Shown: one piece after another, positions 1 to 64,000 of the stretch
Layout: every line of letters starts with the position of its first letter
Numbering within the stretch: the first letter of the stretch is position 1
NCBI RefSeq assembly: GCF_003967195.1
Contig: NZ_AP018725.1
Coordinates: 682,001-746,000 of the forward strand
Reading direction: 5' to 3'
Length of the DNA stretch: 64,000 nucleotides
Source: Sulfuriflexus mobilis
GTDB lineage: Bacteria > Pseudomonadota > Gammaproteobacteria > AKS1
The notes under the pieces: model-generated
The model's input: only the letters and a program-made list of their open reading frames with translations
Told to the model about the DNA's origin: nothing
Databases searched by the model: none
Made by a program: the position numbers and the translations under genes

Positions 1-1
1 C

Positions 2-256
2 AAACAGGCCCGTCGTCTGCAACGTTTGCTGATCGGGCATGCCACCGAGTGTCAGCTGGATGGCAATGGTCGTGTGTTATTGCCACCGCCACTACGTGAA
101 TTCGCCAGCCTTAATCGGCAGGCCGTCCTGATTGGGCAAGGCAACAAGTTCGAGCTTTGGGATGAGCAGGTCTGGACTGAACGCCGCGATGTCTGGTTGG
201 TGGAGGAAGATGACGAGCTTGAAATGCCGGATGAACTGGGATCGCTGTCACTCTAG
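2..256 (+). CDS. mraZ: MraZ, C-terminal part (5' end outside window)
   Basis: The frame is open from the left edge and ends in TAG; the start codon lies upstream of the window. The residues match the second half of MraZ: an [12 protein letters not shown] stretch, an internal GRVLLPP block (second SpoVT/AbrB-like swapped-hairpin repeat) and [10 protein letters not shown]. The C-terminus ends in LGSLSL, as in other gammaproteobacterial MraZ. MraZ is a DNA-binding protein that represses its own dcw operon by binding repeats upstream of mraZ, which are not visible here. It is the first gene of the dcw cluster and rsmH follows directly. Confidence 0.93.
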
Positions 257-307
257 GCGACGTCGGTGGATGCCGGCCAGGATTGTAAGGGTATAGATGC
301 GGCGTGT

Positions 308-1252
308 ATGAGCGGACCAGCAGAAAAAGATTATCACCATAAGCCGGTCATGCTCGAGGCGGTGCTTGACGCCCTGAATATAAAAACCGATGGCGTCTAT
401 GTCGATGGCACCTTTGGTCGCGGTGGTCATGCACGGGCGGTGTTGCAGCGACTCGGGCCAAACGGTCGGCTGCTGGCCCTGGACAGGGACCCGCAGGCGG
501 TTGAGGCGGCACAGGCATTGGCAGGGCAGGACGAACGATTCAGCATACAGCGAGGCTCGTTCACGATGTTAAGAACGCTGGTCGAAGACAATGACTTATT
601 GGGCAAGGTCGATGGTTTGTTACTCGACCTGGGTGTCTCGTCTCCGCAGTTGGATGACCCCGAACGTGGCTTCAGTTTCCAGCATGATGGTCCGCTGGAT
701 ATGCGCATGGATAACGAGAGCGGCCAGTCAGTTGCCGAATGGCTGGCTGAGGCCAGTGAACGTGATATCAGTCAGGTGTTGTTTGATTACGGCGAAGAGC
801 GTCATGGTAAACGTATTGCCCGCGCACTATGCAAGGCACGAAATGAAAATCCGATCACCACAACGGCACAACTGGTCGAGATTATCTCTGCAGCAAATCC
901 TTCACATGAGAAGCACAAACATCCGGCTACGCGCAGTTTTCAGGCCTTCCGTATTTTTATTAATCGCGAGCTGGATGAATTGCATGAAGTGCTTACACAG
1001 ACACTTGATGTGCTGGCTGTGGGCGGGCGCCTGGCAGTGATCAGTTTTCATTCACTCGAAGACAGGATTGTGAAGCGTTTTATTCGTCAGCAGGTACGTG
1101 GCGATGATATGCCGCGTGACCTGCCGGTAACGGCCGATATGCTGAATCCGCGCATGCGCGCCGTTGGCAAGGCAATCTATGCCGATGCGGCCGAGCTTGC
1201 CGTGAATCCGCGTGCACGCAGTGCCGTGTTACGCGTGGCGGAGAAGCTCTGA
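308..1252 (+). CDS. rsmH: 16S rRNA (cytosine-1402-N4)-methyltransferase RsmH
   Basis: RsmH (MraW) methylates N4 of C1402 in the 16S rRNA P site using SAM. Visible are the N-terminal HKPVMLEAVLDAL segment, the SAM-binding DGTFGRGGHA motif, LLLDLGVSSPQLD, and the late RLAVISFHSLEDRIVK motif typical of the family. I chose ATG 308 (314 aa) because homology begins right after it. A GTG at 266 in the same frame would add 14 residues with no family resemblance. The stop codon overlaps the ftsL start, so the two are likely translationally coupled. Confidence 0.95.
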   Translation: MSGPAEKDYHHKPVMLEAVLDALNIKTDGVYVDGTFGRGGHARAVLQRLGPNGRLLALDRDPQAVEAAQALAGQDERFSIQRGSFTMLRTLVEDNDLLGKVDGLLLDLGVSSPQLDDPERGFSFQHDGPLDMRMDNESGQSVAEWLAEASERDISQVLFDYGEERHGKRIARALCKARNENPITTTAQLVEIISAANPSHEKHKHPATRSFQAFRIFINRELDELHEVLTQTLDVLAVGGRLAVISFHSLEDRIVKRFIRQQVRGDDMPRDLPVTADMLNPRMRAVGKAIYADAAELAVNPRARSAVLRVAEKL

Positions 1253-1518
1253 TGCAAATACCGGTTGGTATTACCTTACTGGGTGTGGCGGTCATGGTTT
1301 CGGCACTGGGTGTGGTCTATAGCCGCCATGAAAGCCGCAAGTTATTTGTCGAGTTGCAGTCCTTGCAGGAGCAACGCGACGAGATGAACGTCGACTGGGG
1401 GCGTTTGCAACTGGAGCAAAGTACCTGGACCACACATGGGCGTGTAGCGGCGACCGCACGTGAACGCCTGGATATGGTCGTACCCGAAACCAAGAGTATC
1501 AGGATACTCAAATACTGA
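1252..1518 (+). CDS. ftsL: Cell division protein FtsL
   Basis: An 88-aa bitopic protein with one hydrophobic segment at about residues 4-23, followed by a periplasmic heptad-rich stretch (about 28-70) consistent with the FtsL coiled coil that pairs with FtsB and recruits FtsW/FtsI through FtsQ. The size and the position between rsmH and ftsI are the classical ones. Its start overlaps the rsmH stop and its stop overlaps the ftsI start. FtsL sequences diverge strongly, so the call rests mainly on topology and context. Confidence 0.9.
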   Translation: MQIPVGITLLGVAVMVSALGVVYSRHESRKLFVELQSLQEQRDEMNVDWGRLQLEQSTWTTHGRVAATARERLDMVVPETKSIRILKY

Positions 1519-3260
1519 TGACGACATCGGACACACAGCCACTGCGCTATCGTTTTCGCAGCCGCTTCACGCTGGGCCTGTTGCTGCTGGCCGCTGCGTT
1601 GCTGGGCTGGCGCATTGTCGATCTGCACGTGCTGCGCCATGACTTTTTACAGGGCCAGGGTGATGCACGCTCGCTGCGTGTGGTCGGCATGGCCGCCCAT
1701 CGTGGCATGATCACCGATCGGCATGGTGAACCACTGGCGATCAGCACACCGGTAGATTCCATCTGGGCCAACCCCCAGGAATTACTCCTCGAGCGTGAGC
1801 GCCTGCCTCAGCTGGCACGCGCCTTAAAGATGGATACTGACAAGCTGCAACAAATACTCGCTTCACGCCGTGGCCGCGAATTTGTTTACCTGCAACGCCA
1901 TAGTCACCCTGACCTGGCGCAGGATGTGGTGGCTCTCGGTATCGCCGGCGTATCCCTGCAGCGTGAATACCGCCGTTATTACCCGGCAGGTGAGGTCGCC
2001 GGTCATCTGATTGGTTTTACCAATATTGATGATGAAGGCCAGGAGGGGATCGAACTGGCCTATGACGACTGGCTGCGTGGCCAGCCGGGTAGCAAGCGCG
2101 TACTGAAAGACCGCCTCGGTCGTATTGTTGAGAACGTGGAAAGCATCCGTGTACCGCAGCCGGGTGGTTCCATGGCCCTGAGTATTGACCGACGTATCCA
2201 GTATCTCGCCTATAGCGAACTCAAGGCTGCGGTACAAAAGCACAAGGCCCGTTCCGGCTCAGCCGTGGTGCTGGATATCAAGACCGGTGAAGTCCTGGCC
2301 ATGGTCAATCAGCCGGCCTTTAACCCGAATAATCGTCGTAACCTGCGTGGTGATCGTTACCGTAACCGTGCGGTGACCGATGTCTTTGAGCCGGGTTCAA
2401 CCATGAAGCCTTTTACTATTGCGGCAGCGCTCGAATCCGGAAAGTTCAAGGCAAGTACACAGATCCAGACCGCACCGGGCCATTACATGCTTGGCGCGAA
2501 TACGGTCAAAGACAGTAAAAACTACGGTTTGATCGATGTGGCAACGGTGCTGCAAAAATCCAGCAATGTCGGCGCCAGCAAGATGGCGCTGGCCTTAACC
2601 GCTGAGCAACAGTGGGATATGTTGAACCGGGTCGGCTTTGGTGAGATCACAAGCAGTGGTTTCCCCGGGGAGTCGAGTGGCCTGTTAACCGAGTTCCGTA
2701 AGTGGCGCGATATCGACCGTGCGACGTTGTCGTTTGGCTATGGGCTCTCTGCGACCTTATTACAGTTGGCGCAGGCCTATAGCGTGTTTGCCACGGATGG
2801 TTATCAGCGTCCGCTTTCATTGCAACGTGTCGATGATATTGAGGCCGTGACGGCAAATCAGCAACGTGTGATGGATGAAGACGTGGCTATCCAGGTCCGT
2901 CACATGCTGGAGCGCGTGGTAGAACCAGGCGGTACAGCGACGCGTGCCGCCGTGCCGGGTTACCGGGTGGCGGGCAAGACCGGCACGGTGCGCAAGTCCG
3001 GTATTGGTGGTTATGTTGAAGAACGTTACCTGTCGCTGTTTGCGGGTCTGGCACCGGTGAGTCACCCGCGCCTGGTGATGGTGGTGATGGTGAACGAGCC
3101 GAGTAATGGTGATTATTATGGTGGCGTGGTCGCGGCGCCGGTCTTTGCCAATGTTATGGCCGGTGCCTTGCGCCTGCTGAATATCGCCCCGGATGCCCTG
3201 CCGGAATCTACTGAACAGATGATGGCGGCTGCAGGTTACGTTGCCGGAGGTCGGCCATGA
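1518..3260 (+). CDS. ftsI: Peptidoglycan D,D-transpeptidase FtsI (PBP3)
   Basis: Septal class B penicillin-binding protein, 580 aa. A short cytoplasmic N-terminus is followed by a membrane anchor (about residues 17-36) and the pedestal domain, which contains the HRGMITDRHGEPLA motif. The transpeptidase domain has all three active-site motifs: SxxK at S294-K297 (STMK), SxN at S348-N350 and KTG at 487-489. It cross-links peptidoglycan made by FtsW at the septum. The TGA overlaps the murE ATG. Nothing is missing relative to the family. Confidence 0.97.
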   Translation: MTTSDTQPLRYRFRSRFTLGLLLLAAALLGWRIVDLHVLRHDFLQGQGDARSLRVVGMAAHRGMITDRHGEPLAISTPVDSIWANPQELLLERERLPQLARALKMDTDKLQQILASRRGREFVYLQRHSHPDLAQDVVALGIAGVSLQREYRRYYPAGEVAGHLIGFTNIDDEGQEGIELAYDDWLRGQPGSKRVLKDRLGRIVENVESIRVPQPGGSMALSIDRRIQYLAYSELKAAVQKHKARSGSAVVLDIKTGEVLAMVNQPAFNPNNRRNLRGDRYRNRAVTDVFEPGSTMKPFTIAAALESGKFKASTQIQTAPGHYMLGANTVKDSKNYGLIDVATVLQKSSNVGASKMALALTAEQQWDMLNRVGFGEITSSGFPGESSGLLTEFRKWRDIDRATLSFGYGLSATLLQLAQAYSVFATDGYQRPLSLQRVDDIEAVTANQQRVMDEDVAIQVRHMLERVVEPGGTATRAAVPGYRVAGKTGTVRKSGIGGYVEERYLSLFAGLAPVSHPRLVMVVMVNEPSNGDYYGGVVAAPVFANVMAGALRLLNIAPDALPESTEQMMAAAGYVAGGRP

Positions 3261-4831
3261 TGACCGTCGTACAGCCCCCCGTGCGGGCCTACCCCTTGGC
3301 CAGTCTGCTGGCGGACCTGGCCGAGCGTGACATCACGGTAAGTTGTGATGTCACGGGCATGAGCCTGAACAGCGACCAGATTCAAAGCGGAGACCTGTTC
3401 CTTGCCTGTGCGGGGTTGCGCAGTCATGGTCTGCAATACGCCGAGTCTGCTGTGAAAAAAGGTGCCGTGGCGATTGCCTATGAAACGCCGAGTGAACAAC
3501 AACTACAGGGTCAGCTGGGCGAGATACTCGTGCCTTTGCAGGGCCTGGGCATTCCGCTGGTGGCGGTGAAGGAGTTGAGCATCAAGGTGGGCGTGATCGC
3601 TGAGCGTTTTTATGGCCAGCCCTCACAGGCCATGCACGTGATTGGTATCACGGGCACTAATGGCAAGACTTCATGCAGTCACTTCCTCGCCAGCCTGTTG
3701 TCTACTGCGCGCGCTCCCTGTGGCCTGATCGGCACCCTGGGTAATGGCAAATTCGGTCAATTGACAAGCACTACCCACACGACACCCGATGCCGTGACCC
3801 TGCACAAGCTGTTTGCCGAGATGCGCGATGATGGCCTGGAGTATGTGTGCATGGAGGTCTCGTCACATGGTCTCGAGCAGGGGCGTGTCAGTGGTGTGAG
3901 CTTTGACACGGCCGTATTTACCAACCTGACTCGTGATCACCTCGATTACCACGGCGATATGGAAAATTATGCCCGCAGTAAACAATTGCTGTTTGAGCAG
4001 GCCGGGCTGCGCTATGCGGTGATCAATGCCGATGATGCCTTTGGTCGTGAGTTATTGATCAGCCTGCCGGATAGTGTGCAGTCGGTGGCCTATAGCCTCA
4101 GCGAAGAAGGCAATGCCGAGTCGACGGAGTTGCGTCACAGCGTTATGCACCTGGGTTGTGTGCAGGGTAGTGACCTGCACTTCAGCGGCGATGGCATGTC
4201 CGTGCAGGTCAGCAGCCCCTGGGGTGATGGTGAATTGCAAAGCCCACTGTTTGGTCGCTTCAATGCCAGCAATGTACTGGCGGTAATGGCCGTGGCCCTG
4301 TTAACCGGTATGCGGTTACCCAGTGTGCTGGCGGGGATACAGCAGTTACAGAGTGTGCCGGGTCGCATGCAGAAGATCGAGTCGGCAAAGGGACAACCCA
4401 TGGTTGTCGTCGACTATGCACATAGCCCGGATGCCCTGGAGCAGGCACTGAGCGCCCTGCGGGTGCACTGCCGGAGTGAATTGTATTGTGTATTTGGTTG
4501 CGGGGGGGATCGGGACCGTGGCAAGCGCCCCCTGATGGGCAGTGTTGCCGAGCAATGGGCCGACCACATTATCCTCACCGATGATAATCCGCGTAGCGAA
4601 GACAGTCGGGCGATCATTGAAGACATCCGTGGAGGCATCCAGAACACCGACAAGCTGCATATCGAGACTGATCGACGTGCTGCCATCGCCTACGCCATTG
4701 CCCGTGCAGGGAGCAGCGACATTATCCTGGTTGCCGGCAAGGGGCATGAGAATTATCAATTGATCGGTGATCAGCGTTTGCCGTTTAACGATGCAGAAGT
4801 GATCGCCGAATGCCTCGGGGGTGACCAGTGA
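3257..4831 (+). CDS. murE: UDP-MurNAc-tripeptide synthetase MurE (meso-diaminopimelate-adding)
   Basis: Adds meso-diaminopimelate to UDP-MurNAc-L-Ala-D-Glu in the cytoplasm. The Mur ligase ATP loop GTNGKT is at residues 133-138. The DNPR motif at 442-445, diagnostic of mDAP rather than lysine specificity, is intact. Central and C-terminal Mur domains are complete (524 aa, slightly longer than the E. coli enzyme). Translation starts at ATG 3257 within an ATGA overlap with ftsI. A second ATG follows immediately, so the N-terminus could be one residue shorter. It shares GTGA with murF downstream. Confidence 0.97.
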   Translation: MMTVVQPPVRAYPLASLLADLAERDITVSCDVTGMSLNSDQIQSGDLFLACAGLRSHGLQYAESAVKKGAVAIAYETPSEQQLQGQLGEILVPLQGLGIPLVAVKELSIKVGVIAERFYGQPSQAMHVIGITGTNGKTSCSHFLASLLSTARAPCGLIGTLGNGKFGQLTSTTHTTPDAVTLHKLFAEMRDDGLEYVCMEVSSHGLEQGRVSGVSFDTAVFTNLTRDHLDYHGDMENYARSKQLLFEQAGLRYAVINADDAFGRELLISLPDSVQSVAYSLSEEGNAESTELRHSVMHLGCVQGSDLHFSGDGMSVQVSSPWGDGELQSPLFGRFNASNVLAVMAVALLTGMRLPSVLAGIQQLQSVPGRMQKIESAKGQPMVVVDYAHSPDALEQALSALRVHCRSELYCVFGCGGDRDRGKRPLMGSVAEQWADHIILTDDNPRSEDSRAIIEDIRGGIQNTDKLHIETDRRAAIAYAIARAGSSDIILVAGKGHENYQLIGDQRLPFNDAEVIAECLGGDQ

Positions 4832-6186
4832 ACGCCTGCAGCATGCAGCTTTCAGAGGCCGCCAGCGTGCTGGGTGTGCCGTATCAGGGCACCGATGTGC
4901 ACTTCAAGGGCGTCAGTACCGATACACGCAGCGTGCAACGGGGTGAATTATTTATTGCCTTGCAGGGTGAGCATTTTGATGCCCATGCGTTTATCGCCGA
5001 GGCCACCGCCAGTGGCGCCGTGGCCATAGTGGTCAGTCGCCCGGTCGAGACCGGGGTGCCGGTCTTGCTCGTCGAGGATACCCGCCAGGCACTCGGCAGC
5101 CTGGCAAGTGCCTGGCGAGATCGTTTTCACATCCCGCTGGTGGCGATCACCGGCAGCAATGGCAAGACCACGGTCAAGGAAATGATCGCCGCTATCCTGC
5201 GTGTGAAGGGCCAACCACTGGTGACAGTGGGCAACCTGAACAATGATATTGGTGTGCCCATGACCCTGTTGCGGCTGGATGTCACTCATAGCCATGCGGT
5301 GATTGAAATGGGTGCCAACCATGCCGGTGAGATCGCCTACCTTGCCTCGCTGGCGAAGCCGGCTGTTGGCGTGGTCACCAATGCCATGTCGGCCCACCTC
5401 GAAGGTTTTGGCGGCCTTGATGGCGTGGCCCGGGCCAAGGGTGAAATGTTCGAGGCCCTGAGCGAGTCGGCGACGGCCGTCATCAATGCCGATGATCACT
5501 ACGCGGATTACTGGTGCGAGCGGGCCAAACCGGCGCAGGTGCTGCGTTTTGGTATTCAACAGTCCGCCGAGGTGTCTGCCAGTGAGATCGAATTCAACTT
5601 GGCGGACTGGCAGACCTGCTTTGTCCTGCAAACCCCGCAGGGTCGTATCGATATCCGTCTGCCCCTGGTGGGCCAGCACAACGTTATGAATGCCCTCGCT
5701 GCCAGTGCGGCGAGTCTGGCAGTGGGTGTGTCTTTAGAAGAGGTGCGCGATGGTTTGCTGAACATGCAAAACGTCAAGGGCCGTTTACGCGCGCAGACAG
5801 CCAGCAATGGTGCAATGCTTATTGATGACACCTATAACGCCAATCCCTCTTCATTGCAGGCCGGTCTGGATGTGCTGGAGATGATGCCGGGTAAACGTGT
5901 GCTGGTACTGGGCGACATGGGTGAACTGGGTGAAGAGGCCATCAGCCTGCATGAGGGTGTCGCCGCGCAGGCGCGCGAGGCCAATGTCCAGTTTCTCTAT
6001 GCACTGGGAGAGAACAGCCGCTATGCCGTTGAGGCCTTTGGTGTCGGGGGGCAGCACTTTACGGAACATGATGACTTGCTACAGGCATTGCGGGAACAGC
6101 TGGATGAAAACTGCGTAGTGTTGATCAAGGGCTCACGTCTCATGCAGATGGAACGTATCGTCACCGGTTTGCTGGAGGAAGTGTAG
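4828..6186 (+). CDS. murF: UDP-MurNAc-tripeptide-D-alanyl-D-alanine ligase MurF
   Basis: The last cytoplasmic Mur ligase, adding D-Ala-D-Ala to the UDP-MurNAc-tripeptide. The N-terminal domain carries the [16 protein letters not shown] motif, the ATP loop GSNGKTT is at 109-115, and the central [10 protein letters not shown] motif is typical of MurF. At 452 aa it is full length. The start is GTG at 4828, overlapping the murE stop as GTGA, so coupling is likely. mraY follows after 2 bases. Confidence 0.97.
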
Positions 6187-6188
6187 AC

Positions 6189-7271
6189 ATGTTGTACTAC
6201 CTGACACAACAACTGGCGGAAACCTACAGCGGCTTTAATGTCTTCCAGTACCTGACACTGCGCGCCATCCTCGGTGTGCTGACTGCACTGCTTATCTCCT
6301 TTATGATTGGCCCGACCATGATTCGCCGCCTGACCATGAAACAGATTGGTCAGCCGATCCGTGATGACGGTCCACAGTCACACTTGAGTAAGGCCGGGAC
6401 CCCGACCATGGGTGGGGCGTTGATTATCGTCGCGATTGCCGTCAGCACCTTGCTCTGGGCAGATTTGAACAACCGTTATATCTGGGTGGTTCTTGTGACC
6501 ATGCTGGCCTTCGGTGTGATCGGTTTTTACGATGATTACATCAAACTGGTGAAGCAGGACCCGAAGGGCCTGAAGTCGCGTTATAAGTACCTGTGGCAGT
6601 CTGTGTGCGGTATCCTCATCGCCATCTTCCTCTATAAGACCGCGACCCTGAGTGCCGAAACGACACTGATCGTGCCATTCTTTAAGAGTGTTTCGATTCA
6701 ATTGGGCTGGTTGTTTATCCCGCTGGTGTACTTTGTCATTGTCGGTTCGAGTAACGCCGTGAATCTGACCGATGGTCTCGATGGCCTGGCGATCCTGCCA
6801 ACGGTCATGGTCGGTGGTGCGTTGGGGATCTTTGCCTATACCACCGGTAACGTAAAACTCGCTTCATACCTGTTGATCCCCTATGTACCGGGTGTCGGCG
6901 AGGTTGTGATCTTCTGTGGTGCCCTGGTCGGTGCCGGTCTGGGTTTTCTCTGGTTCAACGCCTATCCGGCCCAGGTCTTCATGGGCGATGTCGGTGCGCT
7001 GGCCCTCGGCGCAGCCCTCGGTGTGGTGGCCGTGGTGGTTCGTCAGGAACTGGTGCTGGTGATCATGGGTGGCGTATTTGTCATGGAGACCGTCTCAGTG
7101 ATCTTGCAGGTCATTTCGTTCAAGCTGACCGGTAAACGTATTTTCCGCATGGCACCGTTACATCACCATTTTGAATTAAAGGGCTGGCCGGAACCGCGCG
7201 TGATCGTGCGCTTCTGGATCGTGACCGTGATCCTCGTCTTGATCGGTCTGGCCACACTGAAACTGCGTTAA
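6189..7271 (+). CDS. mraY: Phospho-MurNAc-pentapeptide transferase MraY
   Basis: Integral membrane enzyme that transfers phospho-MurNAc-pentapeptide to undecaprenyl phosphate, forming lipid I. About ten hydrophobic segments span the 360 aa. Diagnostic motifs are visible: the FYDDYIKL aspartates, [13 protein letters not shown], a magnesium-binding [11 protein letters not shown] motif and the [12 protein letters not shown] loop near the C-terminus. It lies directly after murF and before murD, as in other gammaproteobacterial dcw clusters. Confidence 0.97.
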
Positions 7272-7289
7272 GGGAAACGAGCAAAAAAA

Positions 7290-8624
7290 GTGAACAAACA
7301 GGCACAACAAACACTCGTGGTCGGGCTGGGTAAAACCGGTCTGTCCTGCGCGCGCCACCTGGCTGCGCGGGGTGTGCCGTTTGTGATCACCGACAGCCGT
7401 ATGCAACCACCGGGGCTGCAACAACTGCGTGATGAAATGCCGGAACTTACCGTGCATGTTGGCGGTTTTCTTGATAGTGATTTTGCCGAGGCCGAGCAGA
7501 TCATACTGAGCCCGGGCATCTCGCGACATGGCCGGCATGTTCAGGCCGCCGAGCAACACGGTGCCGAGGTCCTTGGTGATATTGAATTATTTGCCCGCGA
7601 GGCGAAGGCCCCGGTAGTGGCGATTACCGGTACCAATGGCAAGAGCACGGTTACCACGCTGCTCGCCGAGATGGCGCGTGCCAGCGGCGTGCAGGTGCAG
7701 GTTGGCGGCAACCTCGGCATGCCGGCACTGGAACTGTTGCATGATGACAAGACGGGACTCTATGTGCTGGAACTGTCCAGTTTCCAGCTCGAGACCACGT
7801 ATTCGCTGAACGCCGTGGCCGCCGTGGTGTTGAACGTGACGGCGGATCACATGGACCGTTACGACAGCGTCGAGGCCTATGCACGGGCCAAGCAGGGCGT
7901 GTATCGCGGTGACGGGGTGATGGTGATCAATGCCGATGACCCGATGGTCGAGGCCATGGCCGATACACAACGGCGGGTGATCCGTTTTTCCCTGTCTGTG
8001 CCGAAGGACAATGACTTTGGTCTGCTTGAAAAGGCCGGTGAGGTCTACCTTTCCAGAGGCACACAGGCCCTGCTGGCGGTTAAAGATATGAAACTCGTTG
8101 GGCGCCACAACCAGGCCAACGCCCTGGCGGCACTGGCGCTGGGTTCGGCCATTGACCTGGACCTGGAGGCCATGCTGAAGGTGTTACGCACATTCAAGGG
8201 GCTGGCCCATCGCAGTGAGTGGGTCGCCGATATAAAGGGTGTGCGCTGGTATAACGACTCCAAGGCCACCAATGTGGGCGCGGCCACGGCGGCACTCGAA
8301 GGCATGCCCGGCACGTTGGTGTTGATCGCCGGTGGTGATGGCAAGGGCGCGGATTTTTCCGCCTTGCGTGAAGCCGTGAAAGGGCATGTACGTTGTGTGG
8401 TGTTATTGGGCCGTGATGCGCCACTGATTGAACTGGCCATACAGGGCGTGGTGCCTGTTCAGTATGCCAACGACATGCATGATGCCGTACAGCAGGCTGC
8501 CAATTGTGCGCAGCCCGGCGACAGTGTGTTGTTATCACCGGCCTGCGCCAGTTTTGATATGTATAATAATTTTGAAGAACGTGGTGCTGACTTTATCGCC
8601 GCGGTGGGAGGACTGTCATCATGA
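7290..8624 (+). CDS. murD: UDP-MurNAc-L-alanine-D-glutamate ligase MurD
   Basis: Adds D-glutamate to UDP-MurNAc-L-Ala. The N-terminal UDP-binding fold starts with VVGLGKTGLSCA, the ATP loop GTNGKST is at 114-120, and the C-terminal region has NDSKATNVGA and the LLSPACASFDMY motif. At 444 aa it has typical length. The start codon is GTG at 7290, 18 bases after mraY. It ends in an ATGA overlap with ftsW. Confidence 0.97.
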   Translation: MNKQAQQTLVVGLGKTGLSCARHLAARGVPFVITDSRMQPPGLQQLRDEMPELTVHVGGFLDSDFAEAEQIILSPGISRHGRHVQAAEQHGAEVLGDIELFAREAKAPVVAITGTNGKSTVTTLLAEMARASGVQVQVGGNLGMPALELLHDDKTGLYVLELSSFQLETTYSLNAVAAVVLNVTADHMDRYDSVEAYARAKQGVYRGDGVMVINADDPMVEAMADTQRRVIRFSLSVPKDNDFGLLEKAGEVYLSRGTQALLAVKDMKLVGRHNQANALAALALGSAIDLDLEAMLKVLRTFKGLAHRSEWVADIKGVRWYNDSKATNVGAATAALEGMPGTLVLIAGGDGKGADFSALREAVKGHVRCVVLLGRDAPLIELAIQGVVPVQYANDMHDAVQQAANCAQPGDSVLLSPACASFDMYNNFEERGADFIAAVGGLSS

Positions 8625-9832
8625 TAGCCGCCACGCATCACGCCACCGCCTTTGCTGCAAACACCACGCGGCAACGCAAGCGTAGCGACGTCCAGGCCCG
8701 TTTCGATTATGCCTTGTTGACGGCGGTCCTGATCCTGCTCGGGCTGGGCCTGATCATGGTCGCCTCGGCATCGATTTCAATTGCCGATCGTCAACTTGGC
8801 CAGCCTTTCTATTATTTATTGCGCCAGGCTTTGTACGTCCTGCTCGGACTGGGGTTGGCCGCTGTGGTGACACGTATACCGCTCGATCTCTGGGAGCGTG
8901 TCAGCGCCTTATTGCTCATCTGTGGTTTGTTGTTACTGGGTTTTATCCTCTTGCCCGGGGTAGCTCGCGAGATCAATGGCAGTATCCGCTGGTTGTCACT
9001 GGGCGTGTTTAACCTGCAACCCTCCGAATTTATGAAACTGTTTGTAATCGTCTACCTGGCCGGTTACCTGGTACGACGCGGTGACGAGGTGCGTACGACT
9101 GTATGGGGTTTCCTCAAGCCGATGCTGGTGCTGGTGCTGGCGGCGCTGTTGTTACTGATGGAACCCGACATGGGGGCCGCGGCAGTGATCTTTGCTACCG
9201 CGCTGGGCATGATGTTTCTCGGTGGTGTCCGTATCTGGCACTTCGGGGTGTTGCTGTTACTCATGGCCGGGGCCGTGGCGACCCTGACGGTGACCTCACC
9301 CTACCGTATGGAACGCGTGACGGCCTTCTTAAATCCCTGGGCAGACCCGTTCAACAGCGGCTTCCAGCTGACCCAGTCCCTGATCGCCTTTGGTCGCGGT
9401 GAGTGGTTCGGTGTTGGCCTTGGGGGCAGTGTGCAAAAATTGTTTTACTTGCCCGAGGCGCATACCGATTTTGTGTTTGCCGTCCTCGCCGAGGAACTGG
9501 GTATGTTCGGTGCCCTGGCCGTGGTGTTGCTGTTTGCCTTCATCGCCGTACGCGCCTTCCGCATTGCCAATCAGGCACGCCAGCTGGGTCTGCACTTCGC
9601 TGCCTACAGCGCCTATGGCATCAGCCTGTGGTTAAGCATGCAGGCCTTTATCAATATCGGCGTGAATACCGGCGTCTTGCCGACCAAGGGTCTGACCCTG
9701 CCACTAATGAGTTATGGCGGCAGCAGCATGCTGGCGGCCTGCGTGGCGGTGGGCCTGTTATTGCGTGTCGATATCGAAACGCGCGAGGCCTGGTTGCGCT
9801 CGGTCGATGTGAAGCGGGGAGGTGGCCGATGA
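8621..9832 (+). CDS. ftsW: Peptidoglycan glycosyltransferase FtsW (SEDS family)
   Basis: A polytopic SEDS protein of 403 aa that polymerises lipid II at the septum together with FtsI. A cytoplasmic N-terminal tail of about 27 residues is followed by about ten membrane segments. SEDS signature stretches are present: LQPSEFMKLF, the long periplasmic loop with GRGEWFGVGLGGSVQK, and LPLMSYGGSSM near the end. It overlaps murD by four bases and murG by four bases. Confidence 0.96.
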   Translation: MIAATHHATAFAANTTRQRKRSDVQARFDYALLTAVLILLGLGLIMVASASISIADRQLGQPFYYLLRQALYVLLGLGLAAVVTRIPLDLWERVSALLLICGLLLLGFILLPGVAREINGSIRWLSLGVFNLQPSEFMKLFVIVYLAGYLVRRGDEVRTTVWGFLKPMLVLVLAALLLLMEPDMGAAAVIFATALGMMFLGGVRIWHFGVLLLLMAGAVATLTVTSPYRMERVTAFLNPWADPFNSGFQLTQSLIAFGRGEWFGVGLGGSVQKLFYLPEAHTDFVFAVLAEELGMFGALAVVLLFAFIAVRAFRIANQARQLGLHFAAYSAYGISLWLSMQAFINIGVNTGVLPTKGLTLPLMSYGGSSMLAACVAVGLLLRVDIETREAWLRSVDVKRGGGR

Positions 9833-10932
9833 GCAATGCTCAGCGTAAAAACCCGCCACGCATTCTGATCATGGCCGGGGGTACCGGTGGGCATGTCTTC
9901 CCGGCCCTGGCCGTGGCCGAAAAATTGCGTCAGCAAGGGGTCGCGGTTGACTGGCTGGGCACACAACGCGGTCTCGAGTCTCGTCTGGTACCGGCGGCGA
10001 ATATTCCCTTGCACACCATCCCGATCAGTGGCCTGCGTGGCAAGGGGGCGCTGGGCTGGTTACTGGCCCCGTTCCGTATCAGTTATGCACTGCTGGTCGC
10101 GCTCGGTGTGGTGATGAAGTTAAAGCCTGCCGCGGTCCTGGGCATGGGCGGCTTTGTCACCGGCCCGGGCGGCATCGCCAGCTGGTTGTTACGCCGGCCG
10201 CTGCTCGTCCATGAGCAAAATGCCGTTGCCGGTCTGACCAATACATTACTGGCACGTTTTGCCGATACCGTCATGGAGGCCTTCCCGTCTTCCTTTAAAG
10301 ATAATGTATCTGCCATACAGACCGGTAATCCGGTGCGTGCCGAGATCGCGGCCATCGCGGCGCCGGCGCAACGCCTGGCCGGACGCAGTGGGCCGCTGCA
10401 CCTGCTCATCATTGGCGGCAGTCTGGGTGCGCAGGCACTCAACCAGGTGGTGCCGGCGGCGGTAGAACGGCTGAAAACCGATCCACCGCCGACGATCTGG
10501 CACCAAACCGGTAAAGCGATGCAGGAAGAGACACGTGTCGATTATGACATCAAGTCGATTCCGGCCCGCGTGGAGGCCTTTATCGAGGACATGGCCGAGG
10601 CCTATGCCTGGGCAGACCTGGTGATTTGTCGTGCCGGCGCGCTGACCATTGCCGAACTCGCCGCCGCCGGTGTGGCCTCCATTCTCGTGCCCTATCCGTA
10701 CGCGGTGGATGATCACCAGACCGCCAATGCCGGTTTCCTCGTAGAGGCCGGTGCGGCGTTGTTGTTACCCCAAGACAAGTTGAACCCCGATAGCCTGGCC
10801 GAGTTGCTGCAGGGGATTATCGGCCAGCGTCAGCGCCTGCCCGCGATGGCCGGTGCGGCGCGCCAGCAGGCACGGATTCATGCGACCGAAGATGTGGCAA
10901 ATTTGTGTATGCAAGCGATGGAGGCGGCCTGA
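9829..10932 (+). CDS. murG: UDP-GlcNAc:lipid I GlcNAc transferase MurG
   Basis: Transfers GlcNAc to lipid I, giving lipid II on the inner face of the membrane. I place the start at ATG 9829 (367 aa), which overlaps the ftsW stop as ATGA. It is followed within about 20 residues by the glycine-rich donor loop [16 protein letters not shown]. The reading frame stays open further upstream inside ftsW, but that extension has no MurG resemblance. Other GT-B signatures are [32 protein letters not shown] and [15 protein letters not shown]. Confidence 0.96.
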
Positions 10933-12377
10933 TGACAACTAAGGTCAATGTGCAAAATCTGCCGCACGTCAACAGCCGCATGCAGCGTATGCGACGGATC
11001 CACTTTGTCGGTATCGGTGGTGCCGGTATGGGCGGTATCGCCGAGGTGATGCACAATCTTGGTTACGAGGTCTCCGGTTCGGACCTGCACATGAATGCCA
11101 TGGCCCAGCGGTTGCAAGGTCTCGGCACAAAGATTTATATCGGTCATGCGGCAGAGAATGTTCGCGACTGTGATGTGCTGGTGGTGTCCACCGCGGTCAG
11201 TGAGGACAACCCGGAATTACAGGCCGCACACGCCGCGCGCATCCCCGTGGTGCCGCGTGCCGAGATGCTCGCCGAGCTGATGCGCTTCCGCTTCGGCATC
11301 GCCGTGGCCGGTACGCATGGCAAGACCACCACCACCAGCCTGATCGCGAGTATCCTCGCCGAGGCCGAACTCGACCCGACCTTTGTCATTGGTGGCAAGC
11401 TCAACAGTGCCGGCGTGCATGCGCGCCTCGGCGAGAGCGAGTACCTGGTGGCCGAGGCCGATGAGAGTGATGCCTCCTTCCTCTACCTGCAACCGGTGCT
11501 GGCAGTGGTGACAAATATCGATGCCGATCACATGCAGACCTATGGGGGTGACTTTAACCGCCTGCGCCAGACCTTTATCGACTTCCTGCATCACCTGCCA
11601 TTCTATGGTCTGGCGGTGATGTGCCTGGATGACGATGCCGTAAGAGATGTGCTGCCGGAAGTGACGCGCCCCGTTCGCACTTATGGCACGCATGCCGAGG
11701 CCGATATCCGTGCCGAAGACATCGTCCAGGAAGTCGCCAGCACTCGCTTTAACCTGGTTCGTAAAGCGGCCAAGCCATTGCCCGTACGCCTGAACATGCC
11801 GGGTACACACAACGTCATGAATGCCCTGGCGGCGATAGCGATTGCACTTGAGTTGGGTGTCGAAGACGCCGCCATCCAGCGAGCCCTGGAAAGTTTTCAG
11901 GGTATTGGTCGGCGTTTCCAGATCAATGGCGACATCCAGACCACAGCAGGCACGGTCCTGCATGTCGATGACTACGGTCATCACCCGCGCGAACTGCAGG
12001 CGACTCTGCAGGCGGCGCGCACGGCCTGGCCTGACCGACGCCAGGTCGTGGTCTTCCAGCCACATCGCTACTCGCGAACCCGTGACTTGTTTGAGGACTT
12101 TGCCCACGTGCTGTCTGAGCCCGATGTGTTGTTAATGCTCGAGGTTTATGCCGCCAGTGAAGAACCGATTGCCGGTGCCGACGGGCGTACGCTGTGTCGT
12201 GCGATCCGCGCCCGTGGCCAGGTCGACCCGGTCTTTGTGGAACAGCCTGAAGAATTGCCCAAGGCCCTGAAGGCCGTGCTGCGTGACGGTGATGTCTTGC
12301 TAACACTCGGTGCCGGTAATATCGGCGCGGTCGCTGCACAACTGGCCGAACAATTGGGCAAGGAGGAACCGGTATGA
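10932..12377 (+). CDS. murC: UDP-MurNAc-L-alanine ligase MurC
   Basis: First amino-acid-adding Mur ligase (L-Ala onto UDP-MurNAc), 481 aa from ATG 10932, whose A is the last base of the murG stop. The N-terminal nucleotide-binding loop is [16 protein letters not shown], the ATP loop GTHGKTT is at about 127-133, and the C-terminal domain has [11 protein letters not shown] and QPHRYSRT. The frame is open 27 bases further upstream, but the overlap start fits the family. The stop overlaps the ATG of a small ORF rather than murB directly. Confidence 0.97.
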
Positions 12378-12538
12378 CGCATTACAAGTTACACAATTTA
12401 CACCTGGGTTGTGGTGAACCATTGGCCGCGCAATATCCGCAGACAGCGTTGCCTATGCCTGTAGCAGGCAAAAAAACACCGGTAAAAAAACCACTGAGCA
12501 AAAAGACAGCACGAGTCGCGGGGCGTAAGCGGAAATAA
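12374..12538 (+). CDS. Unidentified 54-aa lysine-rich protein between murC and murB
   Basis: A short frame translated from the sequence: ATG 12374-12376 inside an ATGA overlap with the murC stop, and TAA 12536-12538 sharing its last base with the murB ATG. A perfect AAGGAGG Shine-Dalgarno (12360-12366) sits 7 bases before the ATG, stronger than most in the cluster. The N-terminal half ([20 protein letters not shown]) is neutral. The last 22 residues carry ten lysines and three arginines and end in GRKRK. No signal peptide or membrane segment is visible. I do not recognise a family. The basic tail could bind nucleic acid or membrane, or the ORF could serve only to couple murC and murB translation; both are guesses. 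Translation is well supported, function is not. Confidence 0.75.
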
Positions 12539-13437
12539 TGATGGCAGCCGAGCAACAGACAGCATTACGCGGCGAGCTCCTGCATAAGGAGCCGATGGCC
12601 CGGCATACCTCATGGCGAGTCGGTGGTCCGGCTGATTGTTATTACCGCCCGGCCGACATCGACGACCTGGCCGCATTCCTGCAACAGTTACCCCTGGACG
12701 AGCCACTTACATGGATGGGTCTGGGCAGCAACCTGCTGGTGCGTGATGGCGGTATCCGTGGCACGGTGATCGCGACCTCGGGCCTGTTGAATGACTTGTC
12801 ACGTGAACAAGGGCAGCGTCTACGTGCCGAGGCTGGTGTCAGTTGTGCCAAGTTGGCGCGTTTTGCCGCACGCGAGGGCCTGACCGGTGCCGAGTTTTTT
12901 GCCGGCATCCCCGGCACTGTCGGCGGTGCCCTGGCCATGAATGCCGGGGCCTTCGGTGGCGAGACCTGGCCACTGGTGGTGGGGGTGGAGACACTCGACC
13001 GGTATGGACAGCGTCATGTACGCAGCGCAGCGGAATACACGGTTGCCTATCGCAGTGTCAAAGGCCCGGCCGAGGAATGGTTTGTAGCCGCAACCCTGCA
13101 ACTCGCCAACGGTGATATCGAAGCCGCGCAGAGACGTATTAAGGCATTACTGGCCAAACGTGGTGCCACGCAGCCGACCACGCAGCCGAGTTGTGGCTCG
13201 GTGTTCCGTAATCCGCAGGGTGGCCATGCCGCGCAGCTAATTGAACAGTGTGGTTTGAAGGGCAAGTGCATCGGTGGCGCCTGTGTCTCGGAAAAACATG
13301 CCAATTTTATTATCAACACGGGCGCGGCAACGGCCCGTAATATTGAAGGTTTGATTGAAGAGGTCGCGGCAACGGTTTTGCGCGAATGCGGTGTGAGCCT
13401 GGTGCGCGAAGTACACATCATCGGTGAGGCCGGGTAA
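12538..13437 (+). CDS. murB: UDP-N-acetylenolpyruvoylglucosamine reductase MurB
   Basis: FAD-dependent reductase that makes UDP-MurNAc. The FAD-binding stretches [14 protein letters not shown] and [22 protein letters not shown] are clear. The catalytic serine lies in CGSVFRNP (S221), and the C-terminal glutamate is in REVHIIGE. At 299 aa it has the shorter family size, without the E. coli type extra loop. The first ATG (12538) shares its A with the TAA of the small upstream ORF. A second ATG follows at once, so the start may be 12541. No good Shine-Dalgarno of its own is visible, which fits coupling to the upstream ORF. Confidence 0.95.
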
Positions 13438-13442
13438 CGGAT

Positions 13443-14387
13443 ATGACGAAGATAAATGACATCGCCAGCAAGGACTTCGGTAAGGTCGCCGTGCTTATGG
13501 GGGGTGACTCGGCCGAGCGCGAGGTCTCGCTGAAAAGCGGCCAGGCGGTATTGACGGCCCTGCTTGCCAGTGGTGTCGATGCCCATGCCATCGACCCGGC
13601 CACCGACAATGTGCATGACCTGCCGGCTGCCGGTTTTAATCGTGCCTTTATCATCCTGCATGGTCGTGGTGGTGAGGACGGCAGTATGCAGGCGGTGCTG
13701 GAGAGTATCGGCCTGCCCTATACCGGCAGTGGCGTGTTGGGCTCTGCCCTGTCAATGGACAAGCTGCGTTGCAAGTGGTTATGGCAGGGCGCGGGTCTGC
13801 CGACACCGGCCTGGCGTGTATTGAAGACGGCAGATGATGCAGAACAGGCAATAACACTGGGCCTGCCGCTGATGATGAAACCGGCACGAGAAGGTTCGAG
13901 TATCGGTATCAGCAAGGTCGAGTCGGCAGAACAATTAAAAGATGCCTGGCGATTTGCACGTGAGTATGACGATAGCGTGATAGCGGAACAGTTTGTTGAA
14001 GGTGGTGAGTACACCGTGAGCATCCTCAATGGTGAGGCGTTGCCGGCCATTCTACTGGAAACACCGCGTGAGTTTTACGACTACGCGGCCAAGTACCAGG
14101 CAAACGATACGCAGTATATCTGCCCCTGTGGTCTGGACACCGAGGCCGAGGCCGCGATGCGGGCGCTGGCGGTGCAGGCCGCGGAGGTGGCTGGTGTAGA
14201 GGGCTGGGGGCGTGTCGACCTCATGCGTGATGCACAGGGTAATAACTGGTTGATCGAAGTCAACACGGTGCCGGGCATGACCGACCACAGCCTGGTGCCG
14301 ATGGCGGCACGTGCCGCCGATATCGGTTTTGATGAACTGGTATTACGTATTCTGGCGACAAGTTGCGAGCGGGAGACGCGGGCATGA
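13443..14387 (+). CDS. ddl: D-alanine-D-alanine ligase
   Basis: ATP-grasp ligase forming the D-Ala-D-Ala dipeptide used by MurF, 314 aa (DdlB length). N-terminal [45 protein letters not shown] and the C-terminal [20 protein letters not shown] are hallmark Ddl motifs. It starts five bases after murB and overlaps the ftsQ start by ATGA, the usual dcw order. Confidence 0.96.
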
Positions 14388-15190
14388 TGCGTAAACGCAA
14401 GATTAATCGCCTGAACACCGACCGGGTCGAGACCCGGCGCATTATCCTGCGTCTGCTGGCCGGGACCTTCGGCGTGCTGGCCGTGGCCGCCGTCGCGATT
14501 TGGGGCGGCGCGACGCTACGTGACCCGGCTACCCTGCCGCTACGCAGTGTGCATTTGAAGGGTGAGTTTATCCAGGTCAGTGAACAGGCCTTGCGTGAAG
14601 TAGTTGTCTCGAGTGGTCTGGCAGGATTTTTCAGTAGTGACCTGGAGACACTGACCAGGCGTCTGCGTGAGATGCCCTGGGTGGAATCGGTTGCGGTCCG
14701 TCGGGTCTGGCCGGATGTTCTGCACATCACGGTGATCGAACAACAGGCGGTGGCCTACTGGAATGACAAGGCCTTGCTGAATGAGACCGGGCAGGTATTT
14801 CGCCCGGACAAGGCGAGTTTCCCGCAGGGTCTGCCGCAGTTTAATGGCCCGGTGGGTACCGAGATGCAGATATTGGAGGCCTACGGTGACATGCGTGCCA
14901 TCTTGCGAACAGCGGGACGCGATATTGACGTGCTCGGCCTGGATGCGCGGCGTGCCTGGCAGCTGCAACTGGATAATGGCATTCAGCTGGCCCTCGGACG
15001 ACAAGACAGTCGGCAACGCTTGCAGCGTTTTACTCGTGCCTACGCCTATTTATTTAATGAACAACAGGAAATCATTAGTACCGTGGACTTACGTTATACC
15101 AATGGCTTTGCTGTACGTTGGCAACAGCTGGAAGATAAAAATGCCGCAGAGGCGGGTGTGGGGATGAAAAATCATGTCCAGAAAAGCTGA
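14384..15190 (+). CDS. ftsQ: Cell division protein FtsQ
   Basis: Bitopic divisome protein that links early and late division proteins via FtsB/FtsL. From ATG 14384 (268 aa, ATGA overlap with ddl) it has a basic cytoplasmic tail (MMRKRKINR), a membrane segment at about 21-44, a POTRA domain beginning [17 protein letters not shown], and the beta domain with [22 protein letters not shown]. In-frame sequence upstream (to 14363) lies inside ddl and adds only seven residues. The 3' end overlaps ftsA by 17 bases. Confidence 0.94.
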
Positions 15191-16409
15191 ACAAAATCTC
15201 ATCGTCGGGCTGGATATCGGCACATCGAAGATCGTCGCCATTGTTGGCGAGATCAATGATGAAAACGGTATTGAGATCATCGGCATTGGCTCGCACCCTT
15301 CACGCGGCCTGAAGAAGGGTGTGGTGGTGAATATTGAATCGACGGTGCAGTCGATACAGCGTGCGGTGGAAGAGGCCGAGCTGATGGCGGGTTGCCAGAT
15401 ACACTCCGTGTACGCGGGCATTGCCGGTAGCCATATCAGCAGCCTGAACTCGCACGGTATCGTCGCGATTCGTGATAAAGAGGTGACTCCCGGTGATGTC
15501 GACCGTGTTATCGATGCCGCACGTGCTGTGGCGATCCCGGCCGATCAACGCGTGCTGCACGTCTTGCCACAGGAATTCATTATCGATAACCAGGAAGGCA
15601 TCAAGGAGCCAGTGGGGATGGCCGGTGTGCGTCTTGAGGCCAAGGTTCACCTGATCAGCGGGGCGATGAGTGCCGCGCAGAATATTCTCAAGTGTGTACG
15701 CCGTTGCGGTCTTGAGGTCGATGACATCATTCTCGAACAGTTGGCCTCAAGTCACTCGGTGTTGACCGAGGATGAAAAGGAACTCGGTGTTTGTCTGGTG
15801 GATATTGGTGGCGGCACCACGGATATTGCCGTGTTTACCGATGGCGCAATTCGTCATACCGCCGTGATCCCGATTGCCGGTGACCAGGTCACCAATGATA
15901 TTGCCGTGGCCCTGCGTACCCCGACCCAGTATGCCGAAGAGATCAAGGTGAAATATGCCTGCGCGCTGACGCAACTGGCGGGTGCCGAAGAAACCATCGA
16001 GGTGCCGAGTGTCGGCGACCGTCCGCCGCGCCGCCTGACTCGCCAGACCCTGGCCGAGGTAGTGGAGCCGCGTTACGAGGAACTTATTAGTCTGATCCAG
16101 GCCGAACTGCGCCGCAGCGGCTTTGAAGACATTATCGCCGCCGGCATCGTTTTAACCGGAGGCAGTTCGAAAATGGAAGGCGTGGTGGAACTCGCCGAGG
16201 AAATATTCCATATGCCGGTGCGCCTCGGTGTGCCGCATTCTGTCTCCGGCCTGGTCGACGTGGTGCGTAATCCGATTCATGCCACAGGTGTGGGTCTGCT
16301 GCTGTTTGGACATCAGCAACGTAATACCGGCAGTCTCGAGGCATTGTCATCGAGCAGTGTCAAAGGTGTATGGAAACGTATGAAGAGTTGGTTTCAAGGT
16401 AATTTCTGA
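15174..16409 (+). CDS. ftsA: Cell division protein FtsA
   Basis: Actin-like ATPase that tethers FtsZ to the membrane. The N-terminal phosphate-1 region is LIVGLDIGTSKIVAIVGE, the phosphate-2 region is GVCLVDIGGGTTDIAVF, and the adenosine motif is GIVLTGGSSKMEGV. The C-terminus (VWKRMKSWFQGNF) is the amphipathic membrane-targeting helix. At 411 aa it is complete. It overlaps ftsQ by 17 bases, and 73 bases separate it from ftsZ. Confidence 0.97.
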   Translation: MSRKAEQNLIVGLDIGTSKIVAIVGEINDENGIEIIGIGSHPSRGLKKGVVVNIESTVQSIQRAVEEAELMAGCQIHSVYAGIAGSHISSLNSHGIVAIRDKEVTPGDVDRVIDAARAVAIPADQRVLHVLPQEFIIDNQEGIKEPVGMAGVRLEAKVHLISGAMSAAQNILKCVRRCGLEVDDIILEQLASSHSVLTEDEKELGVCLVDIGGGTTDIAVFTDGAIRHTAVIPIAGDQVTNDIAVALRTPTQYAEEIKVKYACALTQLAGAEETIEVPSVGDRPPRRLTRQTLAEVVEPRYEELISLIQAELRRSGFEDIIAAGIVLTGGSSKMEGVVELAEEIFHMPVRLGVPHSVSGLVDVVRNPIHATGVGLLLFGHQQRNTGSLEALSSSSVKGVWKRMKSWFQGNF

Positions 16410-16482
16410 CAGGCATCAGCCTGAAAGGGAAGTGTTGTGTTTAATGTTGTATTAACAAGTAGTAATAACTGGAGGGGCGATT

Positions 16483-17646
16483 ATGTTTGAACTTATGGAT
16501 GCATACAGCCAGAGTGCTGTGATCAAGGTGATTGGGGTCGGTGGTGGTGGCGGTAACGCTGTCGAACACATGATGTCTGCCGACATTGAAGGCGTGGAGT
16601 TTATCTGTGCCAACACGGATGCCCAGGCATTGAAGAATGCCTCGGCAAAAACCCTGTTACAACTGGGCGGTGCCATTACCAAGGGACTGGGTGCTGGCGC
16701 CAATCCCGAGATTGGCCGTGGTGCGGCATTGGAAGATCGTGAGCGTATCCGCGAAGTGATCGAGGGTGCCGACATGTTGTTTATCACTGCGGGTATGGGA
16801 GGAGGTACCGGTACCGGTGCCGCGCCGGTGATTGCCGAGATCGCCAAGGAGATGGGTATTCTTACCGTCGCCGTGATCACACGGCCGTTCTCTTTTGAGG
16901 GCAAGAAGCGCTCAACGATAGCGGCTGAAGGCATTGAAGAACTCAGCAAGAACGTGGATTCCCTGATCACGATTCCAAACGAGAAGCTGCTTTCGGTACT
17001 CGGGAAAGACCTGTCTCTGCTTGATGCCTTCAAGGCCGCCAACGATGTCCTCTTCGGTGCCGTACAGGGGATTGCCGAATTGATCACCCGCCCGGGTCTG
17101 ATCAATGTCGACTTCGCTGATGTGCGTACCGTGATGTCAGAGATGGGTATGGCGATGATGGGTTCAGCCGTGGCAAGTGGTGAAGGGCGTGCGCGTATCG
17201 CTGCCGAGCAGGCAGTCGGCAGTCCATTACTCGAAGACGTCAACCTTTCCGGTGCCCGCGGCATCCTCGTTAATATTACCGCCGGTCTGGATATGTCGAT
17301 TGGTGAGTTTGAAGAGGTCGGAGAAACGATTAAACAGTTTGCCTCTGATAATGCCACAGTGGTGGTCGGCACGGTCATCGATCCGGAATTGACCGATGAA
17401 CTGCGGGTCACCGTGGTCGCGACGGGTCTGGGTCAGCCACAACAGCAATTGCGTGGTCACGATACACCGGTACAAAAGGTCGTGGACAATACACGGATGC
17501 CGGAGAATATCGAACCGGACTACAGCAAACTGGATCGTCCGACGGTGATCCGCAAGCAGGCCTCGGGTGATCACTTCGCCGGTGTCGGCGAACAGGACCT
17601 GGAGTACCTCGATATCCCGGCCTTCCTGCGGCGCCAGGCCGACTAG
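16483..17646 (+). CDS. ftsZ: Cell division protein FtsZ
   Basis: Tubulin-like GTPase forming the Z ring, 387 aa. The GTP-binding signature GMGGGTGTG is at residues 104-112, preceded by IGVGGGGGNAVEHM. The T7 synergy loop is NVDFADVRTVMSEMG. After a short linker comes the conserved C-terminal peptide YLDIPAFLRRQAD that binds FtsA, ZipA and ZapD (zapD is in this window at 25.5 kb). A good ribosome site (GGAGGGG, about 16471-16477) precedes the ATG. It is the last gene of the dcw cluster and is followed by a stem-loop. Confidence 0.98.
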   Translation: MFELMDAYSQSAVIKVIGVGGGGGNAVEHMMSADIEGVEFICANTDAQALKNASAKTLLQLGGAITKGLGAGANPEIGRGAALEDRERIREVIEGADMLFITAGMGGGTGTGAAPVIAEIAKEMGILTVAVITRPFSFEGKKRSTIAAEGIEELSKNVDSLITIPNEKLLSVLGKDLSLLDAFKAANDVLFGAVQGIAELITRPGLINVDFADVRTVMSEMGMAMMGSAVASGEGRARIAAEQAVGSPLLEDVNLSGARGILVNITAGLDMSIGEFEEVGETIKQFASDNATVVVGTVIDPELTDELRVTVVATGLGQPQQQLRGHDTPVQKVVDNTRMPENIEPDYSKLDRPTVIRKQASGDHFAGVGEQDLEYLDIPAFLRRQAD

Positions 17647-17677
17647 ACCTATACCTTATATATAGGTGACCCGTGGA

Positions 17678-17715
17678 CCACGGCGCGGCGGATTCGCCCC
17701 CCGCCGCCGCCGTGG
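17678..17715 (+). terminator. GC-rich stem-loop after ftsZ (possible terminator)
   Basis: CCACGGCG (17678-17685) pairs perfectly with CGCCGTGG (17708-17715). The stem continues inward by about six more GC-rich pairs with one bulge, around a loop of about nine bases. No run of T follows, so intrinsic termination is not assured. It may act as an mRNA 3'-end stabiliser or an imperfect terminator at the end of the dcw cluster. Confidence 0.5.
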
Positions 17716-17866
17716 CTTCATTTCCTCGCAATTTCAGACTGTTATATCGGTTTTGTGCGCTGCATCACTATGCACTGAGATCATTCCTGTGCTAGTATTA
17801 TGCGAGAATTAACTGGGTATTTTACCCCAACTCGCCCCGAAGGCGGGTAAGGCGCATAAACAACAC

Positions 17867-18778
17867 ATGATAAAACAGCGTACGCTCAAAAATGTCATCC
17901 GCGCGACCGGCGTGGGACTTCATACCGGTGAGAAGATTTACCTGACCCTGCGCCCAGCGGCCGTGGATACGGGCATTGTTTTTCGTCGTGTCGACCTGGC
18001 AGAGCCGGTGGACATCCCGGCCCGCCCTGAGTTTGTCAGTGACACCCAATTGTGCACGACTGTGTGCAAAGATGATGTACGTGTTTCTACGGTAGAACAC
18101 CTGCTGTCCGCTATGGCGGGCCTGGGCATCGACAATGCCTATATTGATCTGAGCGCGGCCGAAGTACCGATCATGGACGGCAGTGCCGGTCCGTTTGTGT
18201 TCCTGATCCAGTCTGCGGGTATTGAGGAACAGAACGCACCGAAGCGTTTTGTCCGTATCAAACGCCCGGTGATCGTCGAGGATGGCGATAAATGGGTGAA
18301 ATTTGAGCCCTTTGACGGCTTCAAGGTCAGTTTCAGCATCGAGTTTGACCATCCGGTTTTCGAAACCCACACGCGTACCGCCGAACTGGACTTCTCTACC
18401 ACCTCGTTTGTGAAAGAGGTCAGCCGGGCGCGGACCTTCGGTCTGCTCAAGGATGTGGAGCGCCTGCGTGAAAACAACCTGGCCCTGGGCGGCAGCCTGG
18501 ACAATGCCATTGTCGTCGATGACTACCGGATCCTGAATGAAGACGGCCTGCGCTACGAGGACGAGTTTGTGAAGCACAAGATCCTCGACGCCGTGGGCGA
18601 CCTTTACCTGCTCGGCCACAGTCTGATCGGTGCCTTTAGTGGTTACAAGTCGGGGCATGCCCTGAATAATCGGCTGTTGAGGGCCCTGATGGCCGATGCC
18701 GAGGCATGGGAGATCGTGACCTTCGAGGACACGGATAATATGCCGATCGCCTTTTCAAAGCCTGTTCAGGCAACTTAA
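17867..18778 (+). CDS. lpxC: UDP-3-O-acyl-N-acetylglucosamine deacetylase LpxC
   Basis: Zinc deacetylase catalysing the committed step of lipid A synthesis. The zinc ligands fall at the standard positions H78 (STVEHL), H237 and D241 ([10 protein letters not shown]), and the catalytic H264 lies in YKSGHALNN. At 303 aa the numbering matches the E. coli enzyme. It sits 220 bases after ftsZ. The gap holds a stem-loop and a TATTAT -10-like hexamer at about 17796 with no convincing -35. Confidence 0.97.
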
Positions 18779-18846
18779 TAACTGGAAATCCAAGAAATTA
18801 CTGCTAAAGTCTATTCTAGTTGCTTGATTTTGTGCTAGATTCGTTG

Positions 18847-19302
18847 TTAGGAGTGCGGTTTTTTCCGATCGGCGATGCGCAGCCAGCTGGCACGCAAGTC
18901 ATCGTCGGAGATGGCCTCGGCCAGTTTGCGGATGATGTCCTCGGCCTCGTTGGAGAGTGTGCTCACCGGATCCCCTGCTGTCGCAGAGGTTTCGCTAGTG
19001 GGCAGGACGCGGACCTGGATCTGACGGACGGCCTGAAAGGCCGGTATTTGCTGCAGGGCCGGGAGATTGCCGAGCTGAAAGCGTAACTTATTCGCCCAAA
19101 CAGGTGAATCGGCATGGACAATGAGTGTTTCGCCTTGCTGTTGGGCATTCAGGCAGTGCGAGGCGAGTGCTACGGGTAATTGCTGGCGGACGAGTACCAA
19201 TAATTGCTGGTGCCGGTCGTGCTGGACCAGAAGTTTCGCGTGCGGCCCCGCAGCCAGGATATCTCGTACGGAACGTATTGATTTTGTTTTAGGTTTTTGC
19301 AT
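18847..19302 (-). CDS. dciA: DciA-like protein (DUF721), replicative helicase loader
   Basis: A 151-aa protein on the reverse strand, convergent with lpxC. The region from about residue 15 to 100 matches the DUF721/DciA fold: VRDILAAGPHAKLLVQHDR, then LPVALASHCLNA, TLIVHADSPVWANKLRFQ and IQVRVLP. DciA loads DnaB helicase in bacteria that lack DnaC/DnaI. I start it at ATG 19302; a TTG five codons upstream is possible. The location between lpxC and secA, facing an M23 peptidase gene, is known in other gammaproteobacteria. Function is inferred from the family. Confidence 0.82.
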   Translation of the reverse strand: MQKPKTKSIRSVRDILAAGPHAKLLVQHDRHQQLLVLVRQQLPVALASHCLNAQQQGETLIVHADSPVWANKLRFQLGNLPALQQIPAFQAVRQIQVRVLPTSETSATAGDPVSTLSNEAEDIIRKLAEAISDDDLRASWLRIADRKKPHS

Positions 19303-19355
19303 GGTTGCCGATAACAAAAGTAACGAGTGTAATCATAACCGGTGTTGGTGAACGA

Positions 19356-20273
19356 ATGAACATAGTATTTCTATCTCAACGCAAGGGCCGCCTCGCGAGC
19401 CTGAAAATGGACTCCAAGCGCTGGCTGGCCGTGGCCGCTGGCCTGCTGTTTCTGCCGGCCGCCGGGCTCTACGCCGGTTACGAGCTGGCCTTTCAAAGCA
19501 AACAGGCCGATGACCCGGTAACCGCCCAGCTCCGCAATGAACTGGGCGCGCAGCGTCAACAGCTGAATGTCGCCCTGGAAGATGCCGAGCACAATCTGAA
19601 TGCGCTTTCCCAGCAGCTGGGTAAGATGCAGGCCCGTGTTATCCGTCTGGATGCCCTCGGCCAGCGCCTGACCAAGATGGCCAAGCTGGACAAGGGGGAG
19701 TTCGATTTTGCCAAGGAACCCGCCCTTGGTGGCCCGGAGAGTAGCGAAAACCTGCAATCGGCCTCCGTACCCGACTTCATGCAACAGTTTGATGAGCTGT
19801 CACGTCAGCTTGAAAACCGCAGTGAGCAATTGAGCGTACTCGAGACCATGCTCATGAGCCGTAACCTGCAGGAGCAGGTGCTGCCGACCGGTCGGCCGAT
19901 TCGTAAAGGCTGGATTTCGTCTTATTATGGCATGCGTAACGACCCCTTCTCGGGTAAGCGTGAGCACCACGATGGCGTCGACCTGGCCGGTAAGGATGGC
20001 AGTGCAGTGATTGCCGTGGCTTCCGGCGTGGTCACCTGGTCGGCTGACCGTTATGGCTACGGCAACCTGGTCGAGGTCAACCACGGTAATGGCTATGTGA
20101 CCCGCTATGGCCACAACAAGGAAATAGTGGTCAAGGTGGGAGACAAGGTTGAAAAGGGTGATGAGCTGGCCCTGATGGGCTCCACCGGCCGTTCCACTGG
20201 CCCACACGTCCATTTTGAGGTGCTCTATAACGGCCGCAGCCAGGACCCGGTCAAGTATATCAACGCGCAGTAA
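19356..20273 (+). CDS. M23-family envelope metallopeptidase
   Basis: A 305-aa protein with a basic N-terminus, one membrane segment (about residues 21-41), a periplasmic coiled coil (about 50-110, glutamine/leucine rich) and a C-terminal M23/LytM domain. The zinc and catalytic motifs are intact: HxxxD at H205-D209 (HDGVD) and GPHVHFEV with H284 and H286. An active peptidoglycan endopeptidase or an amidase activator of EnvC type is likely, and intact ligands favour activity. I chose ATG 19356; the frame is open 17 codons further up but diverges. It lies just upstream of secA, where enterobacteria have secM. Confidence 0.88.
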   Translation: MNIVFLSQRKGRLASLKMDSKRWLAVAAGLLFLPAAGLYAGYELAFQSKQADDPVTAQLRNELGAQRQQLNVALEDAEHNLNALSQQLGKMQARVIRLDALGQRLTKMAKLDKGEFDFAKEPALGGPESSENLQSASVPDFMQQFDELSRQLENRSEQLSVLETMLMSRNLQEQVLPTGRPIRKGWISSYYGMRNDPFSGKREHHDGVDLAGKDGSAVIAVASGVVTWSADRYGYGNLVEVNHGNGYVTRYGHNKEIVVKVGDKVEKGDELALMGSTGRSTGPHVHFEVLYNGRSQDPVKYINAQ

Positions 20274-20380
20274 AATCACCGTTTTTCCCGCTTCACGACA
20301 GGTATTTGCACTGGGCCTGAAACTCCCATACAGTACCGAGGCTTAATGGTCCGGCAGGCTGAAAAGGCCGCTTAGGGCGC

Positions 20381-20386
20381 TATAAT
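20381..20386 (+). promoter_or_regulatory. Possible -10 element of the secA promoter
   Basis: A perfect TATAAT hexamer lies 30 bases before the secA ATG, in the 142-base gap after the M23 gene. No good TTGACA-like -35 is seen at 16-18 bases upstream, so this is a weak call based on the -10 alone. Confidence 0.35.
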
Positions 20387-20415
20387 AACCATTTCACTTC
20401 AGGCATTTAGTTCGC

Positions 20416-23124
20416 ATGGTAGGCAATCTTCTGCGCAAGGTGTTTGGCAGCCGCAATGACCGGCTGGTTAAGCACTATTCCAAAACTGTTATCCTAATCA
20501 ACGCCCTCGAAGACGAGATGGCCGCCCTTACCGACGAGGCACTGAGCGCCAGGACCGATACACTTCGTGAGCGATTCCAGAAGGGAGAGACGCTTGACGC
20601 GCTCCTGCCTGAGGCCTTCGCGGTCTGCCGTGAGGCGGGTAAACGCATCATGGGCATGCGCCACTTTGATGTGCAATTGATTGGGGCCATGGCCCTGCAT
20701 GACGGCAAGATCGCCGAGATGCGCACCGGCGAGGGCAAGACCCTTGTCGCCACCCTGGCCGTGTATCTGAATGCCCTCTCCGGCAAGGGTGTGCACGTTG
20801 TGACCGTGAATGATTACCTCGCCAAGCGTGATGCCGAGTGGATGGAACCCTTGTATAACTTCCTTGGCATGCGGGTCGGTGTGATCATCGCGGGTATGGG
20901 TGCCGATGCGAAGCGCGAGAGCTATGCCGCCGACATTACCTATGGCACCAACAACCAGTACGGTTTCGATTATCTGCAGGATAACCTGGCCTTTTCCATC
21001 GAAGACAAGATGCAGCGTGAGCTGAACTTCGCCGTGGTCGACGAGGTGGACTCGATCCTGATCGACGAGGCGCGTACGCCACTGATTATTTCAGGCGAGG
21101 CGGAAGACAGTTCAGATCTCTACCGCGTAATTAACAAACTTATTCCGCAGCTGAGCAAGCAGCAAGAAGAGGACGGTGAAGGCGATTACTCGGTTGATGA
21201 AAAGAGCCGCCAGGCCCTGTTAACCGAAGAGGGCCATGAACACGTCGAGGAATTATTGACCCGGGAAGGCCTGCTCAAGGAGGGCGATAGCCTGTATGAC
21301 GCGGCCAACATTATGCTCATGCATCATGTCGACTCGGCCCTGCGTGCACATGCCCTGTATCAGCGTGATGTGCACTATGTGGTTCAAAACGGTGAGATTG
21401 TTATTGTCGATGAATTTACCGGTCGCACCTCACCGGGGCGTCGCTGGTCGGAGGGCCTGCACCAGGCGATAGAGGCCAAGGAGGCGGTGAACATTCAGAA
21501 CGAGTCGCGTACCGTCGCCTCGATCACCTTCCAGAATTATTTTCGCCTCTATAACAATCTCTCCGGCATGACCGGTACCGCCGATACCGAGGCCTTTGAA
21601 TTCCAATCCATTTATGGTCTGGAGGTTGTGATCATACCGACCCACCGGCCGATGGTGCGTAATGACATGAGTGACCTGGTATTCCTCAGTCAGCAAGAGA
21701 AGTTTAACGCGGTGATTGAAGACATTCAGGACTGCCAGCAACGCGGCCAGCCGGTGCTGGTGGGTACCGCCTCGATCGAGGCCTCGGAACACCTGTCAGA
21801 GATGCTGAAAAAAATGGCGATCAAGCACGCGGTGCTGAATGCCAAGTTCCATGAACGCGAGGCCGAGATTATTGCCCAGGCCGGTTTGCCCGGAGCGGTG
21901 ACGATTGCAACGAATATGGCCGGTCGTGGTACCGACATCATGTTGGGCGGTAATATTGATGTCGAACTGGCGGGGCAGGGCAGCCTCAGCGAGAGTGAGC
22001 GTGAAAAACTCGTCAATGCCTGGCAGCAACGTCATGACGACGTACTCAGCAAAGGCGGCCTGCATATCATCGGTACCGAGCGTCACGAGTCACGCCGTAT
22101 CGACAACCAGCTTCGTGGTCGTTCCGGTCGTCAGGGGGATGTTGGCTCCAGCCGTTTCTACGTTTCTCTGGATGATAACCTCATGCGTATCTTTGCCTCC
22201 GAGCGTGTTGCCAGCATTATGCAACGCCTCGGCATGGAAGAGGGTGAGGCCATTGAGCACCCGTGGATCACGCGGGCGATCGAGAATGCCCAGCGCAAGG
22301 TTGAAGGCCATAACTTTGATATTCGCAAACAGTTGCTTGAATACGATGATGTTGCCAATGACCAGCGTCGAGAAATTTACGCTATGCGTAATGAGATCAT
22401 GGCCGAGGCCGATGTCTCTGACCGCATTGAGTCCATCCGTGCAGATGTGCTGAACACGGTCATTGATGAATTCATCCCCCCGCAAAGCCCGGATGACCTG
22501 TGGGATATCCCGGGGCTGGAGGAGGCGCTTGAGGCCGAATTCCTGCTCAAGCTGGATATCCAGTATTGGTTGAAAAACGAACCGACATTGCACGAGGAAA
22601 GTCTGCGTGAACGTATCCTTGATGAACTGGTACGCGCCTATCAGGAGAAGGAGACCCACGCTGGCGGCGAAGTATTACGCCACTTTGAAAAGGCCGTGAT
22701 GCTGCAGGTGCTGGATTCGTTCTGGAAGGATCACCTCTCGGCGATGGACTACCTGCGCCAGAGTATCGGCCTGCGCAGCATGGCGCAGAAGAACCCCAAG
22801 CAGGAGTTCAAACGCGAGGCCTTCGAAATGTTTGCGGACATGATTGAGCGTATCAAGCATGACATCATCAGCATCCTCTCCAAGGTGCAGATCCGTGACG
22901 AAGAGGACGTTGAGGCGGTAGAAGAGCAACGTCGCCGCCAGGGCCAGATGCACTTCGAACATGCTGAGGCCGGGGCTATGGCCGCCGAAGAGGCGGGACC
23001 GGCCGAAGGTGACGAGGCCTTGCAGGCACCCTTTGTCCGCAATCAGGCCAAGGTGGGACGGAATGAACCCTGTCCCTGTGGTTCGGGCAAGAAGTACAAG
23101 TCCTGTCACGGCAAACTTAACTAA
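20416..23124 (+). CDS. secA: Protein translocase ATPase SecA
   Basis: Motor of Sec protein export, 902 aa. Walker A GEGKT is at residues 105-109, the DEAD-type [17 protein letters not shown] motif follows, and the second helicase half has [13 protein letters not shown] and [11 protein letters not shown]. The C-terminal zinc-binding tail is complete (C886, C888, C897, H898 in [17 protein letters not shown]), so SecB and lipid interaction is expected. No SecM-like arrest gene precedes it; an M23 peptidase gene takes that place. Confidence 0.98.
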
Positions 23125-23129
23125 GACCG

Positions 23130-23149
23130 GCTGGCCGCATCCGGCCAGC
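23130..23149 (+). terminator. Stem-loop between secA and argJ
   Basis: GCTGGCCG (23130-23137) pairs over eight bases with CGGCCAGC (23142-23149) around a four-base loop, five bases after the secA stop. The following CTCTTATAAT has only a poor T tract. It could be a weak terminator or an attenuating stem ahead of argJ. Confidence 0.45.
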
Positions 23150-23187
23150 TCTCTTATAATCACCCTTTCACATGATGGGGTGACGAC

Positions 23188-24408
23188 ATGGCAGTAGGAC
23201 TTACAGCACCAAAACACTTATCCGCGATTGCCGGCATTCGTCTTGGCACGGCCTCGGCCGGTTTCAAGCAGACCGTGCGGCCCGACCTGGTGTTGATTGA
23301 AATGGCGGCGGGTTCAACCTGTGCCGCGGTTTTCACGCAAAATGCCTTTTCTGCCGCACCGGTGATGGTGGCACGTGAACACCTCGCCAACCATGCGCCC
23401 CGTTACCTGTTGATCAATAGTGGCAATGCCAATGCCGGTACCGGCAAGCAAGGTTATGCTATCGCGCAAGCGAGTTGTGAGGCCGTTGCCGGGCAGGCCG
23501 GTTGTCATGCCGGTGAGGTGTTGCCGTTTTCGACCGGTGTCATCGGTGAGATATTGTCGATTGAAAAGTTGCAGGCCGCCGTGCCGCAGGCCTATGCAAA
23601 CCTGCGCGAAGATGGCTGGTTAGCCGCCGCCAATGGCATTATGACCACGGATACGCTGGCCAAGGGGATCAGTGAGCAGTGCACGATCGATGGCAAGACC
23701 ATTACCGTTACCGGCATGACCAAGGGCTCGGGCATGATCCGGCCCAACATGGCGACCATGCTCGCCTACATGGCGACCGATGCCGCTGTGAGTCAACCGG
23801 TGTTGGATGCCTGCTTGCGCCAGGCCGTGAACGCGTCCTTTAACCGCATTACCGTCGATGGTGATACCTCGACCAATGACGCCTGTATTCTCATGGCCAG
23901 TGGTGCAGCGGGTAATAGGATGATTGATGCTGACAGCGGTGACGCAGCCGCGACGCTATTCGCTACCGTGGAGAAGGTCTGTGCCTTCCTCGCCCAGGCG
24001 ATTATCCGTGACGGTGAAGGCGCGACCAAGTTCATGACCATCGATGTTGCGGGTGGTGCTGATGATGCCGAGTGTCAGGCAGTGGCCTACACCATTGCCC
24101 ATTCGCCATTGGTAAAAACCGCCTTTTTTGCCAGTGACCCAAACTGGGGACGCATTCTGGCGGCGGTCGGTCGGGCGGGCTTGTCCAACCTTGTGCTGAA
24201 TGCGATCACGATCCATCTTGATGAAGTCTGCATCGTGCGCGATGGTGGTCGGGCCAGCGACTACACTGAAGCAGCCGGGCAGAAAGTCATGCAGCAGGCA
24301 GAGATCACGGTACGCGTGGAACTGGGTCGCGGTAAGGCCTCAACGCGCGTCTGGACCTGTGACCTGTCTTACGATTACGTGCGCATTAACGCAGAATATC
24401 GCAGTTGA
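23188..24408 (+). CDS. argJ: Bifunctional glutamate N-acetyltransferase / amino-acid acetyltransferase ArgJ
   Basis: Catalyses the cyclic acetyl-ornithine pathway of arginine synthesis. The precursor self-cleaves before the nucleophilic threonine, here T190 in RPNMATMLAY, giving alpha and beta chains. The DGDTSTNDACILMASG and DPNWGRILAAVGRAG motifs are also intact. At 406 aa it is full length. Whether it is bifunctional or only the ornithine acetyltransferase cannot be decided by eye. The stop overlaps the start of the Nudix gene (TGATG). Confidence 0.95.
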   Translation: MAVGLTAPKHLSAIAGIRLGTASAGFKQTVRPDLVLIEMAAGSTCAAVFTQNAFSAAPVMVAREHLANHAPRYLLINSGNANAGTGKQGYAIAQASCEAVAGQAGCHAGEVLPFSTGVIGEILSIEKLQAAVPQAYANLREDGWLAAANGIMTTDTLAKGISEQCTIDGKTITVTGMTKGSGMIRPNMATMLAYMATDAAVSQPVLDACLRQAVNASFNRITVDGDTSTNDACILMASGAAGNRMIDADSGDAAATLFATVEKVCAFLAQAIIRDGEGATKFMTIDVAGGADDAECQAVAYTIAHSPLVKTAFFASDPNWGRILAAVGRAGLSNLVLNAITIHLDEVCIVRDGGRASDYTEAAGQKVMQQAEITVRVELGRGKASTRVWTCDLSYDYVRINAEYRS

Positions 24409-25346
24409 TGAGGGTACATGTAGCGGCCGCCGTGGTCGTTAACCCGGAGGGTCAAATCCTGATCGCCAGGCGCTCGCCCGATGTCCACCAGGGTGGGTTG
24501 TGGGAATTCCCCGGCGGCAAGGTCGAAGCGGGCGAGACGGTTGAAGAAGCCCTGGCGCGTGAACTGCATGAAGAGCTTGGGATCGTGCCAAGCCAGGCCC
24601 GCCCCCTGATCCGGGTACACCATGACTATGCCGATAAATCCGTGCTGCTCGATGTCTGGCGTGTCGAGGCCTTTCGCGGTGCGGTACAGGGTCGCGAGGG
24701 CCAGCCGGTAAAGTGGGTCGAGCCGCAACAGCTCAGGGAGTATGCCTTTCCCGAGGCCAACCAGCCGATCATCCGCGCCGCCAGCCTGCCGGATCGTTAC
24801 CTGATCACCTCGGAACCGGGGGCACCTGAGGCCTTCCTGCAACAGCTGGAGGGCGCCCTGGCCCGTGGTATCAGGCTGGTGCAGTTTCGAGCCAAGACGC
24901 TCGACGATACGGCCTGGCAGGCTTTGGCCGAAGAGGTGCTTGCACGTTGTCACCAGGCCGGGGCACGTTGCCTGTTGAATACGTCGCTGCAAGGTTTTGC
25001 CCTGTGTCCGGCCGATGGCCTGCACCTGGACAGCCAGCAGCTTTATACGCACGACATGCGCCCGGTGGACAAGTCGGTGTTGCTCTCGGCCTCGTGCCAT
25101 ACCGAGGCAGACATTCGTCATGCCGAACACCTCGATGCGGATTTTATTGTCTTGTCACCGGTGCAGGCAACGGCCTCGCACCCGGATGCCGAGCCACTGG
25201 GTTGGCAGCGCTTTCATGAGCTAACGGACAGGGCGACCATGCCGGTCTACGCACTGGGCGGCATGCGCCTGGAAGATTTGAGCACGTCCTTCTCGTATGG
25301 TGCGCAGGGGATTGCCGCGATACGGACCCTGTGGAGTGTGAGCTAG
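24408..25346 (+). CDS. Nudix hydrolase (MutT-like) fused to a ThiE-like domain
   Basis: A 312-aa two-domain protein. Residues 1 to about 130 are a MutT-type Nudix domain with a complete Nudix box: G37, E43, and REL-x-EE-x-G at 51-58. MutT hydrolyses 8-oxo-dGTP. Residues from about 133 on resemble thiamine-phosphate synthase (TIM barrel): [52 protein letters not shown] and MPVYALGGM. This fusion is known in gammaproteobacteria. Whether the ThiE half is active is unclear. ATG 24408 shares a base with the argJ stop. The 3' stop overlaps the convergent yacG stop in the palindrome CTAG. Confidence 0.9.
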
Positions 25347-25528
25347 AACTCCTCAGGTGTGTCGTTGTTCTCTTTGGGGATTTCTTCACCGGGGATGCTA
25401 TGACTTTCATCGGCCCAGGCGCCGAGGTCGATCAACTTGCAACGTTCACTGCAAAAGGGTTTCCATCTGGATTGCTCCACCCATTCAACGGGTCTACCAC
25501 ATGTTGGACACTTTACCGTGGTGGTCAT
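25343..25528 (-). CDS. yacG: DNA gyrase inhibitor / zinc-binding protein YacG
   Basis: A 61-aa protein with a four-cysteine zinc site: C7 and C10 (KCPTCGRP), then C26 and C30 ([12 protein letters not shown]), and an acidic C-terminus. YacG of E. coli binds GyrB and inhibits gyrase. It lies in the zapD-yacG arrangement typical of gammaproteobacteria, six bases after zapD. Confidence 0.93.
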
Positions 25529-25534
25529 GCGGAT

Positions 25535-26305
25535 TTAAAGCACGCAGCAGGCAAGATGAAAGTGAATATCGTCTTCACACTGTCTGGCACGTGATTCGAG
25601 GGCATCGTTTTGCATAAAGCGCAGGGTGAAACGGTGTTTACCGGCACTGATCTCGGCAAAGCAGACCTGCTCTGCTGGGACCATGACACGGATCAGTTGG
25701 TAGGCAACATTGGTATCGAGTGATTGTTGGTAAAAACCGGCCTCTGCAACGTGCGGACTGGCCGTGGCGCTGTCGCGGATCAGCGACAGGATCATAAACA
25801 CGGCATCGCGGATGCTGTCGAATTCACTCATCCACTGATTAAGGTTGGCCGTGCGGTGGGCAACAGGGTACTGCAACCATTGGTGGTAGGCAGGCAGGTC
25901 GAAGGCGCAGTCACCTCCGGCAATGCTGCTACGCTGACGAATACTGCTGAGAAAGTCGTTGTTTCGCAACTTCTGTCCGGGTTGACCATTGATGGAATGC
26001 AAACGGTCGATAAGTACATCGAGTTCATCCAGCACGGTGTTGAGGGCGGCATTATCGACGTTCGGGTTATTGATCAGTTTGCCGAGATTGGCGGCATGTC
26101 GCTCGAGTTCCTTGATGAGCTCACTGCGCAAGTCGGCACGGCCAAAGACGTTCTGGATATCAAACAGGGTGTCGAGTACCGCGCGACTGTGCCAGATGCT
26201 GTCACCGTCCAGCCAGTAACGGGCCTGCAGGAACAGATGTTCGAGCCTGAGGAAGGTACGAATGCGCTCATTGAGCGGTTGTTCATAACAAATGTGTTTG
26301 CTCAC
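25535..26305 (-). CDS. zapD: Cell division protein ZapD
   Basis: FtsZ-bundling protein, 256 aa, mostly helical. The N-terminal YEQPLNERIRTFLRLEHLF and the RIRTF-type start are characteristic. It binds the FtsZ C-terminal peptide, which is conserved in the ftsZ of this window. The start is GTG at 26305, with a modest AAGAAG ribosome site upstream. It belongs to a reverse-strand run with coaE upstream and yacG downstream. Confidence 0.93.
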   Translation of the reverse strand: MSKHICYEQPLNERIRTFLRLEHLFLQARYWLDGDSIWHSRAVLDTLFDIQNVFGRADLRSELIKELERHAANLGKLINNPNVDNAALNTVLDELDVLIDRLHSINGQPGQKLRNNDFLSSIRQRSSIAGGDCAFDLPAYHQWLQYPVAHRTANLNQWMSEFDSIRDAVFMILSLIRDSATASPHVAEAGFYQQSLDTNVAYQLIRVMVPAEQVCFAEISAGKHRFTLRFMQNDALESRARQCEDDIHFHLACCVL

Positions 26306-26412
26306 GATATGCTTCTTTTTTATTTGTTATCGGCCCGGTAGCCTGCATTATAGAGGCAAACGCGGTCTTCTGGAATATCCACAGAAAATCAATAATATAT
26401 GGACATAATGGA

Positions 26413-27006
26413 CTACTGGCAGGCCTGGCGATATTGCCCGTCCAGTTGCCGGACAGCGGACTGAAGCTGTTCCCGGCTACCACTATTGTCGATGACATCG
26501 TCAGCACGGGCGCGTCGTTCTTCGCGGCTGGCCTGGGCCGCGAGTATGCGTTCGGCGAGGGCCTCGTCGACCTGGTCACGCTGTTGCAGGCGCTGCCGTT
26601 GCAGCGCCTCCGGGCAGTCGACCACGAGTACCCGGTCGAGTATGGGCCAGGCCCCCGATTCTGCAAGCAGGGGAATGACCACGATGCAGTAGCAGGCGTC
26701 GAGTGTGGTGAGTCGTTGTTCAATGGTCTGGCGGATCAGCGGGTGCAGGATGGCCTCCAGGTCATGGCGGGCCTGTGCATCATCGAAAATGATCTCGCGC
26801 AGGGCGGCACGATCGAGTTCACCGTTTTCCAGCAGGATGCTGTGACCAAAACGTTGACAGACCTTGGCGAGGGCGGGCATGCCGGGCTCGACGAGTTCAC
26901 GCGCGATCAGGTCGGCATCGATCACGGGTGCACCCAGCGAGGCAAACTCTGCGGCGACGGCAGACTTGCCGCTGGCGATCCCCCCTGTCAGGCCGATGAC
27001 GTGCAT
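26413..27006 (-). CDS. coaE: Dephospho-CoA kinase CoaE
   Basis: Last step of coenzyme A synthesis (phosphorylation of the 3'-OH of dephospho-CoA). The N-terminal P loop GLTGGIASGKS is at residues 5-15, followed by PVIDADLIARELVEPG and later the HPLIRQ and VVDCPE motifs. At 197 aa it has normal length. It lies in the pilD-coaE-zapD-yacG context. The 288 bases upstream of it hold inverted repeats rather than genes. Confidence 0.95.
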   Translation of the reverse strand: MHVIGLTGGIASGKSAVAAEFASLGAPVIDADLIARELVEPGMPALAKVCQRFGHSILLENGELDRAALREIIFDDAQARHDLEAILHPLIRQTIEQRLTTLDACYCIVVIPLLAESGAWPILDRVLVVDCPEALQRQRLQQRDQVDEALAERILAAQASREERRARADDVIDNSGSREQLQSAVRQLDGQYRQACQ

Positions 27007-27027
27007 GGTTTGATTGTACCGTAAAAG

Positions 27028-27113
27028 CGCAACGCAAAGGCGCGAAGTCGCAAAGGTCGCGGAGATAAATTAACTAAAAAACCTTTGCATCCTCAGCGCC
27101 TCAGCGTTGGACC
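27028..27113. repeat. Octamer-built inverted repeat, copy 1
   Basis: The left arm (about 27029-27063) reads as degenerate octamers of the type nnCGCAAA/nnCGCGAA. The right arm (about 27081-27110) is its imperfect reverse complement (ACCTTTGC...GCGCCTCAGCGTTGG). The arms are separated by about 17 AT-rich bases. Closely related copies occur at 40933-41132 and 51093-51192, also between genes. Confidence 0.75.
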
Positions 27114-27147
27114 TGGAATCTTTCATAAAATTTTATTGGCCAGGAAT

Positions 27148-27221
27148 GACAGGATTAACGCGATGGGGTTCCTGCCATAGCCTGAATGGCGTTTTATCTT
27201 GTCAGGCCCGTAAATCCTGTC
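27148..27221. repeat. Short inverted repeat GACAGGATT / AATCCTGTC
   Basis: GACAGGATT at 27148-27156 is exactly complementary to AATCCTGTC at 27213-27221, in the coaE-pilD gap right beside the octamer palindrome. The 56 bases between the arms include the pair CAGGAA/TTCCTG. It may be a second dispersed repeat or part of the same intergenic element. No coding frame is visible in the gap. Confidence 0.5.
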
Positions 27222-27294
27222 TATTGATATGTCGTAGGCTGCGCGTTGCGCACCTTTAAGTGTTTCTGAAAAAGGTTTCTAAAAAAGAAAAAGA

Positions 27295-28170
27295 TCAGAG
27301 GCCCGAGTAACGCAGGTAGGCATCGGTGAGGTCATGTCCCCAGAGCAGGGCGATCCAGCCGGCGGCGGCCAGGTAGGGGCCAAAGGGGATGGGGATATTG
27401 CGGTCGCGGCCACGAAACAGGATCAGGCTGATGCCAACTGCGGCACCGACCGCCGAGGAGAGCAGGATTATGACGGGTAACATCTGCCAGCCCATCCAGG
27501 CACCGAACAGGGCCAGCAGTTTGAAGTCACCATAGCCCATACCCTCCTTGCCGGTGAGGAGGCGGAACAGGTGATAGATAAACCACAGTGATAAATAACC
27601 GGCGGCGGCGCCGATCAGGCTGGCATGGCTGTCTACAAATAAGGGCACCAGGCTCAACAACAGGCCCAGCCAGAGAAAGGGCAAGGTGATCGAGTCGGGC
27701 AAGAGCTGGTGATCGATGTCGATAAAGCTCAGAGCGATCAAGGCCCAGGTCAAAAGCATCGCAGCACCGGCCTGCCAGCTGAAACCAAAATGCCAGGCCA
27801 CCGTGGCGGTAAGGATGGCGGTGAATACTTCAATAATCGGGTAGCGGGGAGATATCCTTATGCCACAGCCGGAACACTTGCCCCGCAGGAACAGGTAACT
27901 AATGACCGGGATGTTCTCGAGTGCCGTGATCCTGTGACCACACTTCGGGCAGCCGGAGCGAGGCTTAACAAGGTCGAAGGGTTTATCTTCGGATGCCTGT
28001 TTGTTCTCAACTTCAAGCAGTTCACTACATTGCTGCTGCCAGTCCCTCTGCATCATGATTGGCAGGCGCAGGATGACGACGTTGAGGAAACTGCCCAGCA
28101 ACAGGCCCAATATGAAACAGGCCGTTATAAAAACGGCCTGTTGTTCCGAGAGGAGGGTAATGATTTGCAT
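27295..28170 (-). CDS. pilD: Prepilin peptidase / N-methyltransferase PilD
   Basis: Integral membrane aspartic protease that cleaves and N-methylates type IV prepilins such as PilA in this locus. The cytoplasmic loop has two CxxC pairs (CPKCGHR and CSGCGIR), typical of bifunctional enzymes. The catalytic aspartates lie in FIDIDHQLLPD and GYGDFKLLA. About eight hydrophobic segments and 291 aa are normal. It is the third gene of the pilB-pilC-pilD run, six bases after pilC. Confidence 0.96.
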   Translation of the reverse strand: MQIITLLSEQQAVFITACFILGLLLGSFLNVVILRLPIMMQRDWQQQCSELLEVENKQASEDKPFDLVKPRSGCPKCGHRITALENIPVISYLFLRGKCSGCGIRISPRYPIIEVFTAILTATVAWHFGFSWQAGAAMLLTWALIALSFIDIDHQLLPDSITLPFLWLGLLLSLVPLFVDSHASLIGAAAGYLSLWFIYHLFRLLTGKEGMGYGDFKLLALFGAWMGWQMLPVIILLSSAVGAAVGISLILFRGRDRNIPIPFGPYLAAAGWIALLWGHDLTDAYLRYSGL

Positions 28171-28176
28171 AGATTC

Positions 28177-29406
28177 TTATACAACTTGTCCAAGTTTGAA
28201 AATAGGCAGGTACATGGCGATCACCATGCCGCCGATAAGGCCACCGAGGACGACCATAATGAAGGGTTCCATAAGGCTGCTGATGGCGTCGACCATGTCA
28301 TCGACCTCGGCCTCGTAGAAATCGGCAACCTTGCCGAGCATGGCATCGATAGAACCGGCCTCTTCACCAATTGCGGTCATCTGAACGACCATATTTGGGA
28401 ACAGGTTCTGTTGGCGCATGGTGATATTGAGTTGTTGGCCGGTTGAGACGTCATCGCGCATACGCAGGATCGCAGTTGAATAAACGATATTGCCGGCTGC
28501 CCCGGCGACGGACTGCAGGGCCTCGACCAGCGGTACCCCGGCGGCAAACATGGTGGAGAGTGTACGGGCAAACCGGGCAATGGCCGCCTTGTGGAATAGC
28601 GAACCGAATACCGGCATTTTAAGCGACATGCGCTGCAGGATGTGTTGAAATTTCACCGAACGTTTTTTTGCTTCCAGGAAAGTATATATTCCAGCAAACA
28701 CGCCGCCAAAAACCAGATACCAGTATTCGACAAAGATATCAGAAACGCCCATGACAAAGAGTGTTGGTGCGGGAAGATCGGCACCAAAACTTGTAAACAT
28801 GTCCTTGAAGGTAGGAATAACAAAGATCATCAGGATTGCGGTAATAATGAAGGCGACCACGATGACGGCTATCGGGTAAAACAGGGCCTTTTTGATTTTG
28901 TTTTTGATGGATTCGGTTTTTTCTTTGTAGGATGCAATCTTGCCGAGCATATCTTCGAGGATACCGGCATGTTCACCGGCCTGAACGAGGTTACAATACA
29001 GTTCATCAAAGTAGTAAGGGTGTTTGGCCAGAGATTCGGCCAGGGTATTACCACTCTCAATGTCATTTTTAACGCTTAGTAACAGGTCTTGTACCTTGGG
29101 GTTCTCGTGGCCCCGGCCGGCAATCTCAAAGGCCTGTACCAGTGGCACACCCGCTGACATCATCGTCGCCAGTTGGCGGCTGAAGATCGCAATATCACCC
29201 GGGGTGACTTTCTTGCCTTTTACGCCACTACTGCCAAAAAGAGATTTAGGTTTCTTGCGGACCTTGATCGGGTTGATACCCTGGCGCCGAAGGTCGGCCT
29301 TGACCAGGGCAACGCTCCTGCCATTGGTTTCACCTTTAACTTTTGCACCTTTGTTGTTGGCACCTTCCCAAATGAAGATATCTTCTGCGGTCGCTTTTCC
29401 GGCCAT
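28177..29406 (-). CDS. pilC: Type IV pilus inner-membrane platform protein PilC
   Basis: A 409-aa GspF-family platform protein with two repeated cytoplasmic domains, each followed by membrane helices. SRQLATMMSAGVPLVQAFEI in the first half is echoed by ARTLSTMFAAGVPLVEALQS in the second. It couples the PilB and PilT ATPases to pilus assembly. Start ATG 29406, three bases after pilB. Confidence 0.96.
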   Translation of the reverse strand: MAGKATAEDIFIWEGANNKGAKVKGETNGRSVALVKADLRRQGINPIKVRKKPKSLFGSSGVKGKKVTPGDIAIFSRQLATMMSAGVPLVQAFEIAGRGHENPKVQDLLLSVKNDIESGNTLAESLAKHPYYFDELYCNLVQAGEHAGILEDMLGKIASYKEKTESIKNKIKKALFYPIAVIVVAFIITAILMIFVIPTFKDMFTSFGADLPAPTLFVMGVSDIFVEYWYLVFGGVFAGIYTFLEAKKRSVKFQHILQRMSLKMPVFGSLFHKAAIARFARTLSTMFAAGVPLVEALQSVAGAAGNIVYSTAILRMRDDVSTGQQLNITMRQQNLFPNMVVQMTAIGEEAGSIDAMLGKVADFYEAEVDDMVDAISSLMEPFIMVVLGGLIGGMVIAMYLPIFKLGQVV

Positions 29407-29409
29407 GTT

Positions 29410-31125
29410 TTAGTCCTTGGTCACACGGTTAATTTCTTCGAGGCTGGTGAGTCCATCCTTCACCTTTTTCAGGCCTGACTGGCGCAGGTCACTGATGCCT
29501 TCCTTGGCCGCCTGATCGGCGAGCTGGATGGCGTTACCGCCTTCCATAATAATGCGTCCCATCGCGTCGGAAATCGGCATGACCTGGTAGATACCGACGC
29601 GGCCCTTATAACCCGCGGCACATTGGTCACAGCCTACCGCGCCATATACCTTTAAGCCGCCAGTGATATCCTGTTCGGTAAAGCCCTCTTCGAGCAGGGC
29701 CTCTTTGGGGATATCGACGGGTTTTTTACACTGTGTGCAGAGGCGTCGCGCCAGGCGCTGGGCAATAATTAAAGCTACAGTGGAGGCGATGTTATAGGGC
29801 GGCACCCCCATGTTGACCAGGCGTGTCAGGGTCTGGGGGGCGTCATTGGTATGCAGAGTGGATAACACCAGGTGCCCGGTCTGGGCGGCCTTGATGCCGA
29901 TCTCGGCCGTCTCTAGGTCACGGATTTCCCCGACCATGATGATGTCCGGGTCCTGACGCAGGAAGGCGCGCAGGGCGCTGGCAAAGGTCAGGCCGACCTT
30001 ATTATTCACATTGACCTGATTAATACCGGCCAGGTTGATTTCTACCGGGTCTTCGGCGGTGGAGATGTTGCGGTCTTCGGTATTGAGGATGTTCAGACCG
30101 GTATACAATGACACGGTCTTACCACTGCCGGTTGGGCCGGTGACGAGGATCATGCCATCCGGTTTGGCGAGGGCCTTCAGGTAGAGTTCCTTTTGCTCTT
30201 CTTCATAGCCGAGTGCATCAATGCCGAGTTTGGCACTACTCGAATCCAGAATACGCATAACGATCTTTTCGCCGAACAGGGTCGGGCAGGTATTGACACG
30301 AAAATCGATGGCACGGTTCTTCGACAGGGTCATCTTCATGCGCCCGTCTTGCGGGATGCGGCGCTCCGAGGTATCGAGGCGGGACATGACCTTCAGGCGT
30401 GCACACAGGCGGCTGCCGAGGTTGACCGGCGGCGTGGCGATCTCTCTTAGGATGCCGTCCTGGCGAAAACGTACCCGGTAGGTCTTTTCATAGGGTTCGA
30501 AGTGGATATCCGAGGCGCCCTTGTTAATGGCATCGAGCAAGACCTTGTTCACAAAGCGCACCACCGGGGTGTCATCGATATCGGCGTCAGTGGCGTCATC
30601 CTGCGGGGCCTCATCACCACTGCTGATATCCAGGTCATCGAGGTCGGTATCGCCGAGGTCGGCGAGACTGGTGTCCTGGGCCTCCATGGCGTGTTCAATC
30701 GCCTTGCTGAGTTTGTCTTCTTCAACCAGTACCGGCTCGGTATTGGCGCCAACGTGGAATTTGATCTCATCCAGCGCCTGCAGGTTGGTGGGGTCGGAGA
30801 CGGCGACATAGAGGCGGTTACCGCGTTTGAACAGCGGCAGGGCATGGTGCTGACGCACCAGCTTTTCATCGACCAGGGCGGTGGCGGCCGTCTCCATGTC
30901 CATGGTACTGATATCAAACAGCGGTACGCCGAATTCCTGTGAGGCGGCATTGGCGATACTCAGGCTATCGAGAAGATTCTTTGTCACCAGGTGGGTGACA
31001 AACGGGATCTTGCTCTTCAGCGCCTGTTCGTGCGCGACAGCGGCATCGGCCTCGGCAAGCAGACCGTCATGGACGAGCCGACGGGCGAGGCCGCTGATCG
31101 TGGTTTGGGGGTTGATTGATGCCAT
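29410..31125 (-). CDS. pilB: Type IV pilus extension ATPase PilB
   Basis: Hexameric ATPase powering pilus extension. From ATG 31125 it is 571 aa: an N-terminal MshEN-type domain (SGLARRLVHDGLL), an acidic linker rich in Asp (about 150-185), and the ATPase core with Walker A GPTGSGKT at 330-337. The Asp box, the His box (LSTLHTNDAPQTLTRL) and the C-terminal CxxC pairs (CTQC, CDQC) that bind zinc follow. The frame is open to 31206, but the 27 extra residues have no PilB resemblance, so I use the internal ATG. No clear Shine-Dalgarno is visible, so the start is slightly uncertain. Confidence 0.95.
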   Translation of the reverse strand: MASINPQTTISGLARRLVHDGLLAEADAAVAHEQALKSKIPFVTHLVTKNLLDSLSIANAASQEFGVPLFDISTMDMETAATALVDEKLVRQHHALPLFKRGNRLYVAVSDPTNLQALDEIKFHVGANTEPVLVEEDKLSKAIEHAMEAQDTSLADLGDTDLDDLDISSGDEAPQDDATDADIDDTPVVRFVNKVLLDAINKGASDIHFEPYEKTYRVRFRQDGILREIATPPVNLGSRLCARLKVMSRLDTSERRIPQDGRMKMTLSKNRAIDFRVNTCPTLFGEKIVMRILDSSSAKLGIDALGYEEEQKELYLKALAKPDGMILVTGPTGSGKTVSLYTGLNILNTEDRNISTAEDPVEINLAGINQVNVNNKVGLTFASALRAFLRQDPDIIMVGEIRDLETAEIGIKAAQTGHLVLSTLHTNDAPQTLTRLVNMGVPPYNIASTVALIIAQRLARRLCTQCKKPVDIPKEALLEEGFTEQDITGGLKVYGAVGCDQCAAGYKGRVGIYQVMPISDAMGRIIMEGGNAIQLADQAAKEGISDLRQSGLKKVKDGLTSLEEINRVTKD

Positions 31126-31348
31126 ATTTAATATATTAGCGCGTATCGCCTGAATTGCTGTGACCGGGTCGGCTTTTTTATGCTCCAAGAGCCTGTTTAA
31201 GCACAAAGTCTAGTTTATAAATACTTATTTACCAATAGCTTATAAGACATATTTTCATCGTGATCAAGTATGGCTCCGGTAACCAGCTGTTATTTAAATA
31301 AAATAGCCAACGTTGCTTTTTTGGCTTGTTTTTGTCTCCAGCAAAAAA
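31126..31348. other. AT-rich gap between pilB and pilA
   Basis: No gene is seen. The sequence is clearly AT-richer than its surroundings (for example 31201-31260) and holds the presumed promoter and leader of the reverse-strand pilB. No convincing sigma-70 or sigma-54 element was picked out here by eye. The pilA terminator lies at its right end. Confidence 0.5.
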
Positions 31349-31370
31349 AGAGACCGCCGAAGCGGTCTCT
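31343..31370 (-). terminator. Rho-independent terminator of pilA
   Basis: A perfect nine-base stem AGAGACCGC / GCGGTCTCT (31349-31357 with 31362-31370) and a CGAA (TTCG on the transcribed sense) tetraloop. On the reverse strand it is followed by seven T residues (A run at 31343-31349). It lies 57 bases after the pilA stop and should separate the highly expressed pilA from pilB. Confidence 0.92.
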
Positions 31371-31426
31371 CTGTTTCAAGTTTGTGGAGGGGGCGCTAAT
31401 GGCGCTTCCCTCACACTAGCCGGCTA

Positions 31427-31912
31427 TTAACCCTTACAAGAACCCGGTAAATACTGATTAGGCATTGGATTGGCTCCAGTTGCGGGGCCACATGTCCAGG
31501 AGTGAATGACCATACCGCCATCAGTAGCTGCGTTCAGAGCCCGTGCAGTACTTGTTACAAGTGGCGACATTCTAATTGTGTTCGCAGTAGCGCTGGTGCT
31601 GCCACCTAGGTTGGTTGCATTACCTGTGACTTCAATCAATCCAGCACTAGTTACAAGACCGGAGGCAACATATTTCGTTGGGGTGAAGCTACACACGTTT
31701 TGTAAGGTAGTGCCCATATTTACGTTGGCGGCTGACTGTACCGCTTCGGTGATGGCGGTTCGGCATGAGGAGGCTGCCAGGATCACTTCAGAGACCTTGG
31801 CGCGTACGGTGTAGTCCTGATAAGCCGGCAGTGCCACAGCGGCAAGGATACCGATGATCGCAACGACGATCATGAGTTCGATCAGGGTAAAGCCTTTTTG
31901 TATCGTTTTCAT
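31427..31912 (-). CDS. pilA: Type IV pilin (major pilin PilA)
   Basis: From ATG 31912 (161 aa) there is a class III leader, MKTIQKG, cleaved before [17 protein letters not shown] with the essential Glu at mature position 5. A strong AAGGAG ribosome site lies seven bases upstream; a longer in-frame start would push the leader inward. The globular part has four cysteines. The last pair (WTCGP and PGSC, 17 residues between) would form the C-terminal disulfide loop. PilD, PilB and PilC lie downstream. A sigma-54 element and PilSR suggest two-component control. Codon and base composition are poorer in GC than pilB or pilR, as expected of a variable pilin. Confidence 0.95.
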
Positions 31913-32044
31913 AATGCTCTCCTTAGAAGAGTGTTTAGTTGTTTGTCTTGCCATGTTCTGAAAGGTCTGTGTCCCCCAGCATAGCAGTGTTCAGAGGAAA
32001 CGCATCCCGAAGGGCGAGTTTGTCCGTTCCTTGCTGAGTACCGG

Positions 32045-32060
32045 AGCAAGGCCTGTGCCA
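32045..32060 (-). promoter_or_regulatory. Sigma-54 (-24/-12) promoter upstream of pilA
   Basis: On the reverse strand the sequence TGGCAC-AGGCC-TTGCT matches the RpoN consensus TGGCAC-N5-TTGCw exactly. The invariant GG and GC have the correct spacing. It faces pilA, about 130 bases upstream of the ATG, giving a leader of about 120 bases. PilR, encoded 1.4 kb away, is a sigma-54 activator of this promoter class in Pseudomonas. Confidence 0.82.
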
Positions 32061-32284
32061 AGTTGCCCACTGGGGTAGTCGGCAGGGATCTGGAAAAGCT
32101 AATAGATTGAATATAAAGCTGAAATACATTTCCCGGACACTGTCAGACATGGACAGCTTGCCAAATTATAACCCTGATTTATCTATGAGAATGAAAATAG
32201 CGGGACAGAATGTGACCCTGAGCGTCACCTGCTGGCCGGGATAGGTGACGAAATGGGCTGGTTAACCTTCGCTTAATTTCTAAC

Positions 32285-32456
32285 CTACTCTTCCAATCCA
32301 AGTTTCTTCAACCGGTAATGCAGGGTGCGAAAGGTGATGCCGAGTTTTTTCGCCGCCGCGGTCTTGTTTGTAGAGGGTCTGTTTCAACGACTGCTGGATG
32401 ACGTCTTTCTTGATCGAGTCGAGGTAATCTTGCGGCGGCATATCGTCGATACTCAT
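32285..32456 (-). pseudogene. Remnant of pilR 3' end (frameshifted duplicate)
   Basis: Reverse-strand translation begins MSIDDMPPQDYLDSIKKD and then matches the end of PilR (DYLDSIEKDAILQALEQT). After TLYKQ a one-base insertion shifts the frame. In the next frame the Fis-type helix-turn-helix continues as AAAKKLGITFRTLHYRLKK, ending LGLEE and a stop, almost identical to the last 25 residues of the intact PilR at 33413. Nucleotide identity to pilR is high but clearly below 100 percent, so it is not a very recent duplication. The remnant lacks the receiver and ATPase domains. In the unshifted frame a 58-aa product ending near 32282 is conceivable but unlikely to be functional. Confidence 0.85.
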
Positions 32457-32554
32457 ATAAAAGATTATGAGTAGAAAGGCCTTTCTCGTGAAAAGCTTTT
32501 ACAGCTGGTAAACTTGACGAAGGAAAATTTCATGATAATTTGGGTTGTAAGACT

Positions 32555-33322
32555 ATGAATATTACAAGTATTGCAATAAACAGATACACCGCGGCATTCA
32601 GTCATTTTCTTATCAGTGCACTGGTTCTGGCGGCCTTCCTGGCAGTCATGCGCCTTGTCTGGTATCCGGATTTTTATTTTACGGCAAATGGCGGCTGGGA
32701 GATTATTGCGATATTGATAGGTGTTGACCTGGTAATTGGCCCATCACTCACCTTGATCGTATTCAAACCCGGTAAGCCCGGCTTGAAACTGGATATGACC
32801 GCTATTGTATTACTGCAAATAGCCGCGCTCTTATATGGTGGGTCAGTGATTTACAAGGAACGGCCGCTGTATATGGTGTATTACAGCGATACGTTTGAGA
32901 TCGTCACAGCGAATGAGCTGGCACAACTCAATCCGGGGAAAGAGATTGTAAAGGATGTGGATGGCAGCGGCCGGTGGCCACAGCTTGTCTATGCAGAACT
33001 GCCGGCGGATAAAACCCTGCGAGCACAATTGACGCAAGAGGTGTTAGAGGGCAAATTCCGCCCTCCCCAGCGTCCTGAATATTACCAGGCATTGACCCCT
33101 CACCTGCAGAAAGTTGCCGGTAATGCCATAGACAAACAGACATATATAGACTGGAAAGGCCTATCTACACAGGAGGTGGAACAACTTGTCGGCGATGCGA
33201 GTATGGACATGATTGTTTTTTATACAGTGTATGGGAAAAGGAAAGATCCTATTATTGCTCTGGACATGAGTACGGGTGAGGTTGTTGGATGGGTAGTGCC
33301 GCCGGATCGAGAGAAAAAATAG
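32555..33322 (+). CDS. TfpX/TfpZ-family type IV pilin accessory protein
   Basis: A 255-aa protein with three hydrophobic segments in the first 100 residues (around 10-30, 45-70 and 80-97) and a soluble C-terminal part. WYPDFYFTANGGWEI, GVDLVIGPSLTLIVF and LLQIAALLYGG are recognisable signatures of the pilin accessory family found next to pilA in Acinetobacter, Moraxella and Pseudomonas, where members aid assembly of particular pilin alleles. Here it lies on the opposite strand to pilA, between a pilR remnant and pilR. GC is about 40-45 percent in sampled lines, against 58-68 percent in pilR. The start is uncertain: ATG 32555 has no good ribosome site and TTG 32540 is possible. Confidence 0.82.
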   Translation: MNITSIAINRYTAAFSHFLISALVLAAFLAVMRLVWYPDFYFTANGGWEIIAILIGVDLVIGPSLTLIVFKPGKPGLKLDMTAIVLLQIAALLYGGSVIYKERPLYMVYYSDTFEIVTANELAQLNPGKEIVKDVDGSGRWPQLVYAELPADKTLRAQLTQEVLEGKFRPPQRPEYYQALTPHLQKVAGNAIDKQTYIDWKGLSTQEVEQLVGDASMDMIVFYTVYGKRKDPIIALDMSTGEVVGWVVPPDREKK

Positions 33323-33412
33323 CCACGAAGTTTCGAAACGAGAGCGGACTTAAACTAATCGTTCCAGTAAGGTCCTTACCTGCACCATTTCTGTTTTGCC
33401 TCTTCGGCTTGT

Positions 33413-34798
<1,386 letters not shown>

Positions 34799-34806
34799 GT
34801 CAGTGC

Positions 34807-36432
34807 CTAGTTACCTTCTTGTTGTTTTCGGCGCGGGTCGGCGAAGCTGATCCTGAAGCAACTGCCGCCCTTGACCACGGGGATGTAATCCAGTCGTGCC
34901 TGGTTACCCTCACAAAGTTCACGGGCGATGTAAAGCCCCAGACCGGTGCCACTGCTTTCCGTAGTGTAGAAAGGTTCGAAGATATGTAAAGACTGCTCGG
35001 GGTTGATGCCGGGGCCGTGGTCAATAATGTCGAGGTAGGGTCGGTTCGATTCGGTGGAAAAACCGCCTTGCAGGATGACCTTGGGGGAACCCGGGTAGTT
35101 CTGGCTGTGGCGCAGGCCGTTGCGCACCAGGTTCCAGACCACCTGGTGTAACTGGCCGGGGTCCATGCGTACCTCGAGGGGTTCCTGCATGGTGTTAAGG
35201 GCGATCTCACCGGGCTTGACGTGCTCGCTACGCACAAACTCGTCGACAAATCCTTCGAGCCAGGTCTGTAGCGCAAACAGCACCGGTTGGGCGCGGTCCC
35301 GGCGGCTCAGGCTCATGGTGTTCTCGATAATACGGTTCACGCGTTGCGTATGTTCACCGATGATCTGGGTCAGGCGCTTATCACCCGGGTTGAGCCCCGG
35401 TGACTCACCGAGTAACTGGCTGGCGTGGCTGATGGCACCGAGCGGGTTACGGATCTCGTGGGCGATACTGGCGGTGAGCCGACCGAGCGAGGCGAGTTTC
35501 ATTTGCTGGGCCCGCTGGGCCACGGCCGAGGTGTCTTCGAGAAAGATCAGCGCGCCATCGTTGCGGCTGCCACCGAGGCGGGCAAACTTGGGCAGGACCT
35601 CCGGCGAGGTCTTCGAGGTGCGGAAGGTGATCGGCTCACTCTCCGGGTTCTCCCGCCAGAGCTGGAGCTGGTCGGCCAGTACCAGTGAGATGTCAAAGAG
35701 TGGGCGACCCTGGAAGCTGCCCGGGGTGCTCAGGAGCTTCCAGGCCGACTCGTTCATGAGGCGAATGCGGGCCTCTGCATCGACGACAACGATGCCGGTC
35801 TGCATGTGCTGGATGATGTATTCGTTGAGCTGCTCAAGATTGGCCAGGTCGAGGCTGCGCTGGTGGGCCAGGGCCTCGCTCTCGGTGGCGCGGCGCGCGA
35901 GCATATTGGCGATCAGTGCGGTGGTGAGCAGGGTCGCGCCGAGGATCCCGGCATTGGTGTAATGGGAGCTGGCAAAGTGTTCATAGAGGATACTGAGGCC
36001 TTCCTCCGCGAGCACGGTAATTGTCGCCAGGCTGCCAAAGAGGATGGCCAGGCGGCGCGAGGTGAGCATACTGAAGCCGGCGACACTGACCACGAGTAAC
36101 ATACCGAGGCCGCTGCTGATCCCCCCGCTGGCGTGCATGAGCAGGGTGATGGCGACCAGGTCGATGCAAAAGTGCAGCGGGACCTGAATGCGGTAGGCCA
36201 GCCACTGTCGCTGAATGGCAAAACTGAAGAGGATGCCAAAGACGAGATAGACCAGCGCCGTGTAGTGAAACAGGGCGCGGTTGTGCTCACCGAGGGGGGC
36301 GATATTCGTTGCATTGAGGATCAGCACCAGGAACAGCCCGGCCAGCACCATACGGTAGAGGTTGAGCAGGTGTAAGGGCCGCCAGTTTGCGTCCGGCCCG
36401 GAATGCCTGTGGCTAAAGCGTTGTGAACTCAT
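34807..36432 (-). CDS. pilS: Sensor histidine kinase PilS
   Basis: A 541-aa membrane kinase with about six hydrophobic segments in the first 190 residues, a PAS-like region, the HisKA phosphoacceptor motif SIAHEIRNPLGAISHASQ, and an HATPase domain (VWNLVRNGLRHS, DHGPGI, GTGLGLYIA). In Pseudomonas PilS senses PilA in the inner membrane and controls PilR. It is co-transcribed with pilR; the short gene at 36464 lies upstream on the same strand. Confidence 0.94.
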   Translation of the reverse strand: MSSQRFSHRHSGPDANWRPLHLLNLYRMVLAGLFLVLILNATNIAPLGEHNRALFHYTALVYLVFGILFSFAIQRQWLAYRIQVPLHFCIDLVAITLLMHASGGISSGLGMLLVVSVAGFSMLTSRRLAILFGSLATITVLAEEGLSILYEHFASSHYTNAGILGATLLTTALIANMLARRATESEALAHQRSLDLANLEQLNEYIIQHMQTGIVVVDAEARIRLMNESAWKLLSTPGSFQGRPLFDISLVLADQLQLWRENPESEPITFRTSKTSPEVLPKFARLGGSRNDGALIFLEDTSAVAQRAQQMKLASLGRLTASIAHEIRNPLGAISHASQLLGESPGLNPGDKRLTQIIGEHTQRVNRIIENTMSLSRRDRAQPVLFALQTWLEGFVDEFVRSEHVKPGEIALNTMQEPLEVRMDPGQLHQVVWNLVRNGLRHSQNYPGSPKVILQGGFSTESNRPYLDIIDHGPGINPEQSLHIFEPFYTTESSGTGLGLYIARELCEGNQARLDYIPVVKGGSCFRISFADPRRKQQEGN

Positions 36433-36463
36433 GCCCGGATGTTAACGTAGAACGGCGCGCAGG

Positions 36464-36697
36464 TCAGTGTCGGGTCTCCCTGGCCTGGTCGCGGTGTTCT
36501 GCACAGCAGTAATAGTGCTCGCCTTCGTGCAGGGCCTCGGACTCGGGGATATGCGTATCACATACGGCACAGGGCACGATGGTGTCGATGCTTGGCCGCT
36601 GCGGGGGTTTTTTCAGGCCGGCGCGGCGGTGATTGCGGATCAGGACCAGGATAATCCAGACAGCGAGGGCAATGAGTAACAGGCGGAGCAGGTTCAT
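36464..36697 (-). CDS. Small membrane protein with cysteine pairs (PP0621-like)
   Basis: A 77-aa protein. An N-terminal membrane segment (about residues 3-21) is followed by a basic stretch and a CAVCDTHIP...HYYCCAEH cysteine/histidine pattern that looks like a small zinc-binding finger. It resembles the PP0621 family found beside pilSR in pseudomonads. No function is known to me. It ends 31 bases before pilS and could be in the same transcript. Confidence 0.75.
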   Translation of the reverse strand: MNLLRLLLIALAVWIILVLIRNHRRAGLKKPPQRPSIDTIVPCAVCDTHIPESEALHEGEHYYCCAEHRDQARETRH

Positions 36698-36800
36698 GAT
36701 GGTCTACATCGAATATCAACTGCCCGCATAGTAGCGTACTTTTGCGTCGACGCGCCATTTGCTGGAGAATAGCACGGATAATTTCCGGATTTTTAAACGT

Positions 36801-37973
36801 ATGAACATACATGAATTTCAGGCCAAGCAGCTGTTCCGTGACTACGGTATCCCGGTGCCCAACGGCGGCCCGGCGACCTCGGTCGCCGAGGCGGTGGCCG
36901 TGGCACGCGGTATCGACAGTGACGGCTGGATGGTCAAGGCCCAGGTGCATGCCGGTGGCCGTGGCAAGGCCGGTGGTGTCAAGCGTGCGGCGAATGTCGA
37001 AGCCGTCGAGCAGATCAGCAACACCTTGCTCGGTACCCACCTGGTGACGCACCAGACCACGGCCAGGGGCCAGCCGGTGAATACGCTATTAATTGAACAG
37101 ACCAGCACGATCCAGCGTGAGCTGTATTTCGGCATGCTTGTCGACCGCGCCAGCAAGCGCATTGTCATGATGGCCTCGACCGAGGGCGGCATGGACATCG
37201 AAGAGGTGGCGGCTAAGACGCCGGAGAAGATCCTCACGGTGGCCATCGACCCGGTGGCCGGGCTGCAGGGATACCAGGTTCGCGAGCTCGGTTTCGGCCT
37301 GGGCCTGACGGGCGATCAGATCAAGGCGCTCGGCCGCATCATGCACGGCCTGTATGAGCTGTTTGTTGACAAGGACTGCAGCCTGCTTGAGATCAATCCG
37401 TTGATCGTCTCCGGCAAGGATGAACTCATGGCGCTCGATGCGAAGATCAATTTCGATGATAACGCCCTGTATCGGCATGCCGATATCACCGCCTTGCTCG
37501 ATGCGAGCCAGGATGATGACAAGGAACACCATGCCCAGCAGTTCGGCCTTAACTACATCAGCCTCGACGGCAATATCGGTTGTATGGTCAACGGCGCCGG
37601 GCTGGCGATGGCAACCATGGACCTGATCAAGCTGCACGGCGGTGCGCCGGCCAACTTCCTCGATGTCGGCGGCGGCACCAGTGCCGAGAAGGTCGCCGAG
37701 GCCTTCAAGTTGATCCTCTCGGATGACAAGGTCGAGGCGATCCTCGTCAACATCTTCGGCGGCATTGTGCGCTGCGACCTCATCGCCGAGGGCGTGATCC
37801 GCGCCGTGCGCGAGGTCGGTATCGACATCCCCGTGGTCGTGCGTCTCGAGGGCACGAACGTCGAGCAGGGTCGCGCCATGCTGCGCGACAGTGACCTCTC
37901 CATCATCACCGGTGAGGGCCTCACCGATGCGGCGAGCAAGGTCGTCGCCGCCGTGCAGGGAGGAGCCGCATGA
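36801..37973 (+). CDS. sucC: Succinyl-CoA synthetase beta subunit (ADP-forming)
   Basis: ATP-grasp subunit of the TCA-cycle enzyme, 390 aa from ATG 36801 ([20 protein letters not shown]). The frame is open 14 codons upstream without resemblance. It has [15 protein letters not shown], the LEINPLIV metal-site motif and [12 protein letters not shown] at the subunit interface. The stop overlaps the sucD start as ATGA. Confidence 0.97.
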
Positions 37974-38845
37974 GTATCCTCATTAATAAGGAGACGAAGG
38001 TGATCTGCCAGGGCTTTACCGGCAAGCAGGGCAGCTTCCACTCCGAGCAGGCCATCGAATACGGCACCCGGATGGTCGGTGGTGTGACGCCGGGCAAGGG
38101 TGGTCAGAGCCACCTCGGCCTGCCCGTATTCAATACCGTGCGCGATGCGGTCAACGAGGCCGGTGCCGAGGCGACCATGATCTATGTGCCGGCCGCCTTT
38201 GCCGCCGACGCCATCCTCGAGGCCGCCGATGCGGGCATCAGGGTTATCGCCTGTATCACCGAGGGGATCCCGGTTCTGGATATGCTCAAGGTCAAGGCCG
38301 CACTGGCGCACTATGATGCGCAACTGATCGGCCCGAACTGCCCGGGCATCATTACGCCGGGCGAGTGCAAGATCGGCATCATGCCGGGCTTTATCCATAA
38401 GCCGGGCAAGATCGGCATCGTCTCGCGTTCCGGCACCCTGACCTACGAGGCCGTGCACCAGACCACGCAGAACGGCCTTGGTCAGACCACCTGTATCGGC
38501 ATCGGTGGCGACCCGATCCACGGCATGGACTTCATCGACTGCCTGTCGCGTTTTGAGGATGACCCGCAGACGCAGGGCATTGTCATGGTTGGTGAGATCG
38601 GCGGCAGCGCCGAGGAGGCCGCCGCCGAGTATATTAAGGCACACGTCAGCAAGCCCGTCGTCGCCTACATCGCCGGGGTCACGGCGCCGGCCGGCAAGCG
38701 CATGGGCCATGCCGGGGCGATCATCGCCGGCGGCAAGGGCACGGCGGAAGAAAAGTTTGCCGCACTCGAGGCGGCGGGGGTTGGCATTGCCCGCTCACCG
38801 GCCGATATGGGGGTGCGCATGCTCGAAGTGGTCAGGCCGGATTAA
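37970..38845 (+). CDS. sucD: Succinyl-CoA synthetase alpha subunit
   Basis: A 291-aa CoA-binding subunit. The N-terminal [20 protein letters not shown], the CoA-ligase stretch [17 protein letters not shown], and the phosphohistidine in [17 protein letters not shown] are intact. It overlaps sucC and is followed after 12 bases by nadE, so all three may share a transcript. Confidence 0.97.
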
Positions 38846-38857
38846 GGTGCAAGAGAC

Positions 38858-40510
38858 ATGACGCAATCACTGCGCATTGTTATGGCCCAGATCAATACGC
38901 TGGTCGGCGACATTGAGTGCAATACCGATCAGGTCATTGCGACCTCCCTGCGTGCACGTGACGCGATGCAGGCCGATGCCATTGTCTTTCCCGAACTGAC
39001 CCTGAGCGGTTACCCGCCCGAGGATTTACTCCTGCGCCCGGGTCTGAGCATGGCCACTGTGCACGGGCTGGAGCGGGTGAAAAAGGCCGTTACCGGTATC
39101 GATGTCATTATCGGTTATCCGCAAAAGGAACGGGGTGGCCTGTATAACGTCGCCGCCGTGATCCGCGATGGCCAGATCAAGGCGACCTATCACAAGCAAC
39201 ACCTGCCGAACTATAGTGTCTTCGACGAGAAGCGTTACTTCGTGCCGGGCGAGGCCAAACCTTGCCTGGTCGATATCAAGGGCGTGCCGGTCGGTATCAC
39301 CATCTGTGAAGATATCTGGATGCCCGACCCGGTGCAGCAGGCGGCCAGTGCAGGGGCAAAGTTGATCCTGAACCTGAATGCCTCGCCCTACCACATCAAC
39401 AAACACGAAGAGCGTGAGGCGGTCCTGTATGAGCGTGCCACCGAGTCGGGTCTGCCGATCGTCTACGTCAACCTGATCGGCGGTCAGGACGAACTCGTCT
39501 TTGATGGCGGCTCGACCGCGGTCAATGCGCAGGGCGAGATCACGCAGCGCGCGCCGGTGTACGAAACCGGCCTGTTTGCGGTGGATTTCAACATCGATGC
39601 GCAGGGGCGGGTGACGCCGCTGGAGGCCGAGATCGCCCCGGTGGCCAGCGATGAAGCCAGTGTCTACGGTGCGCTCGTGCTCGGCGTGCGTGATTACGTC
39701 GAGAAGAACGGTTTTCGCGGCGTGGTCATTGGCCTGTCAGGCGGCATTGATTCGGCCCTGACCCTGGCGGTAGCCGTTGATGCGCTGGGCGCAGACCGGG
39801 TCGAGGCCGTGTCCATGCCGTCACGCTATACGGCGGACATGAGTATTGACGATGCCCGTGCCGAGGCCGAGGCCCTAGGCGTGGATTTCAAGCTGATCCC
39901 GATCGAAAAACCTTTTAGCGCCTTTCTCGACTGTCTCGCCGAGGAGTTTGCCGGTCTCAAGACAGACACCACCGAGGAAAATATCCAGGCCCGCTGTCGC
40001 GGCGTGTTGCTCATGGCGATCGCCAACAAGAAGCGCCGCATCGTCCTGACCACCGGGAACAAGAGTGAGATGGCGGTCGGTTATGCCACGCTGTATGGCG
40101 ACATGGCCGGGGGCTTTGACGTGCTTAAGGATGTGCCGAAGTTGCTGGTCTACCGCCTGAGTGAGTACCGCAACACGCTCTCGCCGGTGATCCCGCAGCG
40201 GGTTATCGACCGCCCGCCGAGTGCCGAACTGGCCCCGGACCAGAAGGATGAGGACAGCCTGCCGCCGTATGAAGACCTGGATCCGATCCTGGCCATGTAC
40301 GTCGAAGAGGACATGACCCTCGAGGAGATCGCCGCCAGGGGTTACGATATGGAGACCGTGGCGCGTGTCATTGGCATGGTGGACCGCAATGAATACAAGC
40401 GCCGCCAGGCCGCACCGGGTGTGCGCGTGACACAGCGCGCCTTTGGCCGCGACCGCCGTTACCCGATCACATCGGGTTATCGCAGCGGCAAGTGTGGCTG
40501 GAAGGTTTGA
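38858..40510 (+). CDS. nadE: Glutamine-dependent NAD+ synthetase
   Basis: A 550-aa two-domain enzyme converting nicotinate adenine dinucleotide to NAD+ with glutamine as amide donor. The N-terminal nitrilase-type glutaminase has the triad E46, K113 and C150 (ITICEDIW). The C-terminal PP-loop synthetase begins with GLSGGIDSALTLA, followed by LTTGNKSEMAVGYATLYGDMAGGF. The context with sucCD and glnB is seen in related gammaproteobacteria. Confidence 0.96.
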   Translation: MTQSLRIVMAQINTLVGDIECNTDQVIATSLRARDAMQADAIVFPELTLSGYPPEDLLLRPGLSMATVHGLERVKKAVTGIDVIIGYPQKERGGLYNVAAVIRDGQIKATYHKQHLPNYSVFDEKRYFVPGEAKPCLVDIKGVPVGITICEDIWMPDPVQQAASAGAKLILNLNASPYHINKHEEREAVLYERATESGLPIVYVNLIGGQDELVFDGGSTAVNAQGEITQRAPVYETGLFAVDFNIDAQGRVTPLEAEIAPVASDEASVYGALVLGVRDYVEKNGFRGVVIGLSGGIDSALTLAVAVDALGADRVEAVSMPSRYTADMSIDDARAEAEALGVDFKLIPIEKPFSAFLDCLAEEFAGLKTDTTEENIQARCRGVLLMAIANKKRRIVLTTGNKSEMAVGYATLYGDMAGGFDVLKDVPKLLVYRLSEYRNTLSPVIPQRVIDRPPSAELAPDQKDEDSLPPYEDLDPILAMYVEEDMTLEEIAARGYDMETVARVIGMVDRNEYKRRQAAPGVRVTQRAFGRDRRYPITSGYRSGKCGWKV

Positions 40511-40514
40511 GAGC

Positions 40515-40543
40515 TTGTCGCCCCCCGCGGCCGGCCGTATACT
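40515..40543 (+). promoter_or_regulatory. Putative sigma-70 promoter of glnB
   Basis: TTGTCG (40515-40520) and TATACT (40538-40543) are separated by exactly 17 bases. They start five bases after the nadE stop and lie 32 bases before the glnB ATG. The two hexamers match four and five of six consensus positions. Confidence 0.55.
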
Positions 40544-40562
40544 CGTATAAAATCAAACATAA

Positions 40563-40913
<351 letters not shown>

Positions 40914-40932
40914 AAACCGAGTTGGGAGTAAT

Positions 40933-41132
40933 AAACACAAAGCTCGCAAAGACGCAGAGTTCGCGAAGAAAGGCTAGAAGTAGTTCGTAGGTCTCGTAGG
41001 TCGGATTAGCGCGAATGCGCGTAATCCGACGCCCATATCAGTCATGAGCACTAAGCCACTCTATCAAGAGTAATATGATTTCTTACCCGTTATCTTTGCG
41101 CACTTTGCGTCTTTGCGGCCTCTGCGTTACCA
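40933..41132. repeat. Octamer-built inverted repeat, copy 2, with REP-like hairpin inside
   Basis: The left arm (40935-40970) runs through octamers of the form nnCGCAAA/nnCGCAGA. The right arm (about 41092-41130) is its imperfect reverse complement (TCTTTGCGC...CTCTGCGTTACC). The arms are about 120 bases apart and enclose a separate palindrome at 41000-41030. The whole 274-base gap between glnB and bamD shows no gene. Confidence 0.75.
41000..41030. repeat. REP-like palindrome (GTCGGATTA ... TAATCCGAC)
   Basis: GTCGGATTA (41000-41008) is exactly complementary to TAATCCGAC (41022-41030). Four further GC pairs follow after a one-base bulge, with an AATG loop. Palindromes beginning TAGGTCGGATTA are common dispersed elements between genes in many Proteobacteria. 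It could act as a bidirectional terminator for the convergent glnB and bamD. Confidence 0.7.
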
Positions 41133-41187
41133 AGTGAACTACACAAATACTCGGCCGGTAAACGCTTTAGATCTCAAAACCATCAGT

Positions 41188-41973
41188 TTACTTTCCCGGT
41201 ACCGGCATGGCCTCAATCACGGCCAACTCAGGGTGCTCCGGGTAATTCAGTTTCAACACACGTAGCGCGCCATCAGACAGGTCCTGCAGGCCCATGAGCT
41301 TGTAGGCACGGGCCATGATCGAAAGGGCCTTGGGGATGGCCGTAGTCTTCTGATAGTTTTCCACCACGTACTTGGCACGGTTGGCCGCGGCGATATAGGC
41401 ATCGCGGAGCATGTAGTAGTTGGCGACGTGGATCTCATACTCGGCCAGGTTGTTGCGCAGGAACAGCATGCGCTGGCGGGCATCGGCACTGTACTTGCTG
41501 TTCGGGTATTTGCGCACGAGGATCGAAAAGTCATCAAACGAGGCGCGCGCCGCACCCGGGTCACGCTGGGTCGGGTCCTGCGGGATGTATTTCGAGATCA
41601 GGTCCTTGCCGGCATTGAAGTTTACCAGCCCCTTCAGGTAGTAAAGGTAGTCGACGTGCGGGTGGCGCGGGTGCAGTTTGATGAAACGATCCGCGGCGGC
41701 GAGTGCCGAGGCCGGTTCGTCATACTTATAATAGGCATAGGCGATCTCGACCTGTGCCTGCTGGGCATATTTGCCGAACGGGAAACGTGCCTCGAGCAAT
41801 TCGTAGTATCTAATAGCTTCCTCGAAGTCGCCTTCCGACAGCGATTTTTTCGCCTCGGAATAGAATTTACTCGCCGACCAGTTTTCAGTTTGGTCGATCT
41901 GATCCGGGATAAGCGAGCAGCCCGAAGTGGCCCCAAGCAGGGCGAGAAGTAAAAGTAGGCCGGTAATGCGCAT
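41188..41973 (-). CDS. bamD: Outer-membrane assembly lipoprotein BamD
   Basis: Essential lipoprotein of the BAM complex that inserts beta-barrel proteins. From ATG 41973 (261 aa) there is a signal peptide with a cysteine at about position 19 (LGATSGC, a slightly atypical lipobox with threonine at -3), followed by TPR repeats: SASKFYSEAKKSLSEGDFEEA, YAQQAQVEIAYAYYK and PNSKYSADARQRM. The frame is open 23 codons upstream without resemblance. It is divergent from rluD with 73 bases between starts, as in E. coli. Confidence 0.95.
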   Translation of the reverse strand: MRITGLLLLLALLGATSGCSLIPDQIDQTENWSASKFYSEAKKSLSEGDFEEAIRYYELLEARFPFGKYAQQAQVEIAYAYYKYDEPASALAAADRFIKLHPRHPHVDYLYYLKGLVNFNAGKDLISKYIPQDPTQRDPGAARASFDDFSILVRKYPNSKYSADARQRMLFLRNNLAEYEIHVANYYMLRDAYIAAANRAKYVVENYQKTTAIPKALSIMARAYKLMGLQDLSDGALRVLKLNYPEHPELAVIEAMPVPGK

Positions 41974-42046
41974 AGTGTTGGTTAATCCTGTGTAAAATAC
42001 AGCGAACAGGCGTATTGTGCGCCATTTGGCTGAACAAGACAAAACG

Positions 42047-43015
42047 ATGAGTGATTCCCAGACCCTGCAACTCGAGATCCCGCCACATCTGGCCGGGCAA
42101 CGCCTGGACCAGGCGCTGGCCGAATTGTTACCGGATTACTCGCGCGCGCGACTGCAGGGCTGGATCAAGGCCGGCAAGGTGCAAATAGACGGTCAGGACT
42201 GTCGGCCCCGCGACAAACTCCGCGGCGGCGAGCAGGTGGTCGTGGATGCCGAGCACGAGGTACAGGTGACCTGGCAGGCCGAGGCCATTCCGCTGGATAT
42301 TGTCTATGAGGATGAATCGGTCATTGTCATTAACAAGCCGGCAGGTATGGTCGTGCACCCGGGGGTGGGCAATTACTCCGGCACGCTCGTCAACGCCTTG
42401 CTGCACCACGATGCGAGCCTTGAGGAGGTGCCGCGTGGCGGGATCATCCACCGCCTGGATAAAGACACCAGCGGCCTGCTGGTGGTGGCGCGGACCCTGG
42501 CGGCCCATCATTCATTGATTAAACAGTTGCAGGCGAGGACGGTAAAACGCGAGTACGAGGCCGTGGTCACCGGCGTCATGACCGCCGGTGGCACGGTCGA
42601 CGCACCGATGGGGCGTCACGCCGTGCACCGTACCCGCATGGCTGTCGTCGCCCATGGGGGCAAGGAGGCGGTCACGCACTACCGTGTGCTGCAACGCTTC
42701 CGCGCCCACACACATATCCGCGTCCGCCTGGAAACCGGACGCACCCACCAGATCCGCGTGCACATGGCGCATATCCGCTATCCGCTCATCGGTGACGCGG
42801 TCTATGGTGGTCGCCTGCGCCTGCCCCCGCAGAGCAGCGAGGCCTTCATCGAGGCCCTGCGGGGTTTTCACCGCCAGGCCCTGCACGCCGCGCAACTGGG
42901 TTTTGAGCATCCGCAAACAGGCGAGCCGGTCGAGTGGGCCATACCGCTGCCGACCGACATGCAAGGCCTTCTCGAGGTGCTGGCTGAGGACCTCGCCGAA
43001 CATGCCGATGACTGA
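42047..43015 (+). CDS. rluD: 23S rRNA pseudouridine(1911/1915/1917) synthase RluD
   Basis: A 322-aa RluA-family synthase. The N-terminal S4 domain (GQRLDQALAELLPDYSRARLQGWI) precedes the catalytic domain with HRLDKDTSGL (catalytic Asp at about 138), KREYEAVVTG and TGRTHQIRVHM. It modifies helix 69 of 23S rRNA. The start is at ATG 42047; ten upstream in-frame codons are not conserved. The 3' end overlaps pgeF. Confidence 0.96.
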   Translation: MSDSQTLQLEIPPHLAGQRLDQALAELLPDYSRARLQGWIKAGKVQIDGQDCRPRDKLRGGEQVVVDAEHEVQVTWQAEAIPLDIVYEDESVIVINKPAGMVVHPGVGNYSGTLVNALLHHDASLEEVPRGGIIHRLDKDTSGLLVVARTLAAHHSLIKQLQARTVKREYEAVVTGVMTAGGTVDAPMGRHAVHRTRMAVVAHGGKEAVTHYRVLQRFRAHTHIRVRLETGRTHQIRVHMAHIRYPLIGDAVYGGRLRLPPQSSEAFIEALRGFHRQALHAAQLGFEHPQTGEPVEWAIPLPTDMQGLLEVLAEDLAEHADD

Positions 43016-43757
43016 GGCGAAGTTTATCTTTCCGGACTGGCCGGCCCCGGCCTGTGTCCATGCCGCCTCGACCACGCGCCGGGGCGGCGCCAGCACCGCC
43101 CCCTATGACAGTTTCAACCTCGCGACCCACGTGGGGGATACGCTGCAGCACGTGCAACAAAATCGCCAGCAGTTGCGTGAGGCCCTGCAACTGCCTGACG
43201 AACCGGCCTGGCTGGAGCAGGTGCACGGCGTCGAGGTGGTCGAGGCCGGTGGATCGATCCCAGGCGTGGCTGATGCCAGTATCAGCACGGAACGTGGCAA
43301 TGTCTGCGCCGTCATGACCGCCGACTGCCTGCCGGTATTGATGTGTGATCGACAGGGCCGTGGCGTGGCCGCGGCCCATGCCGGTTGGCGCGGCCTGGCC
43401 GGGGGAGTGATCGAGGCCACGGCTGAGCGGCTTTGCCGTAGGTTGGCCTGTGATGCCGATGCCTTGCTGGTCTGGCTGGGGCCGGCAATCGGCCCACAGG
43501 CCTTTGAGGTCGGTGACGAGGTGCGTGATGCCTTCATGCGGATTGATACCAGCGCCGGGCAGGCCTTTATCGCCCACCGCCCGGGCCACTGGCTGGCCGA
43601 TATCTATTTGCTGGCCCGCCAGGCCCTGCAACGTCAGGGTATCGAGGCCGTGTATGGCGGTGGGCGCTGTACCTACAGTGAGGCGGAGGACTTTTTCTCG
43701 TTTCGCCGCAATCCGCGCACCGGTCGTATGGCCAGTCTGATTTGGTTGTCTGAATGA
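43002..43757 (+). CDS. pgeF: Peptidoglycan editing factor PgeF (YfiH family)
   Basis: About 251 aa, YfiH/laccase-domain family. YfiH removes mis-incorporated L-Ser from peptidoglycan precursors in E. coli, and homologues act on purine nucleosides. The zinc ligands lie in LEQVHG, CAVMTADCLPVLMC and AAAHAGWRGLAGG, with GPAIGPQAFEVGDEV and GRCTY toward the end. ATG 43002 is favoured because GAGGA lies 11 bases upstream; ATG 43008 is the alternative. The frame extends far upstream inside rluD without resemblance. The rluD-pgeF pair, with clpB further on, matches E. coli order. Confidence 0.92.
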   Translation: MPMTEAKFIFPDWPAPACVHAASTTRRGGASTAPYDSFNLATHVGDTLQHVQQNRQQLREALQLPDEPAWLEQVHGVEVVEAGGSIPGVADASISTERGNVCAVMTADCLPVLMCDRQGRGVAAAHAGWRGLAGGVIEATAERLCRRLACDADALLVWLGPAIGPQAFEVGDEVRDAFMRIDTSAGQAFIAHRPGHWLADIYLLARQALQRQGIEAVYGGGRCTYSEAEDFFSFRRNPRTGRMASLIWLSE

Positions 43758-43841
43758 GCCGGTTGGCCGATTACGCCCATAGGCCCGCTTCGGTGATTCG
43801 GGTATGATGCGCGCAAGTTTCCCGAGGCATACGAAAACCCC

Positions 43842-44642
43842 ATGAGTTTACTGACCTGGATCATCCTCTTCTGTCTTGTCGGCGGCCTGCTTAGTGTGCT
43901 GGCCGCAGCGCTGTTTTTGCTCATCCCCGGCAAGCAGCGGCAACGCCTGCTACCGCACATGGTCAGCTACGCCATCGGCGCCCTGCTCGGTGCGGCCTTC
44001 CTCGCCTTGCTGCCGCATGCCGTCGAATACCCCGGGGTGGGTGATGTGCACAAGGTGACCTTTACCGTGCTCATCGGGCTACTCGGCTTCTTCCTGCTGG
44101 AAAAGATGGTGCTGTGGCGTCATTGCCATGCCCAGGATTGTGAGGTACATGGCGAGGAGCACGGGCATAGCCACAGCCTTAATCAGGGTGAGGATACCGC
44201 GCGTGGCATGATGATCCTGATCGGCGATGGCATGCACAACCTTGTCGACGGGGTGTTGATCGCCGCGGCCTTTCTCACGGATTTTCACCTCGGTGTCGTC
44301 ACCAGTATCGCCGTGGCCACACACGAGATCCCGCAGGAGCTGGGTGATTTCTCCATTCTGCTGCACAGTGGTTACAGCCGTATGAAGGCCCTTATCTTTA
44401 ACGTCCTCGCCAGTCTGACGACGGTGATCGGTGGTGTTGCGGCCTACTATAGCCTGCAGTATACGCAAGGTGCGGTGCCCTATGTGCTGGCCGTGGCGGC
44501 GGCCAGCTTTATCTATATCGCCGTTGCCGACCTTATCCCCGGGTTGCACCGTCGTACCGAGGCCCGTGTGACCCTGCAACAGATCGTCCTGATCTCCCTC
44601 GGTGTGATAACTATTTATATGGCGCACTCAACCCTGCATTGA
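43842..44642 (+). CDS. ZIP-family divalent metal transporter
   Basis: A 266-aa protein with about seven to eight membrane segments. A histidine-rich loop between helices III and IV (HCHAQDCEVHGEEHGHSHS) and the ZIP signature motifs HNLVDGVLIAAAF and HEIPQELGDFSIL supply the metal-binding residues. Uptake of zinc or a related metal into the cytoplasm is likely, but selectivity cannot be read from the sequence. It appears to be transcribed alone, 84 bases after pgeF. Confidence 0.9.
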   Translation: MSLLTWIILFCLVGGLLSVLAAALFLLIPGKQRQRLLPHMVSYAIGALLGAAFLALLPHAVEYPGVGDVHKVTFTVLIGLLGFFLLEKMVLWRHCHAQDCEVHGEEHGHSHSLNQGEDTARGMMILIGDGMHNLVDGVLIAAAFLTDFHLGVVTSIAVATHEIPQELGDFSILLHSGYSRMKALIFNVLASLTTVIGGVAAYYSLQYTQGAVPYVLAVAAASFIYIAVADLIPGLHRRTEARVTLQQIVLISLGVITIYMAHSTLH

Positions 44643-44727
44643 GGCAAGTTTGCTGAAATAGCGTTGTCAGGCGGCATTGTGCATAATAAGTAACGACCGC
44701 TAATAATTATAATTCAGGGAGTTCACA

Positions 44728-45075
44728 ATGAACGATACTGTCTCTAGCCCTTCAGCAGGCACTGCAAAAATTATTTACATCCTGTATCTGGTGAATGTCG
44801 TCGTGCCTTTTACTGGGCTTGTCGGCGTCATCATGGCATACCTGCATCAACAAGATGCCGATGCGGTGCTGAAAACCCATTATCGTTTTCAGATACGGAC
44901 TTTCTGGATTGGGCTGCTATATACCTTTATTGGTGCGTTACTGCTATTTATCCTGATTGGTTATCTCGTCTTGTTGTTTTATGTGGTTTGGTTGATCGTT
45001 CGCTGTATCAAGGGTATGCAGGCACTGGATAAAGGTGAGGCGCATCCGAAACCGGCCAGCTGGATGTTTGGTTAA
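44728..45075 (+). CDS. DUF4870-like small membrane protein
   Basis: A 115-aa protein with three to four hydrophobic segments (about 13-40, 57-80 and 78-95) and motifs of the Tic20-like DUF4870 group (HYRFQIRTFWIGLLY, VVWLIVRCIKGMQALDKGE). Function is unknown. It has a clear CAGGGAG ribosome site. It does not overlap either neighbour. Confidence 0.8.
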   Translation: MNDTVSSPSAGTAKIIYILYLVNVVVPFTGLVGVIMAYLHQQDADAVLKTHYRFQIRTFWIGLLYTFIGALLLFILIGYLVLLFYVVWLIVRCIKGMQALDKGEAHPKPASWMFG

Positions 45076-45118
45076 GTTCACCCGCCTCGACTCGTCTTCA
45101 TTGCCCTGAAGCCAGCAC

Positions 45119-45967
45119 ATGTCAGCCGGCCCCAGTTATCTCTCTCGTCTGTTTATCACGCTGGCTTCTCTGCCACTATTCAAGTCACGCCTCTGGCGCT
45201 GGTGGTATAACTTGCTGGCACGCCATGACAAGGCAGCTGAATTATTGTTCATGAATTACGGTTATGCCGAGGAACAGGATGGGGGTTTTGTCCTGCAACC
45301 GGCTGACATGCCATATCGTTACTCGATCCAGTTATACCGTCATGTGCTTGAGGGTGTTGAGGTTGAGGGAAAGGATGTGGCCGAGGTGGGCAGTGGTCGT
45401 GGCGGCGGCGCCTCCTGGCTGGCGCGTTACCTGAAACCGCATCATGTCACGGCTATTGATTTATCCCCCGAGGCGATCGCGTTTTGCAATGCACATTATC
45501 ATTTACAGCAGTTGTCTTTCCGGCAAGGCAGTGCCGATGCGCTGCCGCTACCAGCAGGTAGCCAGGATGTCATACTCAATGTCGAGTCTTCGCACTGTTA
45601 TCCTGACATGGCCGCGTTTATTGCCGAGGTGCGGCGTGTCTTGAGGCCGGGGGGTGTCTTGGCCTTTTGTGACCTGCGTGCGGTAACGGAAAGTGATGCC
45701 CTGATAAGGCTATTTCGGGGCAGTGGCCTGGTACTGGAGGTCAACCGTGATATCAGTGCCTATGTTTTGCGCGCACTGGAGAGGATGAGTGATGAACGCA
45801 AGCAGGCGATATCGCAGCGTGTGCCGTCCTGGCTGCATGCGGCGCTGGAGGATTTTGTGGCCCTGAAGGGGACGGTGTTATATGAAGGCCTGCGTAGCGG
45901 TGACATCGTTTATATGAGTTGCCTGTTGCGCAAGCCGGGCCAAAAACCCGAACGACAAGAGGAATAA
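45119..45967 (+). CDS. Class I SAM-dependent methyltransferase
   Basis: A 282-aa protein with the Rossmann SAM motif VAEVGSGRGGGASWLARYL (motif I), VTAIDLSPEAI (motif II) and RRVLRPGGVLAFCDLR (post III). An N-terminal extension of about 80 residues precedes it. It resembles small-molecule and phthiotriol-type methyltransferases, but the substrate is not identifiable. Another methyltransferase gene follows after three bases, so the two are probably co-expressed. Confidence 0.82.
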   Translation: MSAGPSYLSRLFITLASLPLFKSRLWRWWYNLLARHDKAAELLFMNYGYAEEQDGGFVLQPADMPYRYSIQLYRHVLEGVEVEGKDVAEVGSGRGGGASWLARYLKPHHVTAIDLSPEAIAFCNAHYHLQQLSFRQGSADALPLPAGSQDVILNVESSHCYPDMAAFIAEVRRVLRPGGVLAFCDLRAVTESDALIRLFRGSGLVLEVNRDISAYVLRALERMSDERKQAISQRVPSWLHAALEDFVALKGTVLYEGLRSGDIVYMSCLLRKPGQKPERQEE

Positions 45968-45970
45968 ACC

Positions 45971-46564
45971 ATGATCGACTGGAATGAACGTTTTGCGGAA
46001 CCCGGTCATGCCTATGGCACTGCGCCGAATGATTTTTTACGCGAGTGGTCGGCACGCGTGCCGACTGGCAGGGTCTTGTGTCTTGCCGAGGGGCAGGGTC
46101 GCAACGCGGTGTATATGGCGCAGCAAGGTTATGAGGTTACCGCTGTGGATGCCTCGTCGGTCGGTCTGGCCAAGGCGCGCGAACTGGCAAGGCAACAGGG
46201 GGTGAGTATTGAAACCTGCCATGTGGACCTGGATGACTTTGTTATTGAGGCCGATCACTGGCAGGGTATTGTCTCGGTGTTTTGTCATGTGCCGGCGGCG
46301 CTTCGCCGTCGCCTGCATGCCGCTGTGGTGGCCGGCCTGGCACCGGGCGGCATGCTGATCCTCGAGGCCTATACGCCTGCGCAGATCGCCCTGAATACCG
46401 GTGGGCCGCGTGACCCCGCCTTGTGCATGCAAGCGGATGAGTTGCGTGAAGAACTGGATGGCCTGCGAATACTTCATGCGCTTGAAACAGAACGTGAACT
46501 TGTTGAAGGCAAATACCATCATGGTATCGGCGCAGTAGTACAGTTCGTGGCAGTAAAGGAGTAG
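45971..46564 (+). CDS. Class I SAM-dependent methyltransferase (TehB-like)
   Basis: A 197-aa protein beginning DWNERFAEPGHAYGTAPNDFL, with SAM motif VLCLAEGQGRNAVYMAQQGYEVTA and later LAPGGMLILEAYTPAQ. This arrangement is typical of the TehB/thiopurine-like methyltransferases common in gammaproteobacteria. The true substrate is unknown, and tellurite resistance should not be assumed. It lies three bases after the preceding methyltransferase gene. Confidence 0.82.
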   Translation: MIDWNERFAEPGHAYGTAPNDFLREWSARVPTGRVLCLAEGQGRNAVYMAQQGYEVTAVDASSVGLAKARELARQQGVSIETCHVDLDDFVIEADHWQGIVSVFCHVPAALRRRLHAAVVAGLAPGGMLILEAYTPAQIALNTGGPRDPALCMQADELREELDGLRILHALETERELVEGKYHHGIGAVVQFVAVKE

Positions 46565-46635
46565 TTTCTAATTTGATTTTGTTGGTGACTGCGGCCACCA
46601 TGTAAACCACACAGAATAGTGCAGGAGAAACACCC

Positions 46636-47157
46636 ATGAGCCACTGGTATATGCTGACCCTGGTCGGGGAAGACCGCCCCGGCATTGTCGCCAAACTCAC
46701 GCATGCCCTGTTTGAAGGCGGCTGCAACCTCGGTGAGGCCTCAATGATGCGCCTCGGTGGTAACTTCACCATCATGCTCATGGTTCGCTTTGATGGTCGT
46801 GTCAAGCAACTCACCGAACTGGTTAACCCGGTCGCCGAATCGCTGGGTCTGCACCTGCATGTGGATGCGATCAAAGGTGGCCTGCATAAGCACCTTGCGC
46901 CGGATGTACGTATTACGGTTTATGGGGCGGACCGTCCCGGCATTGTCTCCGAGGTTACCGGTGCCCTGGCCGAGGCCGGTCTGCATATTCTCGACCTGGA
47001 GTCTGATGTCGCCGGCAGTGAAGACGCCCCCATTTACATCATGCATATCGAAGGCCATGCCGCAGAAGGCGTAGACAGTCTGCGTGCCGCGCTCGATGTG
47101 GTGAAGACACGCGGTGTCGAGGCCAAGCTTTCTGAAATCGATACCCTGATCGGTTAA
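46636..47157 (+). CDS. GcvR-like protein with two ACT domains
   Basis: A 173-aa protein made of two ACT domains. Each half contains a DRPGIV motif (VGEDRPGIVAKLTHALFEG and GADRPGIVSEVTGALAEAG). In E. coli GcvR binds glycine and restrains GcvA at the glycine cleavage operon; no gcv gene lies in this window, so the target is unknown. A GGAG ribosome site precedes the ATG. A peptide deformylase gene follows after 12 bases. Confidence 0.85.
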   Translation: MSHWYMLTLVGEDRPGIVAKLTHALFEGGCNLGEASMMRLGGNFTIMLMVRFDGRVKQLTELVNPVAESLGLHLHVDAIKGGLHKHLAPDVRITVYGADRPGIVSEVTGALAEAGLHILDLESDVAGSEDAPIYIMHIEGHAAEGVDSLRAALDVVKTRGVEAKLSEIDTLIG

Positions 47158-47169
47158 TGGCAGGTTGGC

Positions 47170-47673
47170 ATGGCGATCCTCGATATCCTTGTCTATCCCG
47201 AACAGGCCCTGAAGCAGGTCAGCGAAGCGGTGACAGACTTCGATGACGACTTGCGTCAGTTCGTTGCCGACCTGGATGAGACACGCCTGCAGGCGCCGGG
47301 CTGTGTCGGTATCGCCGCCCCCCAGGTGGGGCGTTTCCAGCGCGTGGCGATCGTCGATGTCTCCGCTAACCCGAAACACAAAAGCAATGGCCTGATCCTC
47401 CTGATCAATCCGGAGATTGTCGCCTGGGAAGGGTTTGTGAAAGGCCGTGAGGGCTGTCTGTCGGTACCCGACTATACAGGTAATGTCATGCGTGCCGAGA
47501 AGATCACGCTGGAGACACAAGACCCGGAGGGCAATACCCGGCAATACCAGTGCGAGGGTTTCGAGGCACGTGCCGTGCAACACGAGATCGATCACCTCGA
47601 TGGTTTATTATTTCTGGACCGGCTGGTCAGCCGTCGTAAGGACCTCTTCCCGCGCAAGGTCTATAAAAAATAA
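47170..47673 (+). CDS. def: Peptide deformylase (paralogue)
   Basis: Metalloprotease removing the formyl group from nascent N-terminal Met, 167 aa. Metal ligands are intact: C96 in EGCLS and H138/H142 in HEIDH, with catalytic E139. Motif I reads C-V-G-I-A-A-P-Q rather than G-x-G-x-A-A-x-Q: the first glycine is replaced by C45. The usual housekeeping def lies next to fmt, which is absent here, so this is likely a second copy. It is co-oriented with the ACT-domain and acyltransferase genes. Confidence 0.92.
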   Translation: MAILDILVYPEQALKQVSEAVTDFDDDLRQFVADLDETRLQAPGCVGIAAPQVGRFQRVAIVDVSANPKHKSNGLILLINPEIVAWEGFVKGREGCLSVPDYTGNVMRAEKITLETQDPEGNTRQYQCEGFEARAVQHEIDHLDGLLFLDRLVSRRKDLFPRKVYKK

Positions 47674-47693
47674 GTGCCCATGGATGGTGACGA

Positions 47694-48398
47694 ATGAATG
47701 GCTATGCACAAGTTCTTCTGATTCTCATTCTGATTGTTCTTATCATTCTCATTGGCTTGTTCATCCTCGGTGAATCGGCCAACGAGGTCGATTGGGGGCA
47801 CCCGTGGCTGAACCGCATAGATGGGCTGAATCGTATCCTCTGTCGTCGTTTTCATCACCTGCAGCATAATGACATCGCCTTGCCGGAAACGGGTGGGGCC
47901 TTGCTGGTGTGTAATCACGTCTCGGGGCTTGACCCGCTATTGATGATCGCGGCCTGCAGGCGGCCACTGCGTTTTTTGATCGCGCGTGAAGAGTATGAAC
48001 GCCCTGGCCTGCACTGGTTATTAAAAGAGGTGGGTTGTATCCCGGTCGATCGCAAGGGCCGCCCGGAGCAGGCCCTACGCGAGGCGCTGCGTGTGCTGCA
48101 ACAGGGCGAGGTGGTGGCCCTGTTTCCGCACGGTCATATCCATCTGGATAGCGATCCACCACGACGTCTAAAGGGCGGGGTGATCTGGCTGGCGCAGCAG
48201 ACCGGCGCACCGATTATCCCCCTGCGCCTTGACGGGGTCAGCGGGGAAGGGCGGACCGTCTCAGCGGTGTTTATGCCCAGCCGTGCCCGTCTGCAAGGTT
48301 TTGGACCACTGGATTGTGCCGGCGAAGACGGCCAGGCTTGTCTGCAGGAGATCGCTGCCTATTTAGAAGGAAAAGGTATAGAAGGCGGGGCAAAATAG
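47694..48398 (+). CDS. PlsC-like 1-acyl-glycerol-3-phosphate acyltransferase
   Basis: A 234-aa protein. An N-terminal membrane segment (about 5-24) is followed by the PlsC domain with the catalytic HX4D motif (NHVSGLDPLL) and IPVDRKGRPEQALREAL. The usual FPEGT motif is altered to FPHGHIHLD. It probably acylates lysophosphatidate or another lysolipid. It ends just before the clpB heat-shock promoter. Confidence 0.85.
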   Translation: MNGYAQVLLILILIVLIILIGLFILGESANEVDWGHPWLNRIDGLNRILCRRFHHLQHNDIALPETGGALLVCNHVSGLDPLLMIAACRRPLRFLIAREEYERPGLHWLLKEVGCIPVDRKGRPEQALREALRVLQQGEVVALFPHGHIHLDSDPPRRLKGGVIWLAQQTGAPIIPLRLDGVSGEGRTVSAVFMPSRARLQGFGPLDCAGEDGQACLQEIAAYLEGKGIEGGAK

Positions 48399-48407
48399 CC
48401 GGTGGGA

Positions 48408-48435
48408 CTTGAAATTATGTATAACTGCCCCACTT
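48408..48435 (+). promoter_or_regulatory. Sigma-32 heat-shock promoter of clpB
   Basis: CTTGAAA (48408-48414) and CCCCACTT (48428-48435) separated by 13 bases closely match the RpoH consensus CTTGAAA-N11-15-CCCCATnT. They lie 40 bases before the clpB ATG, just after the preceding stop codon. Confidence 0.88.
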
Positions 48436-48474
48436 TGAGAGTAGATTAACACTTCATGGCGGAGAGATGTTCTG

Positions 48475-51078
48475 ATGCGGATGGATAAATTTACCAGTAA
48501 GTTCCAGGTTGCCCTTGCCGATGCGCAAAGCCTTGCCGTCGGCCGTGACCACCAGTTTATCGACCCCTTGCACCTGATGACGGCCCTGCTTGATCAAGAG
48601 GGTGGCTCGGTCCGCCATCTGCTCATGCAGGCAGATGTGAATGTGAACCTGTTGCGGTCACATCTCGGCGAGGCACTCGACAAATTACCGCAGGTACAGG
48701 GTGCCGAGGGTGACCTGCACATCTCCAATGACCTTGGTCGCCTGCTTAACGTCTGTGACAAGTTGGCCCAGCAACGCAAGGATCAATACATCTCCAGTGA
48801 GCTGTTTATTCTCGCCGCACTCGACGACAAGGGTCCGCTGGGTGAACTGTTACGCAAGGCCGGTGCCAGCAAGTCGGCACTCGAGAAGGGCATTGATAAC
48901 ATGCGTGGTGGACAACAGATAGATGACCCGAATGCAGAAGAGCAGCGTCAGGCACTGGAGAAATACACCATAGATGTCACCGAGCGTGCTGAACAGGGCA
49001 AGCTGGACCCGGTCATTGGTCGTGATGATGAGATCCGCCGTACTATCCAGGTGCTGCAACGCCGCACCAAGAATAATCCCGTGCTCATCGGTGAACCCGG
49101 TGTCGGCAAGACCGCCATCGTTGAAGGTCTCGCCCAGCGTATCGTCAACGGTGAGGTGCCGGAAGGCATCAAGGGCAAGCGCCTGCTATCGCTCGACATG
49201 GGCGCGCTGATCGCCGGTGCCAAGTTCCGTGGCGAATTTGAGGAACGTCTCAAGGCCGTGCTCAATGACCTGTCCAAACAGGAAGGTCAGGTCATCCTGT
49301 TTATTGATGAGCTGCATACCATGGTCGGTGCCGGTAAGGCCGAGGGTGCCATGGATGCCGGTAACATGCTCAAACCCGCGTTGGCACGTGGTGAACTGCA
49401 CTGCGTCGGCGCGACGACACTGGATGAATTCCGTCAGTACATTGAAAAGGATGCTGCACTCGAACGACGTTTCCAGAAGGTGCTGGTCGATGAGCCGAGT
49501 GTCGAGGACACCATCGCCATCCTGCGTGGGCTGAAAGAAAGATACGAGGTCCATCACGGTGTCGATATCACCGACCCGGCGATTGTCGCCGCAGCGACAC
49601 TCTCGCACCGTTACATTACCGACCGTAACCTGCCGGACAAGGCCATTGACCTCGTCGATGAAGCCGCTAGCCGTATCCGTATGGAGATCGACTCCAAGCC
49701 CGAGACGATGGATAAACTCGAACGCCGTCTGATCCAGCTCAAAATTGAACGCGAGGCCATGAATAAGGAAACCGATGCCGCTTCCAAGCAGCGCCTGTCG
49801 GTACTGGAGACCGAGATCACAGAGCTGGAACGCGAATATGCAGACCTCGAGGAGATCTGGAAGTCGGAAAAGGCCGCCCTGCAGGGCACACAGCACATTA
49901 AGGAAGAACTCGAACGTGCGCGCATTGAGATGGAAACTGCGCAGCGCGCCAATGACCTGGCACGCATGTCCGAATTGCAGTACGGGCGTATTCCTGAGTT
50001 GGAAAAACAACTGGATATGGCCAGTCAGGCCGAGATGCAGGACACCAAGTTGTTGCGTAACAAGGTCAGCGATGAGGAGATCGCCGAGATCGTCGCTGCC
50101 TGGACGGGGATCCCGGTCACCAAGATGCTTGAGGGTGAACGTGACAAGCTGCTACGTATGGAAGATGAAATCGGTGCCCGTGTCGTCGGTCAGGCCGAGG
50201 CCGTGTCGGCCGTGTCGAATGCCATTCGTCGTTCTCGGGCCGGTCTTTCGGACCCGAACCGGCCAAATGGTTCCTTCCTGTTCCTGGGCCCGACCGGTGT
50301 CGGCAAGACCGAACTGACCAAGGCCCTGGCCGAATTCCTGTTTGATACCGAGGATGCGATGGTCCGCATCGATATGTCTGAGTTCATGGAAAAACATTCG
50401 GTGGCGCGCCTCATTGGCGCCCCACCAGGCTATGTCGGTTACGAAGAGGGTGGTTACCTGACCGAGGCCGTGCGCCGCAAGCCTTACTCCGTGATCCTGC
50501 TCGACGAGGTCGAAAAGGCCCATGCCGATGTCTTCAATGTACTGTTGCAGGTGCTTGACGACGGACGTCTCACCGATGGCCAGGGGCGTACGGTGGACTT
50601 CCGTAACACGGTGATCGTTATGACCTCGAACCTGGGTAGCCAGATGATCCAGGAGATGGCCGGTGCCGATGATTATGACGCCATGAAACAGGCCGTGATG
50701 GAGGTCGTGGGTCAGCACTTCCGTCCCGAGTTCATCAATCGCGTCGATGAATCGGTTGTCTTCCACCCGCTCGGCAAGGAGCAGATCCATGCGATTGCCG
50801 ATATCCAGATCGACTACCTGCGTCAGCGTCTGCAGGAGCGCGATATGGCCATTGAACTCAGTGATGCCGCACTGGATCGTATTGCCGAGGCTGGTTTCGA
50901 CCCGGTCTATGGGGCACGTCCACTGAAGCGGGCCATTCAGCAGCAATTAGAGAACCCGCTTGCCCAGGAGATCCTGGCCGGTAACTTTGGCCCGGGTGAC
51001 CTGATCAAGGTCGACGTTGAAGACGGCATGATCAGTTTCTCCAGGCATAAAAACGAGCAGGCCATCAGCGCGGCTTAA
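48475..51078 (+). CDS. clpB: Chaperone disaggregase ClpB
   Basis: Hexameric AAA+ disaggregase working with DnaK, 867 aa. An N-terminal Clp_N domain, first Walker A (GEPGVGKTA), the long coiled-coil middle domain (about 405-525), second Walker A (GPTGVGKTE) and a C-terminal small domain are present in order. ATG 48475 is used; ATG 48481 (MDKFTSKFQ) is also plausible. Expression under sigma-32 is predicted from the promoter directly upstream. An octamer-type inverted repeat follows the stop. Confidence 0.97.
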
Positions 51079-51092
51079 GGTTGTTATAAAAA

Positions 51093-51192
51093 CCCAACGC
51101 AGAGACGCAAGTCCGCAGAGACAATCAAAAAGATAGACGGCTATATTCATCATGTCTTTGCGTCCGCTGCGTCTTCGCGCCTCTGCGTTGGG
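51093..51192. repeat. Octamer-built inverted repeat, copy 3
   Basis: The left arm (51093-51122) is CCCAACGCAGAGACGC followed by further nnCGCAGA octamers. The right arm (51154-51192) is its close reverse complement, ending in CTCTGCGTTGGG. The outer ten bases pair perfectly. About 31 AT-rich bases form the centre. It fills the gap between clpB and the thioredoxin-like gene and may also act as a transcription barrier. Confidence 0.8.
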
Positions 51193-51235
51193 CCTTTAAT
51201 TCATTAATCCCTTTTTTTTCCTCTATACTGCTGGC

Positions 51236-51892
51236 ATGAATACACCTCCAACAGTACAGGCCGTATTGCTCGTCGCCAGCGGTTGCGCCTTTTGCCCGCA
51301 GGTGCATGCCAGCCTTGAAGCACTCCAGCAACAGGGTCGGCTTTCGGCTCTCGAGGTCATCGATATCGCCGAACAACCAGAGCGTGCACAGGAATATGGT
51401 GTGCGCAGCGTGCCGTGGTTCAAGCTCAACGAACTCGAATTTGATGGTGTCTATACCCCCGCCGAACTGGCACAGTGGGTAGACATTGCAGCCAGCCCCG
51501 CTGCGGTGACGGAATACCTCGATCACCTGCTCGGTGACGGTCAGTTGAACAAGGCCGAGCATTACCTGCATCGTCACCCGCAGCATGTGCTGACACTGTT
51601 GCCATTGATTACGGATGAGGGGCGTCGTATTAATGTGCGCATCGGTGTCGGTGCGGTACTGGAGGGGCTGTCTGAAAACACCGACCTGTCTACATTGGTC
51701 GAGCCGCTGGGTCGACTGACAACACATGCCCAGGTCAGTACCCGTGTAGATGCCTGCCATTATTTATCATTAACACGAAGTGTTGACGCGGTCGCGTACC
51801 TGCAGGCAGCATTGAAAGACAATAATGCGGAAGTTAGCGCAACGGCAAGAGATAGTCTGGATGAACTCGAGGGGGCTGAATGGCCGCGGTAA
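51236..51892 (+). CDS. Thioredoxin-fold protein with HEAT-like repeats
   Basis: A 218-aa protein. Residues 1 to about 75 look like a thioredoxin/glutaredoxin domain with active-site C17-x-x-C20 (SGCAFCPQ) and the cis-proline loop VRSVPWF (P60). Residues from about 80 to 214 form helical HEAT-like repeats (VSTRVDACHYLSLTRSVDAVAYLQAAL, then ATARDSLDELE). This domain pair suggests a redox-responsive adaptor or reductase, but no function is known to me. The 3' end overlaps the kinase-like gene by 13 bases, so the two are coupled. Confidence 0.75.
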   Translation: MNTPPTVQAVLLVASGCAFCPQVHASLEALQQQGRLSALEVIDIAEQPERAQEYGVRSVPWFKLNELEFDGVYTPAELAQWVDIAASPAAVTEYLDHLLGDGQLNKAEHYLHRHPQHVLTLLPLITDEGRRINVRIGVGAVLEGLSENTDLSTLVEPLGRLTTHAQVSTRVDACHYLSLTRSVDAVAYLQAALKDNNAEVSATARDSLDELEGAEWPR

Positions 51893-52617
51893 AACAGAAA
51901 AAAAATGTGATTGACAGCTTTGACTTCAAAGCGGGTCGTAGCCTGGCCGGCAAGTATGAGGTACTGGCCTGTCTGGGCAAGGGCTGGGAGGGTGAGGTCT
52001 ATCATGTTATTGAGACACGTACCGGCATTGAGAGGGCGGTTAAGTTTTTTTACCCGCAACGCAATGAACGCGACAAGTCGGTAAGCTTTTACGCGACCAA
52101 GTTGCATAAACTCCGTCATTGTCCGATTCTGATCCAATATCATACTCAGGATACGATTCGTTACCTGCAGCAGGATGTGACCTTTCTGGTTTCGGAATAT
52201 GTTGAGGGTGAACTGCTGAGTGCCTTCATCGATCGCCAGCCCGGTAAGCGTCTGCAGGCATTTCAGGCCATCCATTTATTGCATGCGCTGGTCTCGGGTA
52301 TCGAGATGATTCATGGTTACGGTGAATACCATGGTGACCTGCACACGGATAACGTCATCCTCATGCGCTATGGTCTGGGTTTTGAACTCAAATTGATTGA
52401 TATGTATCACTGGGGGGCCATGCGTCGCGAAAACATCCATGATGATATCTGCGACCTGGTGCGTATTTTTTATGATGCGGTGGGTGGTAAAAAGCATTAC
52501 GCCAAGCAGCACCCTGTGGTGAAGGACATCTGTTGTGGCCTGAAGCGAAACCTTATTCTGAAAAAATTCCGTTCTGCAGCAGAATTGCGGGAACACATCG
52601 AAACACTGGAATGGTAA
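51880..52617 (+). CDS. Protein-kinase-like protein (Ser/Thr kinase fold)
   Basis: A 245-aa single-domain kinase fold without membrane segments. The glycine loop is GKGWEGEV (33-40) and the lysine is K55 (AVKFF). The catalytic loop reads H151-G-D153-L-H-T-D-N158 instead of the Hanks HRDxKxxN, and the metal aspartate D174 is in LIDMYHWG instead of DFG. The HGDLHxxN form resembles atypical or small-molecule kinases, so protein phosphorylation is probable but not certain. Catalytic residues are intact. A PP2C gene follows after 15 bases. Confidence 0.8.
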   Translation: MAAVKQKKNVIDSFDFKAGRSLAGKYEVLACLGKGWEGEVYHVIETRTGIERAVKFFYPQRNERDKSVSFYATKLHKLRHCPILIQYHTQDTIRYLQQDVTFLVSEYVEGELLSAFIDRQPGKRLQAFQAIHLLHALVSGIEMIHGYGEYHGDLHTDNVILMRYGLGFELKLIDMYHWGAMRRENIHDDICDLVRIFYDAVGGKKHYAKQHPVVKDICCGLKRNLILKKFRSAAELREHIETLEW

Positions 52618-52632
52618 TACAGGGGTCACACT

Positions 52633-53427
52633 ATGGCTGAGTCACTGACACTACTTGAAGCCGAAATGGATGAACCGGATGTGCATCGCTTTGCCGGCAT
52701 GCAGGTCGTGGTGTATTCCAACAAGGCCCCCGACAAGCAAGGGGTGAATGAGGATGCCATCGGCATCTTCACCACCGGTGCACGCCAGGCCGTGATGGCC
52801 GTCGCCGATGGCGCCGGCGGGCAGCGCGCCGGGTCGCAGGCCTCGGCGATGGCGATTAATTGTCTGCGTGAAGCCTTGCAGGGCAAGGAGGGCGATACCC
52901 GCACCGCGATCCTCGATGCCATTGACACCGCGAATACGAAAATCTGTGCACAGGGCGCGGGGGCAGCTACCACACTGGTCGTGCTCGAGCTGTTTAATGG
53001 TCACGTGCGCCCTTATCACGCGGGGGATTCGGTGATCCTGATTACCGGTCAGCGTGGCCGCCTGCGCCTGTGCACCGTCGCGCACTCACCGGTCGGCTAT
53101 GCTGTCGAGTCAGGTATGCTAGATGAACATGAGGCCATGCACCATGATGAACGGCACCTGGTCTCGAATATGCTGGGCATGCCGGAGTTGCGCGTGGAAA
53201 TGGGCACTGAGATCGCCCTGGCGGCACACGACACCGTGGTGATCGCCAGTGATGGTTTGTTTGATAACGTGCACATAGATGAGTTGATCGAGCTGGTGCG
53301 TTGTGGGCCACTGGAAAAGGCCGCGCGCAATCTTCTCACCATGGTCAACGCGCGTATGCAGGAGGCCTCGGCCGAACAGCCGAGTAAACCGGACGATCTG
53401 AGTTTTATCCTGATGCGTCGTCGTTGA
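52633..53427 (+). CDS. PP2C-family protein phosphatase
   Basis: A 264-aa PPM phosphatase. The metal-binding motifs are present: NEDAIG (N39-D41), MAVADGAGGQRAG (D59), VIASDGLFDNV and a terminal KPDDLSFIL. It should remove phosphate from Ser/Thr residues and is the natural antagonist of the kinase-like protein encoded just upstream. It is soluble, with no membrane segment. The stop lies two bases from the stop of the convergent DUF302-like lipoprotein gene. Confidence 0.88.
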   Translation: MAESLTLLEAEMDEPDVHRFAGMQVVVYSNKAPDKQGVNEDAIGIFTTGARQAVMAVADGAGGQRAGSQASAMAINCLREALQGKEGDTRTAILDAIDTANTKICAQGAGAATTLVVLELFNGHVRPYHAGDSVILITGQRGRLRLCTVAHSPVGYAVESGMLDEHEAMHHDERHLVSNMLGMPELRVEMGTEIALAAHDTVVIASDGLFDNVHIDELIELVRCGPLEKAARNLLTMVNARMQEASAEQPSKPDDLSFILMRRR

Positions 53428-53429
53428 TA

Positions 53430-53960
53430 TTACGGCACTGCAGCAGTGATGATGGCTTCAAGCAAGCCCTCGACTGCCTTGATTGAGGCCTGAGATTCAG
53501 GGCTGCCTACCGGCGTTGGCCGACGGTAGGAGACATAGGTGATATTGTCATCATCGGGCAGAGCATAGACGGTAATGATATAGGGGCAGAAGACGATATT
53601 GTGCGGGTCGGCCTCCATGGTCGCGCGGGATATGGTGGAACTGCAGAACTCGATCGCCTCGGCATGTGCAAAGACCTGTTTGCTTGCACCAACATCGGAA
53701 GCGGTGCGTGCCAGCATGTTACCGATATGCGAGATGTTGTTGATCTTGATACCACGTTCGGCAATGGCATTTTTTATATCATCCAGCACGTACTCATAAG
53801 GACTTTCAATCCGGCGCATCGACATGTGTACATACGGATCCATCTCGCTTGCCTGTCCGGCGGTTTCACTGCTGTTATTATTGGCCACGTCACAGGCAGT
53901 CAATATGAGGCCAAGACAGGTAAGCATGCCCATGTAGATGAGGTTACGTGCATAAGTCAT
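53430..53960 (-). CDS. DUF302-like lipoprotein
   Basis: A 176-aa protein with a signal peptide and a lipobox ending in C23 (LILTAC), so a membrane-anchored lipoprotein. The body (DDIKNAIAERGIKINNISHIGNML, then AIEFCSSTISRATM and IVFCPYIITVY) resembles the DUF302 fold. The role is unknown. It is the last gene of a reverse-strand run that starts with the BrkB/YihY gene; 11 bases separate it from the LRV-repeat gene. Confidence 0.75.
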   Translation of the reverse strand: MTYARNLIYMGMLTCLGLILTACDVANNNSSETAGQASEMDPYVHMSMRRIESPYEYVLDDIKNAIAERGIKINNISHIGNMLARTASDVGASKQVFAHAEAIEFCSSTISRATMEADPHNIVFCPYIITVYALPDDDNITYVSYRRPTPVGSPESQASIKAVEGLLEAIITAAVP

Positions 53961-53971
53961 ATGTTAGATCC

Positions 53972-54514
53972 TTATTCGGAGGTTTTCTCAAGCTGGCGCT
54001 TGGTCAATTCATTGTCAGCAGTACCGGCAACTTCAGGAAATTCATCCTGCGTCAGTTTTTTTAAGGTTGCAATCGAGGTGTTCCAGTTTTTTGCGACCTC
54101 AAGACGGATATCGGGCAGCGGGTCAGCGGCGAGAATATCCATCACCGCGGCGCTGCAATATTCATAGCGGGCAACAACACTACGCACTACCGGGTCCTGG
54201 TCACGGGCCAGTAACTGGTGACTATTATCCGCTGTTGCCGTATTGGTGACAACGGCAATTCTTACCCGTTGATCACGGTCTTGCGCAAGCTGGTGGAGTA
54301 ATTCCGACGGGCTACGCCGGTTGGCCGCAATGGCGCGGCGCACTTCCCAGGCGGGGTCATTGGCCAGTTGTTGTAATTGTCCTGCTGGGGTCTGCGGGTT
54401 ACGGGCCAGTCGTGCGCGCTGCTCAGTATCTCCGGCAAACAGAACAGGAGACAGACCAAGGCTGCCGCAAACAATCGTGGTTAACAGAAGTTTATGCAGG
54501 TTGTGTAGCATCAT
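53972..54514 (-). CDS. Exported leucine-rich-variant (LRV/HEAT-like) repeat protein
   Basis: About 180 aa from ATG 54514 (or ATG 54511). An N-terminal signal-like segment ends near LFAGD. It is followed by about five repeats of about 24 residues of the LRV pattern: NPQTPAGQLQQLANDP, WEVRRAIAANRRSP, QRVRIAVVTNTATA, PVVRSVVARYEYC and PDIRLEVAKNWNTS. The frame is open a further 104 codons upstream, but that part is antisense-like sequence inside the YihY gene and is not counted. The start overlaps the YihY 3' end by about 20 bases. Periplasmic location is inferred; function is unknown. Confidence 0.72.
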   Translation of the reverse strand: MMLHNLHKLLLTTIVCGSLGLSPVLFAGDTEQRARLARNPQTPAGQLQQLANDPAWEVRRAIAANRRSPSELLHQLAQDRDQRVRIAVVTNTATADNSHQLLARDQDPVVRSVVARYEYCSAAVMDILAADPLPDIRLEVAKNWNTSIATLKKLTQDEFPEVAGTADNELTKRQLEKTSE

Positions 54515-55841
54515 CGGACTCCGGAAAACGCAAAATAAGGTCTTTAAGGCTGTTATCTTCCAAAGATGAGACCATCGCATGTTCGGTTCGTTCCGTGACA
54601 AACATGCTGGCGACGCGTGCGCCTTCATGTCCGCAAGTGGTGATGGCGGTCTTCTCACCGCGGGCGGCATGCAGGATATCAATGAGCTTGATGGAATCGG
54701 TTTCACGGGCGGGTAGCCAGATTTTCCCATTTCCGGTGGTCTTGCCCAACAAGCCCGCCTCGGCAAAACTGTGCAGCAGGCGACTGACCTGTTCCGAGGG
54801 CCGGTTGAGTTCGGCGGCCAGCGCATTCAGGGTCCAGGCCGGTTTGCCCTTGTGAAAATGCAGGGCAATGAGGTACATGATCTGGATGGCGAGCTGTTCG
54901 CGTTGTTTTTGTTCGAGACAGTTACACTCATTGGCGGAAGACAGGACGCGCGGGTGCTGGTGGTAAAAGGCCACATCGGCGCCGACCAGCAGGATGATCC
55001 AACCCAGGTACAACCAGATCATAAACAGTACGAGGATGGCAAAGCTCGAGTAGATCGCCGCATAATTGGCCGAAGACATGGCAAACGAGGCAAACAGCCA
55101 GCTGGTGGTTTCCCAGAACAGACCGGCGATAATTGCCCCGGTCAGTGCGGACTTTAATCGCACCTTGGTGTTGGGCATAAAGATATAAACAAAACAAAAG
55201 GCAATAATGATCAATAGATAAGGCAGGGTGCGACCTATCAAACCAATACCCTCTCCAAGAATGCTGATCGTCGAGAGTGACTGCACGATGGCCGAGCTTT
55301 TCACCGAGGCGCTAATACCAATGGCTGTGAACATCAATACCGGGCCGACCAGGATCACACTCAGGTAATCACTGAAGCGCCGACTCAGGTGACGGGCCTC
55401 CTCGACGCGCCAGATATAGTTAAAGGAACGTTCGATCTTTTGCAGCAGCGAGATCACGGTATAGAACAACAGCGCGATCCCCACCGAACCCAACACACCG
55501 ACCTTGATGTTATCGACAAAGCCCATGATCTTTTCGCCGACCTCCAGCCCCTGCGGGCCCATGCGGCTAAGGAACTCAAACAACAGTGGTTTGACCTGAT
55601 TGTGTACGCCGAAGGCCTTGAGTACCGAGAAGCTTACTGCCAGGAGGGGCACCAGGGAGAGGAGCGTGGTATAGACCAGACTCATGGCACGCAGGGTGAG
55701 TTGGCCCTCAAGCAGGTCGCGCAAGACGCCATAGGTTATACGCATGCTGGCCAGGCGCAGGCGGCCGAGTACGCTGCTTGGTCTCGAGTGACGAACCTGC
55801 TGTTCGATATAGTCGTGTATCTGTTTTTTAGTCTGGTTCAT
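54492..55841 (-). CDS. YihY/BrkB-family membrane protein with C-terminal winged-helix-like domain
   Basis: A 449-aa protein. Residues about 35-290 match the six-helix BrkB/YihY family (LTLRAMSLVYTTLLSLVPLLAV, SANYAAIYSSFAILVLFMIWLYLGW). The remaining 150 residues (WTLNALAAELNRPSEQVSRLLHSFAEAGLLG) resemble a winged helix-turn-helix of the Rrf2 kind. E. coli YihY is much shorter (about 290 aa). Membrane-bound regulation or a structural module is possible; the function of the family is unsettled. Confidence 0.82.
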   Translation of the reverse strand: MNQTKKQIHDYIEQQVRHSRPSSVLGRLRLASMRITYGVLRDLLEGQLTLRAMSLVYTTLLSLVPLLAVSFSVLKAFGVHNQVKPLLFEFLSRMGPQGLEVGEKIMGFVDNIKVGVLGSVGIALLFYTVISLLQKIERSFNYIWRVEEARHLSRRFSDYLSVILVGPVLMFTAIGISASVKSSAIVQSLSTISILGEGIGLIGRTLPYLLIIIAFCFVYIFMPNTKVRLKSALTGAIIAGLFWETTSWLFASFAMSSANYAAIYSSFAILVLFMIWLYLGWIILLVGADVAFYHQHPRVLSSANECNCLEQKQREQLAIQIMYLIALHFHKGKPAWTLNALAAELNRPSEQVSRLLHSFAEAGLLGKTTGNGKIWLPARETDSIKLIDILHAARGEKTAITTCGHEGARVASMFVTERTEHAMVSSLEDNSLKDLILRFPESDDATQPA

Positions 55842-55980
55842 ATTGTCACCGTGGTATGTGCATAAGAGACTGTCAGAAATGGAGAAAATTGCAAGTCAGT
55901 CGGAACTGTGACAGGCTTTTCAGAAAACTATCATCAGACCGGTTATATCTGTCTGCCGGTTATGTCGAAAGGAGTTGGCT

Positions 55981-56382
55981 ATGCGGGTAACGAGAAAAAA
56001 ATGCTTCCTGATACTGCTATTCGGCATGTTCTCGGGGCCGGTTTATGCGCTGTCTCTCGGTGAGATAAAAGTGGCCTCGGCGCTTAATCAGCCCTTGCAG
56101 GCAGAGATCCCCCTTTATGATAACGACCCCGTTAGCCTGCTTGATGCCGAGGTCGGGCTGGCCAGCCATGCGGTGCATGCGCAGGCCGGTATCGACAAGT
56201 CGCATATGCTGAACCGCATTCGTTTCAAGGTGGTACGCAATGTGGATGGCCAGTTTGTGATCCGTCTGACCTCGCAGCAGCCGGTACGGGAGCCGGTAAT
56301 GGAATTTGTGCTTGAGGTGAGTAACCGCAATGGCCACCTGCGCCGCAGTTATGCGCTGCATCTCGACCCACCGCGTTTTTGA
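55981..56382 (+). CDS. FimV N-terminal domain-like exported protein
   Basis: A 133-aa protein from ATG 55981, with AAGGAG seven bases upstream; a TTG two codons earlier is possible. A signal peptide (to about residue 24, ending VYA) is followed by LSLGEIKVASALNQPLQAEIPLYD and later EFVLEVSNRNGHLRRSYALHLDPP, which match the conserved periplasmic N-terminal domain of FimV/HubP polar proteins. The LysM, membrane and TPR parts of FimV (usually over 600 aa) are absent. It may be a stand-alone relative of FimV. It is convergent with the HDOD gene. Confidence 0.78.
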   Translation: MRVTRKKCFLILLFGMFSGPVYALSLGEIKVASALNQPLQAEIPLYDNDPVSLLDAEVGLASHAVHAQAGIDKSHMLNRIRFKVVRNVDGQFVIRLTSQQPVREPVMEFVLEVSNRNGHLRRSYALHLDPPRF

Positions 56383-56390
56383 AGACCCCG

Positions 56391-57239
56391 CTAGTTATAG
56401 TGACTGGGCAGGATAATACCCAGCAACTCATCAAACTCTGGTCCGGCCTCGCGCAGCACCTCATCCATCACCGAGGCATCCAGCCCGCTGAGCTGCCAGG
56501 CAATCGGGTCGACGTGGTGCAGTGCGTTGTCGTCCTCGTGGTCTTCGGCGATGTGGGTAAACGCGGTGGCGATATGGATGATCGCTGCATCCAGTGGGCT
56601 TTGCCGGGCCAGGCCGGGTTGGTGGTGACCGTTCACGGCATCCTGCAGGCCTTCCGGTAAACCCCATTTTTTCAGCAATTCGCTACCGATATCCGTGTGG
56701 TCAAAACCCAGTTGTATTTGTTCAATGACGTGTAAGGCCTGACCACTTTCGTGCACCGTATCCAGGACCTTGCGGGCCAGGTCGGCACGGCTCACACACA
56801 GGGCGAGCAGGCCAATATCATGCAGTAGCCCGGCAATAAACAGGCGCTCGGGGTGGAGTACATGACAGCGTTTGGCAAGCAGGCGGGCAACGACCCCGCA
56901 ATAGACACTGTGTCGCCAGAACGAGGCCATGTTGAAAAATTCACCGGGGATCTTCGGGAAGGTCATTATTGAAGACGTCGCCAGTACCAGAATGAGCAGT
57001 TCACTGGTGCCGATCACGGAGATGGCACGTTCGAGGCTGGTAATGCGGCCGCTAAAGCCATACATGGAGCTGTTGGCGATCTTCAGCAGGCGCGCGGTCA
57101 GGTCTGCATCCTGGGCGATGAGGCGTGCAATATCGGAAATATTCTTGCGTGGGTCTTCGAGCAATTCATTCAGACGATGACAGACCTCGGGCAGTGAAAC
57201 CAGCCGGTTAACGTCTTTAACGATTTCCGCAGCATCCAT
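56391..57239 (-). CDS. HDOD-domain signalling protein
   Basis: A 282-aa protein whose central 200 residues form the HDOD domain: SLPEVCHRLNELLEDP, DADLTARLLKIANSSMYGF, SLERAISVIG, and the HD-like motif RLFIAGLLHDIGLLAL with a later GFDHTDIGSELLKKW. HDOD proteins act in bacterial signalling and often influence motility or c-di-GMP circuits; catalytic activity is not established. I start at ATG 57239; the frame is open 14 codons further. Confidence 0.85.
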   Translation of the reverse strand: MDAAEIVKDVNRLVSLPEVCHRLNELLEDPRKNISDIARLIAQDADLTARLLKIANSSMYGFSGRITSLERAISVIGTSELLILVLATSSIMTFPKIPGEFFNMASFWRHSVYCGVVARLLAKRCHVLHPERLFIAGLLHDIGLLALCVSRADLARKVLDTVHESGQALHVIEQIQLGFDHTDIGSELLKKWGLPEGLQDAVNGHHQPGLARQSPLDAAIIHIATAFTHIAEDHEDDNALHHVDPIAWQLSGLDASVMDEVLREAGPEFDELLGIILPSHYN

Positions 57240-57320
57240 AGTGGTCAGTAACAAAAGGGATTGTCCATTATATAGCCGCATGCACCGGCTAAACTTGAGG
57301 GTTTTATTTTGGCGGACCGG

Positions 57321-58172
57321 TTAACGACTACCACCGCCAGAGACCTTTAACAGCAGGCGATCCAGCCAGCGATAAGGCAATAGACGGCGCAGGGTGCCGA
57401 ACAGGTAGGTCGGGAAGGTGACATAGTAACGGACCTGTGGGCGTTTGCTCTCCAGGGCATGGATGACGCGTCTGAGCACGGCCTCGGGCGGCAGGGTGAA
57501 GGGTGCGGCATCTCCCTCTTTTTGCAGGCGTTCTTCCATGGCCGCATAGTGCTCGCGGTAAACACTGTTTTCCGCATCGATGTGTTTTTTGAAGGCAGCA
57601 TGCGCATTATCACGAAATTTGCTGCGAATAGGCCCGGGCTCGATCAGCGAGACATGAATATTCGTGCCCGCCAGTTCCAGTCGCAGGGTATCTGCCAGGC
57701 CCTCGAGGGCAAACTTGCTGGCGTTATAGGCACCCCGCAAGGGCAGGACGACAAGACCGAGCACGGAGCTGTTCTGGATAATGCGGCCACCGCCCTGTTG
57801 GCGCATCACCGGGATGAGTTTGCGAGTCAGGGCATGCCAGCCAAACAGGTTGGTCTCAAACTGGGCGCGCAGGGCCTCACGGCTCAGGTCTTCCACGGCA
57901 CCGGGTTGCTGATAGGCACCGTTATTAAACAGGGCGTAGAGTGTGCCGCCGGTGCGGGAGAGGATTTCTTCAACGGCCTCGTCGATCGAGTCATCATCGC
58001 TGACGTCTAGCACCAGTGCCTCGAGGCCTCGCTCGGTGAGCCTCTCGACATCGGCGAGGCGGCGGGCCGTGGCAAACACGCGGTAGCCACGTTGTTGCAG
58101 ACCCTCGGCAACGCACAGGCCAATACCACTCGAGCAACCGGTAATGAGTATGCTTTTGTTATTGCTGTTCAT
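57321..58172 (-). CDS. Short-chain dehydrogenase/reductase (SDR family)
   Basis: A 283-aa protein from ATG 58172. The NAD(P)-binding motif TGCSSGIG (TGxxxGxG) is near the N-terminus, the NNGAYQ stretch lies mid-domain, and the catalytic YNASK motif follows a conserved serine (QNSSVLG). The in-frame sequence upstream to 58436 lies inside DUF1614 antisense and is excluded. Substrate is unknown. The C-terminal part resembles membrane-associated SDRs acting on lipids or retinoids. Confidence 0.88.
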   Translation of the reverse strand: MNSNNKSILITGCSSGIGLCVAEGLQQRGYRVFATARRLADVERLTERGLEALVLDVSDDDSIDEAVEEILSRTGGTLYALFNNGAYQQPGAVEDLSREALRAQFETNLFGWHALTRKLIPVMRQQGGGRIIQNSSVLGLVVLPLRGAYNASKFALEGLADTLRLELAGTNIHVSLIEPGPIRSKFRDNAHAAFKKHIDAENSVYREHYAAMEERLQKEGDAAPFTLPPEAVLRRVIHALESKRPQVRYYVTFPTYLFGTLRRLLPYRWLDRLLLKVSGGGSR

Positions 58173-58200
58173 GCCTGGAGTATAACGAGGCCAGACCTGA

Positions 58201-58869
58201 TCAGGCCAGCAGCACCGCGACAATACCGGTGATAAAGATACCGTCAAAGGTCCCGGCACCACCGATTGAGGCAATGGGTGTGCCCAGCGTACGAATGTCC
58301 TTGAAACGCAACAGGTCGGCGCCGAGCAAGACCCCCAGGGTGCCACTGACATAGGCCAGTACCGGGCTGTGTTCCGGGGCCAGTAACAGGGCCACCAGGG
58401 CGGCGCTGATCGGTGCAATAAAGATTGGCATACCAATACCTATGCCCGGCAGGGGCCGACTGATGAAACGGCAAATCAGGGTGATGATAAGGGTGGCTAT
58501 GACGATGGTGAAAAAATCCACACCGCGGGTCAGGACCAGGTAAACACTAAACAGGCTGGGCACGATCGCGCCGCCGACGTTGACGGCGATCAGGGTGCGG
58601 CCTTTGAACTCGGGCATGGCCTTGTGTAACAGCTGACGGTAAATATCCGGCACCGGCGCGGCCTGTTTGGCATCACTGCGGATGCTGAACAAGGGCAGGT
58701 TGATCAGGCTGCCGAATAACGAGGCGAATAACAGCAGGTAGGCCCCTTGTTGGGTCAGCCCGAGCTTATCAAAGGCGATACGCAGGATGCCGATCTGGAC
58801 GATGGTGATAAAAAATATCAGGAAGGCAAAGGCCAGGCCGAATTGCAGGGGGGCGGGTTGATGGTTCAC
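58201..58869 (-). CDS. DUF1614 family membrane protein
   Basis: A 222-aa polytopic protein with six to seven hydrophobic segments and conserved stretches NVGGAIVPSLFSVYL, RPLPGIGIGMPIFIAPISAAL and SIGGAGTFDGIFITGIVAVLLA, which mark DUF1614. The start is GTG 58869, overlapping the ABC exporter stop in GTGA, so the two are translationally coupled. The function is unknown; coupling suggests it works with the exporter. Confidence 0.82.
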   Translation of the reverse strand: MNHQPAPLQFGLAFAFLIFFITIVQIGILRIAFDKLGLTQQGAYLLLFASLFGSLINLPLFSIRSDAKQAAPVPDIYRQLLHKAMPEFKGRTLIAVNVGGAIVPSLFSVYLVLTRGVDFFTIVIATLIITLICRFISRPLPGIGIGMPIFIAPISAALVALLLAPEHSPVLAYVSGTLGVLLGADLLRFKDIRTLGTPIASIGGAGTFDGIFITGIVAVLLA

Positions 58870-60689
58870 GGTGTGGTCGCCTTGGCGGCTGTGGTGGCCT
58901 CGCCGCGATCCTGTTGTTGCAGTTCCCACATGTGGGCATAACGGCCCTGGGCGGCCAGCAGTTCCTTGTGGGTACCGCGCTCAACAATATGCCCCGCATC
59001 CATGACCAGGATCTGGTCGGCATCGACGACGGTTGAAAGTCGGTGTGCGATCACCAGCGTGGTGTGGTCTTCTGCGACCTCGTGTAGGGCCTCGAGGATG
59101 GTTTGCTCCGAGGCGGAATCGAGGCTCGAGGTTGCCTCGTCGAAGACGAGTATCTTGGGATTTTTTAAAATGGTGCGTGCGATCGCCACACGTTGTTTCT
59201 CGCCACCGGAGAGTTTCAGGCCGCGTTCACCGACGACAGTCTCATAGCCATCGGGCAGCGACTGGATAAAGTGATCGATGTGGGCGAGTTCCGCGGCACG
59301 GATGATCTCTTCACGTGTCGCCTCCGGGTTGGCATAGGCGATGTTGTAATACAGGCTGTCATTAAATAGCACCGTATCTTGCGGCACGATACCAATGGCC
59401 CGGCGCAGACTTAGTTGGGTGACGTCGCGCACGTCCTGGCCATTAATGAGGACGCGGCCCTCATCGACATCATAAAAACGGAACAGCAGCCGTGACAGGG
59501 TCGACTTGCCGGCCCCGCTTTGTCCCACAACGGCGAGCTTTTGCCCGGGGCGAATAGTGAAATCAATATCACTGAGGATCTCGCGCTCAGGCGTATAATG
59601 GAAACTGACGTGCTCAAAACGGATCTCACCGTCACCGACATCCAGTTCCGTCGCTGTCTCGCTATCTTCAATCTCGGGTTTCTCGTCGATGATGCGGAAC
59701 ATGAGTTCCATATCGGAGAGGGCGTGTTTGAGCTGGCTGTAAACAATGCCAAGAAAGCCGAGCGGGATGAATAACTGGATCAAAAAGGCATTCACCAGCA
59801 CCAGGTCACCGAGGCTCATCGAGCCATCGATCACGCCCTGGCTGGCAAGAAACATGATCGCAGTGACGGCACTGGTGATGATGGCGGCCTGGCCGAAGTT
59901 TAGTGAAGACAGCGTGGTCTGGCTCTTTACCGCCGCATCTTCCCACTCACCGATGGTCTTGGTGTAACGCCGCATCTCGTGGGCCTCATTACCAAAGTAC
60001 TTTACCGTCTCGTAATTGATCAGGCTGTCGATGGCTCGCGTGTTGGCCTGCGAGTCAGCACGGTTCATTTCAATGCGGTACTTCATGCGCCACTCGGTAA
60101 TATAAAAGGTGAACAGCATGTAGGCGCCAACGCTGACGGCGGTAATGATCACAAACCAGATATCGTATTGATACAGCAGGATGCCGGTGATCAGGGTGAT
60201 TTCCACCAGGGTCGGCAGGATACTGAAGACCAGATAATTCAGCAGCGAACTGACCGCGCGGGTGCCGCGGTCGATGTCGCGTGAGATCGCACCGGTCTTG
60301 CGGTCGAGGTGAAAGCGCAGCGAGAGGTTGTGCATGTGGCCAAGGACATTGCAGGCGACCTTGCTCATGGCGCCGTGGCGCACACGGGCGAACACGGCAT
60401 CGCGCACCTCGTTAAATAGGGAGCTGGACAGGCGCAACAGCCCATAGGTGAGCAGCAGCACAACGGGCAAGACCAGTTGTTGCCCCTCGGGTTGGTCCAG
60501 GACGTCAACAATTCCCTTCAGTGCCAGAGGCACGGCGACATTCGCGCCCTTGGCCAGGATCAGGGCCAGCAGGGCCAGTAATACACGGCCGCGGTAGTCC
60601 CAGAGGTAGGGGAGCAGGGCGCGAATTGTATTCACGTCATTTCGATCATCTGTGGGGAGGCGCGTGGCCCGACCGCCGTATAACATCAT
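58866..60689 (-). CDS. Atm1/HMT1-type ABC exporter
   Basis: A 607-aa half transporter: six membrane helices (about residues 25-330) and a nucleotide-binding domain with Walker A GQSGAGKST, signature LSGGEKQR and Walker B ILVFDEATSS. Stretches RAIDSLINYETVKYFGNEAHE and LKHALSDMELMF match the Atm1/ABCB7/HMT1 group, which exports glutathione-linked or metal-related compounds. ATG 60689 is used; a GTG 18 codons later (60635) could be the true start. The cargo is unknown. Confidence 0.9.
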   Translation of the reverse strand: MMLYGGRATRLPTDDRNDVNTIRALLPYLWDYRGRVLLALLALILAKGANVAVPLALKGIVDVLDQPEGQQLVLPVVLLLTYGLLRLSSSLFNEVRDAVFARVRHGAMSKVACNVLGHMHNLSLRFHLDRKTGAISRDIDRGTRAVSSLLNYLVFSILPTLVEITLITGILLYQYDIWFVIITAVSVGAYMLFTFYITEWRMKYRIEMNRADSQANTRAIDSLINYETVKYFGNEAHEMRRYTKTIGEWEDAAVKSQTTLSSLNFGQAAIITSAVTAIMFLASQGVIDGSMSLGDLVLVNAFLIQLFIPLGFLGIVYSQLKHALSDMELMFRIIDEKPEIEDSETATELDVGDGEIRFEHVSFHYTPEREILSDIDFTIRPGQKLAVVGQSGAGKSTLSRLLFRFYDVDEGRVLINGQDVRDVTQLSLRRAIGIVPQDTVLFNDSLYYNIAYANPEATREEIIRAAELAHIDHFIQSLPDGYETVVGERGLKLSGGEKQRVAIARTILKNPKILVFDEATSSLDSASEQTILEALHEVAEDHTTLVIAHRLSTVVDADQILVMDAGHIVERGTHKELLAAQGRYAHMWELQQQDRGEATTAAKATTP

Positions 60690-60816
60690 CCCATTCCTTC
60701 ATTACGTGCCCGGGCATTGTACCGAAATGCCGGGACCGTGGTAGCGACAACCGCCGCGGCAGGGTATTTATCCGGCTGTCAGGCAAGATCAAACAGGTTT
60801 GTGGGCAAAACTTCGT

Positions 60817-60822
60817 TATAAT
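60817..60822 (+). promoter_or_regulatory. Possible -10 element upstream of fmdB-DUF502-aspS
   Basis: A perfect TATAAT lies about 110 bases upstream of the fmdB ATG in the 245-base gap after the divergent ABC gene. No convincing -35 at 16-18 bases is visible (CAGGTT at best). No other feature was seen in this gap. Confidence 0.35.
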
Positions 60823-60934
60823 TGGCCGTGACAGGCTCGCCGGGAGCGAAACCCTGCGTTGAAAAGCGGATAGGCCGCCCCCATAAACCCCGAACACGGG
60901 AAGAGTGATAATTTTTGTTGGACAGGAATAAACC

Positions 60935-61186
60935 ATGCCGATTTATGAATACGCGTGTACTGAGTGCGGCCACACGATGGAGGCCTTGCAGAAAATGAGT
61001 GATGCCCCGCTGACGGATTGCCCGGTGTGTGGCAAGGCTACACTACAAAAGCAGATATCCGCGGCCGGTTTTCGCCTCAAGGGCGGCGGCTGGTATGAGA
61101 CCGATTTCAAGAGTGGTGGTAAGAAAAACGTCGCTGGCGACGGCAAGGCCTCAGGCGATAGCAAGACCTCGAGCAGTAGTAGTTAG
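60935..61186 (+). CDS. FmdB-type zinc ribbon protein
   Basis: An 83-aa protein with the zinc ribbon MPIYEYACTECGHTME (C8, C11) and CPVCGK (C29, C32), followed by a glycine/lysine/serine-rich disordered tail ending SSSSS. FmdB-like proteins are named after a regulator of formamidase, but their role in Proteobacteria is unknown. The fmdB-DUF502-aspS order is conserved in gammaproteobacteria. DUF502 starts nine bases after it. Confidence 0.9.
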   Translation: MPIYEYACTECGHTMEALQKMSDAPLTDCPVCGKATLQKQISAAGFRLKGGGWYETDFKSGGKKNVAGDGKASGDSKTSSSSS

Positions 61187-61195
61187 GCCGGCCGT

Positions 61196-61840
61196 ATGAT
61201 TCGCCGTTACCTCATCGCCGGTCTACTCGTCTGGTTGCCGCTCGGTGTGACCCTGCTGGTCTTTAAGCTGCTGGTCGGGCTGGTCGAGAACCTGCTTGAA
61301 CTGGTGCCGCCGGCCTACCACCCCGAGGCCCTGCTTGGGCTGGAGATCCCCTATCTCAATGTCATCCTGGCCCTGGTGGCCATGTTCATTGTGGTCGTGG
61401 TCACCGGGCTGCTGGCCGCCAACCTGTTTGGCCGTCAGCTGGTCGCCATGTGGGAGTCCCTGCTCGGGCGCATCCCGCTGGTACGGCCGATCTATCAGGG
61501 TGCCAAGCAGATCGCCGAGACCGTATTTTCCTCCTCCGGCAAGTCCTTCCGCAAGGTGCTGCTCATCGAGTACCCACGCAAGGGGCTATATACCCTGGCC
61601 TTCCAGACCGGCAGCAGTGCCGGTGAGGTACAGGAGCGCACCGGCGAGGAGGTCACCACGGTGTTTATCCCCACCACACCGAACCCGACCTCGGGCTTTA
61701 TCATCCTCGTACCAACTAAAGATGTGGTCGAATTGGAGATGAGCGTCGACGAGGCGCTGAAAATGATCATCTCGCTGGGCATGGTCGAGCCGAAGTGGCC
61801 GATTGAAAAACCGCAGAAACTCCCGGCAGATATTGCATAA
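61196..61840 (+). CDS. DUF502 family membrane protein
   Basis: A 214-aa protein with two membrane segments (about 7-28 and 55-80), and the conserved [20 protein letters not shown] and [19 protein letters not shown] blocks typical of DUF502. The function is unknown. The context between the zinc ribbon gene and aspS is conserved. Confidence 0.9.
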
Positions 61841-61893
61841 CGGCCTGCAACCCCTTAAGATTCCGGCCCTTCACAAGGTCTGGGAAAAATCCA

Positions 61894-63672
61894 ATGCGAA
61901 CTCATTATTGCGGCCACGTTAACGAGAGCCTCATCGACTCCACGGTGGAGCTGTGCGGCTGGGTACACCGTCGTCGTGACCACGGTGGCGTCATCTTTAT
62001 CGACCTGCGTGACCGCGAGGGCCTGGTCCAGGTCGTCATCGACCCGGACACCGAGGCCGCCTTTGCCAGTGCTGAGACTGCCCGTAGTGAGTATGTACTT
62101 CGCATAAAGGGCCTGGTACGTCACCGTCCTGAAGGCACCGTCAACGAAGACCTGGCCAGTGGCAAGATCGAGGTGCTGGGCAAGGAACTCGAGATCCTCA
62201 ACACCGCCAAGACCCCGCCGTTCCTGCTCGACGAAGAGAGCGAGGTCCGGGAAGAGGTGCGCCTGCGTTACCGTTATATCGACCTGCGCCGTCCGGTCAT
62301 GCTGCGCAACCTGCGCCTGCGCTCCGAGGTGACCCGTGCCCTGCGTGAACAGCTGGATGCCAACGGCTTTATGGATATTGAGACCCCGATCCTGACCAAG
62401 GCCACCCCGGAGGGCGCGCGTGACTACCTCGTGCCGAGCCGTACCCACAGTGGCGAGTTTTTTGCCCTGCCGCAGTCGCCGCAGCTGTTCAAACAGCTGC
62501 TTATGGTCTCCGGCATGGACCGTTATTACCAGATCGTGCGCTGCTTCCGTGATGAAGACCTGCGCGCCGACCGCCAGCCGGAATTCACCCAGCTCGATAT
62601 CGAGACCTCGTTCATGGACGAGGAGGCGATTATGCAGATCAACGAAGACATGATCCGCAACGTCTTCGACCGCGTGCTCGGTGTGCAACTGGCCAAGCCC
62701 TTCCCGCGCATGACGCACGCAGAGGCCATCCGCCGCTTCGGTGTCGACAAGCCGGACCTGCGCATCCCACTGGAACTGGTCGATGTCGACGACCTCATGC
62801 AGGGTGTCGAATTCAAGGTTTTTGCCGGTCCGGCCGCCGACCCGGAAGGCCGCGTCGCCGCGCTGCGCCTACCCAAGGGCAGCGAGCTGTCGCGCAAGCA
62901 CATTGATGATTACACCAAGTACGTCAGCATCTACGGTGCCCGGGGTCTGGCCTATATTAAGGTTAACGATATCGCCGCCGGTCGCGAGGGCCTGCAGTCA
63001 CCGATCCTGAAATTCCTGCCCGATGCCACCATCGAGGGCATTATGCAGCGCACCGGTGCCGAGAACGGTGACCTGGTGTTCTTCGGTGCCGACAAGGCCC
63101 ATATCGTCAATGAGGCACTCGGCGCCCTGCGTATCAAGCTCGGTCACGATACCGGCCTGGTTGAAGAGGGCTGGCGCCCGCTGTGGGTGGTCGATTTCCC
63201 GATGTTCGAGAAAGACCCGGCCAGCGGTCGCCTGAATGCCCTGCATCACCCCTTCACCGCGCCAAGTTGCAGTGTTGAAGAACTGCAGGCCGAGCCGGCC
63301 AAGGCCCTGTCGCGTGCCTACGATATGATCCTCAACGGCAGTGAAGTCGGTGGCGGCTCCGTGCGTATCCACGACGCCGAGATGCAGGCGACAGTATTTA
63401 AATTACTTGGTATTAGTGATGAAGAGGCCACCGACAAGTTCGGCTTCCTGCTCGAGGCCCTGGCCTACGGTTGCCCGCCACACGGCGGTATCGCCTTCGG
63501 CCTCGACCGCCTGGTTATGCTCATGGCCGGTGCCGATTCGATTCGTGAAGTCATGGCCTTTCCGAAGACGCAGAGCGCCAACTGTCTGCTCACCAATGCG
63601 CCGTCAGAGGTGAACGAGGCGCAGCTGAAGGAGTTGAGCCTGCGGATCAAGAAGCCGGTGAAGCAGGATTGA
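61894..63672 (+). CDS. aspS: Aspartyl-tRNA synthetase
   Basis: A class IIb synthetase, 592 aa. The N-terminal OB-fold anticodon-binding domain ([23 protein letters not shown]), the class II motifs ([31 protein letters not shown], and [15 protein letters not shown] as motif 3) and the large bacterial GAD insertion are all present. Whether it is discriminating or also charges tRNA-Asn depends on residues that I cannot judge by eye. A terminator follows. Confidence 0.97.
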
Positions 63673-63707
63673 TGATTTCGGATTGCTGAATGATGATTTG
63701 ATGAGAG

Positions 63708-63742
63708 AGCCCGGCGTTGCCGGGCTTTTTTATTTTATTTTT
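63708..63742 (+). terminator. Rho-independent terminator of the aspS operon
   Basis: AGCCCGGC (63708-63715) pairs with GCCGGGCT (63719-63726) around a three-base loop. It is followed by TTTTTATTTTATTTTTT. It lies 36 bases after the aspS stop. Confidence 0.93.
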
Positions 63743-63781
63743 TAATGCTCAAATTTGGTGATAAATCTGAAAATTTTATCC

Positions 63782-64000
63782 TCAATGAATTTTTATCTCA
63801 TCAAAATTCAGTGCTGCGATGATGGCGTTGAGACGGCCTTGTTCACCAGTCTCTTGCGCGAGCGAGGAATTGTTATCGCCGGCGCTGCGGGCGGCGAGTT
63901 CGATTCGCTCGATGTATTGACGGTTGCACTCGGTGACGGTGTTCTTGAGCAGGTCGAGGATTTCAACAATGGCATCGGGTGACCTGACCCAGGCCTCGAT
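63782..64000 (-). CDS. Unidentified protein, C-terminal part (cut by window edge)
   Basis: On the reverse strand the frame is open from the right edge to TGA at 63782-63784 (72 residues), with no start in the window. It reads SPDAIVEILDLLKNTVTECN, then YIERIELAARSAG and LNAIIAALNFDEIKIH. It is helical and charged, with codon use like the neighbours. It is convergent with aspS. A + strand frame over the same bases is a shadow. I do not recognise a family. Confidence 0.6.
   Translation of the reverse strand: MEAWVRSPDAIVEILDLLKNTVTECNRQYIERIELAARSAGDNNSSLAQETGEQGRLNAIIAALNFDEIKIH

Follow-up and report, generated by a model that had tools for sequence, protein, structure and literature searches.

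The three palindromes in the window, meaning the whole 64-kb stretch of Sulfuriflexus mobilis DNA that was analyzed, are probably (at a likelihood of roughly 0.6) non-autonomous copies of a small mobile-element family, with GxxExxY, the nuclease of the gene-bearing members, as the putative mobiliser. Each arm of the palindromic element repeats an iteron of roughly 7 bp, separated by 1–3-bp linkers (CGCARAG spaced 9-8-9 in S. mobilis), and gene-bearing elements hold one small gene, GxxExxY, between the arms. The evidence comprises the arms and their copy number, the pairing of gene and arms across phyla, the match between arm types, presence and absence at a single orthologous site, and the fold predicted for the protein with its conserved D/E/K residues. 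Both partners are common, GxxExxY as a protein family whose function is unknown and octamer-like palindromes as repeats that lack a name; a link between the two opens both to testing, and the pairing suggests what spreads a repeat that is common in environmental bacteria.

An earlier note on this DNA had described three intergenic inverted repeats with arms of tandem degenerate octamers, and all three were found near the positions it gave (Table 1). The tandem arrangement of the arm units held up, and the eight-base period is better described as a degenerate 7-mer, CGCARAG, plus a 1–2-nt linker. The inter-arm spacers do differ, measuring about 18, 125, and 26 bp in copies 1, 2, and 3 (about 17, 120, and 31 in the note). 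Two end subtypes were distinguished, TTAA-CGC in copy 2 and GCCCAA-CGC or similar in copies 3 and 1. The folding of copies 1 and 3 was stronger than in all 200 of 200 shuffles (z = -4.0 and -5.5, respectively), and an Rfam search of the window gave no match. Copy 1 lies between coaE and a type IV leader peptidase gene, copy 2 between a P-II gene and a YfiO/BamD-like gene, and copy 3 follows clpB. Two further repeats were seen nearby: the GTAG-tagged palindrome in the spacer of copy 2, similar to one that adjoins another octamer arm of S. mobilis (L126), and, past copy 1, an imperfect inverted repeat that looks like the ACAGGAT-type arms of the GxxExxY gene at locus L041.

Table 1 Positions of the repeats and neighbouring genes in the window
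Feature	Position	Strand	Remarks
coaE	26413-27006	-	neighbour of copy 1
Copy 1	27028-27113	.	8-8-9 subtype; arms 27030-27043 / 27096-27109
Imperfect inverted repeat	27137-27232		just past copy 1; ACAGGATTAACG / CGTAAATCCTGT
Type IV leader peptidase gene	27295-28170	-	neighbour of copy 1
Copy 2, inverted-repeat arms	40934-40969 / 41093-41128		36 nt, 81% complementary
Copy 2, left arm	40936-40968	+	four units spaced 9-8-9: CACAAAGCTCGCAAAGACGCAGAGTTCGCGAAG
Copy 2, spacer	40969-41093	.	125 bp; holds GTAG-tagged REP-like palindrome from 40996
GTAG-tagged REP-like palindrome	40996-41036		within the spacer of copy 2
Copy 2, right arm	41094-41126	-	four units spaced 9-8-9
clpB	48475-51078	+	upstream of copy 3
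Copy 3	51087-51198	.	GCCCAACGC ends; 8-8-9-like spacing
Copy 3, inverted-repeat arms	51087-51118 / 51167-51198		32 nt, 78% complementary

Further copies are spread over the S. mobilis genome (3.11 Mb, one contig), which holds roughly 35 octamer palindromes. The exact 15-mer CGCARAGNCGCARAG matched 23 + 22 times genome-wide (45 matches; backward control 0 + 0), and the four-unit arm pattern at ≤ 2 mismatches matched 18 + 18 times (control 0 + 0), with 9-8-9 as the dominant four-unit spacing (34 of 46 arms). A loose scan of the window alone, at three mismatches, did not exceed chance (23 hits vs. 23.0 expected), so the significance of the repeats rests on the exact matches, the inverted arrangement and the genome-wide count. 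Folding z-scores ranged from -4 to -14 in the 22 two-armed elements measured, and none of the elements at 21 loci checked lay inside a clear gene (at L017 a mechanical open frame on the opposite strand overlaps). Spacers were 13–239 bp long, had a GC content of 29% (vs. 57% for the window) and gave no matches when compared with each other, i.e., they are mutually unrelated. Target-site duplications, raised in the earlier note, showed no excess over shuffled pairings in 20 S. mobilis elements. Across the S. mobilis elements overall, the two arms did not agree with each other (R positions p = 0.55, linkers p = 0.26), whereas agreement at R positions exists in other genomes (p = 0.006). The outermost unit was often CGCAGAG in one arm and CGCAAAG in the other (agreement 0.28), so that the two ends of the element may be distinguishable. 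Six octamer elements (L018, L126, L130, L132, L133, L134), of both end subtypes, carry the same extra repeat of ~55 bp (CGATGTTCAGGATGAAC..GAGCGACC), which always has the same polarity and sits in the linker beside the outermost unit of a single arm. It has the look of a second, small repeat for which the octamer arm serves as target.

The octamer 15-mer had no matches in a same-genus species. The orthologous junction of copy 1 was much shorter in G115, of the same genus, and that of copy 2 was ~170–190 bp shorter in G115 and G370, in a distant comparison at about 70% identity. No GxxExxY gene was detectable in the S. mobilis genome and no remnant of one was found in the window or at the S. 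mobilis copies read; the window copies are therefore classed as gene-less relatives by their arm architecture only.

Genes of the GxxExxY family (PF13366/TIGR04256; labelled PDDEXK_3 in Pfam) were present in 71 of 370 genomes of the class, flanked on either side by iteron arrays in opposite orientation. An inverted repeat across the gene was recovered by a shuffle test at 26 of 30 class loci, mostly with a best arm lag of 9 or 8, and inverted arms surrounded 59 of 79 loci of named genomes vs. 3 of 68 control windows; the remaining 4 class genes and 20 named-genome genes had no significant arm pair. Arm-flanked genes occur in Bacteroidetes, Cyanobacteria, Chloroflexi, Planctomycetes, Acidobacteria, Verrucomicrobia, several proteobacterial classes and archaea, which bears out the remark in the earlier note that similar sequences lie between genes of environmental bacteria. 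From genome to genome the gene is constant and the arm sequence type varies, and in G109 a decayed GxxExxY is still flanked by octamer arms. Neither the pairing of GxxExxY with palindromes nor the octamer strings were found in the literature searched, in which three papers name GxxExxY or PF13366, casually in the case of PMC8934634. In seven distinct genomes (L033, L045, L046, L111, L193, L196, L201; an eighth match duplicates one of them) the gene stands directly upstream of trpG, a site that is either recurrent or long-kept.

Octamer repeats were patchily distributed among the 370 genomes. PF13366 was found in 19 of 29 genomes with at least 10 octamers vs. 47 of 341 others (p = 3e-9), an association that persisted after stratification for PF05635 (OR 8.7) and was moderate within families (p = 0.016), all genomes being from one class and phylogenetically non-independent. 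The full four-unit arm occurred at least four times in 11 genomes, nine of them with GxxExxY (p = 5e-6). Arm types matched as well, since dispersed CGC repeats were more common where the sampled GxxExxY gene has CGC-type arms than where it has other arm types (p = 8e-4).

Presence and absence can be compared at one intergenic site in Thioalkalivibrio: seven species have GxxExxY with its arms there, and in sister species the neighbouring genes adjoin closely (from stop to start, 585 bp in G197 vs. 40 bp including short flanks in G386). The seven filled genomes hold 18–156 pairs of CACRGAG units, compared with ≤ 9 in the other 23 (p = 2e-5), and the lowest arm count among the seven is that of G401, where GxxExxY is truncated. 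Altogether, 9 of 30 Thioalkalivibrio genomes carry the gene, and the two genes outside the shared site have a different arm type and lie in genomes without CACRGAG pairs. Dispersed copies in this genus (L261–L265) were seen to be nested, with outer CACGAAG arms, inner CACAGAG arms and inverted linkers of GGTCAAGGGCG type.

By prediction, the protein itself is compact, resembles PD-(D/E)XK nucleases and has a fold of the class to which Cas4 and lambda exonuclease belong. Five residues (D67, E77, K79, H88, and Q91) are invariant in 47 sequences, and D67, E77 and K79 form the D...ExK motif of putative catalytic residues of the PD-(D/E)XK type. The modelled fold (pLDDT 96) has Cas4 SSO0001 and lambda exonuclease as its nearest solved structures, with modest scores (E = 0.001–0.02); a weak sequence similarity to Cas4 and the Pfam label PDDEXK_3 are in line with these matches, and a PDB search with the sequence gave no match.

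Taken together, a course of events can be proposed in which GxxExxY would recognise the iterons, the DNA probably being folded as a hairpin or cruciform, and would cut at the arms, and in which cutting would move or copy the arm-bounded DNA, including gene-less arm pairs in trans, leaving many gene-less palindromes beside one or few gene copies. As the gene is absent from S. mobilis, its copies would most likely be relics of, or have been spread by, an enzyme since lost. Mobilisation by GxxExxY is something we infer, given that S. mobilis and G342 are gene-less, that no target duplication was found, that the comparisons are distant and that the genomes are non-independent. The earlier note had considered a mobile non-coding element, which agrees with the dispersed copies, their absence from a sister species, the presence and absence of a gene-bearing relative and the existence of a partner gene family; its other suggestion, a protein-binding array, may form part of the mechanism.

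GxxExxY could instead be a passenger or accessory gene in hairpins spread by a RAYT or a DDE transposase, the pairing being real; we consider this unlikely, albeit the most serious of the alternatives. S. mobilis is rich in arms without the gene, as is G342, with 85 four-unit arms and no GxxExxY. In the latter (L275, L290, L302), the octamer hairpins are embedded in longer related elements that end in ACCTGTCTCAAAAT and possibly represent a conventional MITE; the three copies examined have terminal inverted repeats in common, so there are other routes by which arms can spread. RAYT genes, the link suggested in the earlier note, occur in 266 of 370 genomes and in 28 of the 29 octamer-rich ones (p = 9e-4), but this class-level co-occurrence had no counterpart within families (p = 0.53), and in G071, the sole genome compared by position, the nearest listed octamer was ~20 kb from a RAYT gene. 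S. mobilis, moreover, has a distinct GTAG-type REP, a different repeat, and RAYT was rejected as the octamer partner, the consistent neighbour being GxxExxY. The constancy of the gene across phyla, under variable arm types, also speaks against a passenger.

Homing-type elements, in which the nuclease cuts an empty site and the whole block is copied in, with gene-less palindromes as by-products or decay, appear improbable as the full account. PD-(D/E)XK homing enzymes exist, and the recurrence of the position before trpG as well as the one conserved site in seven Thioalkalivibrio species would fit, but homing alone does not account for gene-less arm pairs that share the gene's arm type and occur by the tens at unrelated sites. 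Least credible, and in our opinion very improbable, is that the palindromes are immobile host features such as terminators, mRNA stabilisers or a nucleoid-protein array: they are intergenic and form strong hairpins, copy 3 starting only 9 bp past clpB, yet they are patchy, missing from a same-genus species, present or absent together with the gene, separated by spacers of up to 239 bp, and their arms flank one gene family.

Mobilisation by GxxExxY, if true, would resemble the RAYT/REPIN system but use an enzyme of another fold, and a RAYT/REPIN-like system of this kind, with iteron arms, is also the best reading of the data. RAYT (TnpA-REP)/REPIN systems (PMC3116915, PMC3733652, PMC8266576) likewise combine dispersed intergenic palindromes with one or few nuclease genes flanked by the same palindromes, and spread in trans is proposed for both; here, few GxxExxY copies stand beside many dispersed gene-less palindromes of matching type. 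Unlike RAYT, an HUH tyrosine transposase, GxxExxY is PD-(D/E)XK-like, the arms are iteron arrays that lack a GTAG (or CGTC) tag and end in TTAACGC or GCCCAACGC, and they flank PF13366 genes, whereas RAYT does not track the arms within families; the GTAG palindrome of copy 2 is a repeat separate from the octamer arms. MITEs, too, are small inverted-repeat elements that are non-autonomous and have gene-bearing relatives; ours differ in having unrelated spacers of variable length, the arms alone being conserved, and no target duplication was found in them. The TAACTGA heptamers of Beggiatoaceae, Cyanobacteria and Bacteroidetes, proposed as translational regulators, are similarly short tandem intergenic units with a patchy distribution for which transfer was suggested, but they are direct heptamers, with one indirect repeat reported (PMC4679880).

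A parallel in layout is provided by PF05635 (four-helix-bundle) genes, associated with 23S rRNA intervening sequences such as the Coxiella IVS (PMC4990558), where a small gene is likewise enclosed by short tandem units in inverted arrays. The two protein families are unrelated and the arm periods differ: inverted heptamer arrays flank PF05635 genes, with a best lag of 7 at 26 of 30 loci, vs. mostly 9 or 8 for GxxExxY, each protein family thus having its own period. PF05635 was thereby ruled out as the octamer partner, its genes bearing period-7 arms. The parallel suggests a general design of a small gene, iteron arms and dispersed gene-less copies. We tentatively propose, at somewhat less than even odds, a class of mobile or homing elements found throughout the prokaryotes that has GxxExxY proteins as its enzymes and unites PD-(D/E)XK nucleases with iteron palindromes. 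Such a class would account for a large part of the octamer-like intergenic repeats that lack a name in environmental bacteria, with PF05635 and its heptamer arms as a parallel system. Among the PF05635 genes with inverted heptamer flanks (L061–L090), five were located between rpsI and, downstream, what looks like a tRNA gene.
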